Source: an uncultured Pelagibacteraceae bacterium (GTDB taxonomy: Bacteria > Pseudomonadota > Alphaproteobacteria > Pelagibacterales > Pelagibacteraceae). From it: DNA of 64,000 nucleotides. Below, one piece after another: positions 1-64,000 of the stretch; position 1 is the stretch's first letter; each line of letters starts with the position of its first letter. A program made the translations under genes and the position numbers. Location of the stretch: contig CACGJX010000002.1 of assembly GCA_902573465.1 (NCBI GenBank), forward strand, positions 1 to 64,000, given 5' to 3'. The notes below the pieces were generated by a model. It ran no database searches and was not told the origin of the DNA. It saw only the letters and a program-made list of their open reading frames with translations.

Positions 1-25
1 TTAAATATAACTAATAAAATTTTTT

Positions 26-736
26 ATGTCAGAAAAATATCTTATTCTTGGTGCGACAGGTTCAATCGGATCTAGTTTAGCTGAACAATTAGTAAATTCA
101 GGAAATTCAGTTCATTTAGTTGGCAGAAATGAAAATGAAACAAAAAATATTTCTGAGAAATTAGGATGTAGTTTTACAATAGCCGATGTTTTGCAGGATG
201 GATTTGTGGAAAAGGTTAAAAATGATATTTCTGATGTAAAAGGAATTGCCTACTGTGTAGGTTCAATTGATTTAAAACCTTTGAGAATGGTCAATGAGCA
301 GGATTTTAATAAGTGTATGAAATTAAATTTATATTCAGCAGTTGAAGTGATAAAAGGCTACCAGGATAGTTTAAAAAAAAATAAAGGTTCGGTAGTTTTA
401 TTTTCCACAGTTGCAGCTCAAAGAGGTTTTACAAATCACGCTATAATTGCTTCTACTAAAGCTGCTGTAGAGGGTTTAACTGTTTCTTTAGCAGCGGAAT
501 TTGCTCCTAATATAAGAGTGAACTGTATTGCACCTAGTTTGACTAACTCGAAAATTGCTGAGCCAATGTTAAAAAATAAAGCATTAGCAGATGGTATAGC
601 TAAAGCTCATCCTTTAAAAAGATTAGGTGAAGGTAAGGACTCTGCCTCTCTTGCAAAATTTCTTATCACTGACGACAGTTCTTGGGTTACAGGTCAAATC
701 ATTGCTGTTGATGGTGGTAGATCAAAACTTTCTTAA
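26..736 (+). CDS. SDR-family oxidoreductase lacking the catalytic Tyr
   Basis: A 236-residue short-chain dehydrogenase/reductase fold. The NAD(P)-binding loop GATGSIG is at residues 9-15, and the end of the chain has the family's GQIIAVDGG pattern. Ser127 sits where the active-site Ser is expected. In the usual YxxxK motif the Lys is present (Lys145), but the Tyr position is Ile141 (IASTK). The proton-donating Tyr is therefore missing, and ordinary dehydrogenase chemistry is doubtful. I recall other SDR proteins with a similar H-x-I-x-x-x-K pattern, so this may be a divergent subfamily rather than decay; the frame is intact. It is followed after one base by the sugar dehydrogenase gene, suggesting co-transcription. 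Substrate unknown. Confidence 0.85.
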   Translation: MSEKYLILGATGSIGSSLAEQLVNSGNSVHLVGRNENETKNISEKLGCSFTIADVLQDGFVEKVKNDISDVKGIAYCVGSIDLKPLRMVNEQDFNKCMKLNLYSAVEVIKGYQDSLKKNKGSVVLFSTVAAQRGFTNHAIIASTKAAVEGLTVSLAAEFAPNIRVNCIAPSLTNSKIAEPMLKNKALADGIAKAHPLKRLGEGKDSASLAKFLITDDSSWVTGQIIAVDGGRSKLS

Positions 737-737
737 A

Positions 738-1802
738 GTGAAAAGAACGCTTGTTACAATTTTTTTATTTACACTTTTTATAAATTATTCATTTGCTGAT
801 AATTTAAGATTTAAGAAGATTGTAAATTTAAAAGGTCCATGGGGATCTACTTTTATTAATGATACAGAATTATTAATTACCGAAAAAAGTGGAGAAATTA
901 AATTAATAGACCTTAATACTAAAAAAATTTCTTCATTAAATCACAATCTTAATTATTTAGAGCATGGACAGGGTGGTTTATTAGATATTCTTTATAAAGA
1001 TGATTTTGTCTATATTTCTTATACCGAAAATAGAGGAAATTGGAAAACTAGTACTTCAATAGCAAAATCGAAATTTAATGAAAAAGATTTAATCTTTAAA
1101 AATATTTTCCAAGCAAATCCACCTATTGACTCTGGATATCACTTTGGATCAAGGTTGGCGATCAAAGATGGTTATCTTTTCGCGTCTGCTGGTGAAAGAG
1201 GTCAAGGTATGATTGCACAAGATCCTACAAAGCATCCTGGTAGTATCATTAGAATAAATATTGATGGAAGTATCCCAAAAGATAATCCAAAATTTCAGGG
1301 TAAATCAGATTGGTTACCTGAAATTTATCAAATAGGTATTAGAAATCCTCAAGGTCTAACTTTATCACCATTTGATGAAAAAATTTATATGAGTAATCAT
1401 GGAGCAAGAGGTGGGGATTGGTTTGGCGAAGCAAAAAAAGGTGAAAATTATGGATGGAAAATTTTAGGTTGGGGAGGGACAAACTATTCAGGCATTCCTA
1501 TCGGTCCAAAATGGAAACCAGGTTTTACAAAAGCGATACAATATTGGGTGCCGTCCATAGCAACAAGTGCAATCACAATTTACAAAGGAAAAGAATTTAG
1601 TGAATGGAATGGACATGCTTTAATTACTTCACTTAAAGACAAATCTTTGAGAAAATTAATATTTGACGACTTATCTAATGTGAAAGAGGAAATCATATTT
1701 AAAAATAAAATTGGAAGAATAAGAGATATACAAGTACATCCTGATAACGGAAAAGTTTACTTTTTAGGAGAAGACGCTCTCTGGCTGATGGAGAAAATCT
1801 AA
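738..1802 (+). CDS. PQQ-dependent (YliI-type) soluble aldose sugar dehydrogenase
   Basis: The open frame extends upstream to 627, but that part overlaps the SDR gene. I choose the GTG at 738, directly after the SDR stop, because it gives a clean signal peptide (KRTLVTIFLFTLFINYSFA) and a 354-residue protein. The mature part carries beta-propeller sugar dehydrogenase motifs: GQGGLLDI, HFGSRL, SAGERGQG, QIGIRNPQGL and GENYGWK. Family members oxidise aldose sugars in the periplasm using pyrroloquinoline quinone. Cofactor and substrate here are inferred from the family only, and no PQQ synthesis genes lie in the window. No clear Shine-Dalgarno precedes the GTG, consistent with coupling to the SDR gene. 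Confidence 0.8.
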   Translation: MKRTLVTIFLFTLFINYSFADNLRFKKIVNLKGPWGSTFINDTELLITEKSGEIKLIDLNTKKISSLNHNLNYLEHGQGGLLDILYKDDFVYISYTENRGNWKTSTSIAKSKFNEKDLIFKNIFQANPPIDSGYHFGSRLAIKDGYLFASAGERGQGMIAQDPTKHPGSIIRINIDGSIPKDNPKFQGKSDWLPEIYQIGIRNPQGLTLSPFDEKIYMSNHGARGGDWFGEAKKGENYGWKILGWGGTNYSGIPIGPKWKPGFTKAIQYWVPSIATSAITIYKGKEFSEWNGHALITSLKDKSLRKLIFDDLSNVKEEIIFKNKIGRIRDIQVHPDNGKVYFLGEDALWLMEKI

Positions 1803-1859
1803 TTTTTTAGATGTAAGTAACCACTTACTTCGATTAAAAGATTATATTTAAATAAATTT

Positions 1860-2759
1860 ATGAATTGGGTAGTTTTTACAATTTTAGCAGCTTTTTTTCA
1901 AAATCTAAGAACTTCATTACAGAAAAAATTAAATAAAGATTTATCATTGGTTGCTTCTGCATACGTAAGATTTGCCTTTGCATTACCATTTGCTTTTGTA
2001 TTATTTTTTTTTTTTCACGATTTTGATATCATTTCAGATATTCTAGATCAAACTAACTTCATTTTTTTTACTTTTTTAGGATCTATTTTACAAGTTACTT
2101 TTACAATAACGCTATTATACCTTTTTAGATTTTCGAATTTTGTTGTCGGTACTTCACTAAGTAAAACAGAAGTTATTCAAATTGCGATTTTTGAATATAT
2201 CATATTAAAAGATAAACTAAATTTGCTTGGTGTTTTTGGAATAATAATTGCAACACTTGGGGTTATTATTATTTCTATCAAAGATTATAAATTATTTTTT
2301 AAAAATTTTTTTTCAAAAGTAACACTTATTGGATTGGGAGCGGGACTTTTACTGGGTCTCAGTGTTGTCTATTTTAGAGCAGCAGCACTAACACTGGAAA
2401 ATTTTTCATCTAACTTTGATAAGGCGCTTACTACAGTTTTTTTTGCTTTAATAATTCAAACTATAATCATTAGCGCATATTTGATAATTTTTGAAAAATC
2501 GGAATTCAAAAAATTTTTTGATAATAAATTTGAAATATGCTTGACTGGATTAGCTGGTTTTTTAGCGACACTATCTTGGTTTTTTGCTTTCACTTTAATT
2601 CAAGCATCTTTTGTTAGAGCTGTTGGTCAAATTGAAATATTTTTTAGTTACATCTCATCAAAATATCTTTTTAAAGAAAAAATAACTATTATTGAAATTT
2701 TAGGTATTTTGATATTTATAGCTGGTGCAACTTTATTGCTTTTAACAAGAACAACTTAA
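1860..2759 (+). CDS. EamA/DMT-family transporter
   Basis: A 299-residue, strongly hydrophobic protein with about ten predicted membrane segments arranged as two repeats, as in the drug/metabolite transporter superfamily (EamA domains). The final segment, ending in AGATLLLLTR, is typical of the second EamA repeat. The family exports or imports small metabolites and the substrate cannot be told from sequence. It stands alone, 57 bases after the sugar dehydrogenase gene, and meets the SHOCT-protein gene tail to tail with a 3-base gap. Confidence 0.85.
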   Translation: MNWVVFTILAAFFQNLRTSLQKKLNKDLSLVASAYVRFAFALPFAFVLFFFFHDFDIISDILDQTNFIFFTFLGSILQVTFTITLLYLFRFSNFVVGTSLSKTEVIQIAIFEYIILKDKLNLLGVFGIIIATLGVIIISIKDYKLFFKNFFSKVTLIGLGAGLLLGLSVVYFRAAALTLENFSSNFDKALTTVFFALIIQTIIISAYLIIFEKSEFKKFFDNKFEICLTGLAGFLATLSWFFAFTLIQASFVRAVGQIEIFFSYISSKYLFKEKITIIEILGILIFIAGATLLLLTRTT

Positions 2760-2762
2760 TCT

Positions 2763-3029
2763 TTAATTGTTTAATAATTTATTCTTTGCCTTTTCAAACT
2801 CTTCTTGAGTTAATACACCACTTTCTCTTAGCTCATTCAATTTTTCTAATTCATTACTCAAAGATTTGTCAGTGTTTGACTCCTCATTATTTTTATCTAT
2901 TTCATTTTCATCTTTATTAGCTTGATTAGCTTGTTTCGCACTAACACCACTCATGATAGCTCTCGTCCCTAAGTATAAAACAAAGAATAAAATAGGAATT
3001 ACCAGTCCAAAAAAAATTAATTTTTCCAT
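2763..3029 (-). CDS. SHOCT-domain small membrane protein
   Basis: An 88-residue protein with one N-terminal membrane segment (about residues 4-26) and an acidic, Asn-rich linker. The C-terminal SHOCT motif reads LNELRESGVLTQEEFEKAK, the short helical hairpin often found at the end of membrane or oligomerising proteins. Function unknown. It lies 3 bases downstream of another small membrane protein on the same strand, so the two are probably co-transcribed. Confidence 0.75.
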   Translation of the reverse strand: MEKLIFFGLVIPILFFVLYLGTRAIMSGVSAKQANQANKDENEIDKNNEESNTDKSLSNELEKLNELRESGVLTQEEFEKAKNKLLNN

Positions 3030-3032
3030 TAC

Positions 3033-3236
3033 CTAATCATCATCCTCTTCTCTCCAATTTTTTTCATACATTAGCCAAGCTGCATATATAACTGAAAATG
3101 TTCCGACAATCATACCATAATCAAAACCTGTTTGTTGATCATATAAGTACCAGCCCAATTGGGTCGCTCCAATGGTAGGAACAGTTAAAATTAAGAAAAC
3201 AATTGCAATTCTATATGGATATTTAGGTTTCTTCAC
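3033..3236 (-). CDS. Small two-TM membrane protein, unknown
   Basis: A 67-residue protein with two hydrophobic stretches (about residues 9-31 and 38-57) and a charged C-terminus (EKNWREEDDD). I do not recognise a family. It sits between folD and the SHOCT-protein gene on the same strand, 36 bases after folD, and is probably the penultimate gene of the hemC-to-SHOCT transcript. Confidence 0.65.
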   Translation of the reverse strand: MKKPKYPYRIAIVFLILTVPTIGATQLGWYLYDQQTGFDYGMIVGTFSVIYAAWLMYEKNWREEDDD

Positions 3237-3272
3237 ACCTCAAAATATCAAAAAATTTAACAGGTTGTAACT

Positions 3273-4118
3273 TTAAAGTTGCGATCTTTTGAAACACTCT
3301 ACAGTATTTTTTAATAAACAAGCGATTGTCATTGGTCCAACTCCACCTGGAACTGGTGTTAAAGCTTTAGCATTTTTTGAAACTTCATCAAATGCAACAT
3401 CACCAACAATACCTTTGTCGGTTTTATTAATTCCAACGTCAATTACGATTGAATCTTTTTTAACCCAATCTCCTTTAACAAGTTCAGGGATACCGACAGC
3501 AGCTATAATAATATCTGCTTCTAAACATTCAGCCTTGAGATCTTTTGTTTTTGAGTGAGTAATTGTTACCGTGCAATTTTCTTTTAAAAGAAGTTGTGTC
3601 ATCGGTTTTCCATTTAGATTAGATCTTCCAACTACAACTGCTTTTTTTCCACTTAAGTTTGGCTCAATTTTTTTAATTAATAAATAACAGCCTAGTGGAG
3701 TACAGGGCACGGAACTCTCGTAACCTGAAGAAAGATTACCAACATTCATAGGATGAAATCCATCAACGTCTTTAGACGGATGAATAGCCTCAATAATTTT
3801 TTGTTTATCGATATGATTTGGCAAAGGTAACTGAACTAAAATACCTGAAACGCTCTTATCTTTATTTAGATCATTAATCTTATCCAAAATAACTTTTTCT
3901 TCCACAGAGTCTGGGTATTTAATTACATCAGACTTTAAACCAACCTCTTTTGCTGATTTCTCTTTGTTTCTTACATATATTTGACTAGGGGTAAGATCTC
4001 CAATCAAAATCACCGTTAAACCTGGCACTTTATTATACTTATTTTTTAATTCAGCTACTTCTTGTTTAAGTTCCTCTCTTAATTCAGCTGCTGCTTTTTT
4101 TCCGTCAATTAGAATCAT
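3273..4118 (-). CDS. folD: Methylenetetrahydrofolate dehydrogenase/cyclohydrolase
   Basis: A bifunctional enzyme of one-carbon metabolism interconverting 5,10-methylene-THF, methenyl-THF and 10-formyl-THF with NADP. The start MILIDGKKAAAE at 4118 is chosen over the longer frame from 4175, because the extra residues are not family-like and overlap yggT. The result is 281 residues, the usual FolD length. Visible motifs are the catalytic YxxxK (Tyr48, Lys52 in SQIYVRNK), the GRSNLNGKPMTQLL nucleotide-binding segment and PVPGGVGPMT near the C-terminus. It starts 5 bases after yggT ends, as part of the hemC-hemD-mscS-yggT-folD run. Confidence 0.95.
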   Translation of the reverse strand: MILIDGKKAAAELREELKQEVAELKNKYNKVPGLTVILIGDLTPSQIYVRNKEKSAKEVGLKSDVIKYPDSVEEKVILDKINDLNKDKSVSGILVQLPLPNHIDKQKIIEAIHPSKDVDGFHPMNVGNLSSGYESSVPCTPLGCYLLIKKIEPNLSGKKAVVVGRSNLNGKPMTQLLLKENCTVTITHSKTKDLKAECLEADIIIAAVGIPELVKGDWVKKDSIVIDVGINKTDKGIVGDVAFDEVSKNAKALTPVPGGVGPMTIACLLKNTVECFKRSQL

Positions 4119-4123
4119 AAGTT

Positions 4124-4414
4124 TTAAAAAATTAAAGGTGCGATGTAGAGCTTCATACACATTTCTATAAACCAAATCAATAGAAGTAATATAATGGGTG
4201 AGATATCTAAGGATCCTAAACTAGGTAAAAAACGTCTTATTTTATTAAGTATAGGATCTGTTAAACGATATGTTAATTCTAAAATTGAATAAACAAATCT
4301 ATTTTGTGTATTTAAAACATTAAAAGCAACCAACCAGCTTATAATTACATTGGCTATTACTACGTAGGAATAAAGCTTTAATATTTGTAAGGCTAAATAA
4401 AAAATGGCTATCAT
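4124..4414 (-). CDS. YggT-family membrane protein
   Basis: A 96-residue protein with two membrane segments flanking the family signature: a ...YRLTDPILNKIRRFLP stretch followed by LGSLDISPIILLL. YggT proteins are small inner-membrane proteins linked to osmotic stress or division in various bacteria; the molecular role is not settled. Its ATG overlaps the stop of the MscS gene by 4 bases, so the two are probably translationally coupled. That pairing with a mechanosensitive channel fits an envelope-stress role. A second, more divergent relative lies at 13642-13986. Confidence 0.85.
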   Translation of the reverse strand: MIAIFYLALQILKLYSYVVIANVIISWLVAFNVLNTQNRFVYSILELTYRLTDPILNKIRRFLPSLGSLDISPIILLLLIWFIEMCMKLYIAPLIF

Positions 4415-5496
4415 TTTTTTTCTATATAAATAGACGAACTTGGGAATGCAAAAGACGCTTTGTTTTTTTCAACAATCTTTTTTATTTCAATTGCTAATTT
4501 TTCTTTTACCGATAACCACTCATTCCAACTGTCTGATTTAGTAAAACATCGAACATACATATCAATTGAACTATCAGAAAATTTGTCAACCCTCACCGCA
4601 ATGCCTATGCTTGTGTTAAAGTCCTCACTTTTTTGAATGTGATCTTCAATTTCATTTCTTATCGTTTTTAATTGATCAACCGTTGTGTCATATTGAAGAG
4701 TAATAATCCAACTTATTAACCAATTTGAAGTTTCACTAACATTTACAACTGCATTTTCAGCAAATTGAAAGTTAGGAATAATTGCAAGAGATTTATCAAA
4801 CTTTCTTATTGTTGTTGATCTAAACCCAATTTTTTCAACTATACCTTCTATAATTCCCTCGACTAATATCCAATCACCTATTTTAAATCTTTTTTCAACT
4901 AGAACTAAAATACCTGAAATCAAATTTTTAAATAAATCTTGGGCACCCAAAGCCACTGCAACACCAAATAAACCAAGACCAGCAATAATTGGTCCTATCT
5001 TTATTCCCCAAAGTTCTAATACAGCAGCTAGACCTAAAATAAAAATTAGTATTTTTAAGGATTTAATGATCCATCCAATTAACTCTTTTGTTAAAAGTTT
5101 ATCAAGTCCACTTAAGATATAAGACACAGGTTCAATAATTTGATGTATCACCCAAAAGATTAAAATTGTTATTAATGTTCTATTTATTGTGTCAACAACT
5201 TCTCTTCCTTCAATTGAAAAAGTCATGTAATAACTTGCTATAAAAAACCCCAAAACAATTGGTAAAAATCTTGCTGGTCCAATCAATGCAGACACAAAAG
5301 TATCATCTAATTTATTAGTAGTTCTTCTAGAAATTATCTCTAATTTTTTAATAATAAGTTTACTTATTAATCCTCTAAATATTAAAAAAATTAAAAATAT
5401 TCCAATACCAATTAATATTTGAAAAATATCTACTCCTAATATTCCTCTATTCCAGACTGATAAAAAGACCTCAGAAAAATTATTTATTATTTCCAT
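4411..5496 (-). CDS. MscS-type mechanosensitive ion channel
   Basis: A 361-residue channel with about four or five N-terminal hydrophobic segments. The pore-lining helix and beta domain have the MscS hallmark GLGLFGVAVALGAQDLFKNL, followed by KRFKIGDWI and the conserved VEKIGFRSTTIR and IPNFQFAENAVVN strands. Family role: opens on membrane tension and releases solutes on hypo-osmotic shock. It lies 2 bases downstream of hemD and overlaps yggT by 4 bases, so it is embedded in the same operon. Confidence 0.9.
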   Translation of the reverse strand: MEIINNFSEVFLSVWNRGILGVDIFQILIGIGIFLIFLIFRGLISKLIIKKLEIISRRTTNKLDDTFVSALIGPARFLPIVLGFFIASYYMTFSIEGREVVDTINRTLITILIFWVIHQIIEPVSYILSGLDKLLTKELIGWIIKSLKILIFILGLAAVLELWGIKIGPIIAGLGLFGVAVALGAQDLFKNLISGILVLVEKRFKIGDWILVEGIIEGIVEKIGFRSTTIRKFDKSLAIIPNFQFAENAVVNVSETSNWLISWIITLQYDTTVDQLKTIRNEIEDHIQKSEDFNTSIGIAVRVDKFSDSSIDMYVRCFTKSDSWNEWLSVKEKLAIEIKKIVEKNKASFAFPSSSIYIEKK

Positions 5497-5498
5497 AG

Positions 5499-6197
5499 TT
5501 AAATTTTATATAACAAAAATTCCTCTTCTCCAGGATTAAAAAGAAATATCTTTTTCCACTTAATTTCATTTAATTTAGCTGATGTTTTTTCGCCTATACA
5601 CATCAAATTAGTACTCATCCAAAGACTCTCTAGCTGATTAAATTTTATAAATTTTAAAAGACTTGATGCGCTATTTTGTGAATAAACGTAAACCATATCG
5701 GGCATATCAAGTTTTAACTTATTTATAAAATCATTATCAAATTTTTCATTATGTACAGTTTCGTAGTTAATTAATCTTTTTACTTCGTATCCCTCCTTTT
5801 GCAGTTGATTATTAAGATCAACTGAAATGTTTTCTCCACTTACATAAATTAATTTACCCTCTTTTTTTTCAAAATTCTGCAATATCAATTCTTTCAAATT
5901 TAGAACGTTTCCCTCTGCAGCTATTGTATTAGAAAAACCATGACTTCTTGCTTCTTGTTCAGTTGCATTCCCTACACAAAAACATTTTATATTTTTATCT
6001 AGTCCAGTTAAATTTAAAAATTTCACAGCGTTAGAACTTGTAAAAATGATACCCCTAAATTCAGAAAGATCTATTTCTTCATGCAGAATCTTTTTGATTG
6101 ATAATAAAGGTAAATGTGAAACCTTATGACCGAGAGACTGGAACTTGATGATCATTTCAGAACAGTCTTCTATAGGTCTAGTTAATAGAATATGCAT
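5499..6197 (-). CDS. hemD: Uroporphyrinogen-III synthase
   Basis: A 232-residue protein matching HemD in length and layout: N-terminal ILLTRPIEDCSEM, a GIIFTSSNAVKFL strand and a C-terminal SASSLLKF segment with a GEKTSAKL loop. HemD cyclises hydroxymethylbilane with inversion of ring D. The family is poorly conserved in sequence, so the placement directly behind hemC (1-base gap) is important support. Confidence 0.88.
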   Translation of the reverse strand: MHILLTRPIEDCSEMIIKFQSLGHKVSHLPLLSIKKILHEEIDLSEFRGIIFTSSNAVKFLNLTGLDKNIKCFCVGNATEQEARSHGFSNTIAAEGNVLNLKELILQNFEKKEGKLIYVSGENISVDLNNQLQKEGYEVKRLINYETVHNEKFDNDFINKLKLDMPDMVYVYSQNSASSLLKFIKFNQLESLWMSTNLMCIGEKTSAKLNEIKWKKIFLFNPGEEEFLLYKI

Positions 6198-6198
6198 T

Positions 6199-7116
6199 TT
6201 ATCTTTTATAAGAATTATTCGATTTTGTTTTTAAAATTTGACCTACTTCATTTCCAAGTTCTCTAAAATTTTCTAATTTATCAGATTTTTTTTCATAAAA
6301 TCTTTGTGAACCATCTAATGAGAAGAGCTCAGCTTCCACTGTAATTTTGTTTTCATCTATTTTAGAATGAATTCCAACTGCTGTTTCACAATCTCCCTCT
6401 AAAATTTTTAAAATATTTCTTTCAGCATGTGCTCTTTGATAAGTACCTTTATGATTGATCTTTTTTAACATTGAAATCATATCTTTATCACTTTCTCTAC
6501 ACTGTATAGCAATTATCCCTTGCCCTGCACTTGGAATTATTTCCTCAATAGAAAAAATTTCTGAAATTTTATCCTCTAATTTCAAGTACTTTATTCCAGC
6601 ATAAGATAAAATTATCGCATCATACTCACCATCCGCTAATTTTTTTATTCTAGTGTCAACATTCCCTCTTATAAGTTTACAACTAACATCAGGCCTAATT
6701 TTTTTAATTTGGAATTGTCGTCTATAAGAAGATGTTCCAATAACAGCATTTTTTTTTAAATCTTTAAATTTTTTATCTCCATTGATTATAACAATTTCTC
6801 TTGCATCAGTTCTTTCAAGAAATGTATCTGTTAAAAGACCATTGGTCTCAATAGCTGGCATGTCTTTTAGTGCATGTACAGCTATATCAATATTATTTTT
6901 TTGAAGTTCTTGTTCGATACTACTTGAAAACAAACCTTTGCCACCAACATCGGATAATCTGGTATCTAGTATCTCATCACCTTTGGTGGAAATCTTTTCA
7001 ATATTTATATCTTGATCAGTAAAGTTGGTTGCCTCAATAATTTTTTGTTTTACTTTTTGTGCATATAATAATGCTAACTTACTTCCTCGAGACCCAATTG
7101 TTATTTTCTTTTTCAT
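6199..7116 (-). CDS. hemC: Hydroxymethylbilane synthase (porphobilinogen deaminase)
   Basis: Joins four porphobilinogens into hydroxymethylbilane in haem biosynthesis. The start at 7116 (MKKKITIGSRGSKLALL) gives 305 residues, the family norm. The longer frame to 7278 runs antisense through the tsaD start and is rejected. Motifs: GSRGSKLAL at the N-terminus, HALKDMPA, IGTSSYRRQFQ, IRGNVDTR, and the dipyrromethane-cofactor Cys in EGDCETAVG near residue 240. It is the first gene of a minus-strand run through folD and is divergent from tsaD, with a 55-base shared promoter region. Confidence 0.96.
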   Translation of the reverse strand: MKKKITIGSRGSKLALLYAQKVKQKIIEATNFTDQDINIEKISTKGDEILDTRLSDVGGKGLFSSSIEQELQKNNIDIAVHALKDMPAIETNGLLTDTFLERTDAREIVIINGDKKFKDLKKNAVIGTSSYRRQFQIKKIRPDVSCKLIRGNVDTRIKKLADGEYDAIILSYAGIKYLKLEDKISEIFSIEEIIPSAGQGIIAIQCRESDKDMISMLKKINHKGTYQRAHAERNILKILEGDCETAVGIHSKIDENKITVEAELFSLDGSQRFYEKKSDKLENFRELGNEVGQILKTKSNNSYKR

Positions 7117-7171
7117 AAAAAAATCATTTCTTACTTGTATTGGGATTGTACAATTATTAAAAACTATTTGT

Positions 7172-8245
7172 ATGAATAAAAAACCCTTAATTCTTGGAAT
7201 AGAAACTAGCTGTGATGAGACTGCAGCATCTTTAATTTCAGAAAATGAGCAAGGAATACCAATAATTCTCTCTAACATTATTTCTAGCCAAACAGAGGTA
7301 CATAAGAAATTTGGTGGAGTTGTTCCTGAACTTGCTGCCCGATCCCATTTAGAAAAAATCGATTGGATCGTTCAAAAGGCTTTAGATGAAAGTGGAAAAA
7401 AGATAGACGAAATAGATGCAGTTGCTGCAACAGCCGGACCAGGATTGGTTGTTTGTTTATCAGTTGGATTAAGTTTTGGTAAAACTTTTGCTAATTTAAT
7501 TAAAAAACCATTTATTGCAGTTAATCATTTAGAAGGCCACGCTTTAAGTCCAAAAATTAATTCAGGTTTAGATTACCCGTATTTATTTTTATTGATTTCA
7601 GGTGGACACTCACAATTTTTAAATGTTAAAGGACTTGGAAATTTTAAAAGATTAGGCACTACTATAGATGATGCTTTAGGTGAGGCATTTGATAAAACTG
7701 CAAAATTATTAGGAATAGAATTTCCCGGTGGACCCAAAATTGAATTTTTTGCTGATAGGGGAAATCCTGAAAAATATGAGCTACCAAAGCCAATTATTAA
7801 CAGAGGGGGTTGTAACTTATCATTTGCAGGTTTGAAGACAGCAGTTTTAAAAATATCAAAAAAAATAAAAACAGAACAAGATAAGTTTGATTTAGCAGCC
7901 TCTTTCCAAAAAACAATAATTGAAATCCTATATAAGAAAACAAAGATTGCTTTTTTAGAGTTCGAGAAACAAAATAATCTTAAAAAAAAAATTTTTGTTG
8001 TTGCTGGCGGTGTTGCTGCTAACAAAAAAATTAGATCAATGTTAATTAATTTATGTAAAGAAAAAAATTATGAAAGTATATTTCCACCAATAGAACTCTG
8101 TGGTGATAATGCTGCAATGATAGGGATTGTAGGCTTAGAAAAATTTAAATTAAATCAATTCAATAATTTGGATTATCCAGCAAAACCCAGATGGCCACTA
8201 GATGAAAAAGCTAATTTCTTAAAAGGAGCAGGTGTAAAATTATAA
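7172..8245 (+). CDS. tsaD: tRNA N6-threonylcarbamoyladenosine transferase
   Basis: The catalytic subunit of the t6A37 tRNA modification complex, with TsaB, TsaC and TsaE (not in this window). The start MNKKPLILGIETSCDETA at 7172 is chosen; the frame from 7025 would overlap hemC. 357 residues, usual length. Motifs: GIETSCDETAAS, the metal-binding HLEGH, LLISGGHSQ, and VAGGVAANKKIR with the C-terminal CGDNAAMI. Its stop overlaps the next ATG (TAATG), so it is coupled to the EVE-domain gene. Confidence 0.95.
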   Translation: MNKKPLILGIETSCDETAASLISENEQGIPIILSNIISSQTEVHKKFGGVVPELAARSHLEKIDWIVQKALDESGKKIDEIDAVAATAGPGLVVCLSVGLSFGKTFANLIKKPFIAVNHLEGHALSPKINSGLDYPYLFLLISGGHSQFLNVKGLGNFKRLGTTIDDALGEAFDKTAKLLGIEFPGGPKIEFFADRGNPEKYELPKPIINRGGCNLSFAGLKTAVLKISKKIKTEQDKFDLAASFQKTIIEILYKKTKIAFLEFEKQNNLKKKIFVVAGGVAANKKIRSMLINLCKEKNYESIFPPIELCGDNAAMIGIVGLEKFKLNQFNNLDYPAKPRWPLDEKANFLKGAGVKL

Positions 8246-8655
8246 TGCAATACTGGTTACTTAAATCAGAGCCTGACGTTTGGTCAATTGATCAACAAAA
8301 AAAAGCTGGTGAAAAAGGTGCACCCTGGGACGGTGTAAGAAACTATCAAGCAGCTAAGAATTTAAAAACTATGAAAAAGGGTGATCAATGTTTTTTTTAT
8401 CACTCAAATATTGGAAAAGAAATTGTTGGAATAGTAGAAGTTGTGAAAGAACATTACATTGATAAAACAGACAAATCAGGAAGATTTGTTGCTGTGACTG
8501 TTAAGTTTTTGAAAAGACTTAATAACCCTGTGTCTTTAGAGCAAATTAAAAAAAACAAGGATTTAGGCCATTTATCTTTAATTAAACAAAGTAGATTATC
8601 TGTAATGCCTATTGACTCTAAAAGCTGGAAGATTTTAAATAAAATGAGTAAATAA
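8245..8655 (+). CDS. EVE-domain protein
   Basis: A 136-residue stand-alone EVE (DUF55/PUA-like) protein. It opens with [14 protein letters not shown] and has [21 protein letters not shown] and the closing [11 protein letters not shown], all characteristic of the YTH-like EVE fold that binds modified bases. In this family it is usually a small cytosolic nucleic-acid reader of unclear role. It is translationally coupled to tsaD and followed 8 bases later by acs. Confidence 0.88.
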
Positions 8656-8663
8656 TAAAAAAA

Positions 8664-10751
8664 ATGCCAAAAAAAAAGAAATCAAAAAAGAAAAAAACCA
8701 AAAAGACAAAGAAAAAAAAATCTTCAAAAAAAAGAAGAAAAATAAAAAGAGTCTCAAAAACTAAAAGATCTACAGCTAAAAGATCTAAAAAGAAAAATAT
8801 AGACAAATTATCATCTAACGATCAAGTAATTAAAACTAAACCTGAATGGGTAAAAAGAAGCTTGGTAAATAAAGCCCAATATCAAAAAAAATATTCTGAT
8901 TCTATTAAAAATAATAATTCATTTTGGAAAAAAGAAGGAAAGAGAATTACTTGGATAAAACCTTACAAAAAAATTAAAGATGTTAAATATAGTAAGGACG
9001 AAGTAAAAATTAAATGGTTTGAAGATGGTACTTTAAATGCATCTGCAAACTGTATTGATCGTCATTTAAAAGATAAAAAAGATAAAACTGCAATTATATG
9101 GGTAGGGGATGATCCTAAAGATACTCAAAAAATTTCTTATAAACAACTACATCAAAAAGTTTCAAAAGCTGCTAATGGTCTAAAAAAACTAGGGATACAA
9201 AAAGGTGACCGTGTCACTATTTATCTGACGATGATACCTGAATTAGCGATCTTGATGTTAGCTTGTGCAAGAATAGGTGCCGTCCACTCAATAATTTTTG
9301 GCGGTTTCTCTGCAGAGTCAATTTCAGGAAGAGTGAATGATTGTAAATCAGAGTATATAATTACTGCTGATGAGGGAGTAAGAGGAGGCAAAACTATTCC
9401 TTTAAAAGCAACGACAGATGAAGCATTATCTAATTGTCCAGATGTTAAAAAATGTATTGTAGTAAAAAGAACCGGTAATTATGTATATTGGGAACAAGGT
9501 CGAGATGTTTGGTACCATGAATTGATTAAAGATGTCCCAAATTATTGCGAACCTGAGGAAATGAGTGCGGAGGATCCTTTATTTATTCTTTATACATCAG
9601 GATCAACTGGAAAGCCAAAAGGGGTTTTGCATACCACTGGGGGATATATGGTTTATGCTTCAATGACTCATCAATATATTTTTAATTATAAACCAAATGA
9701 CATTTATTGGTGTACAGCAGATATTGGATGGGTAACTGGTCATAGTTATATAATTTATGGACCATTAGCTAATGGTGCAACTACTATTATGTTTGAAGGT
9801 GTTCCAAATTACCCTGATAGCTCAAGGTGGTGGCAGATAGTAGACAAGTATAAGGTAAATACTTTTTACACAGCACCAACAGCTATAAGAGCCTTAATGA
9901 GAGAGGGTGATGGTCCAGTTAATAAAACTTCAAGAAAATCCTTAAAATTACTAGGTACTGTTGGTGAACCTATAAATCCAGAGGCATGGATGTGGTATTA
10001 CAAAACTGTTGGAAATTCAAAATGTCCAATAGTCGATACTTGGTGGCAAACAGAAACAGGAGGAATTCTTATAGCACCACAAACTGGTGCCATTCCACTT
10101 AAGCCTGGTTCAGCAACAAAACCTTTTTACGGAATTAAACCAGTGTTGGTAAATAAAGACGGTAAAGAAATAAAAGGTGAGGGTGAAGGTAGGCTTTGTA
10201 TAGCTCAATCTTGGCCAGGCCAAATGAGAACTGTTTATGGTGACCATCAAAGATTTATTGATACATATTTTTCTCAATTTGATGGAAAATATTTTACTGG
10301 AGACGGATGTAAAAGAGATAAAGATGGATATTACTGGATAACTGGTAGAGTTGATGATGTAATTATCGTTTCAGGGCACAATCTCGGTACTGCTGAAATT
10401 GAAAGTGCATTTGTTGCGCATCCAAAAGTGGCTGAAGCTGCTGTAGTAGGATATCCACATGATATCAAAGGAAACGGATTGTACTGTTATGTTACTTTAA
10501 ATGCTGGCGAAAGTGAAACTGGAGATTTAGACAGAGAATTAAAACTTTGGGTTAGAAAACAGATTGGCCCTCTAGCAACTCCAGACCTAATTCATTTTAC
10601 ACCTGGACTTCCAAAAACTAGATCTGGAAAAATTATGAGAAGAATTTTACGTAAAATTGCAGCAAACGAACATGGACAATTAGGTGATACAACTACTCTT
10701 GCTGATCCCAGTGTAGTCGATAGCTTAGTTGAAAATAGAAAAAATATTTAA
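8664..10751 (+). CDS. acs: Acetyl-CoA synthetase with lysine-rich N-terminal tail
   Basis: Activates acetate to acetyl-CoA via acetyl-AMP. The core is canonical: [11 protein letters not shown] at 310-320, [10 protein letters not shown], a TGDG motif, and [15 protein letters not shown] with the regulatory/catalytic Lys656 (the acetylation site in characterised Acs). It has 695 residues against about 650 for the family. The excess is the N-terminus, where residues 1-44 contain 24 Lys and 5 Arg with almost no hydrophobics. Conserved Acs sequence begins near [10 protein letters not shown] (about residue 60), and no other ATG lies before it. A TTG at 8862 could give a tailless form but would cut into the conserved start. 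The tail is reported as a finding. Confidence 0.95.
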
Positions 10752-11392
10752 AACTTTATTCTTTCGTTAAACTCTTTTTTAACAACATCCCATTTTAAAA
10801 TCACTGAGTTTAAAACTATTTTGCGATCTAAAGTTTTTAAATCTTCTGCGATTGGTGCCCATTTATATAATGATAGTGCGCTAGGATTAAATGGTAAATC
10901 ATTATGATAAATATCCCAATTAATGTTCTTAATTCTTTCATCAAAACTTTTTTTTGCATTTTCTATAATGTCAATTGGCATCTTATTTGAGGTTTCATCA
11001 TCTAAAATTTTTAAAAAAATTTCTTTTGCTTTCTCAGTGTCATGGTAATTAAAATTTGCTTTTAATTTTGAAAATGTAAAAAGAGTTAGATCTTGAAGGG
11101 CAACCGCATAAATATTCCACTTAGCCAAGTTCACTGAATCCATAAAAGTATCATTCTCAAAATGAAGAACATACCTAGTTCCCATCCTCGTTTTAAGGTA
11201 GCCATAAAGAGTGACCTGACTCACCCAGGCAGATTTTGTTTGAATAAAAGTCTCAAGTTCATCTAAATTGCTAATTTTCCCCTTGGGGATGAAAGCTTTG
11301 AACATGGCGAAAAGATAAGTCTTAAAATCATGCCAAGTTAAGTCCCTCCACGTTAATTTGTATTTTCCCATAAAAAGCCCTATTTTTGACAC
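10748..11392 (-). CDS. Conserved protein of unknown function
   Basis: 214 residues from a GTG at 11392; an ATG at 11371 ([13 protein letters not shown]) would shorten it by seven residues and is about equally likely. No signal peptide or membrane helix is seen. The segment [21 protein letters not shown] followed by [15 protein letters not shown] reads like a conserved core that I associate with uncharacterised alphaproteobacterial proteins. I do not assign a function. It converges on acs with a 4-base overlap and is divergent from the symporter operon, so it may share its regulation with acetate genes. Confidence 0.7.
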
Positions 11393-11496
11393 TTATAACT
11401 TGAAAAGGCTAGTAAATTTACCAATTTTAACACTTTAAATCTATTTCATAATGGTTATGGTTTTCGCCAGTTATAACTAAAAAGAGAGAGGTATAA

Positions 11497-11757
11497 ATGT
11501 CAAAACAAGAACAACACTGGGAAAAATCCAAGGGTTTGCTAATGATGACGTTAGCAATTTGGTTTGTTTTCTCAATTGGCATCTTCTTATTCGGGGCTGA
11601 AATGAACGAAGTTACGGGACCCTTTGGTTATCCGTTGACTTATTGGTTCACATGTCAAGGTTCTCTTGGAATTTTCGTAATACTAATTTTCTGGTTTGCG
11701 AATAGACAAGAAAAAATTGATGAAGAGTTCGGCTTTAGTGAAAGAGGAGATGACTAA
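11497..11757 (+). CDS. DUF4212 small symporter subunit
   Basis: An 86-residue protein with two membrane helices. The N-terminus QHWEKSKGLLMMTLAIWFVFS and the PFGYPLTYWF...QGSL stretch are typical of the DUF4212 proteins that partner large sodium:solute symporters. A purine-rich Shine-Dalgarno (AGAGAGG) ends about 6 bases before the ATG. Its stop overlaps the ATG of the symporter by one base, indicating stoichiometric co-production. Confidence 0.88.
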   Translation: MSKQEQHWEKSKGLLMMTLAIWFVFSIGIFLFGAEMNEVTGPFGYPLTYWFTCQGSLGIFVILIFWFANRQEKIDEEFGFSERGDD

Positions 11758-13571
11758 TGATTAAAGGTAATTTTATAGACAATTTACCTAAAGTTTATGG
11801 AATCTATACGGGTGGTTTTTTAGGTTTCATAATCATTATGTCGATTGCCGAGCAGATGGGTATGACAGCGAAAACAATTGGTATTTGTTTCGTTGCCTTC
11901 ACAGTAGCCATCTATGCTATAATTGGTTATCTATCACGTACAGCTCAAGCTGATGCGTATTACGTAGCTGGAAGACAAGTACCAACCGTATTCAACGGAA
12001 TGGCGACAGCAGCAGACTGGATGTCTGGTGCATCATTCGTTGCAATGGCAGGTGGTATTTACTTTAAAGGTTACGGTTATATGGCACTACTTGTAGGTTG
12101 GACTGGTGGATATGTATTAGTTGCATCATTATTAGCACCATACCTGAGAAAATTTGGCTGTTACACAGTTCCAGATTTCATTGGTACAAGATACGGTGGT
12201 AATTTAAGTAGATTTATGGCGGTAGTAGTTTTAACTGTTGCTTCATTTACTTATGTGACTGCACAAATTAACGCCACAGGTACAATTGCATCTGTTGCAC
12301 TTGATATTCCATTCCAATACGCTGTGTACGTTGGACTTATAAGTATCTTACTTTGTTCAATGCTTGGTGGTATGAGAGGGGTAACTTGGACACAGGTAGC
12401 TCAATATATCGTACTAATCATAGCTTACTTATTACCAGTATTCTGGATCAGTAACAAAATGGGTGCGGGTTTCTTCCCTCACTTCATGTTAGCTGATGAA
12501 GTTTCTAGAATAGCTGAATTAGAGGCTCAGTTTGGTTTTGTTAAAAACTCAGCTGAAAATCTAAAAGAAGTGCCAAAAGGTTTGGCTGGAATAACTAAAG
12601 CTCACTCAGCGGTGAACGCAACACCTTGGGCATTTATTTCATTAGCGTTAGCGATGATGATGGGAACAGCTTCATTGCCTCACGTTATGATGAGATATTT
12701 TACTACTCCAAGTGTAAAAGCTGCTAGAAAATCAGTAGGTTGGTCATTATTCTTTATCTTCCTACTTTATTCTTCTGCTCCAATGTTAGCGACACTATCT
12801 AAGTTGTCATTGATTGATCCATCACTACCAACAGGTATTATCGGTAAATCAATAGCTGAAGTTCAATCGATAGATTGGTATCAAAACTGGAACCAAGCAA
12901 ACTTAATGTTTGTAAGCGACTTTAACGGAAATGGAACTCTTGAGTTAAATGAGTTTTTCATGGGTGGTAAAGCCGTTGTGTTAGCAACTCCAGAAATAGC
13001 TGGATTACCATATGTAATCTCAGGTCTGGTTGCTGCTGGAGGTATGGCTGCTGCCATGTCAACAGCCGATGGTTTGATTTTAGCAATTGCAAACGCAATC
13101 TCACACGATGTTTACTATAAGATCATCGATCCAAAAGCTGAGACTGCGAAGAGATTAGTTGTTGCAAGGGTATTACTTGTAGTAATTGGTTTTGCAGGAG
13201 CAACAATCGCAGCTCTTGAGATTCAAGGTATCCTAGGTTCAGTAATCTGGGCTTTCGACTTTGCGATGTCAGGACTATTCTTCCCACTTGTACTTGGTGT
13301 ATGGTGGAAGAGAGCTAACAAAGAAGGTGCTATTGCTGGGATGTTCTTAGGATTAGTTTCTGGTGCTGCTTACCTGGTTTGGGTAAGAACAGGCGGAAGT
13401 GGATTCTTAGGAATTACACAGTTAACGTTTGGTATCTTTGGTTCAGCTGTCAGCTTAGTAGCAATGGTTGTGGTGAGTTTGATGACTCAAGCACCAAACG
13501 CTGCAACGCAGAAAATGGTTGATGAGGTTCGTGTACCAGCTGGTAAATCGATCCTTGGCAAACAACACTAA
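11757..13571 (+). CDS. Sodium:solute (cation/acetate-type) symporter
   Basis: A 604-residue polytopic protein of the sodium:solute symporter family, closest in layout to the ActP/VC_2705 type that pairs with a DUF4212 subunit. Markers: YYVAGRQVPTVFNGMATAADWMSGASF near the N-terminus, GGMRGVTWTQVAQY, and MMMGTASLPHVMMRYFTTP. Acetate or another short monocarboxylate is the likely substrate, inferred from the family and from acs nearby. By eye its codons are richer in G and C at third positions than its neighbours, as expected for high expression. A strong intrinsic terminator follows. Confidence 0.9.
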   Translation: MIKGNFIDNLPKVYGIYTGGFLGFIIIMSIAEQMGMTAKTIGICFVAFTVAIYAIIGYLSRTAQADAYYVAGRQVPTVFNGMATAADWMSGASFVAMAGGIYFKGYGYMALLVGWTGGYVLVASLLAPYLRKFGCYTVPDFIGTRYGGNLSRFMAVVVLTVASFTYVTAQINATGTIASVALDIPFQYAVYVGLISILLCSMLGGMRGVTWTQVAQYIVLIIAYLLPVFWISNKMGAGFFPHFMLADEVSRIAELEAQFGFVKNSAENLKEVPKGLAGITKAHSAVNATPWAFISLALAMMMGTASLPHVMMRYFTTPSVKAARKSVGWSLFFIFLLYSSAPMLATLSKLSLIDPSLPTGIIGKSIAEVQSIDWYQNWNQANLMFVSDFNGNGTLELNEFFMGGKAVVLATPEIAGLPYVISGLVAAGGMAAAMSTADGLILAIANAISHDVYYKIIDPKAETAKRLVVARVLLVVIGFAGATIAALEIQGILGSVIWAFDFAMSGLFFPLVLGVWWKRANKEGAIAGMFLGLVSGAAYLVWVRTGGSGFLGITQLTFGIFGSAVSLVAMVVVSLMTQAPNAATQKMVDEVRVPAGKSILGKQH

Positions 13572-13580
13572 ATAATCTTT

Positions 13581-13612
13581 TTTAAGGGGCGATTAATTTC
13601 GCCCCTTTTAAT
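13581..13612 (+). terminator. Intrinsic terminator after the symporter gene
   Basis: A 9-bp perfect stem (AAGGGGCGA, 13584-13592, with TCGCCCCTT, 13599-13607) around a 6-base TTAATT loop, ending in T-rich sequence. It begins about 12 bases after the symporter stop. This is one of only two GC-rich hairpin terminators I can see in the window. Confidence 0.9.
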
Positions 13613-13641
13613 TTCGATCTTTTTCCAATATAAATTTCTCA

Positions 13642-13986
13642 ATGTCAGCTAACTTTCATCCTTTAGTATATATAATTGACTATATTCTTGGGGTAATCAT
13701 GTGGACTTTGATTGGGAGAGTTGCAATGAATATTTTTCAAAGAGAAGATTCTCAATTTTTTTTTATGAGAGTCTTTGTTAAATTTACTAATCCTTTGATC
13801 AACTTATTTAAACCTATAACTCCATCTTTTATCATACAACCAATCGTGCCTCTTTACGTTGCTTGGTTTTTTTTCATGATAAGGTTTTACTTTATGCCTT
13901 GGGTTCTAGGATACTCGGTGATGGGCATGTTGTCATTTCCATTAGAAAGTGAGATTTCAAGACAAATTTATCAATTTTTTAATTAA
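13642..13986 (+). CDS. YggT-like membrane protein
   Basis: A 114-residue protein with two or three hydrophobic segments. The arrangement (helix, VKFTNPLINLFKPITP, then IIQPIVPLYVAWFFFMIRF) resembles the YggT pattern of helix, TeP...R.ilP and second helix, but lacks the canonical GGLDxSP motif. I call it a divergent relative with unknown role. It stands between the symporter terminator and rpe. Confidence 0.65.
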   Translation: MSANFHPLVYIIDYILGVIMWTLIGRVAMNIFQREDSQFFFMRVFVKFTNPLINLFKPITPSFIIQPIVPLYVAWFFFMIRFYFMPWVLGYSVMGMLSFPLESEISRQIYQFFN

Positions 13987-14026
13987 ATTAGATTTTAAAA
14001 TTTGGTACTAGTTAATTTAATAATCT

Positions 14027-14686
14027 ATGAAAAAAATACAAATTTCCCCCTCGATATTATCTGCTGACTTTAGTCAACTAGGAAATGAGATTAAAAGACT
14101 CGAGGATGCAGGGGCAGATATGATACATGTTGATGTAATGGATGGTCATTTCGTTCCCAATTTAACTATTGGACCTCCAGTCATTAAAACTCTTAGAAAG
14201 CATTCAGAATTAACCTTTGATGTGCACTTGATGATTTCACCTGTCCATAAATATATAAAAGATTTTGCAGATGCAGGAGCTGATATAATTACTATACACC
14301 CTGAAGCTACTGATAATTTAGCAGAATCAATTAAACATATTAAAAGTTTTAAAAAAAAGGTTGGTATTTCTCTAAATCCAAATACCGAGATCAACATAAT
14401 CGAAAATGAATTAAAAAACGTGGATTTGATTTTAGTTATGAGTGTTTATCCAGGTTTTGGAGGTCAGAAATTTATTCCTGACGTCATTAAAAAAATTCAA
14501 TTATTAAAAAAAATAAAAGATAATAAAAATTATGAGTACGACATTGAAGTAGATGGAGGAATAAATTTTTCAAATTCAAAAGATGTAATAAATGCAGGTG
14601 CAAATATTCTTGTATCAGGAACTACAATATTTAAAGAAAACAACGGAAACATTAAGAAGAATATAGAAACACTTAAAGAAGTGTAG
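14027..14686 (+). CDS. rpe: Ribulose-phosphate 3-epimerase
   Basis: A TIM-barrel enzyme interconverting ribulose-5-P and xylulose-5-P in the pentose phosphate pathway. 219 residues, normal length. Motifs: ISPSILSADFSQLG, the metal/catalytic DVMDGHFVPNLT and FDVHLMI, SVYPGFGGQKFI, and EVDGGIN with the catalytic Asp. It is followed after one base by the heparinase-like gene and then purH, one tight operon. Confidence 0.96.
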   Translation: MKKIQISPSILSADFSQLGNEIKRLEDAGADMIHVDVMDGHFVPNLTIGPPVIKTLRKHSELTFDVHLMISPVHKYIKDFADAGADIITIHPEATDNLAESIKHIKSFKKKVGISLNPNTEINIIENELKNVDLILVMSVYPGFGGQKFIPDVIKKIQLLKKIKDNKNYEYDIEVDGGINFSNSKDVINAGANILVSGTTIFKENNGNIKKNIETLKEV

Positions 14687-14687
14687 A

Positions 14688-16313
14688 ATGCTGTTAGATG
14701 GATTTTTTGAAACTTTAAATGATTTTAGAGAAATAATAAAAAAAAAAATCAGAGGTATTTATCAAAATTCAAGTTTTTACGAAAAAAAGATTTCTAAAAC
14801 TTTTGATAATGAATTCATATACAAACCAAGTCCACACTTACTTTCATCGATAATCAAATACCAAAGTAAGAAATATAAGATTGAAGATTTTGAACTAGAG
14901 ACAGTTTGGAGTACACAAATGAAATCAAAAGATTTTGAAAAATTAAATAATTTTTTTTGGTTATTCAGTCTTGATCTAAAATCCTCAAAAAATTCTGTGA
15001 AAAAAGTTATAACTAATTGGATAACTAATAACAGTCGCTTTAAAAAAAAAAGTTGGGAATTTAATATAACTGCCAAACGTATTATTTCCTACCTATCTAA
15101 TCACCCGCTTACTTATGACGATAATGATAATGAATATAGATCAATGTTTGATCACATGATTCAAAAACAAACAAATCATTTAATAAACGAGATAAAAAAC
15201 TCTAAAGATTTAGAAAACAAAATAATTGGATGCTCAGCAATAATTTTAACAGGATTATGTTACAAAATTGAGAAAAACTATTTAAATATAGGTTTAAGTT
15301 TTCTAAAAAAAATTACTAAGTCCTCAATAGATAACCAAGGTTTTACTAACTCACGGAATATAAAACAGTTAATATTTTTTTTAAAATATTTCATAATTAT
15401 TAGAGAATGGTTTAAAGAGTCACAAGTTGAAGTTCCAGAGCATATAGAAGAAAATATTTATTATTTTGGACAAAGTTATGCTTTGATAAGACAAAACCGG
15501 GATGTAGATCTTTTATTTAATGGTAATAATAAGTCTAATACTCATGATTTCGATCATTATCTAAGAAGACTTGGTTATAAATTTAAAAATGAAAATAAAG
15601 ATTGTGGTGGATATATAATTTTAAAGAATAAAAAAATTTGCATAGCAATGGATGTAGGATCCTCTCCAAATTCTAAATATTCTCAGGACTATCAGTCAGG
15701 TGCTCTTTCATTTGAAATAATTTCAAACGGAAAGAAACTTATTACAAATTGTGGTTATTATAAAAAAAATAATCAAAACCTTAATGAGATATCAAAATCG
15801 TCAGCTGCGCATAGCACATTAACTATTAATGACAACTCTTCATGTAAATTCACAAAGAGAAAAGATAAATTAATTTTAAAAACAGGTTTAAAAGTTGGTC
15901 AAAAAAATTTGATATTTGAGAGTAATTATTGGAAAATAAGTGCTTTTCATGATGGATATTTTAAAAAATTCAAATCAATTCATGAAAGAAATATTGAATT
16001 TTTTCCTGAGAAAATGAAATTTGTTGGAAATGATAAGGTTATTACAAAAAAAAATAATTTTAATTTCAAGTTTGACATTCGATTTCATTTAGAACCAAAT
16101 ATTAAATTAATGAAGACCCAAGATAATAAATCTATATTAATAGAATTAGAGGATGAGGGTTGGAAATTTACCTGTGATAATTATGAAATTAATATTGATA
16201 ATGGATTATACTTCGGTAATAAAAATACATATATTGAGAACCAGAATATTTTTGTATCCGGAATATTAAGTAATAATGAAGAGAACATTAAATGGGAAAT
16301 TAAAAAGATATAA
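14688..16313 (+). CDS. Heparinase II/III-family protein
   Basis: 541 residues. The N-terminal half is alpha-helical and the C-terminal half is beta-rich with the heparinase II/III signature, including CGGYIIL, MDVGSSPNSKYSQDYQSGAL, FEIISNGKKLITNCG and the SSAAHSTLTI block (about 363-372). Family enzymes are polysaccharide lyases, but this member shows no signal peptide. It sits between rpe and purH, an arrangement I associate with many alphaproteobacteria, where the substrate is unknown. Its stop overlaps the purH ATG by one base. Confidence 0.82.
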   Translation: MLLDGFFETLNDFREIIKKKIRGIYQNSSFYEKKISKTFDNEFIYKPSPHLLSSIIKYQSKKYKIEDFELETVWSTQMKSKDFEKLNNFFWLFSLDLKSSKNSVKKVITNWITNNSRFKKKSWEFNITAKRIISYLSNHPLTYDDNDNEYRSMFDHMIQKQTNHLINEIKNSKDLENKIIGCSAIILTGLCYKIEKNYLNIGLSFLKKITKSSIDNQGFTNSRNIKQLIFFLKYFIIIREWFKESQVEVPEHIEENIYYFGQSYALIRQNRDVDLLFNGNNKSNTHDFDHYLRRLGYKFKNENKDCGGYIILKNKKICIAMDVGSSPNSKYSQDYQSGALSFEIISNGKKLITNCGYYKKNNQNLNEISKSSAAHSTLTINDNSSCKFTKRKDKLILKTGLKVGQKNLIFESNYWKISAFHDGYFKKFKSIHERNIEFFPEKMKFVGNDKVITKKNNFNFKFDIRFHLEPNIKLMKTQDNKSILIELEDEGWKFTCDNYEINIDNGLYFGNKNTYIENQNIFVSGILSNNEENIKWEIKKI

Positions 16314-17848
16314 TGAGAAAAATTAGATCAGCTTTAATATCATTGTCTGATAAGTCTAATCTTAAGCCTTTATTACAAGAGTTAAGGAGAAATAATATCA
16401 AAATAATTAGTTCTGGTGGAACATTTAGAGTAATTAAGAAACTTAAATTCAAATGCTTAGATGTTTCAGATTTTACAGGATTTAAGGAAATACTTAGCGG
16501 GAGAGTCAAAACCTTACACCCGAAAATACATGCTGGAATTTTAAACAAAAGAAATAATAAATCTCACTCTAGTGATATTAAAAAAAATAATTTTGAGAAT
16601 ATTGATTTAATAATAGTGAATTTCTATCCATTTGAAAATACGATCGAGCAAACAAAAAACCATTCAAAAATAATAGAAAAAATTGATGTTGGTGGACCAG
16701 CTATGGTCAGAGCTGCTGCCAAAAATTATAATGATGTGACTGTGATAACTTCTGTGGATCATTATTCAGAACTTATAAATGAGTTAAAAAAAAATAAAGG
16801 TAGCACTTCTCTAAAATTTAGAGAAAAAATGTCTAGGTTGGCATTTAGTGAGACCGCCTATTACGATGCTGTAATTTCAAACTATTTCAATAGATTTAAC
16901 AATATCAATTTCCCTAAAAGAAAAATTCTTTACACTAATTTAATACAAAATCTTAGATATGGAGAAAATCCTCAACAAATGGGTGCTTTCTATTCTCAAA
17001 GTAAAAAAAATAGATTAGAGCAAATACATGGAAAAACTTTGAGTTATAATAATTATAATGATATTTTTGCAGCAATTACTATTTCAAAATCGCTACCGAA
17101 AAATACTGGTACAGTTATTGTCAAACATGGAAATCCTTGTGGTGTCTCAGCTTTAAAAAATAATTTAGATAGCTATAAATCAGCATTAGAGACTGATCCA
17201 ATAAGTGCATTTGGTGGTATTGTTTCGTGTAACTATAAGATTACTCAAAAAATCGCAGTGATGTTAAATAAAATTTTTCTTGAAGTAATTGTGGCTAATG
17301 GTTTTGATAAAAAAGCTTTAAAAATATTAAAATCGAAAAAAAATTTGAGGCTTATAGACTCATCAAAAATTTCTTTCAATCAAGTATGGAAATTTAACTC
17401 TTTTGATAATTTTACACTTATCCAATCAGAAGATAAAAAGATTTTTTCAAAGAAGGATTTTAGAATTGTTTCAAAAAGAAAACCTAGTAAATCACAGCTT
17501 GATAATTTAATGTTTGCATTTAACGTCTGTCGTTACACAAAATCTAATGCTATTGTTCTTGCTAGTAATAAATCTACTATCGGCATTGGATCCGGACAAC
17601 CTAGTAGGTTAGATAGTTGTGAAATTGCAATAAATAAAATGAATAAGTTTTCAAAAATCAAAAATGAAATAGTAGCCGCATCAGATGCTTTTTTCCCATT
17701 TGTTGACGGAATAGAAAAATTAGTTCAGTCAGGAGCTAGTGCAATAGTCCAGCCAGCTGGATCAATAAGAGATAAAGAAATTATAAAATTTGCAAACGAG
17801 ACGAATACTGTTTTGGTTTTTTCAAAAACTCGTCATTTTAGACATTAG
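16313..17848 (+). CDS. purH: Bifunctional AICAR formyltransferase/IMP cyclohydrolase
   Basis: Catalyses the last two steps of IMP synthesis. 511 residues with an N-terminal MGS-like cyclohydrolase domain (ALISLSDKSNLKPLL, SGGTFRVIK, GRVKTLHPKIHAGIL, DLIIVNFYPFENT) and a C-terminal transformylase domain (LRYGENPQQMGAFY, VKHGNPCGVS, DPISAFGGIVSCN, ending FSKTRHFRH). It uses 10-formyl-THF, which connects to folD. Its 3' end overlaps the convergent pterin dehydratase gene by 11 bases. Confidence 0.96.
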   Translation: MRKIRSALISLSDKSNLKPLLQELRRNNIKIISSGGTFRVIKKLKFKCLDVSDFTGFKEILSGRVKTLHPKIHAGILNKRNNKSHSSDIKKNNFENIDLIIVNFYPFENTIEQTKNHSKIIEKIDVGGPAMVRAAAKNYNDVTVITSVDHYSELINELKKNKGSTSLKFREKMSRLAFSETAYYDAVISNYFNRFNNINFPKRKILYTNLIQNLRYGENPQQMGAFYSQSKKNRLEQIHGKTLSYNNYNDIFAAITISKSLPKNTGTVIVKHGNPCGVSALKNNLDSYKSALETDPISAFGGIVSCNYKITQKIAVMLNKIFLEVIVANGFDKKALKILKSKKNLRLIDSSKISFNQVWKFNSFDNFTLIQSEDKKIFSKKDFRIVSKRKPSKSQLDNLMFAFNVCRYTKSNAIVLASNKSTIGIGSGQPSRLDSCEIAINKMNKFSKIKNEIVAASDAFFPFVDGIEKLVQSGASAIVQPAGSIRDKEIIKFANETNTVLVFSKTRHFRH

Positions 17849-18182
17849 TTATATTATCAATTTTAGCAGCTAATATAAAATCGTTTTCGGATAAACCTTC
17901 TATGGCATGAGTTGTGATGTTAATCTTAGCATAACCCCATCCAAAAATAATATCTGGATGATGACCTTCTTCTTCAGAGACTTTTCCAACCTCATTAACA
18001 AATTTTTGACTTTCCAAAAAATTTTTAAATTCAAATTTTTTTTCTAAAAGATAAACTTTTTTGTCGTTTTGAATGACCTCCCAACCATCAACCTTTTTTT
18101 GATACTTATGAATTTCAGAAACGTCAAAAGCTTTAACCCCTCCCTCGCAAGGAACACATTTTTTTTCTAATAAATCATTCAT
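17838..18182 (-). CDS. 4a-hydroxytetrahydrobiopterin dehydratase (PCD family)
   Basis: 114 residues from MNDLLEKKCVPCEGG at 18182; the longer frame to 18233 would run into tRNA-Gly and is rejected. The family motif EEEGHHPDIIFGWGYAKINITTH is clear, with the tandem His of the active site, as is DGWEV upstream. The enzyme dehydrates 4a-hydroxy-pterins. In bacteria without phenylalanine hydroxylase its role is uncertain, and no such hydroxylase lies here. It begins 6 bases downstream of the tRNA-Gly 3' end, so co-transcription with the tRNA is possible. Confidence 0.9.
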   Translation of the reverse strand: MNDLLEKKCVPCEGGVKAFDVSEIHKYQKKVDGWEVIQNDKKVYLLEKKFEFKNFLESQKFVNEVGKVSEEEGHHPDIIFGWGYAKINITTHAIEGLSENDFILAAKIDNITNV

Positions 18183-18188
18183 ATATAA

Positions 18189-18263
18189 TGGAGCGGGCAA
18201 AGGGGGTCGAACCCTCGACCTTCTCGTTGGCAACGAGACGCTCTACCACTGAGCTATGCCCGC
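18189..18263 (-). tRNA. tRNA-Gly (anticodon GCC)
   Basis: The reverse complement folds as a complete cloverleaf: acceptor GCGGGCA/TGCCCGC, D arm GCTCAGTGGTAGAGC, anticodon arm TCTCG-TTGCCAA-CGAGA giving anticodon GCC, and T arm GAGGG-TTCGACC-CCCTT. The discriminator is T at 18192 and the CCA end is encoded (18189-18191). It reads GGC and GGT glycine codons. Confidence 0.97.
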
Positions 18264-18347
18264 TTATTCTTTAAGTGTTGAAAGTATTAGCTTTTTAAAA
18301 ATTAAGCAATAGTACTTTTTGTGAAATTTTAACTGAACTGTGCCCAG

Positions 18348-18391
18348 AGTATGCCAGAAAATTAACACAACTTTTAAAATTCTGGCATACT
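18348..18391. repeat. 12-bp perfect inverted repeat
   Basis: AGTATGCCAGAA (18348-18359) is repeated in inverted orientation as TTCTGGCATACT (18380-18391), with a 20-base AT-rich centre. The right arm touches the stop codon of the sulfotransferase gene. Neither side has a T-tract, so it is not a textbook terminator. It could be an mRNA 3'-end stabilising hairpin or a protein-binding site. Confidence 0.7.
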
Positions 18392-19239
18392 TAATAATTT
18401 AATTCTTTCAAATTTTTTTCAAAAATATTATTTAATTTTTTAATAAACTCTTGATCAAAGTTTTTTTGCCAATCATTCTTTGGTCCTAAATGGAAAAAAG
18501 GTATCTTTTTTTTTTCTTCTCGTGAGATAATGGACTCACTAAACCCGTTTGTTTCTTCTATTTTTTTTAAGTTTTCAAAAGAAGTAGTGTTAACTGCGTT
18601 TTTAGCTTTTTCCCTACTAAATCCACTTTTATCATTTGTTAGTTTATTTATGAATTCTATTATCTCTTTAAATACAAAAAAAGTTTCTGACAATAAATCT
18701 TCATATTTTAAAAATTTTGTTGGTAATAAGTTGTTATTTTTCCAAGATTGATAATTTAATTCCCAAGAACTTATAAATTGATAATCGCTATAATCCTTTT
18801 TCTTCTTAAAATCATAAGTAAAGTTTTTTTTATCTTGCATCACCTCTAAAGCTTTATCGTGATCGATTTGAAAATGTCTGGACATGGAGTCTAAAACATT
18901 TCTAGGATCTCTTACTATGTAAATTCCACCAAGTGAATTAGCTCGATTTGTAAAATCATAATTTTCCAATTTCACTAAAGCATTATGTGTCTTGAAAAAT
19001 TTTATTTTTCGGTCTTCATTAATTTTTTCTTGCGCTAAGACCCATAATCTCGAAGTATCTCCTGGTATTGATAAATCATAATCAAAACTTTCTAAATATT
19101 TTTTTACAGGAAACTGTTGAATATTCTTTAAATGATTATCACCAAGAAAAATGCCGTCTTTTGTATAATAATAAGCACTTATCAACGATCTTAACCATGT
19201 GTTTCCATTTTTAGGATAAGAAGCGAGCCAAATTATCAT
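18391..19239 (-). CDS. Sulfotransferase-domain protein (copy 1)
   Basis: 282 residues. The PAPS-binding 5'-phosphosulfate loop is at the N-terminus (ASYPKNGNTWLRS) and the 3'-phosphate-binding segment is IVRDPRNVLDSMSRH, followed by a KFLKYEDLL strand. The family transfers sulfate from PAPS to hydroxyls or amines; the acceptor is unknown. There is no signal peptide. The C-terminus carries the GPKNDWQKNF motif shared with the paralogue at 54919-55761. It is isolated, divergent from the LON-domain gene 50 bases away, and no PAPS synthesis genes are visible. Confidence 0.88.
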   Translation of the reverse strand: MIIWLASYPKNGNTWLRSLISAYYYTKDGIFLGDNHLKNIQQFPVKKYLESFDYDLSIPGDTSRLWVLAQEKINEDRKIKFFKTHNALVKLENYDFTNRANSLGGIYIVRDPRNVLDSMSRHFQIDHDKALEVMQDKKNFTYDFKKKKDYSDYQFISSWELNYQSWKNNNLLPTKFLKYEDLLSETFFVFKEIIEFINKLTNDKSGFSREKAKNAVNTTSFENLKKIEETNGFSESIISREEKKKIPFFHLGPKNDWQKNFDQEFIKKLNNIFEKNLKELNY

Positions 19240-19289
19240 ATTTTTATCTTTAAATTATCTTTATATTATTAATATATATTAAATAAATT

Positions 19290-19931
19290 ATGAAACTTCC
19301 AAAAACTATACCTGTTTTTCCGCTCAGTAATTTTATAATTTTTCCTAAAACTACAGTGCCTTTAAACATTTTTGAACCAAGATATATAGATATGGTCAAT
19401 GATAGTATGAAAGCAGATAAGTTTATAGGCATGGTTCAACCAAAAATCACAAAGAATTTTGATGATAATAAATTACCTTCACTTCATAAAGTTGGTTGTC
19501 TAGGTAAAATTACAAGCTTCAAGGAAGCTGATGATGGAAGATATTTAATTGACCTAAAGGGTGTAATTAGATTTGAAATCAAAAAAGAAATAGATTCAAA
19601 TAAAAAGTATAGAGAATTTGAGATTAATTTTGAGAATTTTTTAGATGATTTAGAAGAAAAAAAAGAAAACTTAAAATTTTCTGATTTGGAACTTATTTTC
19701 AAAGATTTAAAAACTTTATTTGAAAAAAGAGGATTTATCATTAATTGGAAGGCTCTAGAAAAACAAAGTTTAGACGAAACAATAAACGCTTTAGCGATGA
19801 CATCACCATTTAGTCTGGAGGAAAAACAAGTTTTATTAGAGGCTAAAAATCTGGAAATTAGAAAAACAAAAATTTCTGAAATTTTAAATACTTATACTTA
19901 CGATCAATTTGATAATACCACTCTTCAATAA
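19290..19931 (+). CDS. Stand-alone LON substrate-binding domain protein
   Basis: 213 residues matching the N-terminal (LAN/ASB) domain of Lon protease without ATPase or protease parts. It begins KTIPVFPLSNFIIFPKTTVPL and continues NIFEPRYIDMVNDSM, VGCLGKITSFKEADDGRY and the C-terminal helical LAMTSPFSLEEKQVLLEA. Such free LON-domain proteins are common in alphaproteobacteria and their function is uncertain. Meets the UbiH-like gene tail to tail. Confidence 0.88.
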   Translation: MKLPKTIPVFPLSNFIIFPKTTVPLNIFEPRYIDMVNDSMKADKFIGMVQPKITKNFDDNKLPSLHKVGCLGKITSFKEADDGRYLIDLKGVIRFEIKKEIDSNKKYREFEINFENFLDDLEEKKENLKFSDLELIFKDLKTLFEKRGFIINWKALEKQSLDETINALAMTSPFSLEEKQVLLEAKNLEIRKTKISEILNTYTYDQFDNTTLQ

Positions 19932-19938
19932 ATTAATT

Positions 19939-21015
19939 TTATAAACCCATATCTGCGATATTTTTAAAATATTTGTTTAATATTTTATTCTGTCCAATTA
20001 ACCTAGCTGTTGAGTCAATTAAATCCTCTCCGATCTTATTTTCAAAATTAAAATATTCATAGATAAAATTAATTCCTTCCGAAAAAACAAAATTTTTACT
20101 TTTTACATTATTCTGAAATTCAACGCATACACTTTGATCTATAGGTAAACCAAGTTTTATTTTGTAATCAATTATTTTTATAAATTCTTTTATATCTCTA
20201 ATTGACATATTGAAACCTTGACCAGCTAAAGGATGAAGTTTATGCAACAAATCACCAAAGGCTAAAATATTATCTTTATAATATTCTCTTAAATTTATTG
20301 ATTTTAAATCAAATTTTGAAATCTTGTGAATTTTCTTTATCTTATATTTAGGGTTGAACTTATTAATAATTTTGTTGATCTCCGATTCAGTTTTACATTT
20401 TTTCATTCTTGCAGAATAAACAATTGAAGTTTTTTCATTTGATATTGGCAAAAATGCTATCGGGCCGTCATTTGTAAAAATTTGTATTGCTTCGTTGTTA
20501 GATGATAATTTTATGTGATCTATAATTGTTGTGAATGCGATGCTATTATATTTCTTTTCAAATTTTTTTGAAAAATATTTTTTCGTTATTTCATTTCTTA
20601 TGTCACAATTAATTATCAGATCATAACTTAAATAATCAGATTTCCTATATTTTATATATTTTTTGAATTTTAAAAATTTACTCCTTTTAAGTTCGATAAT
20701 TAACTGATTAAATATTTTTTGATTCTGTAAGATTGAAAATAGATTGTCCTTTTGATCCTCAAATTTTAAAATTTCTTTTTCATTAGAGTTTTCTGTAAAA
20801 ATTTTTATTTTTTTAATTGGCCACAATATTTTTTTAATATTTGTTATTTCTCTATTAAAAAAATCGATGTTTGATTTTGAAATTCCAATTGTACGAGTAG
20901 TATCTATTTTACTGTTTTTTTTCTCATAAAATAAATCAACAAATATCTCTTTTTTAACTAAAGCTGTTGCCAGAGCTAAGCTTGTAAGGTTATCACCCAA
21001 TATACAGACTTTCAT
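19939..21015 (-). CDS. UbiH/UbiF/COQ6-family FAD monooxygenase, divergent
   Basis: 358 residues from MKVCILGDNLTSLALA at 21015; a longer frame to 21054 would overlap ftsK. The C-terminal FAD signature is clear: AFGDLLHKLHPLAGQGFNMSIRD, matching the GDAAH-x-HPLAGQG-N of ubiquinone hydroxylases. The N-terminal dinucleotide motif is degenerate (GDNLTSLALA instead of GxGxxG with small residues). Family role: ring hydroxylation in ubiquinone synthesis; which position is hydroxylated cannot be told. Divergent from ftsK, with about 30 bases between. Confidence 0.78.
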   Translation of the reverse strand: MKVCILGDNLTSLALATALVKKEIFVDLFYEKKNSKIDTTRTIGISKSNIDFFNREITNIKKILWPIKKIKIFTENSNEKEILKFEDQKDNLFSILQNQKIFNQLIIELKRSKFLKFKKYIKYRKSDYLSYDLIINCDIRNEITKKYFSKKFEKKYNSIAFTTIIDHIKLSSNNEAIQIFTNDGPIAFLPISNEKTSIVYSARMKKCKTESEINKIINKFNPKYKIKKIHKISKFDLKSINLREYYKDNILAFGDLLHKLHPLAGQGFNMSIRDIKEFIKIIDYKIKLGLPIDQSVCVEFQNNVKSKNFVFSEGINFIYEYFNFENKIGEDLIDSTARLIGQNKILNKYFKNIADMGL

Positions 21016-21045
21016 AATAAATTTAATTTTAACAAGAAAAATTAG

Positions 21046-23166
21046 ATGATACAAAGTGATAAATTTGATTCACTTGATATGAACATAAAAAAAATTGTTA
21101 ATATAACTCTTCTTTTTATTGCTAAAAGGTTAACAGAAATATTTGGTTTTCTAATATTATCTGCTGGTATCTTTTTGTTTGTCTCATTAGTTTCATATTC
21201 TCCGGAGGATCCTAATTTTATATTTCCTGATAATACAGAGATCAGAAATCTTTTGGGTTTTAGGGGAAGTTATATTTCTGATATTTTTTTTCAATCAATC
21301 GGTTTAATCTCTTATTTAGTCTCATTCACTCTAATTTTTACTGGTATAAATATTATTATAACAAAAGATTTCTTTTTAATAATTGAAAATATTTTTTATT
21401 CAATTTTATATTCAATTATTGGATCAGTATTTTTAAACCATTTTTATAATACCACATTTGCCCTTTTTATTAATGGTAACGGAGGTTTTATTGGAAACTA
21501 TTTAAATGAAAATTTTTTCAAAAGTTTATTAAGTTTAAACGAAAATATATCCTATTATTTTTTAATCATCTTAATAATCGTACTTTTTTTACTTAGTGTA
21601 AATTTTAGTCTTAAGAAATTTTTAAATTTTTTTAGAAAAATCAATTTTCTTAATTCTAAAAATAGTAATAATTATACAGACAAGAGTGAGGTTATTAATG
21701 AATATATTCCACAAGAAGAAATTAAAAATTTAATCCAAGAAGACTTACCTTTTATAAAAGCTGACGAAATAAAAAAAACTGAAATACAAAAATTTAAATT
21801 ACCTAGCCTAGATTTACTTAAAATTCCGTCTAAAAAGGAAAGAGAAAATTCTGAAAAAAATCAATCAAGCGATCCTGAATTTTTAGAAAAAATATTATTA
21901 GATTTCGGTGTTAATGGAAAAATCAAAAAAATAAGTCACGGACCAGTTGTTACATTGAATGAATTTGAACCTGCTGCTGGTGTAAAGGTTTCGAAGATTA
22001 TAAATCTATCTGACGATATCGCGAGAAATACTAGTTCTGAGTCAGCCAGAATTTCAACTATTCCAGGAAGTAACACTGTTGGAATTGAATTACCTAATTC
22101 ATCAAGAGAAAATGTTTATTTGAGTGAAATTTTAAATAACTCCGACTTTAAGAAAAAAGAAATTAAATTACCGATCGCTTTAGGTAAAAGTATTTCTGGA
22201 AATCCAATAGTTGGAGATTTATCCTCGATGCCTCATTTATTAATAGCTGGAACAACTGGATCTGGAAAGTCAGTTTGCATAAACACAATAATATTGTCAC
22301 TCCTTTACCGTCATACTCCTGAGAGATGTAAATTTATTTTGATTGATCCTAAAATGCTTGAACTATCAACATATGAAGGTGTGCCTCATCTATTGTGTCC
22401 AGTGATAACTGAAGCTAAAAAAGCAGCCTCAGTTTTAGGCTGGGTGGTAAAAGAGATGGAAAGTAGATACAGACTTATGACTAAAGAAGGAGTTAGAAAT
22501 ATAGATGGTTACAACTCAAAACATAAACTTCCAATGCCTTATATAGTCGTAGTGGTCGATGAAATGTCAGATTTAATGCTAGTGGCAGGAAAAGAAATTG
22601 AAAACTATATTCAAAAATTATCTCAAATGGCAAGGGCAGCTGGCATACACATTATCATGGCTACTCAAAGACCAAGTGTTGATGTAATTACAGGAACAAT
22701 TAAAGCAAACTTTCCTACACGAATATCTTTTCAAGTTACATCTAAAATAGATAGTAGAACCATATTAGGAGAACAAGGTGCTGAACAATTATTAGGTAAA
22801 GGTGATATGTTGTATATGTCATCTGCTAACAGAGTTATAAGAATACATGCACCATTTGTATCTGACAATGAGATCGAAAATATTAATAATTCTTTAAGAT
22901 CCCAAGCAGAACCAGATTATGTAGACGAAATTCTAAATTTTGCAGATGAAAAAGAAATGGGTGATGGTTCCAAAAATATGGGTGATAAAGATGAACTTTA
23001 TCAAACAGCTGTAGAAATAATAAAATCAGAAGGGAAAGCATCCACGTCTTTTTTACAAAGAAAACTACAAATAGGATATAATCGAGCAGCAAGAATAATT
23101 GATATGATGGAAGAAGAGGGAATTGTGAGTAAAGCCAATCATGTAGGAAAACGTGATGTTCTTTGA
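21046..23166 (+). CDS. ftsK: DNA translocase FtsK
   Basis: 706 residues. An N-terminal membrane domain with four or more helices (about 25-190) is followed by a short acidic linker, then the RecA-like motor with Walker A GTTGSGKS (402-409) and Walker B VVVVDEMSD. The C-terminal winged-helix gamma domain (LYQTAVEIIKSEGKASTSFL) reads polarity sequences. It moves chromosome termini at division and activates XerCD. The start at 21046 could instead be the ATG at 21079. The downstream lolA ATG overlaps the ftsK stop, so the two are coupled. Confidence 0.95.
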   Translation: MIQSDKFDSLDMNIKKIVNITLLFIAKRLTEIFGFLILSAGIFLFVSLVSYSPEDPNFIFPDNTEIRNLLGFRGSYISDIFFQSIGLISYLVSFTLIFTGINIIITKDFFLIIENIFYSILYSIIGSVFLNHFYNTTFALFINGNGGFIGNYLNENFFKSLLSLNENISYYFLIILIIVLFLLSVNFSLKKFLNFFRKINFLNSKNSNNYTDKSEVINEYIPQEEIKNLIQEDLPFIKADEIKKTEIQKFKLPSLDLLKIPSKKERENSEKNQSSDPEFLEKILLDFGVNGKIKKISHGPVVTLNEFEPAAGVKVSKIINLSDDIARNTSSESARISTIPGSNTVGIELPNSSRENVYLSEILNNSDFKKKEIKLPIALGKSISGNPIVGDLSSMPHLLIAGTTGSGKSVCINTIILSLLYRHTPERCKFILIDPKMLELSTYEGVPHLLCPVITEAKKAASVLGWVVKEMESRYRLMTKEGVRNIDGYNSKHKLPMPYIVVVVDEMSDLMLVAGKEIENYIQKLSQMARAAGIHIIMATQRPSVDVITGTIKANFPTRISFQVTSKIDSRTILGEQGAEQLLGKGDMLYMSSANRVIRIHAPFVSDNEIENINNSLRSQAEPDYVDEILNFADEKEMGDGSKNMGDKDELYQTAVEIIKSEGKASTSFLQRKLQIGYNRAARIIDMMEEEGIVSKANHVGKRDVL

Positions 23167-23714
23167 TGATTAATAAATTAATTTTTTTATTCCTTTCATT
23201 TTCAATTGTTGAGGCTTCAGCTAATATTAAAGAAAAGATTATTCAAAATTTAGAAACCACTAATAACTTAACATTTAACTTTGAGCAAAACGTTAACGGT
23301 AAAACAGAAAATGGTCATTGTGCTCTTTCATACCCTCAAAAAATATTTTGCAAATATAATTTAAAAAATAACAAAATTTTAGTTTCTAATGGAAAATCCA
23401 TAGTCATAAAAACTAATAATAGCTATTACCTATATCCCCTTAAACGAACACCATTAAATCTAATACTAAATAAAAAATTTTTAATTGATAAAATCAAAAA
23501 TTTAGATGAAAGAATCTTGGATAAAAAATTTATAAATTTTAAGTTTTTTGAAGAAGATTTTGAAGTGAATATTTTCTTTGATTATAACACTCTTGATTTG
23601 ATTGGTTGGCAAACTACAGATATTTATCAAAATCTTAGTATCACTTTTTTAGATTCGGTTAAAAGAAATCAAAAATTAAATAGTAATTTATTTAATTTAC
23701 CTCAGCAAAATTAA
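23163..23714 (+). CDS. lolA: LolA-type outer-membrane lipoprotein carrier
   Basis: 183 residues with a signal peptide (about 1-19). The LolA fold is suggested by NLTFNFEQNVNGKTENGHC, a YPQKIFCKY strand and NNSYYLYPLKRTPLNLIL. LolA ferries lipoproteins across the periplasm from LolCDE to LolB. Placement directly after ftsK is a widely conserved gene order and supports the call. The 3' end overlaps the convergent GNAT gene by 4 bases. Confidence 0.85.
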   Translation: MMINKLIFLFLSFSIVEASANIKEKIIQNLETTNNLTFNFEQNVNGKTENGHCALSYPQKIFCKYNLKNNKILVSNGKSIVIKTNNSYYLYPLKRTPLNLILNKKFLIDKIKNLDERILDKKFINFKFFEEDFEVNIFFDYNTLDLIGWQTTDIYQNLSITFLDSVKRNQKLNSNLFNLPQQN

Positions 23715-24214
23715 ATTGAAATAGATTCCGTTTTATAAATTTTCATACCCCTTGAGATATAATTATTTAATGCATTTTTATGGTCTAAAGAGCAAGTGTG
23801 CACCCAAACTCTATTAGTATTTTCAGAAAAAGAATTTTTTATGGCCGATGTTAAAAGGAAAGAGCCTAATTTTTTATTTTGATATTCTTTGAGTAAACCA
23901 AGATAAGCAATTTCTGTCTCCTTTTTTTCCTCATGGAAAATAAGTTCAAAATATCCAGCCATATCATTAGCTTTTTTAAGAATATAAGTTTTTACCTTTT
24001 GATCAGAAATATATTCGATCCATTGTTTATCTGTCCAAACTAATCGATCTGTCCATCGATGTTCTTTACCAATACTTTTATAAAAAAACTTATTTATTTG
24101 AAAATCTACTGGATCACTAAGATCGATTAAACAGTCATCTGGAGAAAATTTAGATTTTTTTAAGTCTTTAAGTGAATTGATTTCTAAATAATTTCTTTCA
24201 ACTTTAGTGCTCAC
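23711..24214 (-). CDS. GNAT-family N-acetyltransferase
   Basis: 167 residues. The acetyl-CoA-binding motif A is seen in EIAYLGLLKEYQNKKLGSFLL followed by a helix, and VHTCSLDHKNALNNYISRG is the typical motif B end. The N-terminal third is less typical. Substrate unknown. Its ATG overlaps the stop of the HIT gene by 4 bases, making it the last gene of the his transcript. Confidence 0.85.
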   Translation of the reverse strand: MSTKVERNYLEINSLKDLKKSKFSPDDCLIDLSDPVDFQINKFFYKSIGKEHRWTDRLVWTDKQWIEYISDQKVKTYILKKANDMAGYFELIFHEEKKETEIAYLGLLKEYQNKKLGSFLLTSAIKNSFSENTNRVWVHTCSLDHKNALNNYISRGMKIYKTESISI

Positions 24215-24576
24215 TCCACCATCTTTCCAACTTTTTCACCTCCAAATAGGTGAAAATGTAAATGAGGTACTTCTTGACCACCGTGTTCAGATATATTGGC
24301 TAAAGCACGATAACCTTTACCGCCGTCTACTGATATACCAAGTTTTTTTGCAACAAGATTAATGCCTTTTAATAAACCCACCATTTCCTCTGGGGAGGCG
24401 TTTTGACTAAAATCATCAAGGTCAATATATTTTCCTTTCGGTATTACCAACGCATGAATTTTTTTTTGTGGATTAATATCATGAAATGACAAAACGTGAT
24501 CATCCTCGTAAATCTTTTTGCAAGGAATTTCCCCTCTTAAGATTTTAGCAAAAATGTTATTATCATCGTAACTCAT
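24211..24576 (-). CDS. hinT: HIT-family purine nucleoside phosphoramidase
   Basis: 121 residues with the histidine triad HLHFHLFGG near the C-terminus and the family opening NIFAKILRGEIPCKKIYEDD. HinT hydrolyses AMP-lysine and other purine phosphoramidates. It is linked by 4-base overlaps to hisE upstream and to the GNAT gene downstream; hisE-hinT adjacency is common in alphaproteobacteria. Confidence 0.93.
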   Translation of the reverse strand: MSYDDNNIFAKILRGEIPCKKIYEDDHVLSFHDINPQKKIHALVIPKGKYIDLDDFSQNASPEEMVGLLKGINLVAKKLGISVDGGKGYRALANISEHGGQEVPHLHFHLFGGEKVGKMVE

Positions 24577-24845
24577 TTTTTTCTTTTATTGAGTTCTTCC
24601 ATTACATCCTCAATTTTCACATCATTTGCTTCTAGATACATTATCAAATGATAAAAAACATCAGCTGCTTCATGAATTTTATTTGAATTTTTTTCTACTG
24701 CCTCAATAAGTTCATTAATTTCTTCTAGGATCTTTTCCTTACTCAAAGATTTATCACTAAGTAATTTATTAGTGTAAGAACCATCTACTGGAGCTTTTTT
24801 CCGTTCTCTTGCAAGATTAAATAAGCTTTCTAAAGTATTGAGCAT
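24573..24845 (-). CDS. hisE: Phosphoribosyl-ATP pyrophosphatase
   Basis: 90 residues of the all-alpha MazG-like HisE family, with SYTNKLL, EELNELIEA-type acidic helices (EEINELIEAVEK) and EAADVFYHLIMYLE carrying the metal-binding acids. It catalyses the second step of histidine synthesis as a stand-alone enzyme; hisI is not in this window. One base downstream of hisF. Confidence 0.93.
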   Translation of the reverse strand: MLNTLESLFNLARERKKAPVDGSYTNKLLSDKSLSKEKILEEINELIEAVEKNSNKIHEAADVFYHLIMYLEANDVKIEDVMEELNKRKK

Positions 24846-24846
24846 A

Positions 24847-25602
24847 TTAAATTCTAACAGGTATTCCTTTTGAGTCCAAATAATCCTTGGCTTCTTTTAC
24901 TGAGTGTTTTCCATAATGAAATATAGAAGCTGCCAAAACTGCACTAGCTTTTCCTAATTTAATTCCATCAACTAGGTGATCTAAATTACCCACGCCGCCA
25001 GATGCAATAACTGGAATATTTACTTTAGATGAAATTTTTGACATGAGATCAATATCATAACCTACTTGAGTTCCATCTCTGTCCATTGAAGTTACTAATA
25101 ACTCCCCTGCACCATTTTTTTCCATTTGTTCAGCATACTCTAAAGCGTCAATACCGCTATTATTTCTTCCTCCGTGAGTAAACACTTCCCATTTATCTCC
25201 ATTTTTTTTAGCATCAATTGCAACTACAATACACTGAGACCCAAATTTTTTTGAACTATCTAAAACAACTTTTGAATTTTCAACTGCTGCAGTGTTTATA
25301 GATACTTTATCAGCGCCACAATTAAGTAATTTTTTAATATCCTCAACACTTCTGACACCACCTCCTACAGTTAATGGCACAAAACACTTTTTTGAAGTTT
25401 TCTCCACAACATCATAAATAGTATCTCTATTTTCATTAGACGCTGTAATATCTAAAAAGCAAATTTCGTCTGCTCCACCATCGCTATAAATTTTGGCTTG
25501 TTCCACAGGGTCTCCCGCATCTTTTAGATCAACAAAATTTATTCCTTTAACAACGCGACCGTTTTTTACGTCTAAACAAGGTATTATTCTATTTTTAAGC
25601 AT
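24847..25602 (-). CDS. hisF: Imidazole glycerol phosphate synthase, cyclase subunit
   Basis: 251 residues, normal length. The (beta/alpha)8 barrel has catalytic Asp at [16 protein letters not shown] (N-terminus) and [16 protein letters not shown]. Forms IGP and AICAR with ammonia channelled from HisH. Its ATG lies in the last codons of the restored hisA frame (8-base overlap), the usual arrangement, which supports the hisA frameshift interpretation. Confidence 0.96.
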
Positions 25603-26310
25603 CTTCTTTTACTAATTCCTCTAATTTTATATCTCCATCATAAATAGCTTTACCAACTATTATACCCTCAACATTTTTAAATTCTTGGCTTTTTTAATAT
25701 CTCCTATTGATGAAACACCACCTGATATAATTACCGGGCATTTTGACATCTCAGCAACTTTCATCGTTTCATTAAAATTTGGACTTTGTTTCATACCGTC
25801 TCTATTAATATCTGTGTAAATTAATCTACTAACACCATAATCGTTAATTTCTTTTAAATAATCTAAAATTAATCTATTAGAGCTTTCTTTCCATCCAGAT
25901 ACTGACAAATACCCATCTTTAGCATCTAAACCTAGAGCAATATGATTTTGAAATTTTTCACATGATTCTTTTAAAAAATTTTTGTCTTTAATAGCAGCAC
26001 TTCCCAGAATTACTTTCTCAACACCAGCATCAATGTATTTTTGAATACTATCAGAATTTCTAATACCACCACCTACTTCAACTTTAAAATTAAATTTACC
26101 AACTATATCCTGAATAATATCTAAATTAACTGTTTCACCAGTTAAAGCACCATCTAAATCAACTATGTGCAAATTTTTAAATCCATGATCTTTAAATTTT
26201 CCTGCTTGATCAATTGGAGACAATTCATACTCAGTCTTTTTATCGAAATCTCCTTTAACTAATCTTACACACTTTTTATCTTTAATATCTATTGCAGGAA
26301 ATATTTTCAT
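25595..26310 (-). CDS. hisA: hisA isomerase, apparent 1-base frameshift near the 3' end
   Basis: The ProFAR isomerase barrel: [38 protein letters not shown] and YTDINRDGM, with both catalytic Asp. The uninterrupted frame stops early at 25660 (216 residues, ending KMLRV), against a norm of about 240. Adding one base in the A-run (coding strand; T25674-T25678 on the plus strand) restores a perfect HisA end: [14 protein letters not shown], then [12 protein letters not shown] and a stop at 25595. The repaired protein would be 238 residues. The missing part supplies a phosphate-binding strand (GIIVGKA), so the short form is likely impaired. A sequencing or assembly error is the simplest explanation; slippage or a true mutation are alternatives. 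Confidence 0.88.
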
Positions 26311-26311
26311 T

Positions 26312-26938
26312 TTACAAATTTATAAAATTATCAATTATTTTTAGCCCAATCCTATCACTCTTCTCTGGATGAAATTGAGTTCCAAAAATATTTTCTTTTT
26401 CAACAGAGCAAACAATATTTGATGAATAGTCTGTTGTTGCTGAAATCACTTTTTTATCATTTGGAACAAATTCATAGCTATGAACAAAATACATATGAGA
26501 ATTATTTTCTATATCTTTGAAAATTTTACTATCTTTGACAATATTGATTTGATTCCAACCGATATGAGGAAGTTTATACTCGCCATTCTGATTATCTATT
26601 TTTGAAACTTTTCCTGAAATCCATCCTAAGCCTTTAGTTTCAGTTTCTTCATAACCAACATCAGCAAACATCTGCAAACCAACACAAATCCCAAGTAAAG
26701 GTTTTTTATTATTTATTGCAAATTCATTTAAAGTGTCTACAAGACCTTTAATTTTATTTAGGGCATCCACGCAACTTTTAAATGAGCCTTGCCCTGGTAA
26801 AACTACTTTATCACTTGATTTTATCTTATTTAAATCTGAAGTAACCTCTATACTTACTTTATCTTTTGCAACTTCTTTAAAAGAGTTTATTACCGAGCTT
26901 ATATTGCCCGATTTATAATCAACAATTGTGACATTCAT
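26312..26938 (-). CDS. hisH: Imidazole glycerol phosphate synthase, glutaminase subunit
   Basis: 208 residues, class I glutamine amidotransferase. The nucleophile elbow is LLGICVGLQMF and the His-Glu of the triad lie in TQFHPEKSD. VLPGQGSF is the oxyanion segment. Supplies ammonia to HisF. One base from hisA on the same strand. Confidence 0.96.
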   Translation of the reverse strand: MNVTIVDYKSGNISSVINSFKEVAKDKVSIEVTSDLNKIKSSDKVVLPGQGSFKSCVDALNKIKGLVDTLNEFAINNKKPLLGICVGLQMFADVGYEETETKGLGWISGKVSKIDNQNGEYKLPHIGWNQINIVKDSKIFKDIENNSHMYFVHSYEFVPNDKKVISATTDYSSNIVCSVEKENIFGTQFHPEKSDRIGLKIIDNFINL

Positions 26939-26943
26939 TAAAC

Positions 26944-27534
26944 TTATAAAGAACCTTTTGTAGAAGGAATTGTTTTTTTATTCCTCGGATCTATTTCCAA
27001 TGCAGTTCTTAAGGACCTTGCTAATCCTTTATAACAAGACTCTATAATGTGGTGACTATTGTCCCCATAAATATTTTCAACGTGTAAAGTAATTCCAGCA
27101 GCTTGAGAAAATGCTTGAAACCATTCTTTAAAAAGTTCTGTATCCATCTCTCCAAGTTTTTCGACTTTTAAATTAACTTTCCAAATTAAATAAGGACGAT
27201 TTGAAATATCAATTGCTACACGTGATAAAGTTTCGTCCATTGGGATCATCGCGTGAGCATACCTTCTAATTCCTACGGATTTTTTCAAAGCTTTTTTTAA
27301 AGCTTCACCAATAGCAATTCCTGTATCTTCAGTTGTGTGGTGTAAATCAATATGAGTATCTCCTTTAGCTTTTATACTCATGTCTATTGAAGAATGTTTA
27401 GATAGTTGTTCAAGCATGTGGTTTAAAAAACCTATTCCTGTGTCAATTTTGTATTTACCTTTACCGTCAATATTTAAATCAACACTAATGCTTGTTTCTT
27501 TTGTTTTCCTGCTTATTTTGCCTTTACGCTTCAT
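26944..27534 (-). CDS. hisB: Imidazoleglycerol-phosphate dehydratase
   Basis: 196 residues, single-function HisB (no phosphatase domain). Manganese-binding His clusters are visible in [29 protein letters not shown] and [12 protein letters not shown]. First gene of the hisB-H-A-F-E-hinT-GNAT run; divergent from hslV with 91 bases between. Confidence 0.97.
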
Positions 27535-27590
27535 AATTAAAAACAGGTATACATATATTATTCAATTATGGCAATAATACTAAACCTGGG

Positions 27591-27619
27591 CTTGAAGTAT
27601 CAAATTTAGTATCCATTTA
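27591..27619 (+). promoter_or_regulatory. Candidate heat-shock (RpoH-type) promoter of hslVU
   Basis: CTTGAA (27591-27596), a 14-base spacer and ATCCATTTA (27611-27619) resemble the sigma-32 consensus CTTGAA-N(13-15)-CCCCATnTa. Transcription would begin at or within a few bases of the hslV ATG at 27626, implying an almost leaderless mRNA. No Shine-Dalgarno precedes the ATG, which agrees. A similar geometry precedes grpE. Not tested. Confidence 0.45.
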
Positions 27620-27625
27620 TAAGCT

Positions 27626-28141
27626 ATGACAACGATTGTGTTAGTTAGAAAAAACAACGAAGTGGTAGTGGCTGGTGACGGACAAGTAAGTATGGGCAAT
27701 ACTGTCGTAAAAAGTACTGCCTCAAAAGTCAGAAAAATTGAGAAGAGAGATGTCGTAGCTGGTTTTGCTGGATCAACAGCTGATGCTTTAACATTGTTTG
27801 AGAGATTAGAAGGAAAATTAGAAAAGCATGCAGGTAACTTATCTAGAGCTGCTGTGGAGTTAGCTAAAGATTGGAGAACTGATAAATATCTAAGAAGATT
27901 AGAAGCACTCATGGCGGTAGGTGACAAGAACAATAGTTATATAATTTCAGGTACTGGTGACGTTCTAGAACCTGAAGGAGATGTTATTGGTATTGGCTCT
28001 GGTGGTAATTATGCTTTAGCTGCAGGAAAAGTCTTAATGGAAAGTAACATTTCAGCAGAAGAAATTGCAAAAAAAGCTATAAAAGTTGCGGCTGATATCT
28101 GCGTGTTCACAAATGAAAATGTCAAAGTTGAAAAAATATAA
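27626..28141 (+). CDS. hslV: HslV peptidase subunit
   Basis: The proteasome-like peptidase of the HslUV (ClpQY) heat-shock protease. 171 residues. The catalytic Thr follows the initiator Met (M-TTIVLVRK), so this start is fixed by chemistry. [18 protein letters not shown] and [16 protein letters not shown] are typical. The stop overlaps the hslU ATG by one base. Confidence 0.97.
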
Positions 28142-29511
28142 TGGATAAATCAAACGTAACTCAATTACATCCTAAAGGAGAACAAAAAGAGGAAGCTTCA
28201 TTAGTAAGCTCTTTATCACCAAGAGAAATTGTTTCTGAATTAGACAGGTTTGTTGTCGGTCAAAATAAAGCTAAAAGAGCAGTTGCTGTTGCCTTACGAA
28301 ACAGATGGAGAAGACAAGCTTTAAAAGGTGAAATGAGAAATGAAGTTTTGCCAAAAAATATTTTAATGATTGGGCCAACGGGTGTTGGAAAAACAGAAAT
28401 TTCAAGGAGACTTTCCAAATTAGCAGAGGCTCCCTTTGTAAAAGTTGAAGCAACTAGATTTACTGAGGTAGGTTATGTTGGAAGAGATGTAGAACAAATT
28501 GTCAGAGATTTGATTGAAATAGCAATTTCAATGGAAAAAGTTAAAAAAAGAAAAGAGGTCTACGCAAAAGCTCAAAAATTAGCTGAAGAAAAAGTACTAG
28601 ATGCTTTAGTTGGAAAAAAAGCAAGTACCGCTACAAGAGAAAGCTTTAGAAAAAGACTCAGAGATGGTGATCTAGATAATAACGAGATAGAAATAGCTGT
28701 TAGCGAAAGTGGTGGTAATAGTACATCATTTGAAATTCCTGGAATGCCAGGTGCTAATGTAGGAATGATTAATATTGGCGAGATGCTTGGAAAGTCTATG
28801 GGTAAGCAGGAAAAAAAGAAAAAAATGACAGTAAAAGAATCTCACGAAATATTGATAAATGATGAATCTGACAAGTTAATTGAACAAGATAAAATAATTA
28901 AAGCTGCAAAGATCTCTACAGAAAATAATGGAATAGTTTTCTTAGATGAAATAGATAAAATTTCTGGAAGGACAGACAGGGTTGGCGGAGATGTGTCTAG
29001 AGAAGGTGTACAGAGAGATTTATTACCTTTAATTGAAGGAACAACAGTTAATACAAAATATGGACCTATAAAAACTGACCATATATTATTTATTGCATCT
29101 GGTGCTTTCCAATTAGCCAAACCTTCTGATTTACTCCCCGAGTTACAAGGAAGACTACCAATCAGAGTTGAGCTAGAGGCTTTATCAAGTGAGGATTTTA
29201 AAAGAATTCTTGAAGAACCTGATTTTAGTTTAATCAAACAGTATGTGGCTTTGTTAAAGACTGAAAATGTTGAGCTTGAGTTTACTGAAGATGGAATTGA
29301 TGCAATTGCTAATATTGCTTCTGAGGTAAATGCAACTGTTGAGAATATAGGTGCTAGAAGATTACACACAATAATAGAGAAGATCCTTGATGAAATTAGT
29401 TTCACTGCAACTGACAGATCTGGTGAAAAAATCTCAATAAATAAAGAATATATAAACAAAAATCTTGATAATCTTGTTAAAGATACAGATCTATCAAAAT
29501 TTATTTTATAA
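28141..29511 (+). CDS. hslU: HslU unfoldase ATPase
   Basis: The AAA+ ATPase partner of HslV. 456 residues. Walker A is [28 protein letters not shown] is the pore region, Walker B is [11 protein letters not shown], and the C-terminal sensor-2 region is [13 protein letters not shown]. The C-terminus (LSKFIL) inserts into HslV in the family. The N-terminal end is slightly longer than usual, with an acidic-polar stretch before [17 protein letters not shown]. It overlaps the convergent Smr gene by 6 bases. Confidence 0.97.
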
Positions 29512-29919
29512 TTTTTTTTTTAAAAAAATGTAAAAAGCCCCACTACCACCATCTTCAATTTCGGCATCAGTTATAGTTTTTATTTTTTTCATTAGGCTAG
29601 AATTATTTTTAATAAAATCAGGAACAGAATTTTTTAAAATACCAAATTTCTTTGAAATATATGGGTCTTTATCATTCTGGGAATGCAGTCCTTTACCAGT
29701 AACTATTATAATTTTGGAGACTTTTTGATCAAAACAATCAATTATAAAATTTTCAACTTTTTTGTTTGCTTCATCAAGCGTGTAACCATGAAGATCTAAT
29801 GTTTTAGTAATATGAAATTTATTATTTTTTTTTTCTAAATCTTTAATTGGTAACTTTTCTTTTTTTTCTAAAAAGTCTTTCCAATCCTTTTTGTCTTTAT
29901 CTGAAATATTACTGTTCAA
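29506..29919 (-). CDS. Smr-domain protein
   Basis: 137 residues. The C-terminal Smr domain is recognisable from [24 protein letters not shown] and [13 protein letters not shown]. Smr domains are nucleases or nucleic-acid binders; in proteobacteria some act in ribosome rescue or remain uncharacterised. Directly abuts the TIM44-like gene upstream. In related genomes I recall a murein transglycosylase (mltA) between these two; none is present here. Confidence 0.88.
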
Positions 29920-30516
29920 TTAAGAAAGAGTATCAACTAACTGCCAATTTGGGTTATTAGTACTTGTATCTCTTGAAAATACCCAGGTATCATAAATCTT
30001 CTTAATCCTTTCGGGGTCTCCAGAAACTATCTTTTTGTCTTTATCCCTAATACAAGTTATTACTTCACCTACAAATTCTACAGTTACCTGTAAAATTTTT
30101 CCTAAATACTTGTGCTCTTTTATATTCGCTGAATTTACCCCAATAAAAGTAATTTCGGCAAAATGACCTCTTTTACCTCTATCTTTTAATGCAGTGTTAA
30201 ATTGATCATAAATTTTATTGCTCAATAGAGGCTTGCTTGTAGTCAATTTATTATCACTATCACCAAAGTCAGTAATAATAGTTTCGTATGCTATTTTAGC
30301 GCCTTTTAGAAAATCTTTTTTTGCATTTTCATCAAAATCAGTTTTTTTATTTATCTTTATTTCAGGATTTATATTTTTCATCATTTCCTCAAACTGAGGT
30401 GAGGCTTTTCCTTCAAAACCTGTTCTTTTTCCTAAAATGCCTCTAAGTCTTAAAAAAATGAAGCCAGCAATCATCGCTAATAAAATAATATCAATATATT
30501 CAAAACTATAATTCAT
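29920..30516 (-). CDS. TIM44-like domain protein
   Basis: 198 residues. An N-terminal membrane anchor (about 9-26) with LRLRGILGKRTG is followed by the TIM44/Tim44-like domain (FLKGAKIAYETIITDF, VEFVGEVITCIRDKDKKIV, DTWVFSRDTSTNNPNWQLVDT). Bacterial relatives are membrane-associated and related to the mitochondrial import motor subunit; their client is uncertain. Adjacent divergent genes fxsA and secB add a membrane/export context. Confidence 0.88.
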   Translation of the reverse strand: MNYSFEYIDIILLAMIAGFIFLRLRGILGKRTGFEGKASPQFEEMMKNINPEIKINKKTDFDENAKKDFLKGAKIAYETIITDFGDSDNKLTTSKPLLSNKIYDQFNTALKDRGKRGHFAEITFIGVNSANIKEHKYLGKILQVTVEFVGEVITCIRDKDKKIVSGDPERIKKIYDTWVFSRDTSTNNPNWQLVDTLS

Positions 30517-30573
30517 ATACTAAACTTAATTACTATGTTGATTAATTTCAACTAACAATTACATTAAAGACAA

Positions 30574-30999
30574 ATGAACACAGTACTTTTAGCTGTTATT
30601 TTAATCCCAATTTTAGAGATTTACCTTTTTATAAAGATCGGGTCTCAAATAGGTGCTTTCAGCACTATATTCTTGGTATTTTTCACTGCGGTTGTGGGAG
30701 TGTACTATGCCAGATACGAAGGGATTAATACTCTAAGATCTGGAATGATGCAAATAATTAAAAACCAAATTCCAGCCAGAGAATTAATTTCTGGTGCTGC
30801 AATAGCATTTGCAGCCGTTCTGTTAATCATACCTGGATTCGCAACTGACTTAATTGGTTTCTTCTTAATCATTCCAATAACAAGAAAATTAATATTAGGA
30901 AAATTTAATAAAAAATTTGAAAAAAATAAAATGAAAAAGAATGATTTTATCGAGGGAGAATTTGAAGATATAGAGGACGACAATGACAGAAAAATTTAA
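30574..30999 (+). CDS. fxsA: FxsA-family membrane protein
   Basis: 141 residues with three or four membrane segments and the FxsA pattern: LIPILEIYLFIKIGSQIGAF at the start, LRSGMMQI, and AAVLLIIPGFATDLIGFFLIIP. In E. coli FxsA overproduction alleviates phage T7 exclusion by F; the normal role is unknown. The acidic tail overlaps the secB start by 17 bases. Confidence 0.92.
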   Translation: MNTVLLAVILIPILEIYLFIKIGSQIGAFSTIFLVFFTAVVGVYYARYEGINTLRSGMMQIIKNQIPARELISGAAIAFAAVLLIIPGFATDLIGFFLIIPITRKLILGKFNKKFEKNKMKKNDFIEGEFEDIEDDNDRKI

Positions 31000-31405
31000 A
31001 ATTTTAGCAAAATACATTAAAGATATGTCTAGCGAAACACCTGATGTTGAAACTTACATATCTGCGGGAAATAATATGAGTAAATATCAATTAGATATTG
31101 ATATCAAATCAATAGCTCTTAAAAATAAAATGATTGAAGTAAATATAACATTAAAATTTCAACACAAGGATACCCAAGTCAAAAAATCTCATTTTGAAAT
31201 TGTATACGCAGTAGCTGTAAAAATTGATGAGTCCATAAAAGAAAAAAAAGAACTTGAAAAAATTGTACTATGCGACGTGCCTAATTTAGTTGTTCCAGAT
31301 TTAGAAAAATCATTTACAAATATGATGCATGATTCTGGGTTTCCTAATATCAAATTGGAAAAAAAAATTGATTTTACGAAGCTTTATTTAGAAAGATTTA
31401 ATTAA
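30983..31405 (+). CDS. secB: Protein-export chaperone SecB
   Basis: 140 residues of the SecB tetramer-forming family: ILAKYIKDMSSETPD at the N-terminus, YQLDIDIKSIALKNKMIEVNI, and a C-terminal FPNIKLEKKIDFTKLYLER. Keeps preproteins unfolded for SecA. Its start lies within the fxsA 3' end and its 3' end overlaps dnaQ by 4 bases. Confidence 0.94.
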   Translation: MTEKFKILAKYIKDMSSETPDVETYISAGNNMSKYQLDIDIKSIALKNKMIEVNITLKFQHKDTQVKKSHFEIVYAVAVKIDESIKEKKELEKIVLCDVPNLVVPDLEKSFTNMMHDSGFPNIKLEKKIDFTKLYLERFN

Positions 31406-32064
31406 AAATAGTTTTTTTTTAAAAAATTCTTAAGATAAGTTTGATGATTTTTAAGCTCCTCAGGAGACGGTTTGATAACCTTAGTAGAATATATTACTTT
31501 TCCAGTATTTAATTTTGAAACTTCTTCCTCTTTATTTTTAAAATCTAAAGTTGGTTCTTTTTGATCTATTAAATTTATATAAACCTTAGATAGCAAATCA
31601 CAGTCAATAAGTGCAGTATGTTGAACCCTTTTGGAGTTGTCTATCCTATATCTCTTACATAAAGCATCCAGACTTACTTGAGATCCTGGAAATTTATTTC
31701 TGGCTAATGATACCGTGTCTACTACTTCATTATCAATTTTGTTTTTTCCTATAATTTTAAGTTCATTATTTAAATGAGATAAATCAAATTCTGAATTATG
31801 AATTATCAATCTTTTATCTTTTATAAATTTAAGAAAATCATCAGCTATTTCTCTAAATTTCATTTTGTCAGATAAAAAACTATCTGAATATCCATGCACT
31901 TCGAAAGCTTTCTCAGATACTTTTCTTTCAGGATTTAAATAACAATGAAATTTTTTTTTTGTCGGTACTAAATTATCTAACTCGATACAGCCAATTTCTA
32001 CAATTCTATGACCCTCTTTGACTGAAAGACCAGTGGTTTCTGTATCTAAAACAATTTCTTTCAT
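31402..32064 (-). CDS. dnaQ: DNA polymerase III epsilon (3'-5' proofreading exonuclease)
   Basis: 220 residues. DEDDh exonuclease motifs: ExoI LDTETTGLS, ExoII NSEFDLSHLN and ExoIII VQHTALIDCDLL. A C-terminal tail of about 50 residues would contact the alpha subunit. Last gene of a chain (ppsR-maf-aroE-coaE-dnaQ) joined by 4-8 base overlaps. Confidence 0.95.
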   Translation of the reverse strand: MKEIVLDTETTGLSVKEGHRIVEIGCIELDNLVPTKKKFHCYLNPERKVSEKAFEVHGYSDSFLSDKMKFREIADDFLKFIKDKRLIIHNSEFDLSHLNNELKIIGKNKIDNEVVDTVSLARNKFPGSQVSLDALCKRYRIDNSKRVQHTALIDCDLLSKVYINLIDQKEPTLDFKNKEEEVSKLNTGKVIYSTKVIKPSPEELKNHQTYLKNFLKKNYF

Positions 32065-32630
32065 TCTAAATTTTTTATAATTTCCTTCACTCTAACTTTA
32101 ACAGAATTTTTTTTAAAATTGTTCTTAATTAAAAATTGAGACTTTTTCTTTTTTAAAGCAAGCGACAGTTGCATCCTTTTAAAATTATTAAGTATTTTCA
32201 TATTAAAATTTTTTCGTTTTTTAAGTCTTTTTAAAATTTCTGATTTCTTAGACTCAACAAAAATTAATATATCTTTTTTCCTATTAATCTTATTCTCCAA
32301 TAGAAGAGGAATATCTAATACAACAAGTTTCTTATGTTTGTTTTTTCTTAAAAAATCATTCATTTTTTTTCTAACTTCGTAATGAACAATTTTAATAATT
32401 TTTTTTAAATTTTTTTTATTTGATAAAATTGCGTCGATAATCTCTTTTTTTTTAACAGGAAAAGAATGAAAACAATTTGGAAGCTCTCTTTTTAATTTTT
32501 GAAAAACTTTTCTGTTATGTTTATAAATTTTTGCAACTTCTAAATCAGCGTTAAATACAGGAAAACCAAAACATTTAGCTATGTAGGTTTTGCCAGAACC
32601 TATGTCTCCTAAAATACCTATTCTTTTCAT
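32061..32630 (-). CDS. coaE: Dephospho-CoA kinase
   Basis: 189 residues. P-loop ILGDIGSGKTYIAKCFG at the N-terminus, FNADLEVAKIY as the substrate Asp segment, and VVLDIPLLLEN as the Walker-B-like strand. Final step of CoA synthesis. Extremely Lys-rich in the C-terminal third. Overlaps both neighbours by 4 bases. Confidence 0.94.
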   Translation of the reverse strand: MKRIGILGDIGSGKTYIAKCFGFPVFNADLEVAKIYKHNRKVFQKLKRELPNCFHSFPVKKKEIIDAILSNKKNLKKIIKIVHYEVRKKMNDFLRKNKHKKLVVLDIPLLLENKINRKKDILIFVESKKSEILKRLKKRKNFNMKILNNFKRMQLSLALKKKKSQFLIKNNFKKNSVKVRVKEIIKNLE

Positions 32631-33421
32631 AAATCTAAAAATTTTTTTAATTCATCATTAATTTCTGGTTTAACGTTATGCCATAATCTAAACGCCTCTA
32701 AAGCCTGATAAATAAACATCATTTTACCATTAGAAACCTGACAGCCTAAATTTTTCCCAGTTCTTAAAAAATTGGTTTCTTTTGGATTGTAGATAACATC
32801 GTAAAATAACTTTTCTTTATTTAAATTTTTAAAGTTTAAATTAATATTATCCTTTTTATTTAAGCCTAGACTGGTGGCGTTAATAATCATATCAAATTCA
32901 GGTTGATCTCCCCAATCAGCTATTCTTATTTTTGAAAAATATTTTTTTAATTTTTCAGTTTTTTGCTTAGTTCTATTGCTTACTATAATTTTAGAGACAC
33001 CTAATTTTTCTAAAGCATAAATTATAGAAGGTACTACACCACCAGCTCCCAATATAAATATTGTTTTGTTTTCTAAATTAAATCGAGTTTCTTTTAAACT
33101 TAATTCAAAACCCTTTATATCAGTGTTGTGACCAATAAGTTTTTTATTTTGTTTGTATATAGTATTAACAGATTGTGTAATCTGGGATTCCTCACTTAGT
33201 GTATCCAAAAAAGGAATAACATCACCTTTAAAAGGAACAGTAACATTTATCCCATCTAATTTATCATCCTTAATTTCAGAAATAATCTCTTGAATTTGGC
33301 TTTTATCTATTTTTCTTTTATCGTAATTTGCATTAATATTTTTTTTTTTAAACCAATAATTATGTAATTTGGGTGAAAGTGAATGCTCAATAGGGTTTCC
33401 AATTACAAGGTATTTTTTCAT
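32627..33421 (-). CDS. aroE: Shikimate dehydrogenase
   Basis: 264 residues. Motifs: VIGNPIEHSLSPKLHNYWF, the catalytic Lys/Asp in GINVTVPFKGD and NTDIKGF, and NADP loop ILGAGGVVPSIIYAL. Reduces 3-dehydroshikimate in aromatic amino-acid synthesis. Overlaps maf and coaE by 4 bases each. Confidence 0.96.
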   Translation of the reverse strand: MKKYLVIGNPIEHSLSPKLHNYWFKKKNINANYDKRKIDKSQIQEIISEIKDDKLDGINVTVPFKGDVIPFLDTLSEESQITQSVNTIYKQNKKLIGHNTDIKGFELSLKETRFNLENKTIFILGAGGVVPSIIYALEKLGVSKIIVSNRTKQKTEKLKKYFSKIRIADWGDQPEFDMIINATSLGLNKKDNINLNFKNLNKEKLFYDVIYNPKETNFLRTGKNLGCQVSNGKMMFIYQALEAFRLWHNVKPEINDELKKFLDL

Positions 33422-34002
33422 TTATAATTATCTAAATATTTTTTAATTTTTTCAATAGGAAGTCCCATTATTGTATTTTCATTTCCATTAATATTTGAGA
33501 ATAAATCTCTTCCCTCACCTTCTATTTGATAAACATTATAAGCATATAACGCCTCATCCGAAATTTTCACCAAATAATTTTTTAGTTCTTCTTCTGTCAT
33601 TTTTTTCATTGTAAGTGACGCTTTATCAGTATGGTTCCATACCATAGATCCATTTTTAGAGATACATACTGAGCTTATTAAATGATGTTTTTTACCATTA
33701 AGTTTTTTTAAAATTTCTAAAGCTTCATTTCTATCGTTGGGTTTTGATATTAACTCTCCTTCTAAATCAATTACACTATCAGCACCCAAAACTAAATCGT
33801 TGACATATTTATTGCTTACTTTGTTAGCTTTTAATTCAGCCAAATTTTTTGATATGATTTCTGGTGAAGCTTTTTCTTTTAATAAACTTAATTTCACAAT
33901 ATCTTCATCGACATTTGATGGTTTTACTTCATTTAAAATATCATTTTCGTCCAGTATTTTTTTTCTAACCTTGCTTTTGGAAGCTAGAATAATTTTAGGC
34001 AT
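33418..34002 (-). CDS. maf: Maf-family nucleotide pyrophosphatase
   Basis: 194 residues. The Maf signature IILASKSKVRKKILDEN opens the chain, followed by LVLGADSVIDLEGELISKP and YQIEGEGRDLFSNINGNENTIMGLP near the end. Family enzymes hydrolyse non-canonical or modified NTPs. Overlaps the ppsR stop by 8 bases. Confidence 0.94.
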   Translation of the reverse strand: MPKIILASKSKVRKKILDENDILNEVKPSNVDEDIVKLSLLKEKASPEIISKNLAELKANKVSNKYVNDLVLGADSVIDLEGELISKPNDRNEALEILKKLNGKKHHLISSVCISKNGSMVWNHTDKASLTMKKMTEEELKNYLVKISDEALYAYNVYQIEGEGRDLFSNINGNENTIMGLPIEKIKKYLDNYK

Positions 34003-34819
34003 TTTCTTTGTATATCTCGTATATTTTAATTACTGAAGCTGCAGTTTCTTCTACAGATTTTCTTGTGACATCGATGAGTGGCCATTTATATTTTTTGAAA
34101 GTATTTCTTGCCATATCTACTTCTTTCTTGATTTGCTCTAGATCTGTATAAAGTTTATTTTTGTTTTCCTTAAGAGAATTCATTCTATTTTTTCTAATCT
34201 CTACAAGCCTTTCTGGCTCAGTATTTAATCCAATAATGCACGAGATTTTAGGGTTTTCTTTTAAAATTTCTGGTAAAGAATTTTCATTTATTAAAGGTAT
34301 ATTGGATGTTTTAAAGCCTTTGTTTGCTAAGAAGATTGCCGTTGGTGTTTTGCTTGTTCTGCTCACCCCCAACAGAATTATATCAGACTCTTTTATTTCT
34401 TTTACAAGATTGCCGTCATCATGGTTCATTGTAAATTGGATTGCTTCGATTCTTTTGTAATATTCTTCATCAAGGGCATACTGACCACTTGGTTGGTGTG
34501 AGGCTTTTTGATTTAAAAGCTTTGAAAAACTTAATATTAAATCACCTAATACTCCAAAGCATGGAATCTTTTTTGTATCACTATTTTTTGCAAGATATTT
34601 AGCTAAATTGCTATCAACAATGGAGTATAAAATTATTGAGTTTTTTTCTTTCTCTGCGTTTTCTAAAATTTTTATAATCTGATTTTCTGTTCTGGTAAAA
34701 GAATAAGTATGTATCTTATAATTTATATTTTTAAATTGGGCCTTGATAGCTATAAAAATACGATCAAGAGTTTCACCGGTTGCATCTGATATAAGATAAA
34801 TTTGATATAAATTATTCAT
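33995..34819 (-). CDS. ppsR: PEP synthase/PPDK regulatory kinase-phosphorylase (DUF299)
   Basis: 274 residues. DUF299 signature: IYLISDATGETLDRI at the N-terminus and the P-loop-like GVSRTSKTPTAIFLANKG. The family reversibly phosphorylates pyruvate-phosphate dikinase or PEP synthase using ADP and Pi. Its substrate enzyme is not in the window. First gene leftward from oriC, as in many alphaproteobacteria. Confidence 0.94.
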   Translation of the reverse strand: MNNLYQIYLISDATGETLDRIFIAIKAQFKNINYKIHTYSFTRTENQIIKILENAEKEKNSIILYSIVDSNLAKYLAKNSDTKKIPCFGVLGDLILSFSKLLNQKASHQPSGQYALDEEYYKRIEAIQFTMNHDDGNLVKEIKESDIILLGVSRTSKTPTAIFLANKGFKTSNIPLINENSLPEILKENPKISCIIGLNTEPERLVEIRKNRMNSLKENKNKLYTDLEQIKKEVDMARNTFKKYKWPLIDVTRKSVEETAASVIKIYEIYKENA

Positions 34820-35101
34820 GTATAATGTGTGTATAAATTTGTACTATTTTTATCATATTAAACATTTTGCATATTTTAAAATTTATGGTGTAAAACAATG
34901 CTTTTATTAACAAAATTAAACATGTTAAAATCTCTAGTAACCATTTGGTGTATTTAGTTAATAAGCTTCAATTTTACGTATATATTTATTAAAATTTAAA
35001 TTCTAAATGTTAACAAACTGTTTATAAAATGTTCAATAAATTTAATCACCATTGTTCACAGAATATACTAACATTACAATTAATTATATTTAATTATTAA
35101 T
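34820..35101. other. Probable chromosome replication origin (oriC)
   Basis: A 282-base, extremely AT-rich spacer between divergent ppsR and hemE, the longest gene-free stretch here. It has a perfect DnaA box on the minus strand (TGTGTATAA, 34828-34836 = TTATACACA) and two one-mismatch boxes: TGTTTATAA (35019-35027, minus) and TTGTTCACA (35052-35060, plus). Three TTAA tetramers at exact 9-base spacing start at 34907, 34916 and 34925. The ppsR/hemE junction is the known oriC position in Caulobacter and Rickettsia. Transcription of both flanks runs away from it, and parAB with parS lie about 7 kb to the right. Promoters for both flanking genes must also lie here. Confidence 0.75.
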
Positions 35102-36103
35102 ATGTCCCCAATCGAAGAAGTAATAATAAACAAGAAAAGTGATGTTAACCCTATTTGGATAATGAGACAGGCTGGTAGATATTTACCGGAATTTAGAGAA
35201 ATAAGAAAAAAAAATCCTGATTTTATTAAATTATGTCTTAATGAAAAATTATCAAGTGAGATTACTTTACAACCCTTAAAAAGGTTCAACTTAGATGCTG
35301 CAATAATTTTTTCTGATATTTTAATGTTACCATATGGTTTAAATCAAATTGTTGAATTTAAAAAAAATGTAGGCCCACTACTTGGTAACTTAGACTTAAA
35401 AGAAATTTCGAGTATTAAAGAAGTAGAATTTGTAGAAAAACTCTCTCCTATTTATGAATTAATTAAATTAGTTAGTAGTTCTGAATTTACTAAAAATAAA
35501 ACTACTATAGGCTTTGTTGGCGCGCCGTGGACTTTATTAGTTTATATGATAAATAAAAAATCACCAAAATTAAGTTTGAATGAAAATTTTTTTGAAGACA
35601 AATATTTAATTGATAAAGTTCTTAAAATTTTAGATAAATTTTTAAAAATACACATTAAAAACCAAATTGATAATGGTGCACAGATAATTCAAATTTTTGA
35701 TAGTTGGGCTGGTCTGTTAAAAGAAAAAGATTTATCTCATTACATTTATGACCCCACTTTAAGCTTAGTTAATTATATTAAATCTTTAAATGTGCCTGTT
35801 ATTTGCTTTCCAAAAGGTATTAAGAGTTACAAAGATTATTGCGAAATTATCAAACCAGACACAATTTGCATTGATTATGAAGTTGATCCGGTAAAAATTA
35901 ATAAAGAAATAAAAATTCCAGTTCAAGGAGGAATGGACCCAAAGGTTTTGCTTTCTAATAAAGAAAACTTAAAAAAAGAAACAATAAAATATTTAGATAT
36001 ATTTAAAGATCATCCATATATATTTAATTTAGGACATGGCGTTCTCCCAGATACAGACCCTAATATGATGGATTATTTGGTAAAAATTGTAAAGGATTAT
36101 TAA
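35102..36103 (+). CDS. hemE: Uroporphyrinogen decarboxylase
   Basis: 333 residues. The N-terminal PIWIMRQAGRYLPEFRE is the family signature, with FSDILMLPYGL and the closing NLGHGVLPDTDP. Converts uroporphyrinogen III to coproporphyrinogen III. First gene rightward from oriC; its stop overlaps hemH by one base. Confidence 0.97.
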   Translation: MSPIEEVIINKKSDVNPIWIMRQAGRYLPEFREIRKKNPDFIKLCLNEKLSSEITLQPLKRFNLDAAIIFSDILMLPYGLNQIVEFKKNVGPLLGNLDLKEISSIKEVEFVEKLSPIYELIKLVSSSEFTKNKTTIGFVGAPWTLLVYMINKKSPKLSLNENFFEDKYLIDKVLKILDKFLKIHIKNQIDNGAQIIQIFDSWAGLLKEKDLSHYIYDPTLSLVNYIKSLNVPVICFPKGIKSYKDYCEIIKPDTICIDYEVDPVKINKEIKIPVQGGMDPKVLLSNKENLKKETIKYLDIFKDHPYIFNLGHGVLPDTDPNMMDYLVKIVKDY

Positions 36104-37101
36104 TGGAAAAAGAAATAGAACATCCACCAGTTAATTTTGGAAAAACCGGAGTTTTAATTGTTAATCTTGGAACTCCTGATTCAACAAGTTGGTTTGATAT
36201 AAGAAAATATCTAAAGGAGTTTTTATCGGACAGGAGAGTAATAGAAGTTAATCCGATAATCTGGCAAATTATTTTAAATGTTTTTATATTAACTTTTCGT
36301 CCGTCCAAAACAGCAAAGGCCTATAAGGAGATTTGGATGAAGGACAAAAACATTTCTCCACTTTTACATTACACTCAAAAGCAAGCAGAAAAACTTTCAA
36401 ACTTAATATCTGAAAAAAACTTAGTAATAGATTATGCTATGAGATATGGAAACCCTAGTATAAGAAGTAAAATCGCAATCCTCCATGAAATGGGTTGTGA
36501 AAATTTGATAATTCTGCCGCTTTATCCTCAATACGCCGCAGCAACCACAGCAACAGTCTGTGACGAAGTATATAGAACTCTTATGAAAATGAGATGGCAA
36601 CCATCATTAAAAATAGTACCACATTATGAGTCGGATCCTTTATATATAGAAGCGCTTGTAAATTCTTTGAATAAAAAAATTAAAGAAATAAATTGGAAGC
36701 CAGATTTAATAATAGCTTCTTATCATGGTATCCCACAAAAATATTTCGACAAAGGTGACCCCTATCATTGTTACTGTCACAAAACTACGAGATTAATATC
36801 AGAAAAATTTACTTCAGTTGAAATTAAGACAACATTCCAGTCCAGATTTGGTCCAGAGAAATGGCTTCAACCTTATACTGACAAAACTTTAGAAAATTTA
36901 CCTAAAGAAGGCAAAAAAAATGTTTTAGCTATATGTCCAGGATTTTCTTCAGATTGTGTTGAAACTTTAGAAGAAATCCAAATTCAAGGAAAAGAGAGTT
37001 TCCTAGAGTCAGGTGGAGAAAACTTTGATATGGTGCCGTGTCTTAATGATAACGATGATCACATAATTTTATTAAAATCTTTAATTCAAAAAAACATTTA
37101 A
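36103..37101 (+). CDS. hemH: Ferrochelatase
   Basis: 332 residues. Motifs: VLIVNLGTPDS, LPLYPQYAAATT, the metal-binding SYHGIPQKYF with GDPYHCYCHKT, and CPGFSSDCVETLEEI with the catalytic Glu. Inserts iron into protoporphyrin IX at the membrane. Three bases before hemJ. Confidence 0.96.
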   Translation: MEKEIEHPPVNFGKTGVLIVNLGTPDSTSWFDIRKYLKEFLSDRRVIEVNPIIWQIILNVFILTFRPSKTAKAYKEIWMKDKNISPLLHYTQKQAEKLSNLISEKNLVIDYAMRYGNPSIRSKIAILHEMGCENLIILPLYPQYAAATTATVCDEVYRTLMKMRWQPSLKIVPHYESDPLYIEALVNSLNKKIKEINWKPDLIIASYHGIPQKYFDKGDPYHCYCHKTTRLISEKFTSVEIKTTFQSRFGPEKWLQPYTDKTLENLPKEGKKNVLAICPGFSSDCVETLEEIQIQGKESFLESGGENFDMVPCLNDNDDHIILLKSLIQKNI

Positions 37102-37104
37102 TTA

Positions 37105-37539
37105 ATGAACACTTACTTACTTTTTAAATCGTTGCATTTAATATCTGTAATTTCCTGGATGGCAGGATTGTTGTATCTTCCAAGAATTTTTGTTTACCAT
37201 TCTCAAAATAATACTAAGCCAATTATATCAGATGTATTTAAGGTTATGGAAAGAAAACTATTTTTTTATATCATGACACCAGCAATGATATTATCTTGGC
37301 TATTTGGCCTATTACTCATACATGAGGTAGGATTTGAAAAACTTGGACAGACTTGGATGATTTTAAAGTTATTGTTTGTAGTAATACTGACTATTTATCA
37401 CTTTTATCTTGGTAGAATTTTAGGACAGTTTAAATTAGACCTAAATACACATTCGCATAAATTTTATCGATTTATAAATGAAATACCTACATTATTGCTT
37501 ATTTTAATCATATTTGTTGTGATTTTTAAGCCTATCTAG
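37105..37539 (+). CDS. hemJ: HemJ-type protoporphyrinogen oxidase
   Basis: 144 residues with four membrane helices. LFKSLHLISVISWMAGLLYLPRIFVYH carries the conserved His and Trp of HemJ (UPF0093), and a Lys-rich helix end follows. Oxidises protoporphyrinogen IX, directly upstream in the pathway of ferrochelatase. Position between hemH and rho is conserved in alphaproteobacteria. Confidence 0.9.
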   Translation: MNTYLLFKSLHLISVISWMAGLLYLPRIFVYHSQNNTKPIISDVFKVMERKLFFYIMTPAMILSWLFGLLLIHEVGFEKLGQTWMILKLLFVVILTIYHFYLGRILGQFKLDLNTHSHKFYRFINEIPTLLLILIIFVVIFKPI

Positions 37540-37603
37540 GGTTGAATATTTGCTAATAGTATATATATTTAATCTATTATTAAGTCCTTAATAATTTTTA
37601 ATC

Positions 37604-38872
37604 ATGAACATACAAGAACTAAAACTCAAATCATCTGAACAACTTATTACACAAGCAGAAGAACTTGGTATTGAGAATGCAAGCACATTAAGAAAACAAG
37701 AAATTCTATTTGCGATTCTTAAAAAGGTTGCTGAAAAAGAGGAAATAACAGGGGCTGGTGTTTTACAATTGCTACAGGATGGTTTTGGTTTTTTAAGAGC
37801 AATGGAGTCAAATTATCTTCCTGGTCCTGACGATATTTATGTCAGTCCAAGTCAAATAAGAAAATTCGGTTTGAGAACTGGGGATACGGTTGAGGGCCCC
37901 GTTAGAGCTCCAAAAGAAGGTGAAAGATACTTTGCTTTATTACAAGTTAGTAAAATAAATTTTGAGGAACCTGATAAATCTAGACACAAAATAGCGTTTG
38001 ATAACTTAACTCCTTTATATCCAGATAAACAACTAGTTATGGAAGTTGAGGCCACGAAACCAGATAAAAAACAAGATTTAACCCCTAGATTAATCGACCT
38101 AGTAAGTCCAATTGGGAAGGGACAAAGGTCGATCATTATTTCACCCCCTAAGGCGGGCAAAACAATGATTTTACAAAGTATAGCAAACTCAATTGCTAAA
38201 AATTATCCAGAGTGCTATTTAATTGTATTGCTTATTGATGAGCGACCAGAGGAAGTTACAGATATGCAAAGGACTGTAAAAGGTGAGGTAATAAGCTCTA
38301 CTTTTGATGAACCGGCACAAAGACACGTTGCAGTGGCAGAGATGGTTATCGAAAAAGCAAAAAGACTCACTGAACATAAAAAAGATGTTGTAATTCTCTT
38401 GGACTCAATAACCCGCTTGGGAAGAGCTTACAATGCTGTAATTCCTAGTTCTGGAAAGGTTTTAACCGGGGGTGTTGATGCGAATGCACTTCAACGACCA
38501 AAAAGATTTTTTGGTGCTGCAAGAAATATTGAAGAAGGGGGATCTTTGACAATTATCTCCACAGCATTGATTGATACTGGCAGTAGAATGGATGAGGTAA
38601 TTTTCGAAGAATTTAAAGGAACCGGTAATAGCGAAACAGTTCTTGATAGGAAAATTGCTGATAAAAGAATATATCCAGCTATAGATATAACTAAATCAGG
38701 AACAAGAAGAGAAGAATTGCTGTTTGATAAAAATGATCTGCAAAAAATGAATGTTCTAAGAAGAATCATAGCCCCGATGGGTACTATGGATGCAATCGAA
38801 TTTATAAGTTCGAAATTAAAGGATACAAAAAATAATTCAGACTTCTTTAATTCGATGAATAAACCTACTTAA
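37604..38872 (+). CDS. rho: Transcription terminator Rho
   Basis: 422 residues, hexameric RNA-dependent ATPase. An N-terminal RNA-binding domain ([23 protein letters not shown]) is followed by P-loop [15 protein letters not shown], Walker [17 protein letters not shown] and the Q/R-loop regions. Note that the window has few intrinsic terminators and many convergent overlaps, so Rho is likely central to ending transcripts here (inference). Confidence 0.97.
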
Positions 38873-38913
38873 TTTATTTTTCATTATTTTTGAATTAAAG
38901 TTATACTGATTTA

Positions 38914-40245
38914 ATGACAATTTACGCCTTATCGTCTGGCCCAGGTGTGTCTGGGGTGGCTGTTATAAGAATTTCAGGTCCTGAGACTGCGAAAGCAATC
39001 AAAAAACTTACAAATAAAGAAATTCCAAAGCCAAGAGTGGCAACCCTTCGAAAAATAAACAATACCAACACTTCTGAGCTTATTGATGAAGGTATAATAA
39101 TATGGTTTCCAGGCCCTGAGAGCTACACAGGAGAGGATATGGCGGAAATCCATGTACATGGTGGGAAAGCAGTAGTTATCTCTGTTCAAAATGAAATTTC
39201 AAAAATTGAAAATTGTAGATTAGCAGAGGCAGGGGAATTTACAAAGCTGGCTTTTCAAAATGGTAAAATAAATTTACTAAAAGCAGAAAGTATAGCTGAT
39301 TTAATTTCAGCAGAAACTGAAATTCAGAGATTGCAAGCTGTAAAAATGATGAAAGGAAAATCTTCAGAAAAATTTAATGAATTGAGAGAAAAATTGTTGA
39401 AAATTTTGTCGTTTGTTGAGGCAAAAATAGATTTTCCAGAGGAGGATTTGCCAGAAGAAAATTTAAAAAAGATAAAAGAGGATTCATCGAACGTCTTAAA
39501 TGAGATTAAAAAAATTTTAAATGATCAAAAAGTTGGTGAGATAATTCGAGAAGGTTTTAAAATTGCAATTGTAGGTCCAACTAATGCCGGTAAGTCTAGT
39601 CTATTAAATAATTTATCAAACAGGGAAGTTGCTATAGTCTCAGAAATTGCTGGTACCACAAGAGACGTTGTTGAAACACATTTAAACATAGATGGTTATC
39701 CAGTTATAATTTCAGATACAGCGGGCATAAGAGATTCTAAGGATGAAATCGAAAAAAAAGGAATAAAATTATCATTAAAAAAAGCTGAAAATGCTGATCT
39801 AAAACTTGTAGTGGTAGATGCTAAAAGTATTGATTTAAGCGGATTTTTGAATGATTTATTAAAAAAAAACGCAATTTTAGTTATTAACAAATCTGATCTC
39901 TTGAAAGAAAAATTAGATCCTGAAATTTCAAAATTTAATCATGTTTTAATTTCACTCAAAGACAACCTTAATATAGATAAATTAATTTTAAAAATAAAAA
40001 GTAATTTAGAAAATAAATTTATATCTGAAGAAGATATCTTAATTACAAGGGAAAGGCACAGACAACACTTGCTACAGTGTGTTGATCACTTGAATAATTT
40101 TTCAGATAAAAATGATAAAAAGGATTTTGACAAAGGAGCTGAGGATCTAAGGTTAGCTACAAGACAATTAGGCATGATTGTCGGCAAAGTCGATGTAGAA
40201 GAGATATTAGGCAGCATTTTCAACGATTTCTGTATCGGAAAGTAA
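38914..40245 (+). CDS. mnmE: tRNA modification GTPase MnmE
   Basis: 443 residues. N-terminal formyl-THF-binding domain (TIYALSSGPGVSGVAVIRISG), G domain with P-loop GPTNAGKSS (221-229), G2-G3 GTTRDVVE and DTAGIRDS, G4 NKSD, and the C-terminal CIGK with the catalytic Cys. With MnmG it installs the cmnm5 group on U34 of tRNAs. Confidence 0.97.
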   Translation: MTIYALSSGPGVSGVAVIRISGPETAKAIKKLTNKEIPKPRVATLRKINNTNTSELIDEGIIIWFPGPESYTGEDMAEIHVHGGKAVVISVQNEISKIENCRLAEAGEFTKLAFQNGKINLLKAESIADLISAETEIQRLQAVKMMKGKSSEKFNELREKLLKILSFVEAKIDFPEEDLPEENLKKIKEDSSNVLNEIKKILNDQKVGEIIREGFKIAIVGPTNAGKSSLLNNLSNREVAIVSEIAGTTRDVVETHLNIDGYPVIISDTAGIRDSKDEIEKKGIKLSLKKAENADLKLVVVDAKSIDLSGFLNDLLKKNAILVINKSDLLKEKLDPEISKFNHVLISLKDNLNIDKLILKIKSNLENKFISEEDILITRERHRQHLLQCVDHLNNFSDKNDKKDFDKGAEDLRLATRQLGMIVGKVDVEEILGSIFNDFCIGK

Positions 40246-40360
40246 TAGCTGTTTTAAGGGGTTTTTTTGATGTTTTTACTGATTTTTGTTGATAAATAAC
40301 ACTTTTTTCAGAAAAAAACAGAAATCTTGTAAATATTGTAATCGAATATAAATTTAATTA

Positions 40361-42232
40361 ATGAAAAAAGATTTGCAATTTGATGTAGTTGTCATTGGCG
40401 GTGGTCATGCTGGGTGTGAAGCTGCAGCAGCCTCAGCAAGACTTGGTGTAAATACCGCTTTGTTTACACATAACAAAAATACAATAGGAGAAATGTCATG
40501 CAATCCAGCTATAGGTGGTTTAGGCAAAGGTCACCTAGTTAGAGAAATTGATGCTTTAGATGGCGTTATGGGAGAGGTAGCAGATAAGTCTGGAATACAA
40601 TTTAGATTATTAAATAGAAGTAGAGGACCTGCAGTTAGAGGACCCCGAACTCAGTCTGACAGATCATTATATCGTAAATATATGCAAGAAAAACTTGTAA
40701 ACTACTGTAATTTAAGCATTTTTTCAGACCCTGTAATAAAGTTTATTTTTGAAAATAATCAAATAAGTGGGTTTATAACACATAAAGGTAACAAAGTGAG
40801 TTGTAACAAGTTAATCTTAACAACAGGCACTTTTTTGAATGGTTTGATACATATAGGTGATGAAAGAACTCCCGCTGGACGATTTAATGAAAAACCGAGT
40901 ACAGGTTTAAGTGAACAATTAGAAAAGTATAATTTCAAAATTGGAAGATTAAAAACAGGCACACCTCCTAGATTAGATTCTAGAACAATTAATTTTGAAA
41001 ATCTGGAAAAACAGTTTGCCGATGAAGATCCATATTTTTTTTCTTTTCTTACCAAAAAAAATTTAAACAAGCAGGTTTCTTGTTCGATGACTTATACTAA
41101 CGAGAGAGTTCATAAAATAATAGAAAAAAATTTATCTAAAAGTGCAATGTATTCCGGAAGCATACAAGGTGTTGGTCCTAGATATTGTCCCTCTATTGAG
41201 GACAAAATAGTAAAATTTTCTGACAAGACAAGACATCAAATATTTCTTGAGCCCGAGGGTCTGAATGATCATACTATTTACCCTAATGGCATATCTACAT
41301 CTCTACCTGAGGTTGTGCAATATGAAATACTCAACAATATCAATGGTTTAGAGAATGTAAAAGTAATTAGACCAGGATATGCTATTGAATATGATTATAT
41401 TGATCCGAGAGAGCTCTTTTTAACATTGGAGACAAAAAAAATAAAAAATCTTTATCTCGCTGGTCAAATAAATGGAACTACAGGTTATGAAGAAGCAGCT
41501 GCTCAAGGCCTTATAGCGGGAATTAATGCTGCTTTATCTTTAAAGAACATGGAACCTTTTATTTTAGATAGATCAGACGCATACATTGGCGTTATGATAG
41601 ATGACTTAGTCACTAAAGGCGTTGCTGAGCCTTATAGAATGTTCACATCTCGAGCAGAATATAGACTAAGTCTTAGGTCAGATAATGCAGACTTAAGGCT
41701 TACTCATAAAGGAATTAAAATTGGTTTAATAGCAAAAAATAGAAAACAACTATTTGAAGACAAATTTAATAAATTAAGCAAAATATCTCTTCAAATGTCT
41801 AATTTAAACATTTCACCTTCCAAAGCAGATAAATTTGGAATAAAAATAGCGAAAGACGGTGTTTTTAGATCCGCAGAGGAAATTCTTACCCAAAAAAGTG
41901 TTGATATGACAAAAATAAGGAATATTTGGCCTGAAATTGCTGATTATGGAAACGAAATTGATGAGCAGATTGAGATTAACTCTCATTACAGAGGATATTT
42001 AAAGAAACAAAAGGCCGATATTTTAGCTTTTAAACGAGATGAGAATTTAACAATACCAGATAATATTGATTATGATCAATTTTCAGGCCTTTCTAATGAA
42101 GTAAAAGCTAAATTTAAGCAAATAAAGCCTAAAACCATGGGTCAGGCCTTAAGAATCGATGGAATCACTCCTGCAGCCGTATATATTTTGTTGTCACACG
42201 TCAAAAGAAAGTCTATTAAGCATATAGCTTAA
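40361..42232 (+). CDS. mnmG: tRNA U34 carboxymethylaminomethyl enzyme MnmG
   Basis: 623 residues, FAD enzyme and partner of MnmE. FAD loop [20 protein letters not shown] at the N-terminus, [34 protein letters not shown] and the C-terminal [19 protein letters not shown]. Its stop overlaps the rsmG ATG by one base. A 115-base spacer separates it from mnmE and may hold its own promoter. Confidence 0.97.
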
Positions 42233-42879
42233 TGGATAACTTAATTTTAAATTTTTATTCCAAAATCTCTAATTTGAATGTTTCACGTGAAACTTGTAAT
42301 GAGCTCGAGAGCTTAATTACGATGATACAGGAAAAAAATCAGAAAATTAACATTATAAGTAAAAAAATGTATGAAAAACAGGCTATAAGAGAGCGTCATA
42401 TTATAGATTCAGCGCAAATTGTTGATTTTGTTGATTTAAATTGCAATACAACCTCTGATTTAGGTACAGGGGGTGGAATGCCTGGATTAATAGTGGCTAT
42501 AGTGATGAAAAAAATTAAAAATAACATGAAAGTTAACCTTTATGAAAAAAGCTACCACAAATGTGTTTTCCTGCGAGAAGTTTCAAAAAAATTAAATTTA
42601 AATACAGAAATAATTCAGAAAGATATTTTTTCACTTAAAAATATTGAAACAGGAACAATAATGTCCAGGGCATTTAAGCCAATGCCTGTGATCTTAAACT
42701 TGGTTAATGAAAATTTTAAAAAATATAAAAATATTATTTTTTTTATGGGAAGTAGTGGAAGAAAAATTTTTAATGAAACACTTCAAGAGTGGGATTTAGA
42801 TTATGAAGAAAAAAAAAGCTTAACAAGTAACGACTCATTTATATTAAACATCAAAAAAATTAAAAAAAAGATTTCATGA
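42232..42879 (+). CDS. rsmG: 16S rRNA G527 N7-methyltransferase
   Basis: 215 residues. SAM-binding LGTGGGMPGLIVAIV, RERHIIDSAQI and a C-terminal Rossmann fold. The N-terminal segment NVSRETCNE is encoded by a perfect parS palindrome (42280-42293), so this stretch of the protein is constrained by two functions. Overlaps parA by 4 bases. Confidence 0.95.
   Translation: MDNLILNFYSKISNLNVSRETCNELESLITMIQEKNQKINIISKKMYEKQAIRERHIIDSAQIVDFVDLNCNTTSDLGTGGGMPGLIVAIVMKKIKNNMKVNLYEKSYHKCVFLREVSKKLNLNTEIIQKDIFSLKNIETGTIMSRAFKPMPVILNLVNENFKKYKNIIFFMGSSGRKIFNETLQEWDLDYEEKKSLTSNDSFILNIKKIKKKIS
42279..42294. promoter_or_regulatory. parS: parS centromere site (ParB/CTP clamp loading)
   Basis: TGTTTCACGTGAAACT contains a perfect 14-base palindrome, GTTTCACGTGAAAC (42280-42293), identical to the core of the widely conserved parS sequence. 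It lies within rsmG, about 600 bases before parA. It nucleates ParB, which partners ParA to segregate the origin region. It is the only copy I found in the window. Confidence 0.92.
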
Positions 42880-43670
42880 AAATAATTTCAATTATAAATC
42901 AAAAGGGTGGAGTTGGAAAAACAACCACTGTAATTAATTTAGCATCAGCGTTATCTCAACTTGGAAAAAAAATTCTAGTAATAGATCTAGATCCTCAAGG
43001 GAATGCTACTACAGGACTGGGATTATCCAATACCTCTCAATCTGACCAGACAATTTATGGAATTCTTAATGGCACTATGTCAATTTCAAACGTAATTAAA
43101 AAAACTGATTTTCAAAATCTTGATTTAATATCATCCAATGTAGATTTGTCTGGATTGGAGGTTGAGACCGCTGGTGATAGTGATAGAGCCTTTATTTTAA
43201 AAGCCAAATTAACCGCGTATTTAAATGATTCTAGAGGATTATATGATTATATTCTCATAGATTGCCCTCCTTCTTTGAGTCTTCTAACTGTAATGGCTTT
43301 GGTATCATCTAACTCGCTGCTTGTACCATTACAAACAGAATTTTTTGCTTTAGAAGGACTTACACAACTTATGAAGACTATCGAGAGGATCAAAACTAAC
43401 TTAAATCCTGAATTGGAGATTCAAGGGATACTTTTAACTATGTATGATCGAAGAAATAAACTTTCGTCACAAGTTGAACAAGAAGCGAGAGATTATTTCA
43501 AAGATAAAGTTTACCAAACGGTGATACCTCGAAATGTAAGATTATCAGAAGCGCCATCTCATGGTATTCCAGTATTGATTTATGACAAGAATTGTCCAGG
43601 AAGTAAGTCATACTATAGTTTTACAGATGAGTTCATGGCACAAGAAAATAACGTTGGGAGTGCCGCATAA
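42876..43670 (+). CDS. parA: Chromosome-partitioning ATPase ParA
   Basis: 264 residues. Deviant Walker A QKGGVGKTT (9-17) with the signature Lys, DLDPQGNATTGLG, and DYILIDCPPSLSLLTVMAL. The short chromosomal ParA type with no N-terminal HTH. Stop and parB start overlap by one base. Confidence 0.96.
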   Translation: MKIISIINQKGGVGKTTTVINLASALSQLGKKILVIDLDPQGNATTGLGLSNTSQSDQTIYGILNGTMSISNVIKKTDFQNLDLISSNVDLSGLEVETAGDSDRAFILKAKLTAYLNDSRGLYDYILIDCPPSLSLLTVMALVSSNSLLVPLQTEFFALEGLTQLMKTIERIKTNLNPELEIQGILLTMYDRRNKLSSQVEQEARDYFKDKVYQTVIPRNVRLSEAPSHGIPVLIYDKNCPGSKSYYSFTDEFMAQENNVGSAA

Positions 43671-44512
43671 TGAATAAAATTAAAAAAGGGTTAGGTAGAG
43701 GTTTATCTTCTTTAATAGGTGAAACCAAAGTTGAGAATAAAACAAATAATTTAAGTTTAGCCGAAATAGTTCCAAACAAATATCAACCAAGAAAAAATTT
43801 TGATGAAGAAAACTTAAATGATTTAGTTAATTCAATAAAAGAACGGGGCGTTATTCAGCCAATTATAGTAAGAAAATCTAATACTAATAATTCTAAATAT
43901 GAGATTATTGCTGGAGAAAGAAGATGGTTGGCGGCACAAAAAGCAGGACTTCATGAAATTCCTGTAGTTGTTACAGACGCTGATGATCTTAAATCTTTAG
44001 AATTTGCAATTGTTGAAAATGTTCAGAGACACGATTTAAATCCTTTAGAGGAAGCACAAGGCTATAAAAGATTGATAGATGAATTTTCATATGATCAAGA
44101 AAAAGTATCAAAATTTATAGGTAAGAGCAGAAGCTATATTTCTAACTCATTAAGATTACTTAATTTGCCCAAAGAAGTTCTTGATTTTGTAGAACAAAAA
44201 AAAATCACGGCTGGTCATGCAAAGATATTAGTAGGACTAGAAAATGCTACTTTTTTAGCAAATAAGTTTATTGAAAAAAAATTATCTGTCAGACAAGCAG
44301 AAAATTTAGTTAAAATATTTAGAAAATCAAAAAGAAATACTTCCAGTAAAGTCGACTCAAACATCCGAGATTTAGAAAACTCTATATCTGAAAAAATTGG
44401 ACTCAGTGTTTCTATTAAAAATAATAAAAACAATAAAGGCACAATATCATTTTTTTACAAAGAGCTTGATCAATTAAACAAGATAATTGATATAATTAAA
44501 TCTGGATATTAG
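43670..44512 (+). CDS. parB: ParB/Spo0J partition CTPase
   Basis: 280 residues. An N-terminal ParA-interaction stretch (KKGLGRGLSSLIGE) leads to the CTP-binding ParB/Srx domain with GERRWLAAQKAG and ENVQRHDLNPLEEAQGY. An HTH region (KFIGKSRSYISNSLRLLNLP) binds parS, and a C-terminal dimer domain closes the chain. Converges with holA with a 17-base overlap. Confidence 0.96.
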   Translation: MNKIKKGLGRGLSSLIGETKVENKTNNLSLAEIVPNKYQPRKNFDEENLNDLVNSIKERGVIQPIIVRKSNTNNSKYEIIAGERRWLAAQKAGLHEIPVVVTDADDLKSLEFAIVENVQRHDLNPLEEAQGYKRLIDEFSYDQEKVSKFIGKSRSYISNSLRLLNLPKEVLDFVEQKKITAGHAKILVGLENATFLANKFIEKKLSVRQAENLVKIFRKSKRNTSSKVDSNIRDLENSISEKIGLSVSIKNNKNNKGTISFFYKELDQLNKIIDIIKSGY

Positions 44513-45494
44513 TATTTTCAACTTTATCTAAAATCATATTATTTATGATTTGATTAGAAATCTGAGGATTTTTTTTAATTAAACTCTCTGTACTGTTTAG
44601 ATCTACAATAAAATTTTCAATATCCTTCAATTCCCATATTTTGATTTGTTGCTTGATTATATTTTTATCTTTCCAGAATATTGGAGGCTTAAATGAATTA
44701 ATTACTTGATCAACATTATTATTTTCTTTTAAATTTAGTCTTAACTTTCTTAGTCTTTTTAACTTATTTAAAAAGGTTCTTAAAATTAAAATATTATCCT
44801 CACTAGATGGGATATTTTCATTAAGAATATTGAGAGTTCTTTTTTTATTTTTGCTTAGACAATTATCTACTAACTCTCCAGCACTGTAATTTTCACTCAA
44901 GTTTGTTAATTTTAAAATATCTTCTAATTCTATTTTTTTATTGTTTTGACTTAGATTAATAATTTTTTGTAATTCATTTTTAAGATTAATTCTTTCTCCT
45001 TGTGATCTATCAACGATTAAATTTATGTTCTCAGAAGATAAATTAATCTTATTTTCAAACAAAATTTTCTTTGCGATAGATAAAAGAGTTTGTGGAGTAT
45101 CTTCGTAAAAAGGAACAATCAGAGCCATCTTTTCTTTTTCAAAATAATTCCTAAGTTTGGATTTCTTGTCCAATCTTTTTGCAATTAAAATAATAACCAC
45201 ATCATTTATGTCTGATTCAATTATTTCTTCTATTAAATTTAATATTTTGTCAGAGACATCAGATATTAAAATTAACTTCTCATTTTCAAAAAAGGACTTG
45301 GAATAAATATTTTCAAAAAATACTTGTTTATTTTCAATTATATCTTTTTCACTATATTTATAGGTGTTTTCTTTTGTAAATTTTGCAAAATTAGCTTGAA
45401 TTACATCCTGTTTTTGACCCTCGTTCTCACCATAGAACAAAAAATAATTAGTTTTATTTTTAAACTTTTCTATTTCAAAATATTTAGAGATCAT
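44496..45494 (-). CDS. holA: DNA polymerase III delta subunit
   Basis: 332 residues from MISKYFEIEKFKNKTNYFLFYG at 45494; a frame to 45518 adds eight residues inside lptE. HolA features: LFYGENEGQKQDVIQANF, SKSFFENEKLILISDV and a helical collar with DRSQGERINLKNELQKI. It opens the beta clamp. Family conservation is weak, so gene order (lptE-holA next to parB) supports the call. Confidence 0.88.
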   Translation of the reverse strand: MISKYFEIEKFKNKTNYFLFYGENEGQKQDVIQANFAKFTKENTYKYSEKDIIENKQVFFENIYSKSFFENEKLILISDVSDKILNLIEEIIESDINDVVIILIAKRLDKKSKLRNYFEKEKMALIVPFYEDTPQTLLSIAKKILFENKINLSSENINLIVDRSQGERINLKNELQKIINLSQNNKKIELEDILKLTNLSENYSAGELVDNCLSKNKKRTLNILNENIPSSEDNILILRTFLNKLKRLRKLRLNLKENNNVDQVINSFKPPIFWKDKNIIKQQIKIWELKDIENFIVDLNSTESLIKKNPQISNQIINNMILDKVENTNIQI

Positions 45495-45951
45495 TTTCGA
45501 TATTTTCAAAAAACACAATTATATCTTGCAGTATTTGCGATGTCATATTTTTTTCAAGATCACTCTTATATTGGTTTAGTTCAAATTTATTATCCATAGA
45601 ATTATATGTACTTACTTTAATAAATTTTCTTTTAATGTTTTTTGCATTTATTTGATCCTCTAGATTAATGTCGATTTGAATAATAAGATTATAACTTGAT
45701 GCATTTCCCTTTTTATCTTTGGTAATAATATCGTTTCTCTTTGTGATAACCAAATCTAGATCGAAAGCGTTGGTTGATTTTGATTTTTTAAATCTTTCAA
45801 TCCCATTTGTTAAATTTCTAGCTATCTTTTTGTCACCCGAAATTGTAATAGAATTTATTTTAAAATTAGAGGCCGGATTGTTTTCATATATTGGAGAGTA
45901 ACCACAACTTATTAAAAAAAGTAAGATTAAATAAAATCCAAAATTTTTCAT
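45484..45951 (-). CDS. lptE: LptE-like LPS-assembly lipoprotein
   Basis: 155 residues. Lipoprotein signal with lipobox LISCGYSPIYE, a typical LptE opening (CG[FY]xPxY). The remainder is poorly conserved. LptE plugs the LptD barrel that delivers LPS to the outer surface. Located between leuS and holA, as in many proteobacteria. Overlaps holA by 11 bases. Confidence 0.82.
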   Translation of the reverse strand: MKNFGFYLILLFLISCGYSPIYENNPASNFKINSITISGDKKIARNLTNGIERFKKSKSTNAFDLDLVITKRNDIITKDKKGNASSYNLIIQIDINLEDQINAKNIKRKFIKVSTYNSMDNKFELNQYKSDLEKNMTSQILQDIIVFFENIENDL

Positions 45952-45952
45952 A

Positions 45953-48496
45953 TTATTTAATAATAAAGTTTATTAATTTGTTTTCTACATATATTGTTTT
46001 AATAATTTCTTTATTTTCGATATATTTTAAAATTTGTTCATCTTTCTTAATATTTTTAATCAAAGTTTCTTTATCCATAGAGCTATCAAATGAAAAAACT
46101 TTTCTTTTTTTACCATTGACTTGTGTAACTATATTAAATGTATCCTGTTTTAAGTATTTATTATTTAATTCTGGCCAATTGATATTGTCTGTTGGTTGTT
46201 TTAATTTTTCAAGGCACTCATTTGAAAAATGAGGTACTATTGGATTAATAACTTTTAAAATATTTATGTAATTTTTATGAAAATTACTTCCCCAATTGTC
46301 TTTATTAGTCTGCTGGTTAAAATATGAGTATATCTTATGAATTGATGCAATAACAACATTAAAACCAAATCTGTCTAAGTCTTTATTTATCTTATCAATA
46401 ATTTGATTAGTAAATTTTTCTAAATTTTCATCAAACTTTTCAAATTTTTTTAAATTTAAACAAATTTTTTCATTTAGTGACCATAATTTTTGAAGAAATT
46501 TAAATGACGAAATTATACCTTTGTCAGACCATTGAATATCTTTTTCAGGTGGACTGTCAGACAAAATAAATAGTCTAACGGCGTCAGCGCCGTATATTTT
46601 AATAATTTTTTCAGGGTCAATAGTATTTTTTTTTGATTTTGACATTGACTCAGATGGACCAACAGTAACTTTAGATTTTGAATTTTTATTAAGGAAAAAA
46701 TTTTTTCCATCATTAGTAAAAACTTCATCAGGATAAACCCAATTATTTTTCTCATCTTTATAAGTTTGATGACAAACCATACCTTGAGTAAATAAACCTT
46801 GGAACGGTTCATTAAGTTTTACATCATCATTTTGTAAACTTATTGCTCTCATAAAAAAACGAGAGTAAAGAAGATGCAATATTGCATGTTCTACACCACC
46901 AATATACTGGTCAACAGGCATCCAATAATCAATATCATCTATTTCAAATGGATTAAGATCATTTTTAGCAGAACAAAATCTTAAAAAATACCACGAAGAG
47001 TCAACGAATGTATCTAGTGTATCAGTTTCCCTCTTACACTTTTTTCCATTTATTATTATCTCTTGCCATTTTTTTTGAAAATCAAGCGGATTCCCGTTTG
47101 TATTCAAGTTTATATTCTCTGGAAGTTTTACAGGTAAATCCTTTTCTGGTATTTTGACTACATTATTTTCATTATCGTAAGCTATAGGAATAGGACATCC
47201 CCAATATCTCTGACGAGATATCCCCCAATCCTTAAGTCTAAAATTTACTTTTTTTTTACCTAAATTTTTTTTCTCTAATATTTTTATTGCCTCATTTATT
47301 GATTGTTCAGGAGCAGATAAACCATTTAAGAATTCTGAATTTATGATTATACCTGGTCCCGGATATGCTTCTTTAGTTACTTCAAAATTTTTATCTACAT
47401 CTGCTGCAGGTCTAACGACTGTTTTTATTTCAAGATTGTATTTTTTTGCAAAATCAAAATCTCTTTGATCATGAGCTGGACATCCAAAAACTGCTCCAAA
47501 CCCGTAATCCATCAAAACAAAATTGGCAAAATATACAGGAACTCTTGAGTTTTTATTGAAAGGATTAACTGCAGTAAGTTCTGTTTTAAAACCAATTTTA
47601 ATTGCTTGAGCTATTGATTCTTCTGTTGTTCCAGTCTTAGAACATTCTTTTTTAAAATTAATAAATTCTTTGTTGTTTTCGTAGTTTTTAGACAAAGGAT
47701 GATCAACTGATAATGCTAAAAATGAAAAACCAAACAATGTATCTGGTCTTGTGGTGTAACATTTTATAGATTTAATGCTTTCTGAACCGTGAATTTCAAA
47801 ATCTATTTCACAACCAAATGATTTTCCAATCCAATTTTTTTGCATTATTTTTACTTTATCTGGCCATTGATCTAATAAATCTAAGTCATTTAAAAGATCA
47901 TTTGAAAATTTTGAAATTCGGAAAAACCACTGATTTAATTTCTTTCTCTCGACAACAGCACCTGATCTCCAACCCTTACCATCTATAACTTGTTCATTAG
48001 CTAGGACAGTCTTATCTATTGGATCCCAATTAACATAACTTTCTTTTCTATAAACAAGATCTTTATCGTATAGATCTAAAAATAACTTTTGTTGATGCTT
48101 GAAATAGCTTGGTGAACAAGTCGAAACTTCTCTATCCCAGTCAATTGATAGTCCCAATAACTTTAATTGAGCCTTCATTACTTTAATGTTTTCTTCAGTC
48201 CAATCTTTTGGGCTTAAATTGTTTTGTTTTGCTGCATTTTCTGCAGGCATCCCAAAAGAGTCCCAGCCCATTGGGTGAAGGACATTAAAACCTTTTAATG
48301 TTTTATATCTAGAGAGAACATCACCTATTGTGTAGTTTCTGACGTGACCCATATGTATTTTTCCTGATGGGTAAGGAAACATTTCTAAGCAATAAAATTT
48401 TTTCTTATCTTTATTTTTTTCTGATTTAAAAGTTTTATTATTTATCCAATATTTTTGCCATTTATCCTCAACTAACTTAAAATTATATCTTTCCAC
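45953..48496 (-). CDS. leuS: Leucyl-tRNA synthetase
   Basis: 847 residues, class I synthetase. HIGH-type motif [16 protein letters not shown], the editing domain with TTRPDTLFG, and the KMSKS-type [15 protein letters not shown]. Length is normal. One base upstream of the lptE start. Confidence 0.97.
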
Positions 48497-48508
48497 AGCA
48501 ATATATTT

Positions 48509-49117
48509 TTAATCGCTTTTTTTATTTTCTTTTCTTTTGCCGCCATGTTCCATGTCACCCACTATGTAAGGATTTTCTTTTCTTCGTCTTTCAAGTAATT
48601 TCTTTTCATATCTTGCAGCTTTTTTGAGTATACTTAGATTGAGATCGGCAACTAAATCATTATTGTTTTTACTAATTGAACAATTGCTTAAATTCTGTGA
48701 ACATTTTTTTATATAAACATTTATATCTAATGCATCAGATCTAATTTCATTTGATAGAAATCTTACGGAAATTTTTACAGACTCATTTGGTGAATTATTT
48801 TCACTATACCAATCTGTAATTACAATACCTCCGCTGTAGTTTGCAGAAGCTAATGGCATAAAGTCTAAAGTTTCAAGTGTTGCTTGCCAAAGGGGATTAG
48901 AACTAGCAAATTCATAAGTTGTTCCCTTCTTACCACCACCTAAAATTCTAAATCCTTTTCCTTCTTCCATATTTTTTTGTATCCTTTCTCTTGGATCAGG
49001 TGGAAAGTCTTTAGCACTTACTTTTTTAGGTTTGAGAGCATTACACGCAGTTTGTGTTAAAAGGATAATTATTGATAAAAAAGTTAAGATGTAGCGTGAA
49101 GAAATCATATCAAACAA
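48509..49117 (-). CDS. DUF3576-domain envelope protein
   Basis: 202 residues. N-terminal signal sequence ending LLTQTAC-NAL (a weak lipobox), then GGGKKGTTYEFASSNPLWQATLETLDFMPL, SANYSGGIVITDWY and SVRFLSNEIRSDAL, matching DUF3576. Function unknown; conserved next to leuS in alphaproteobacteria. The C-terminus is highly charged. An internal ATG at 49108 is an alternative start. Confidence 0.85.
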   Translation of the reverse strand: MFDMISSRYILTFLSIIILLTQTACNALKPKKVSAKDFPPDPRERIQKNMEEGKGFRILGGGKKGTTYEFASSNPLWQATLETLDFMPLASANYSGGIVITDWYSENNSPNESVKISVRFLSNEIRSDALDINVYIKKCSQNLSNCSISKNNNDLVADLNLSILKKAARYEKKLLERRRKENPYIVGDMEHGGKRKENKKSD

Positions 49118-49293
49118 TTATTGTTTAGTTATTAGCATAAAAATTAGTGTTTAAAATTAGAATAAATTTCACTTAAAAAATAGCCTATTTTGCTTACAAA
49201 AAGTGATGTAAAAATACAACACAAACACAAATTTTTCACTTTTATTGTAATATTCGCTAAGAAATAAGAGTTTTTTTGGGTAAAACCACACTG

Positions 49294-49311
49294 TTTATAA
49301 TTAATTATAAA
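49294..49311. promoter_or_regulatory. 18-bp perfect palindrome before the porin RBS
   Basis: TTTATAATTAATTATAAA reads the same on both strands and ends at the first base of the ribosome binding site AAAGGAG (49311-49317), which lies 7 bases before the porin ATG. It could be an operator or a weak RNA hairpin near the RBS. In sequence this AT-rich it could also be chance. Confidence 0.35.
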
Positions 49312-49324
49312 AAGGAGTAAATTT

Positions 49325-50260
49325 ATGAACAATCTAAAAAAAGTAGGATTGACTGCATTAGCTACTACTTTAGTTACATCAGCATCAGTTGCTGGTGAGC
49401 TAAGTGTATCTGGTAGTGCATCATTATCTTACACAGGTCTTAACACTAGATCAGATGTTAATCCATGGGCAATGGGTGACAGTGTTAAATTCAATGGTGG
49501 TGGAGACCTAGATAATGGTATGACTGTATCAGTTTACTATGAATTAGATGGTGGTACTTATGATGACTACAATCTAAAACTTGGTATGGGTGATATGGGA
49601 ACATTATCATTTTCAGGTGCATCAAGTTCAGGAAGTGGTGTTGATAAATTAAAAGACATCGTTCCTAATGCTTATACACCAGTATATGAAGTAACAGATG
49701 CTACAGACAGTGGTTTGATTGATTCTTCTGGAAACAACCAAACTGGTCAGTGGGGATACGACATAACAGTTGGTGATCTAGCATTATCAGCATCTTACAA
49801 CCCAAGAGGAACTGCTGCGGGTGTTAAAGGTGGATCTGAACAAGGTTACGCTGTTGTTTACAGTGGCTTAATGGATGGTTTAGAATTAAGTGCTGCTATG
49901 TTTGACGATGGTGATGAGGCAGAAAACGACACTATTGGTGTTAAATACACTATGGGTTCAATAACTGCTGCTTACCAAATTACTAACGTAGATTACGAAG
50001 CACAAGGTTCAACAGACCAAGAAGCTGCGCATTACGGTGTATCGATCGCAATTAACGAAGATTTATCAGTATCAGCTGGTAGACAAGAAGTTGAGTTCGA
50101 TGGTGCTGCTGATGATGAAGTAAACTCTGGTTTTATGGCATCATACACTATGGGATCTATCTCAATAGGTGGTGGTTTCAACAAACTTGAGTCAGCGAAT
50201 GGTTCAGCGACTGCTAAAGACGTTGATGCATCGATTTTAAATATCGCATTCTCATTCTAA
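49325..50260 (+). CDS. Outer-membrane porin
   Basis: 311 residues. Signal peptide (MNNLKKVGLTALATTLVTSASVA) is followed by alternating beta strands rich in Gly, Ser, Asp and Tyr and a C-terminal Phe (NIAFSF), the BAM recognition end. This fits a 16-strand-type Gram-negative porin. The best ribosome binding site of the window (AAAGGAG, spacing 7), a long 207-base leader region, GC-richer codons by eye and a strong terminator all point to very high expression. A single-gene transcript. Confidence 0.9.
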   Translation: MNNLKKVGLTALATTLVTSASVAGELSVSGSASLSYTGLNTRSDVNPWAMGDSVKFNGGGDLDNGMTVSVYYELDGGTYDDYNLKLGMGDMGTLSFSGASSSGSGVDKLKDIVPNAYTPVYEVTDATDSGLIDSSGNNQTGQWGYDITVGDLALSASYNPRGTAAGVKGGSEQGYAVVYSGLMDGLELSAAMFDDGDEAENDTIGVKYTMGSITAAYQITNVDYEAQGSTDQEAAHYGVSIAINEDLSVSAGRQEVEFDGAADDEVNSGFMASYTMGSISIGGGFNKLESANGSATAKDVDASILNIAFSF

Positions 50261-50280
50261 TCATCTGATTGAATGAATTT

Positions 50281-50312
50281 AAAAAGGCCCCTAATTTAGG
50301 GGCCTTTTTTTT
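50281..50312. terminator. Bidirectional intrinsic terminator (porin / thiE-like)
   Basis: AAAAAGGCCCC (50281-50291) pairs with GGGGCCTTTTT (from 50299) across a short TAATTTA centre. There are A-tracts on the left and T-tracts on the right, so it works as a terminator on both strands. It lies 20 bases after the porin stop and touches the stop of the minus-strand thiE-like gene. Confidence 0.92.
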
Positions 50313-50845
50313 TACTCAAAATATCTAATACCAGCAAAACCAAAAGGTTTGATCATATTAAGTTTTTTTAAATTTTTATTATTAATGCCACCCAATGAAA
50401 TATCTTTCATTTTTGTTAATCCTCTAAGTTTTAAATATCTATAAATATTTAACGGTTTATTAGTTTTTTCTTTAAATAAAGGGGATATAAAAACTTCATC
50501 AATATTTTGTAGTTCTTTTATTTTTATTTCTTTAAGATTATGTGCCGATCCTAGAATCCTAAATCTTTTTTTTAAATTGGTAGTTTTTAGGTTTAAATTT
50601 TTGTTAGAAGACGAGATATAAACTCCATCTGCATTCAATTTTCTAGCTAATTTGATATCATTACTGATATAAAAACATCTTTGATTTTTTTTACAGAAAT
50701 CACGTAATTCAGTTAAAGTCTTTATTGACGTTTCTTTATCTTTATTTCTCCATATAAAAGATATATTTTTGTTTAAATTTATTAAGTGAGTGTAATTAAA
50801 CTCATTTATAAAGTAGTATTTTTTTAAGTTATTTATATGCATCAT
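50312..50845 (-). CDS. Thiamine-phosphate synthase-like protein (ThiE/TenI family)
   Basis: 177 residues, shorter than typical ThiE (about 210). Barrel elements are recognisable: FIWRNKDKETS (the R-x-K-D of ThiE), ISNDIKLARKLNADGVYIS, GSAHNLKE, VFISPLFKEKTNKPLN and SLGGINNKNL. The first strand is abbreviated and the C-terminal helix is short. ThiE couples HMP-PP and thiazole-P; the reduced form may have altered activity. Its start is head-to-head with yggS, the two ORFs overlapping by 9 bases. Confidence 0.78.
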   Translation of the reverse strand: MMHINNLKKYYFINEFNYTHLINLNKNISFIWRNKDKETSIKTLTELRDFCKKNQRCFYISNDIKLARKLNADGVYISSSNKNLNLKTTNLKKRFRILGSAHNLKEIKIKELQNIDEVFISPLFKEKTNKPLNIYRYLKLRGLTKMKDISLGGINNKNLKKLNMIKPFGFAGIRYFE

Positions 50846-51502
50846 ACTGAAAACAATTTAATTGAAATAAATAATAAAATTAAGAGTAAAATTAATTCAT
50901 TATCCTTAGATCAATATAATCCAAAAGTAATTGCTGTATCAAAAACTTTCAAAGAGCAAGATATTTTGCCTTTATTGGATTATGGCCATCTTGACTTTGG
51001 TGAAAATAAGGTACAAGAGGCTTCATTAAAGTGGCCCAAACTTAAAGAAAAATATAAAAACGTAAAATTACATATGTTGGGAAAACTACAAACAAACAAA
51101 GTTAAGTTTGCAGTTGATATCTTCGATTTCATTCATTCTTTGGACAATCTCAAGCTTGCTAATAAATTAGCGAGTGAAATTCAAAAAAAAAATAAAAAAG
51201 TTAAGATGTTTATTCAGATTAATTTAGGCGGTGAAAAACAAAAATCTGGAATAGAGCCTAATGATCTAGAAGTGTTTTATAAAAATTGTTTATCATTGAA
51301 ATTAGATATTGTAGGAACCATGTGTATTCCACCAGACGAACAAGACCCAAAGTTATTCTTTAAAGAGTTACTTAATTTAAACAAGAAAATTAAACTCCCT
51401 GAAATTAGTATGGGTATGACCAATGATTATTTGGATGCTTTAGAATATAAGTCAACATATTTAAGAATCGGTTCAGGTATATTTGGAAAAAGAACTAATT
51501 AA
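50837..51502 (+). CDS. YggS/PROSC-family PLP-binding protein
   Basis: 221 residues. PLP-binding Lys in VIAVSKTFKEQDILPLL, followed by DFGENKVQEASLKWP, LHMLGKLQTNKVK, GTMCIPP and MGMTNDYLDALEY with RIGSGIFG at the end. Controls pyridoxal-phosphate homeostasis. Overlaps the starts of the divergent thiE-like gene and, at its 3' end, the L,D-transpeptidase gene by 8 bases. Confidence 0.93.
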   Translation: MHHTENNLIEINNKIKSKINSLSLDQYNPKVIAVSKTFKEQDILPLLDYGHLDFGENKVQEASLKWPKLKEKYKNVKLHMLGKLQTNKVKFAVDIFDFIHSLDNLKLANKLASEIQKKNKKVKMFIQINLGGEKQKSGIEPNDLEVFYKNCLSLKLDIVGTMCIPPDEQDPKLFFKELLNLNKKIKLPEISMGMTNDYLDALEYKSTYLRIGSGIFGKRTN

Positions 51503-51992
51503 TTTTAATTTTTGTTTTTTTGTTGATTAATTTAATTAAGATTAAAAAATCTTTTTTATTAATTGCGATACACCCTTTTGTTGGTAGATAATTTTTTGTC
51601 AAATGCAAAAAAATAGCACTCCCTTTAAACTTTACTGGTTTTTTATAATTATATTTTATTAAAATAAAAAAATCATATTTATTGTCTTTACGGTATAATT
51701 TTTCGTATTTTATCTTGTGTCTCTTTTTTATTTTTATTAATTTATTGTAGAATTTGCTGCTTGAGTCATCGCACCATCCCATATTTTTTTTAATAGGTAT
51801 TGATTTTAGTTTTGAAAGTGGTTTTTGAACCCTATCTGGTCTATAATATATATTACCTAAATTGTACTTGCCCTTTGGTGTTGAGAGATCACCTTCAATC
51901 TTTTTTTTAGAAAACCCCTTTTTTCCAACAGAACACTTAAATTTAAAATCATCGACTAAAAGTGTATCTTTATTTTTGATAATAATTATCAT
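51495..51992 (-). CDS. L,D-transpeptidase (YkuD) catalytic-domain protein
   Basis: 165 residues. The catalytic motif is FLHLTKNYLPTKGCIAINKKD: His, then TKGC with the nucleophilic Cys and the following Asn. DLSTPKGKYNLG is the upstream conserved segment. There is no clear signal peptide; the N-terminus MIIIIKNKDTLLV is the first strand. Family enzymes cross-link peptidoglycan or attach lipoproteins. A short catalytic-only form of this kind is seen in alphaproteobacteria beside yggS. Confidence 0.85.
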   Translation of the reverse strand: MIIIIKNKDTLLVDDFKFKCSVGKKGFSKKKIEGDLSTPKGKYNLGNIYYRPDRVQKPLSKLKSIPIKKNMGWCDDSSSKFYNKLIKIKKRHKIKYEKLYRKDNKYDFFILIKYNYKKPVKFKGSAIFLHLTKNYLPTKGCIAINKKDFLILIKLINKKTKIKIN

Positions 51993-52003
51993 ATTTTAAA
52001 AAA

Positions 52004-52564
52004 ATGAACTCTAGAACATTAATAATATACGAATATCAAATTTTATACCAAGTATTAAATGAAGTAAGTGAAAATTTAAATTTTGAGATTATTCAATCTA
52101 ATAACAAGGATTTAAAAGAATTAAAGCATGATCTAAAAAGTAATCATTTAATTATTTCAAAAAAGGAAATTAAAGGAATAAAGAATAATTTAATCATCGA
52201 TAATATACCTATTAAATTTGAAAAGCTGATTGAAATGATCAATATAAAATTTTTAAAAAATAAATTCACAGATCAATCGCATATAACAGTAGGTGAGTAT
52301 AATTTAGATTTAAATTCTAGGAAAATTTCATTTGGAGATAAAAGATTAGATTTAACAGAAAGAGAAACAAATTTAATAATCTTTATAAAAGATAAAAAAA
52401 ATGTGACGATTAAAGAATTGCAAAAAAAGGTCTGGGATTATTCATCTGATTTAGACACTCATACTGTTGAAACACATATTTATAGATTAAGAAAAAAAAT
52501 GAAAGAAACTTTTGGAGATAAAAATTTTATTTTAAATACCAGTAGTGGTTATTCGATAGATTAG
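52004..52564 (+). CDS. OmpR/PhoB-type winged-helix regulator with degenerate receiver
   Basis: 186 residues. The C-terminal half (about 95-186) is a clear OmpR-type winged helix: LDLTERETNLIIF, TIKELQKKVWDYSSDLDTHTVETHIYRLRKKM and FILNTSSGYSID. The N-terminal half resembles a receiver in size and strand pattern, but the acidic pair is YEY (residues 9-11) and the phospho-acceptor strand reads LIISKKE with no Asp. Phosphorylation control is unlikely. Target genes unknown; neighbours are cell-wall and nucleoside genes. Confidence 0.85.
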   Translation: MNSRTLIIYEYQILYQVLNEVSENLNFEIIQSNNKDLKELKHDLKSNHLIISKKEIKGIKNNLIIDNIPIKFEKLIEMINIKFLKNKFTDQSHITVGEYNLDLNSRKISFGDKRLDLTERETNLIIFIKDKKNVTIKELQKKVWDYSSDLDTHTVETHIYRLRKKMKETFGDKNFILNTSSGYSID

Positions 52565-52567
52565 TAA

Positions 52568-53494
52568 TTAAATCCTCGCACCTATTTTTTGTATAATTTT
52601 TGAGGATAATTCTGTTCCTTTAATTAAACATTCTTTAACATTTAATTGGTTAATAACACCATGGAGATATCCTGCAGCAAATAAATCTCCAGCTCCAGTT
52701 AAATCTTTTATTTTTAAATTAGATTGTGCATTGACCTCAAAAATTTGGTCTTTGTTTATTGAAATTGCACCTTTTTGACCCCTAGTAATTATCACATTTT
52801 TTTTGATTTCTTTTGAGAATGAGACTACTTCTTCAAATGTTTTTGCGTCAATTAAGGATAATATTTCTTGTTCATTTGCAAAAATAATATCTAATTTATT
52901 CTTAACTAATTCCATAAAATGTCTTTTATGTCTTTCTACACAAAAAAGATCCGATAGTGACATAGCAACTTTTTTTGAGTGAGTAATAGCTTTATCAAAA
53001 GCTTTCTTTGGACCACCTTCATCCCACAAATAACCTTCTAAAAAAACCATCTCAGCATTTTTTATATCTTTTTCTTTAATATCATTATCATTAATCTTTC
53101 CAGCAGTGCCAAGAAATGTACACATTGTTCTCTCAGAGTCGGGTGTAATTAGAATTAAACAAGATCCAGTGGGTATCTCTTCTTGTTTTTTTTTATAAAA
53201 GTATTCTACTTTTTCTTTTTTAAGGCCATCCTCATATTTTTGACCAAGTTCGTCATCGCTAATTTTTCCAATGAATCCCACTTGGTTTCCTAATTGAGAT
53301 AAGCCAACTATTGAATTAGCAACAGATCCACCCGAAATAGTTTCCTCTATTTTTAGCGATGTAAGTATTTTTTTAAAATCTACTTCATCTATTAACTTCA
53401 TAGTACTTTTTGTTAATGAATGTTTTATTAAAAATTCATCTGTTACTTTACAGAGCACATCAACGATTGCGTTTCCAATGCCTAATATTTTCAT
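52568..53494 (-). CDS. PfkB-family kinase, adenosine kinase-like
   Basis: 308 residues. Ribokinase fold: GIGNAIVDVLCKV at the start, GGSVANSIVGLSQLG, and the anion-hole/base motif DLTGAGDLFAAGYLHG with the catalytic Asp near residue 260. Sequence style is that of the alphaproteobacterial adenosine kinase-like proteins next to response-regulator genes; the sugar/nucleoside substrate is inferred. Directly follows nth on the minus strand (1-base overlap). Confidence 0.88.
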   Translation of the reverse strand: MKILGIGNAIVDVLCKVTDEFLIKHSLTKSTMKLIDEVDFKKILTSLKIEETISGGSVANSIVGLSQLGNQVGFIGKISDDELGQKYEDGLKKEKVEYFYKKKQEEIPTGSCLILITPDSERTMCTFLGTAGKINDNDIKEKDIKNAEMVFLEGYLWDEGGPKKAFDKAITHSKKVAMSLSDLFCVERHKRHFMELVKNKLDIIFANEQEILSLIDAKTFEEVVSFSKEIKKNVIITRGQKGAISINKDQIFEVNAQSNLKIKDLTGAGDLFAAGYLHGVINQLNVKECLIKGTELSSKIIQKIGARI

Positions 53495-54147
53495 TAAGGT
53501 TTTTTTGCAATAAATGGTTTTTTTCGATTAGGATAGCAAGATGTGCAAATTTTACAACTCAATCCGTAACAATCCCTTGCTTTACAATATTCTCTACCAT
53601 AATAAATTATTTGTAAATGTAATTTGTTCCAATATTTCTTAGGAAATAATCTTTTTAAATCATTTTCTGTTTGAACAACATTTTTTCCACTTGTTAACCC
53701 CCACCTCTGAGCCAATCTGTGAATGTGAGTATCAATAGGAAAAGCAGGATGACCAAAACCTTGAGACATAACTACGCTAGCTGTTTTATGTCCTACGCCT
53801 GGTAATTTTTCAAGTTCCTCAAAAGTTTTGGGCACTTTACCATTGTAGTCTTTGACCAGTATTCTTGACAAATTATATATACTCTTAGCTTTAATTCTGA
53901 AAATGCCAATTTTTTTAATTAAAGTTTCTATTTTTTTTCTTCCTAATTTAACAAAGTGTTCTGGTTTATGATATTTGGGATAAATATTTTTAGTCACATT
54001 ATTTACATTTACATCTGTACATTGAGCAGAAAGAAGGACAGATATTAAAAGAGTAAATACATTTCGACTTTTGAGTGGAACTTTAATACTTGGATAAGTT
54101 TTATTTAGTATCTTAAGTATTATTTTTGCTCTTTGAATTTCATTCAT
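53494..54147 (-). CDS. nth: Endonuclease III
   Basis: 217 residues from MNEIQRAKIILKIL at 54147, whose ATG overlaps the dapB stop by one base; a longer frame to 54207 is rejected. HhH-GPD glycosylase/lyase: LLSAQCTDVNVN, the helix-hairpin-helix LEKLPGVGHKTASVV with the catalytic Lys, and FPIDTHIHRLAQR with the Asp. C-terminal Cys cluster (CKARDCYGLSCKICTSC) for the 4Fe-4S centre. Removes oxidised pyrimidines. Confidence 0.95.
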   Translation of the reverse strand: MNEIQRAKIILKILNKTYPSIKVPLKSRNVFTLLISVLLSAQCTDVNVNNVTKNIYPKYHKPEHFVKLGRKKIETLIKKIGIFRIKAKSIYNLSRILVKDYNGKVPKTFEELEKLPGVGHKTASVVMSQGFGHPAFPIDTHIHRLAQRWGLTSGKNVVQTENDLKRLFPKKYWNKLHLQIIYYGREYCKARDCYGLSCKICTSCYPNRKKPFIAKKP

Positions 54148-54929
54148 TATTTGAAATTCATTAAGTCTCTCATTGAATATAAACCAGGTTTTTTCTTTAT
54201 TAACCAACTAGCAGCTGTAAGTGCACCCTCAGAGTAAAGTGCTCTATCAAATGCTTCATGATTAAGTCTTATTATCTCTTTACCACTGGAAAATAAAACT
54301 TCATGTTCACCAATAATTTTACCTTTTCTAACTGAATTGAAATTTATTCTTTTTCCATAAGGAAATTTTTTTTTATTAAGATATTTTTTACCTATAATTC
54401 TATATAAATTTTTGTTTTTCCCTATTGCAATACCCTGACCTAACATTAATGCTGTACCAGATGGATGATCTTTTTTAAATTTATGATGAGCTTCAAAAAC
54501 TTTACTTAGAAAAGTATTACCCAAAGATTTTGATGCAATCTCAGTTAAATACATCAAAAGATTAATTCCAAGACTCATGTTTCCAGCTTTGAGAATTGGA
54601 ATTTTTTTTGAAATTTTTTTTATTATATTTTCCTCTTTTAAACTAAAACCTGTAGTCCCAATTATCACTCTTTTTTTTTGTTTAGCAGCAATATTTAGAA
54701 CTTGAAGTGTACATTTTGGAATTGTGAAATCTATTATAACATCACTTCTCTTAAAGGCTTCAGAACTATTTAGTTTTGGTAAAATACCGAGGATTTTTTT
54801 TCTTTGTAACTTATTTTCCGTGAGGCTGTTAATTTTAAATCTTTTATCTTTGTTTGCAGATTTGATTAATTGTTGCCCCATTCTACCCAGACATCCTGTA
54901 ATTGTTAAATTTATTTTTTTAGTTTTCAT
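54147..54929 (-). CDS. dapB: 4-hydroxy-tetrahydrodipicolinate reductase
   Basis: 260 residues. NAD(P) loop TITGCLGRMGQQLI, DFTIPKCTLQVL, IGTTGFS, and the catalytic HHKFKKDHPSGTALMLG. Lysine/meso-diaminopimelate pathway. Preceded by the second sulfotransferase with an 11-base overlap and followed by nth with a 1-base overlap. Confidence 0.95.
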   Translation of the reverse strand: MKTKKINLTITGCLGRMGQQLIKSANKDKRFKINSLTENKLQRKKILGILPKLNSSEAFKRSDVIIDFTIPKCTLQVLNIAAKQKKRVIIGTTGFSLKEENIIKKISKKIPILKAGNMSLGINLLMYLTEIASKSLGNTFLSKVFEAHHKFKKDHPSGTALMLGQGIAIGKNKNLYRIIGKKYLNKKKFPYGKRINFNSVRKGKIIGEHEVLFSSGKEIIRLNHEAFDRALYSEGALTAASWLIKKKPGLYSMRDLMNFK

Positions 54930-55761
54930 ATTGAAAGAATTTTAAATCATTTTGGTAATATTCGTTCATTTTTTTAATCATGTTCTCATCAAGATTTTTT
55001 TTCCAGTCATTTTCTGGTCCTTGATAAAAAAATTTAATTTTTCTATTGTCTTTCAAAGAATATACGTTTTCACCAAACTTACCCGCATTTTCTATGTTTT
55101 GTAGACTTTTAAAGTTAGTAGTATCAATTGCATTATTAAGCTTTTTTTGATCAATTTTATTATCAAATCTCATTAAAGCATTAACAAAAACTACCAGCTT
55201 TTCGAAAGTTTGCGTTGGATTTTTAACCATATCCTCGTATCTAATTGTAACTCTTCTAAAAGACTTATTACTCAACCAAGATCGGTAATTAATTCTCCAA
55301 GAGTTGACAATATTTGTTTTTGCATAGTTTTTCAGATGCGGATAGTCTTCTAATACTTTATTTTCATCTTGCATAAATTTTAATGCTTGATCATATGAGT
55401 CTAGATCATTATGATTTTTAACTGAAGTGATTACATTTCGAGGATCTCTGATTACATAAATAACTCCCAGGGAATATTCAGGTTTTGTAAAGTCTTTTCC
55501 AAATGCAGTTATTAAAGAATTGTGAGTCTTTAAAAATTTCACTTTTTTTTGTTCAAGAATTTTTTTTTGTGAAGTTTCCCAATGTTTATGTATTTCACCT
55601 TTTTTTACTTTTTCCTTAAAAAATTGTTTATTTGGATAATCTTCTATTAGGCTTAACTTGTTAATGTCAAATATTCCATTTTCACAAAAATAGTAAGCAG
55701 TGAGAAAAGATCTAACCCAAGTATTCCCACTTTTTGGATATGATGCAATCCAGATAATCAT
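54919..55761 (-). CDS. Sulfotransferase-domain protein (copy 2)
   Basis: 280 residues, paralogue of the protein at 18391-19239. Shares the PAPS loop IASYPKSGNTWVRS, the 3'-phosphate segment VIRDPRNVITSVKNH, VTIRYEDMVKNP and the C-terminal GPENDWKKNL. Acceptor unknown; no signal peptide. Its 3' end overlaps dapB by 11 bases, so it appears to lead a sulfotransferase-dapB-nth-kinase transcript. Confidence 0.88.
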   Translation of the reverse strand: MIIWIASYPKSGNTWVRSFLTAYYFCENGIFDINKLSLIEDYPNKQFFKEKVKKGEIHKHWETSQKKILEQKKVKFLKTHNSLITAFGKDFTKPEYSLGVIYVIRDPRNVITSVKNHNDLDSYDQALKFMQDENKVLEDYPHLKNYAKTNIVNSWRINYRSWLSNKSFRRVTIRYEDMVKNPTQTFEKLVVFVNALMRFDNKIDQKKLNNAIDTTNFKSLQNIENAGKFGENVYSLKDNRKIKFFYQGPENDWKKNLDENMIKKMNEYYQNDLKFFQYEN

Positions 55762-55831
55762 ATTTATTTATTAAACTAGGTATTAATTATTTCAACTTAA
55801 ATATTTTTTTAATGAACTGCAGTTGAATATC

Positions 55832-56965
55832 TTAACTTTTCCAAAAATCTTTTGCTTTTTGAAAAAATTTTTTAATACTTGGATTAGATTTATCGTTTTC
55901 TATTTCCCTAAATTTTTCTAAAAGGCTTCTTTGTTCTTTATTTAAATACACTGGGACTTCAGTTTTGATTTGCACATACAAATCTCCAAAATCTCCTCTA
56001 CGCATAAAAGGCATGCCTTTGCCTTTCAGCCTAAATTGTTTACCATCTTGAGTTCCATCAGGTATTTTTATTTTTGCTTTTTTACCATCTATTGTTGGTA
56101 TTTCTATCGTAGTGCCAAGCGCTGCATCAGCTATGGAAATTGGGAACTCAAAAAATAAGTTTACATCAGATCTTTTAAATAATTCATGAGATTTTACATT
56201 TATAAATAAATATAAATCACCACTGGCACCACCTCTTGTCCCCGCTTCACCTTTGCCAGCAAGTCTAATTCTTGTACCATCATCAACCCCTTTTGGGATT
56301 GTAACTGATACTTTCTTAGAGGTTTGGGTGTTTCCTTGTCCATTACAGTCTGAGCAAGGATTGGTTATTTCTTCCCCACTTCCGGCACATTGAGGACACG
56401 TTTGTTGGACAGTAAAAAAACCCTGATTAGATCTTACTCTACCATTTCCTCCACAGTAAGTACATCTATCAGGACTAGACCCAGGTTTAGATCCATTTCC
56501 CTTACATGTGTTACATTTTTCGGATGTCGAAAATTGTATATTTTGCTTCTTTCCCGCGTAAGCTTCTTCTAATGTAATCGATAAATCATATCTTAGATCT
56601 GAGCCTCTATTATTTGAGCTTCTCCCTCTAGAACTTCTTCCACCTCCGAAGTCTCCGAAAAAATCTTCAAATATGTCCGAAAAATCCGCACCACTGAAAC
56701 CTCCAAAACCTCCAAATCCACCTTGTCCACCACCACCATTTTCAAAGGCAGCATGACCAAAATTATCGTAATTTTCTTTTTTAGATTTATCAGAGAGAAT
56801 GCCGTAAGCTTCACTTGCTTCTTTAAACTTTTCTTCAGCTCCCTTATCACCTGGATTTTTATCTGGATGATATTTTACAGCTAACTTTCTATATGCAGAT
56901 TTTAATTCTTCAGGGGATGCGCTTTTATTTACGCCGAGGACGTCATAATAATCTCTTTTTGCCAT
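55832..56965 (-). CDS. dnaJ: Co-chaperone DnaJ
   Basis: 377 residues. J domain with HPD ([12 protein letters not shown]), a Gly/Phe-rich linker (about 75-115), four CxxCxGxG zinc motifs ([32 protein letters not shown]) and the substrate-binding C-domain. Stimulates DnaK ATPase. 27 bases downstream of dnaK. Confidence 0.97.
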
Positions 56966-56992
56966 TTAATACCCCGGACAGATAAATGTATG

Positions 56993-58918
56993 TTAAGCGC
57001 TCTTTTCTTTATTCTCGTCTTTTACTTCCTCAAAATCAGCATCAACAACATTATCCTCTTTTTTTCCTTTATCATCTTTACCATCATCTTTATTAGAATC
57101 TGGTTTTGTATTTTGTTGTGATTTGTATATCGCTTCTCCAAGTTTCATTGAAGCTTGAATCAATGTCTCAGTTTTTTTCTTAATATCATCTGTGTTTTCA
57201 CCTTTTAGAGCCTCTTTAAGTTGACTCGAAGCATCTTCAATAGCTTTTTTGTCGGCTTCAGATACTTTAGAGCCATGCTCTTTAAGATTTTTATCTGTAG
57301 AATGAATTAAGGTATCTGCTTGATTTCTTACATCTACAGACTCTCTTTTCTTTTTATCAGCTTCTTTATTGGCTTCAGCATCTTTTACCATTTTCTCAAT
57401 CTCTTCGTCACTTAACCCGCCTGAAGCTTGAATTTGAATTTTTTGCTCTTTTCCAGTGCCCTTATCTTTCGCTGAAACATTAACAATACCATTCGCATCA
57501 ATATCAAATGTAACTTCAATTTGAGGAACACCTCTAGGTGCAGGCGCAATTCCAACAAGCTCGAAGTTTCCTAAAATTTTATTATCAGATGCCATCTCTC
57601 TTTCACCTTGCAACACTCTAATGGAAACAGCAGGTTGATTATCTTCAGCAGTTGAGAATACCTGACTTTTTTTAGTAGGAATTGTTGTGTTTTTTTCAAT
57701 TAATTTTGTAGAAACTCCACCTAAAGTCTCAATACCTAAAGAAAGAGGGGTTACATCTAATAATAATACATCCTTTACATCACCTTGAAGAACACCTGCT
57801 TGTATTGCAGCACCCATTGCTACAACCTCATCAGGATTAACACTTTTATTAGGTTCTTTCCCAAAGAAATTTTTAACTTCTTCGATTACCTTAGGCATTC
57901 TAGTCATACCACCAACCATTACAACTTCATCAATTTCGTTGGCTGTGATACCAGCATCTTTCAATGCAGTTTTACATGGTGGCATTGTTTTGGCTATAAG
58001 ATCTTCAACAAGCGCCTCAAGTTTTGCTCTTGTAAGTTTTAAATTAATATGTTTTGGACCAGTCTTGTCAGCGGTAATAAATGGTAAATTAATATCAGTC
58101 TGTTCAGCTGAGGATAATTCAATCTTAGCTTTCTCTGCTGCTTCTTTTAATCTCTGAAGAGCAAGTTTATCTGATTTTAAATCTATTCCATTATCTTTTT
58201 TAAATTCTGCAATTAAATATTCAACTATAGAATTATCAAAATCTTCACCACCTAAGAATGTATCTCCGTTAGTTGATTTAACTTCAAAAACTCCATCACC
58301 AAGTTCAAGTATTGAAACATCAAATGTTCCACCACCTAAATCATAAACTGCAATTTTCTTATTTTGTTTTTTATCCAAACCATAAGCCAATGACGCAGCA
58401 GTAGGTTCATTTATAATTCTTAAAACTTCTAGACCTGCAATTTTTCCGGCGTCTTTTGTTGCTTGTCTTTGAGCATCATTAAAATATGCAGGAACAGTAA
58501 TTACAGCTTTTGTAACAGCTTGTCCTAAATATTTTTCTGCCGTTTCTTTCATTTTTTGTAAAATAAAAGCTGAAATTTGAGAAGGAGAGTATTTTTCTCC
58601 TTTAGATTCAATCCAGGCATCCCCTTTTTCTGAATTAACAATTTTGAATGGAGCCGCTTCTATATCTTTTTTAACAGTTGGGTCATCAAAGTTTCTTCCA
58701 ATAAGTCTTTTAACTGCAAAAATAGTATTTTCGGGGTTGGTTACAGCTTGTCTTTTAGCTGGTTGACCTATCAATTTTTCTTTTTCATCTGTAAAAGCAA
58801 CAACAGATGGCGTTGTTCTAGCACCTTCAGCATTTTCCAAAACTTTTGCTTGGCTTCCTTCCATTATAGCAACACAAGAATTGGTTGTTCCTAAATCTAT
58901 TCCAATAATTTTACTCAT
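56993..58918 (-). CDS. dnaK: Hsp70 chaperone DnaK
   Basis: 641 residues. ATPase domain signatures [28 protein letters not shown] and [13 protein letters not shown], the substrate domain with [14 protein letters not shown], and an acidic C-terminal tail ([11 protein letters not shown]). AGGAG about 11 bases before the ATG is a good ribosome binding site. grpE lies 60 bases upstream on the same strand. Confidence 0.98.
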
Positions 58919-58978
58919 AATAATTAATTCTCCTCGTCATATATGTGTTATTTTTGATTCTACAAGTTGTTTAAAGCA

Positions 58979-59617
58979 TTATTTAGTCTCCGAATTCTCT
59001 TTAGTTTCCTCTGTTTTGGCTACTTTTTCTTGAGTTTTCTTGGCTACCCCAACCAATGAGGGCCTTAGTAATCGATCTTTAATTGTGAAACCTTTTTGAA
59101 TTTCCTGAATTATAGTTCCCGGCTCTTTTGTATCATCCTCAATTTCCATCATTGCTTGATGAAAGTTTGGATCTAATTTTTTATTTAAACTGTCAATTTG
59201 TTTAATATCATTTTTGTTAAATATGGATATTAAATCTTTATGAATTATATCAAAATGTTCTAAAGTTTTTTTAAGTGCTTCAGAGTCTTTCAACTTTTCA
59301 TCACTCTCTAAAATACTTTTGGATCTTTCAAGATTATCTATAAGGCTAAGTGCTTCTTTAGCAAATGAAAAACCACCGTATTCAAAAGCATCTTCTTTTT
59401 CCTTCTCAAACCTTCTTCGTTGATTTTCCATTTCAGCAAATGTTCTAGCTAGTTTGTCTTCAAGCTCTAAAATCTTTTCTTCTGGTGTTAATTCTTTTTT
59501 TTCCTCCTCCTCTTTTTTATTATGATCGTCCTTTTGATCCTGAGGCTTAGTAGATTGATTATTTTCTTCTTTAGATAAATTTTCGTTTTGGATATCTTTT
59601 TTTTGCTCTTTTTCCAT
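58979..59617 (-). CDS. grpE: Nucleotide-exchange factor GrpE
   Basis: 212 residues. An acidic, Lys/Glu-rich N-terminal coiled coil leads to LARTFAEMENQRRRFEKEKED and the C-terminal beta wing with LRPSLVGVAKK. Releases ADP from DnaK. hrcA, often found beside grpE in other alphaproteobacteria, is absent. First gene of the grpE-dnaK-dnaJ run. Confidence 0.96.
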   Translation of the reverse strand: MEKEQKKDIQNENLSKEENNQSTKPQDQKDDHNKKEEEEKKELTPEEKILELEDKLARTFAEMENQRRRFEKEKEDAFEYGGFSFAKEALSLIDNLERSKSILESDEKLKDSEALKKTLEHFDIIHKDLISIFNKNDIKQIDSLNKKLDPNFHQAMMEIEDDTKEPGTIIQEIQKGFTIKDRLLRPSLVGVAKKTQEKVAKTEETKENSETK

Positions 59618-59625
59618 AAAGGCTT

Positions 59626-59653
59626 ATATGGTAAGAAATTTATAAATTTCTAG
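59626..59653 (-). promoter_or_regulatory. Candidate heat-shock (RpoH-type) promoter of grpE
   Basis: On the minus strand CTAGAA (59653-59648), a 14-base spacer and TACCATAT (59633-59626) have the same geometry as the candidate at hslV and one mismatch to CTTGAA. The transcript would start within a few bases of the grpE ATG (59617), which has no Shine-Dalgarno. No CIRCE inverted repeat is seen, so HrcA control is unlikely. Confidence 0.35.
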
Positions 59654-60256
59654 ATGTCAAAAAAAAAAATATCAAAAATATTAATTGGCACAAATAACAA
59701 AGGAAAACTTAAAGAAATTAAGGGTTTATTGCCAAAATCAATTAAGATTTTTTCTACATCAGATTTTAATCTTAAAAGCCCAGTAGAAAATGGCAAAACT
59801 TTTAAGGAAAATTCAATTATTAAATCTAAGTATTTTTCAAAAAAATCTAATTTAGTTTGTATTGCTGATGACTCTGGTCTTGAAATAGATTGTTTGGATA
59901 AAAAGCCTGGAATTTTTTCAGCCAGATGGGCAGGATCCAAGGGGGATTTTAACAAAGCAATTAAAAGAGTATATAGAGAGTTAAATAAAAAAGATAAAAA
60001 TTGGAAAGTTAAAAATATAAAAGCAAGATTTGTATGTGCACTATCAATTTGTTATTTAGATAAAATAATTGCAAGTGTTGTTGGAAAAATTGAGGGTTCT
60101 ATTTCAAATAAAATAAAAGGAAAAAACGGTTTTGGATATGACCCAATTTTTATTCCCAAAAAAAAAAGACAAACTTTTGGTGAAATGAATTTTTCTAGTA
60201 AATGTAAAATTGACCATAGATCAATTGCATTTAAAAAAATTAAAAAATTTCTATAA
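59654..60256 (+). CDS. rdgB: XTP/dITP diphosphatase (RdgB/HAM1)
   Basis: 200 residues. Signature ILIGTNNKGKLKEIKGLLP, IADDSGLEID, GIFSARWAGS and the closing GFGYDPIFIP with FGEMNFSSKCKIDHRSIAF. Cleans non-canonical purine NTPs. Divergent from grpE by 36 bases, converges with the LpoA-like gene with a 17-base overlap. Confidence 0.95.
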   Translation: MSKKKISKILIGTNNKGKLKEIKGLLPKSIKIFSTSDFNLKSPVENGKTFKENSIIKSKYFSKKSNLVCIADDSGLEIDCLDKKPGIFSARWAGSKGDFNKAIKRVYRELNKKDKNWKVKNIKARFVCALSICYLDKIIASVVGKIEGSISNKIKGKNGFGYDPIFIPKKKRQTFGEMNFSSKCKIDHRSIAFKKIKKFL

Positions 60257-61394
60257 GTTTTCCATTATTGATTTGATAAAAATTTAATTGATGATTAATT
60301 TTATTATCTTTAATTTCAAAAATTCCTATTTTCCCTTTAAATGTGTTTTGAGTTTTAAATGATTTGCTTATTTCTAAAGCCTCATTTTTCAGTGATAAGT
60401 AATATATTAACCCTATTAAATCATAACTCAGTAATGATAGATAGTTTGGTTTATAATTAAATTTTTTAAAGAATTTATCAGTAAATTCATCTAAATTTTG
60501 TTTATTAATTGAAGGGTAGTAAATTGGTTGTAAATTTTTTTCTTTATATAAACTTTCATCGAACCATTGATTTAAAGTAATTATATATTTATTTTCTGGT
60601 GAGATATCGGTGTACAGTAAAGAGGTAATAACACTTTTTAAACTTTCATCAAAATCCGTAATTATTACAGAATCAAATTTAACATTTCCAAGGGTATATT
60701 TTTTTTCAAGGTTCTCTATAATTTTTTCTTTATTTGGATCATCAGAATTTTCAATTCTTGATATTTCATCTAACAGATTTTGTTTTCTTATTCCGTAGTT
60801 TGTAATTTTTTCTATTTGCTTTGTTAATTTGGTAGGGTCAATATCATAGTTGTATTTTTTAAAAAATTTTATCTTTGACTCTTTAATTCCTTTCTTAATC
60901 TCTAAGTCATAACTTAAATTTGGAATTAAAAAAATTGTTTTTTTTATTTCACTTTTTTCTAAAAATTTTTTAATTGTATTTAATTGTGAAGAAGAGTTAA
61001 TACCACTACTAATAATATTTTTATGAAGATCTAAAGTTTTGTTCGTCAAAGACAAAAAAGTTATATTTTTTACCTTATCTAAAAATAATAAATTTTTATG
61101 AAAAACTGGACCTATAACCAGTGATATTCCCATCTGCTCAAATTCTAAAGCTGAACGTAGAGTTAAATCAGGATCTGACCTAGTGTCTTTAGGATATATC
61201 TCTATGTCATTATTTTTTATATCAATTAAGGCCATTCTTATTGAATTAAGTATTTGTTTTCCTAAGGACTCGTTCTCTCCTGATAGAGGCACTAATACTC
61301 CAATCTTAATTTTTGTTTCTTTGGAATAGGAAATAGACATTTCAAATAATAAAACCAAAAATATAGAAAAAAGAATTTTAAAAAATTTATTCAT
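60240..61394 (-). CDS. Periplasmic-binding-type protein, LpoA-like PBP activator
   Basis: 384 residues with a signal peptide (about 1-24). The type-I periplasmic binding fold is seen in KIGVLVPLSGENESLGKQILNSIRMALIDI, AFEQMGISLVIGPVFHKNL, and the C-terminal SLLSYDLIGLIYYL. The alphaproteobacterial proteins of this kind beside rsmI are annotated as penicillin-binding protein activators, after E. coli LpoA, which also neighbours rsmI. An amino-acid-binding role cannot be excluded. Confidence 0.75.
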   Translation of the reverse strand: MNKFFKILFSIFLVLLFEMSISYSKETKIKIGVLVPLSGENESLGKQILNSIRMALIDIKNNDIEIYPKDTRSDPDLTLRSALEFEQMGISLVIGPVFHKNLLFLDKVKNITFLSLTNKTLDLHKNIISSGINSSSQLNTIKKFLEKSEIKKTIFLIPNLSYDLEIKKGIKESKIKFFKKYNYDIDPTKLTKQIEKITNYGIRKQNLLDEISRIENSDDPNKEKIIENLEKKYTLGNVKFDSVIITDFDESLKSVITSLLYTDISPENKYIITLNQWFDESLYKEKNLQPIYYPSINKQNLDEFTDKFFKKFNYKPNYLSLLSYDLIGLIYYLSLKNEALEISKSFKTQNTFKGKIGIFEIKDNKINHQLNFYQINNGKLIEIF

Positions 61395-61428
61395 TTAATG
61401 ATTTATATAATTTTAGTATTGTATAATT

Positions 61429-62292
61429 ATGAATGTAAACCCTAAATTTCAAAATAAAGAAATTAAAAAAGGTTTATATATAATACCCACTCCTATAGGA
61501 AATTTAGGTGATATTACTTATCGAGCAATAGAAATTTTAAAAAAATCAGATTTTATCTTATGTGAGGACACTCGAAACTCGAGAAAATTGATGGAAAAAT
61601 ATGAAATCAAATCAAAATTATTATCTAATCACAAATTTAATGAAAAAAAAAATTTATCTCTAATTATTAATCATTTGAAAAATGATAAAATAATATCTCT
61701 TGTATCAGATGCTGGCACGCCCGGAATATCAGATCCGGGATCAATTTTAGTTAGAGAGTGTGTTGATGAAAAAATAAATATCTTTCCATTACCGGGGCCG
61801 TCTGCAGTAAGTACTGCTGTGTCCATTAGTGGTTTTTCTGAAAAATATTTTTTTTATGGTTTCTTTCCATCAAAACTAAAAGATATCAAAAATGATTTAA
61901 AATTTTTGGTTCAAATAGACTCATCCATTGTTTTTTTTATCTCTCCAAAAAAAATAAATAAAACTATTCCATTTATTAAAAATAGCTTTTCTGACAGAGA
62001 TATTTTAATTTGTAGAGAAATGACAAAATTTTATGAAGAATATATAAGATACAAAGTTGAAGATCTAAAACTATTTGATGAAAACCTAAAGGGTGAATTA
62101 ACTGTTGTGATATCTGAAAAAAAAAAAATAAAAAAAGATTCTCTTTTATTAAGTGAATCAGATAAAAATAATATAAAAAAAATGATTAAAAAATTAAGTA
62201 TAAAAGAAATTGTAAATTTAATTTCTCAAAATAGCAATGTACCCAAAAAAAAAATTTACAATTTTTGTCTTAAAATAAAGAATGAAGCTTAA
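61429..62292 (+). CDS. rsmI: 16S rRNA C1402 2'-O-methyltransferase
   Basis: 287 residues, tetrapyrrole-methylase fold. GLYIIPTPIGNLGDITYRAIE opens the chain, with CEDTRNSRKLM, VSDAGTPGISDPG and PLPGPSAVSTAVSISGF. With RsmH it makes m4Cm1402. Divergent from the LpoA-like gene by 34 bases; overlaps the BON lipoprotein by 11 bases. Confidence 0.95.
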   Translation: MNVNPKFQNKEIKKGLYIIPTPIGNLGDITYRAIEILKKSDFILCEDTRNSRKLMEKYEIKSKLLSNHKFNEKKNLSLIINHLKNDKIISLVSDAGTPGISDPGSILVRECVDEKINIFPLPGPSAVSTAVSISGFSEKYFFYGFFPSKLKDIKNDLKFLVQIDSSIVFFISPKKINKTIPFIKNSFSDRDILICREMTKFYEEYIRYKVEDLKLFDENLKGELTVVISEKKKIKKDSLLLSESDKNNIKKMIKKLSIKEIVNLISQNSNVPKKKIYNFCLKIKNEA

Positions 62293-62875
62293 AATTTTAA
62301 CATTATTATTAATTACTTTATTTTTATCAGGGTGTGTGGGTGTTTCCTCAAAAGGAATTTTTGGAACAGGAGTATCAGTAGCTTTAGATCCTAGATCTCT
62401 AGGAACTCAGATTGATGACTCGATAATGCAGAAAAATTTATCAGCAAGATTAGTATTGATGGACAAAAAATATTTTTTATCAATTAAATCAAAGGTCTTA
62501 GATGGAAGAATCTTTTTAACTGGTAAAGTCGATAATCCTGAAGAAAAACTTCAAATTACAAAAATGGCTTGGGAAACAGAGGGAGCCAGGTCTGTAAGAA
62601 ATGATATAAAAATTAAAGAGAAATTTAACTTTAAACAATCTGCAAAAGATATTTTAATCACTTCACAATTAAGGACAGCTATAATTTTGAATAAAGAAAT
62701 AAAAGCAACCAACTACCAGATAGATACTTATAAAAAGAAAGTTTATGTTTATGGTATAGCTTTAACACCAGAGGAAAAAGAATTAGTAGTGAAAGAGGCT
62801 AAAGAAATATTGGATGTTGAAGATGTAATAGCTAGTATTTTAATTGTCGAAGATTTAAGAATTCAAAAAAATTAA
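62282..62875 (+). CDS. BON-domain lipoprotein (DolP/OsmY-like)
   Basis: 197 residues. Lipobox LFLSGCVGVSSKG, then two BON domains (about 45-115 and 120-190) with the pattern of VLDGRIFLTGKVDNPEEK and KKVYVYGIALTPEEKELV. E. coli DolP (YraP), in the rsmI-lpoA cluster, is the probable counterpart: an outer-membrane lipoprotein supporting envelope integrity. Overlaps rsmI by 11 and the convergent malic enzyme gene by 4 bases. Confidence 0.88.
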   Translation: MKLKILTLLLITLFLSGCVGVSSKGIFGTGVSVALDPRSLGTQIDDSIMQKNLSARLVLMDKKYFLSIKSKVLDGRIFLTGKVDNPEEKLQITKMAWETEGARSVRNDIKIKEKFNFKQSAKDILITSQLRTAIILNKEIKATNYQIDTYKKKVYVYGIALTPEEKELVVKEAKEILDVEDVIASILIVEDLRIQKN

Positions 62876-64000
62876 TCTTTCTTATAATCTATTACGTCTG
62901 ATGAATATGCTGCTATTGATGCAAGATTAATTATTTCTGAAGTAGAAGTTCTTAGAGGAGCAATTTCTATCGGAAGACCCAACCCAATTAACAATGGTCC
63001 AATAACCTTTGCTCTACTCATTGATTTTATCATTTTGTATGAAATAGCTGCACTGTGCTGGCTAGGCATTATCAGTACATTAGAATTTCCTACGATTTCT
63101 GAAAAAGGGTAAAGCTCTTTGTATAATTCCTCTAAAGCAACATCTGGCTGCATTTCTCCATCAAATTTAAAATCAACTTTATCTTTCTTTAGGATTTTAA
63201 CTGCATCGCTTAATCTTTTAGTTCTATCAGTAGCCGGTTCCCCAAAAGTGGAATGAGATAAGAAAGCAACTTTAGGATCAAACCCAAATAATCTAACTAC
63301 TCTAGCTGCTGATTTGGCCATTTCTGCTAGTTGATTTGCATCAGGATATTCAATAACAGAGGTATCGCATATGAAAATTGTTTTTCCTCTATTCACTATT
63401 AAATTTAAGCCAAACATTATTTCTCCAGCTCTGGGATCTACAACTTGAGTTATTTTTTCTAAAGATGAGGAATATCTTCTGGTATTTCCAGTGACCATCG
63501 CGTCAGCATCTTTACATGCTACCATACAAGAAGCCCAAATAACCCTATCATTTCTGATTAAACGATCACAATCTCGTTCCAGCATACCTTTATTTCTTTG
63601 AAGTTTTCCAAAAAGATATTTTACATATTTTTCTCTTTTTTTAGCATCTTTTGAATTAGTAATTTCAATATCAAAATTTTCACTGTAACCTATCTTCCTT
63701 AATTGATTTTTAATTAGGTCCTCTTTTCCAACTAAGATTGGTATACCTAAGTTTGAGTTTTTAAATGCTATTGCTGCTTTAAGCATATTTTCATCCTCAC
63801 CATCTGCAAAAATTACTTTTTTGGGTTTTTTCTTTATATAGTTATTTATACCCTGCATGATCGTAACTGTTGGATCTAATCTTTGTCTTAACTGATCTTT
63901 ATAATTATCAAAATCTTTTATATCTATTCTTGCAACACCAGAGTCTATTGCAGCTTTAGCTACTGCAGCAGGAATTACACTTATAAGTCTTGGATCAAAT
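62872..64000 (-). CDS. maeB: NADP malic enzyme with C-terminal phosphotransacetylase domain, 5' end off window
   Basis: The frame stays open from 63858 to the right edge, so the ATG at 63858 (MQGINNYIKKK) is not the true start. The extra residues read FDPRLISVIPAAVAKAAIDSG, the typical end of the malic enzyme NAD domain. After it comes a phosphate acetyltransferase-like domain (VIFADGEDENMLKAA, DADAMVTGNTRRYSSSL, FLSHSTFGEP, ANVLIMPSQHSA-like NSNVLIMPSQHSAAISYK). In characterised MaeB the PTA-like domain senses acetyl-CoA and usually lacks PTA activity. At least 375 residues are present. Confidence 0.92.
   Translation of the reverse strand, partial: FDPRLISVIPAAVAKAAIDSGVARIDIKDFDNYKDQLRQRLDPTVTIMQGINNYIKKKPKKVIFADGEDENMLKAAIAFKNSNLGIPILVGKEDLIKNQLRKIGYSENFDIEITNSKDAKKREKYVKYLFGKLQRNKGMLERDCDRLIRNDRVIWASCMVACKDADAMVTGNTRRYSSSLEKITQVVDPRAGEIMFGLNLIVNRGKTIFICDTSVIEYPDANQLAEMAKSAARVVRLFGFDPKVAFLSHSTFGEPATDRTKRLSDAVKILKKDKVDFKFDGEMQPDVALEELYKELYPFSEIVGNSNVLIMPSQHSAAISYKMIKSMSRAKVIGPLLIGLGLPIEIAPLRTSTSEIINLASIAAYSSDVIDYKKD

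Follow-up and report, generated by a model that had tools for sequence, protein, structure and literature searches.

The spacer between ppsR and hemE is, very probably, where chromosome replication begins in this SAR11 bacterium, i.e., its oriC, predicted to lie in the ancestral alphaproteobacterial place. This reading was reached because location, conservation, clustered DnaA boxes and a GC-skew trough agree, and they equally support the first-pass annotation, which had proposed a probable origin here. The direct observations are the place of the spacer, its conservation, the clustering of its boxes, the swapping between A and C at position 6 of the box, and a trough in the GC skew, with the skew maximum almost on the other side of the chromosome. 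The window, i.e., the whole 64,000-nucleotide stretch that was analysed, comprises bases 1-64000 of contig C2 and belongs to the Pelagibacter group (SAR11); the assembly consists of 29 contigs with a total of 1.08 Mb and is 88.6% complete. SAR11 is among the ocean's most abundant bacterial groups, and growth-rate estimates based on ori-to-ter coverage require the position of its origin, which a motif-supported origin recognisable in fragmented SAR11 assemblies would supply.

The ppsR-hemE spacer and its conservation

The spacer and the features around it are as follows.

33995-34819, minus strand: ppsR (Kinase-PPPase; PF03618, E 1.3e-87), which we take to be the COG1806/DUF299 flank gene
34820-35101, no strand: proposed oriC, the ppsR-hemE spacer; 82% AT, conserved length, densest box cluster of contig C2
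34978-35008, no strand: weakest duplex within the spacer at the 30-bp scale, with a weaker one in 0.05% of contig C2 windows
35102-36103, plus strand: hemE (PF01208, E 1.4e-82)
42279-42294, plus strand: parS-like site TGTTTCACGTGAAACT, one mismatch to the parS consensus; chance expectation 0.41 at up to 3 mismatches

The spacer is 282 bp long and, as expected of an oriC between hemE and COG1806, its AT content (82.3%) exceeds that of the genome; at the 280-bp scale a weaker duplex occurs in just 0.27% of contig C2 windows. The strong AT richness and the diverging transcription (ppsR read from the minus and hemE from the plus strand) are as first annotated, and the accompanying claim of the longest gene-free stretch holds for gaps without a plausible gene, since three larger gaps between ORFs of at least 120 aa each contain a plausible smaller ORF (88+67, 114, and 86 aa). 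ParABS had been placed about 7 kb off; parA begins 7.8 kb from the spacer and is followed by parB. The parS-like TGTTTCACGTGAAACT sits within an ORF (42232-42879) upstream of parA/parB.

Conservation was assessed over 126 entries, made up of 80 loci, 45 same-genus genome loci (some genomes being present twice) and the window, which together gave 114 distinct sequences. The results showed that the divergent ppsR/hemE pair is present in 126/126 entries with a gap of 261-284 bp. At the 57 loci where both spacers were readable, mean identity to the window was 78% for the ppsR-hemE spacer versus 61% for the mnmE-mnmG spacer, the former being more conserved in 46 of them, and the standard deviation of length was 1 bp versus 32 bp. 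A scan of 34000-36000 against Rfam returned a single match, under the gathering score and outside the spacer; thus, no known RNA family accounts for the conservation of the spacer. A ppsR match was missing in 17/101 genomes of the genus, all less than 90% complete, and also in 3 same-genus genomes that are 94-96% complete. Among the 17 genomes fetched from other genera, the divergent ppsR/hemE spacer was found in 15 (258-283 bp), and in 2 hemE did not lie beside the ppsR spacer. In G101 and G107 (loci L226/L227), hemE is replaced beside the spacer by a 422-aa ORF, the start of which resembles by eye the rho of the window; the boxes and triplets described below stay in place.

DnaA boxes and their spelling in the clade

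Five boxes of the form TTRTNMACA were found in the window spacer. These are listed here together with a sixth, degenerate site and with the share of the 114 distinct spacers that carry a box at the aligned position.

34828-34836, minus strand: DnaA box TTATACACA; 64/114 (TTATTAACA 33, TTATACACA 21)
34904-34912, plus strand: DnaA box TTATTAACA, in the clade spelling and including the first TTAA; 101/114 (TTATTAACA 80, TTATCAACA 10, TTATTCACA 8)
35008-35016, minus strand: DnaA box TTGTTAACA; 73/114
35019-35027, minus strand: DnaA box TTATAAACA, 11 bp from the 35008 box; 46/114
35030-35038, minus strand: degenerate third phased box, intact in 33/114 and not in the window
35052-35060, plus strand: DnaA box TTGTTCACA, adjoining the proposed unwinding array; 67/114, mostly TTATTCACA (62)

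The first-pass annotation had recognised three of these and had called the set sparse and minimal. The box at 34828 indeed matches TTATNCACA fully and the two one-mismatch boxes at 35019 and 35052 were borne out, but the boxes at 34904 and 35008 had been overlooked, and under the clade's own spelling there are five boxes, not three. Only 1 box is present in the window spacer under strict TTATNCACA; the shifted spelling therefore leaves a consensus search with just one box to see. Five TTRTNMACA boxes in 282 bp agree with the several boxes expected of an alphaproteobacterial oriC, for which at least four have been taken as indicative (PMC1914354).

The commonest DnaA box of the clade is TTATNAACA, with A instead of C at position 6, and the E. 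coli consensus misses it. Across the 114 distinct spacers, the number of boxes per spacer was 0.86 for TTATNCACA (0.05 in shuffled sequence), 2.46 for TTATNAACA (0.16 shuffled) and 3.63 for TTRTNMACA (0.27 shuffled; range 1-6). When 9-mers with a free fifth base were ranked by the number of spacers holding at least 2 copies, TTATNAACA ranked first, with at least 2 sites in 101/114 spacers (14.4x expected), and the same was true of 13/15 other-genus spacers (18.4x expected). At least one of the 114 spacers is without any TTATNMACA box, and no box was found in L233, a spacer from another genus. Pairs of TGTNNATA 11 bp apart were found in 35/114 spacers, with 0 at 9, 10, 12, 13, 14 and 15 bp, and in 1/15 spacers of other genera, so that helical phasing is confined to the genus of the window.

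Whether the TTATNAACA sites are merely chance matches in AT-rich DNA, the real boxes being only TTATNCACA, has to be weighed against these counts. Such a reading draws on the genome-wide numbers, since TTRTNMACA is not enriched there (275 sites versus 329 for the reversed control); lone TTATNCACA boxes are likewise unremarkable, with 50 across the 1.08-Mb assembly. The motif not being enriched genome-wide, the evidence lies in the cluster and not in the single box. Box density reached 15.1/kb in the 250-bp bin beside ppsR versus a median of 0.07 over the surrounding 20 kb (56 of the 80 loci, those longer than 20.5 kb), and the spacer was the largest cluster in contig C2 (5 boxes; the scan of the window's own assembly covered this contig) and also in those parts of G082 (4), G103 (4) and G012 (3) that were scanned, the next-best clusters in the scanned stretches having 2-3 boxes. 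Chance is also contradicted by the 14-18x excess of TTATNAACA within spacers and by the exchange of A and C at identical aligned sites, as at 34828 (33 TTATTAACA, 21 TTATACACA) and at 34904 (80 TTATTAACA versus 8 TTATTCACA), and in G013 and G018, where a 25-mer is identical save for position 6. We therefore regard chance as improbable, and the shifted box TTATNAACA as, in all likelihood, a genuine predicted DnaA box of the clade.

The dnaA gene lies at about 96.7-98.1 kb of contig C2, and domain IV of its product aligns to E. coli DnaA (1J1V, E 4.6e-23). The helix that reads RDHTTVLHA in E. coli reads RDHTTIIHS here; with the roles of residues R432-H439 taken from PMC5043019, comparison of this helix with that of E. 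coli revealed nothing there that obviously explains the shifted box.

A candidate unwinding module and the control of initiation

Two further features follow the 35052 box and lead up to hemE.

35061-35064, plus strand: 4-nt gap after the 35052 box, variable in sequence
35065-35082, plus strand: proposed array of DnaA-trios, reading ATA CTA ACA TTA CAA TTA on the top strand; in the window, triplets 3 and 5 interrupt the run

The box, the N4 gap and the NTA triplets form a candidate trio unwinding module, a reading that we somewhat favour. The A residues at 35067, 35070, 35073, 35076 and 35079 are kept in 107-114 of the 114 spacers, giving the consensus NTA NTA N.A NTA C.A, the complement of which is 3'-NAT-5'; in other bacteria the DnaA-trio 3'-GAT-5' is reported to come after a box and 4-5 bp (PMC8287927; PMC8235120). 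In Pelagibacter spacers triplet 1 is mostly ATA (94/114) and triplet 2 CTA (76/114). In the other genera, CTA comes first after AACA-N4 in 12/15 spacers, a count reached in 0/2000 Markov simulations (mean 0.22); the best-scoring AACA in the last 70 bp was taken in this test, and the control used an equal choice. The same 12/15 spacers have the order seen in the basal unwinding system (BUS), i.e., box, short spacer and trio, with 3'-GAT-5' commonest nearest the box. The published BUS rule asks for at least three unbroken trios (NAN) within 16 bp of the box (PMC8287927), and the window array lacks such a run. At least 4 triplets running within the 36 nt after the box were found in 58.8% of the 114 spacers versus 32.4% after shuffling. 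The period-3 conservation of the array is the strongest of the spacer, yet it was reached by 537/5000 column permutations. The 4-nt gap is not GC-rich, with a mean of 39% GC over the 114 spacers. A NAN run on the plus strand after the box was also considered and was rejected, as it has the wrong polarity for 3'-GAT-5' trios reading away from the box.

In whole genomes, box-N4-NTANTANNANTA occurred at 49 places in 47/101 genomes, of which 43 adjoin ppsR and 6 lie elsewhere, and the reversed control occurred at 23 places in the same 101 genomes; the pattern was derived from the alignment, so that its presence at the spacer is partly built in while its rarity elsewhere is not. The exact box-N4-triplet pattern was absent in 41/84 genomes having ppsR, and a looser box-N4-YTA matched at background level over 11 genomes and was uninformative. 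The spacers of G101 and G107, which are without hemE, still carry TTATAAACA-N4-CTAATA.

From these sequence features a course of initiation can be proposed, in which DnaA would bind the box cluster, most of it spelled TTATNAACA or TTATNCACA, and the 35008 and 35019 boxes, arranged in tandem at a distance of one helical turn, would help to build a DnaA filament. This filament would run from the 35052 box across the 4-nt gap onto the NTA triplets just before hemE, where, as modelled for B. subtilis and H. pylori, it would capture the complementary 3'-NAT-5' strand and melt the AT-rich DNA, and the helicase would then load.

The three TTAA tetramers noted at 9-base spacing are indeed present, at 34907, 34916 and 34925. 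A CtrA reading of this trio was rejected, since the spacing is TTAA-N5-TTAA and not TTAA-N7-TTAA, the first TTAA lies inside a DnaA box and the third is missing from the consensus of the relatives; sites with N7 averaged 0.33 per spacer over the 114 spacers. CtrA sites are not universal, as one Wolbachia strain is given without any while Caulobacter has them (PMC1914354), and Pelagibacter is described in PMC2877005 as having no ctrA ortholog. GANTC was found in 3/114 spacers where about 10 were predicted from base composition, and is thus almost missing although CcrM is reported to be present in SAR11 (PMC3973325). GcrA was found in 11/11 genomes and a short Hda-like ORF (220-249 aa) in 10/11, in every case under the curated cut-off, with none in the incomplete G000; given the presence of GcrA and an Hda-like protein, control beyond DnaA supply is possible. 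We offer only tentatively, as rather unlikely, the wider proposal that SAR11 re-spelled the DnaA box to TTATNAACA family-wide and has a stripped-down origin without CtrA and nearly without GANTC sites; if true, initiation would hinge mainly on DnaA supply and on weak boxes that fill cooperatively and lead into a short array of trios. A SAR11 origin makes origin control without CtrA testable.

In the sister family (f2), there was no ppsR match in the 17 genomes listed, and hemE was recovered in 9/10 genomes searched. In all 9 f2 loci (L246-L254), one or more boxes lie in the 450 bp preceding hemE, with three in L246 and L248, and in 8/9 a minus-strand box lies 266-282 bp before hemE, the outer box of the window being at 274; these f2 distances rest on extrapolated gene starts. 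None of the nine f2 spacers had a clear box-N4-CTA. The f2 origin may stay beside hemE despite the missing ppsR match.

GC skew, rival sites and known origins

Cumulative GC skew was determined in three single-contig relatives, G082, G012 and G103, with 536/1438, 540/1344 and 400/1200 one-kb bins read, respectively, and the remainder interpolated. A skew minimum at the spacer had been proposed as a check on the origin. The part of this that stood is that the spacer lies within the skew trough of all three complete genomes, with values at the spacer and at the minimum of -9869/-10042 (G082), -1617/-1784 (G012) and -1059/-1306 (G103); in each, however, the skew is deepest 29-32 kb from the spacer in the direction of hemE. 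The maxima, at 158, 605 and 674 kb, are 33, 15 and 8 kb off the points opposite the spacer (191, 590 and 666 kb). Within the window itself, the cumulative curve reaches its lowest point near 58-60 kb. In 8/8 same-genus genomes checked, dnaA is situated beyond hemE, at 61-64 kb from the spacer, and the skew minimum falls roughly midway between spacer and dnaA in G082, G012 and G103. With gene orientation regressed out, breakpoints fell at +40, -60 and +34 kb (pooled best +40), position 0 being worse by 3.8-4.6 log units per genome and 7.3 pooled; these transcription-corrected breakpoints are inconsistent and were not used for placing the origin. Skew thus supports the region and not the base pair, its resolution being tens of kb. 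The use of dif as a mark of the terminus was dropped, as PMC2731167 reports no dif/Xer in P. ubique.

The offset of the skew minimum raises the possibility that the origin lies elsewhere in the trough, by dnaA or near +30 kb, and that the spacer is a relic, which would fit the deepest skew at +29 to +32 kb as well as the regression breakpoints at +34 to +40 kb in 2/3 genomes and +40 kb pooled. At the dnaA loci (2.4-3.5 kb), however, 11/11 genomes have at most 2 boxes, more than 1 kb apart, the next-best clusters in the scanned stretches are just the 2-3 boxes mentioned above, and a relic would hardly retain the length (sd 1 bp versus 32 bp for mnmE-mnmG over 57 loci) and identity seen here, so that we hold this to be highly improbable. 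It is also very unlikely that the spacer is merely the shared regulatory region of ppsR and hemE, with DnaA boxes that regulate transcription and triplets that are the hemE promoter. Divergent genes do require promoters, and TATACT at 35064-35069, a possible -10 element, overlaps the triplets; but the boxes and box-N4-CTA persist where another gene replaces hemE (though that gene also needs a promoter), the skew trough and terminus fit an origin, and the identical gene pair flanks the experimentally identified Caulobacter origin (PMC1914354). The mnmE-mnmG spacer, which the first-pass annotation had named as the alternative, is gene-free, 79% AT and has one TTATCAACA in the window, yet any box is present in just 2/57 relatives (mean 0.035 boxes), its length varies from 39 to 118 bp and its identity to the window is 0.61 versus 0.78 for the ppsR-hemE spacer; as an origin it can be practically dismissed.

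The origin of HTCC1062 was identified manually (PMC4033161) and GC skew was used to place the origin of a Pelagibacter assembly (PMC9516812); our literature search returned no title or abstract on the sequence anatomy of a SAR11 origin among the matches listed. The candidate module resembles the B. subtilis basal unwinding system and the H. pylori DUE in its box, gap of about 4 nt and NTA triplets with a 3'-NAT-5' complement, and differs in that the window trios are interrupted, the 4-nt gap is not GC-rich and there is no co-oriented box pair directly before the trios. As for the box, epsilonproteobacteria are described as tolerating C-to-A changes at position 6, which are relatively rare (PMC5043019), and predicted TTATTAACA boxes, likewise with A at position 6, are reported in Mycoplasma hominis and kin, an unrelated lineage with two boxes upstream of dnaA (PMC2751442); the A-type box is therefore unusual and not unprecedented. 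Compared with the Caulobacter crescentus Cori and the Rickettsia prowazekii ori, there is no sign of CtrA control here (TTAA spaced by N5 and not N7), the commonest box is TTATNAACA, GANTC is present in just 3/114 spacers, and the spacer, at 282 bp, is shorter than the 383-395 bp given for three Rickettsia entries. The flanking genes, the AT-rich spacer and the DnaA boxes are shared with both, and the ppsR-oriC-hemE order is, as had been stated at first, the alphaproteobacterial one, in which the spacer lies between hemE and the COG1806 gene (PMC1914354). The place of the origin is the known alphaproteobacterial one; newly added are the way in which the clade spells its boxes, a map of these boxes, and the candidate trio module together with its conservation in other genera.
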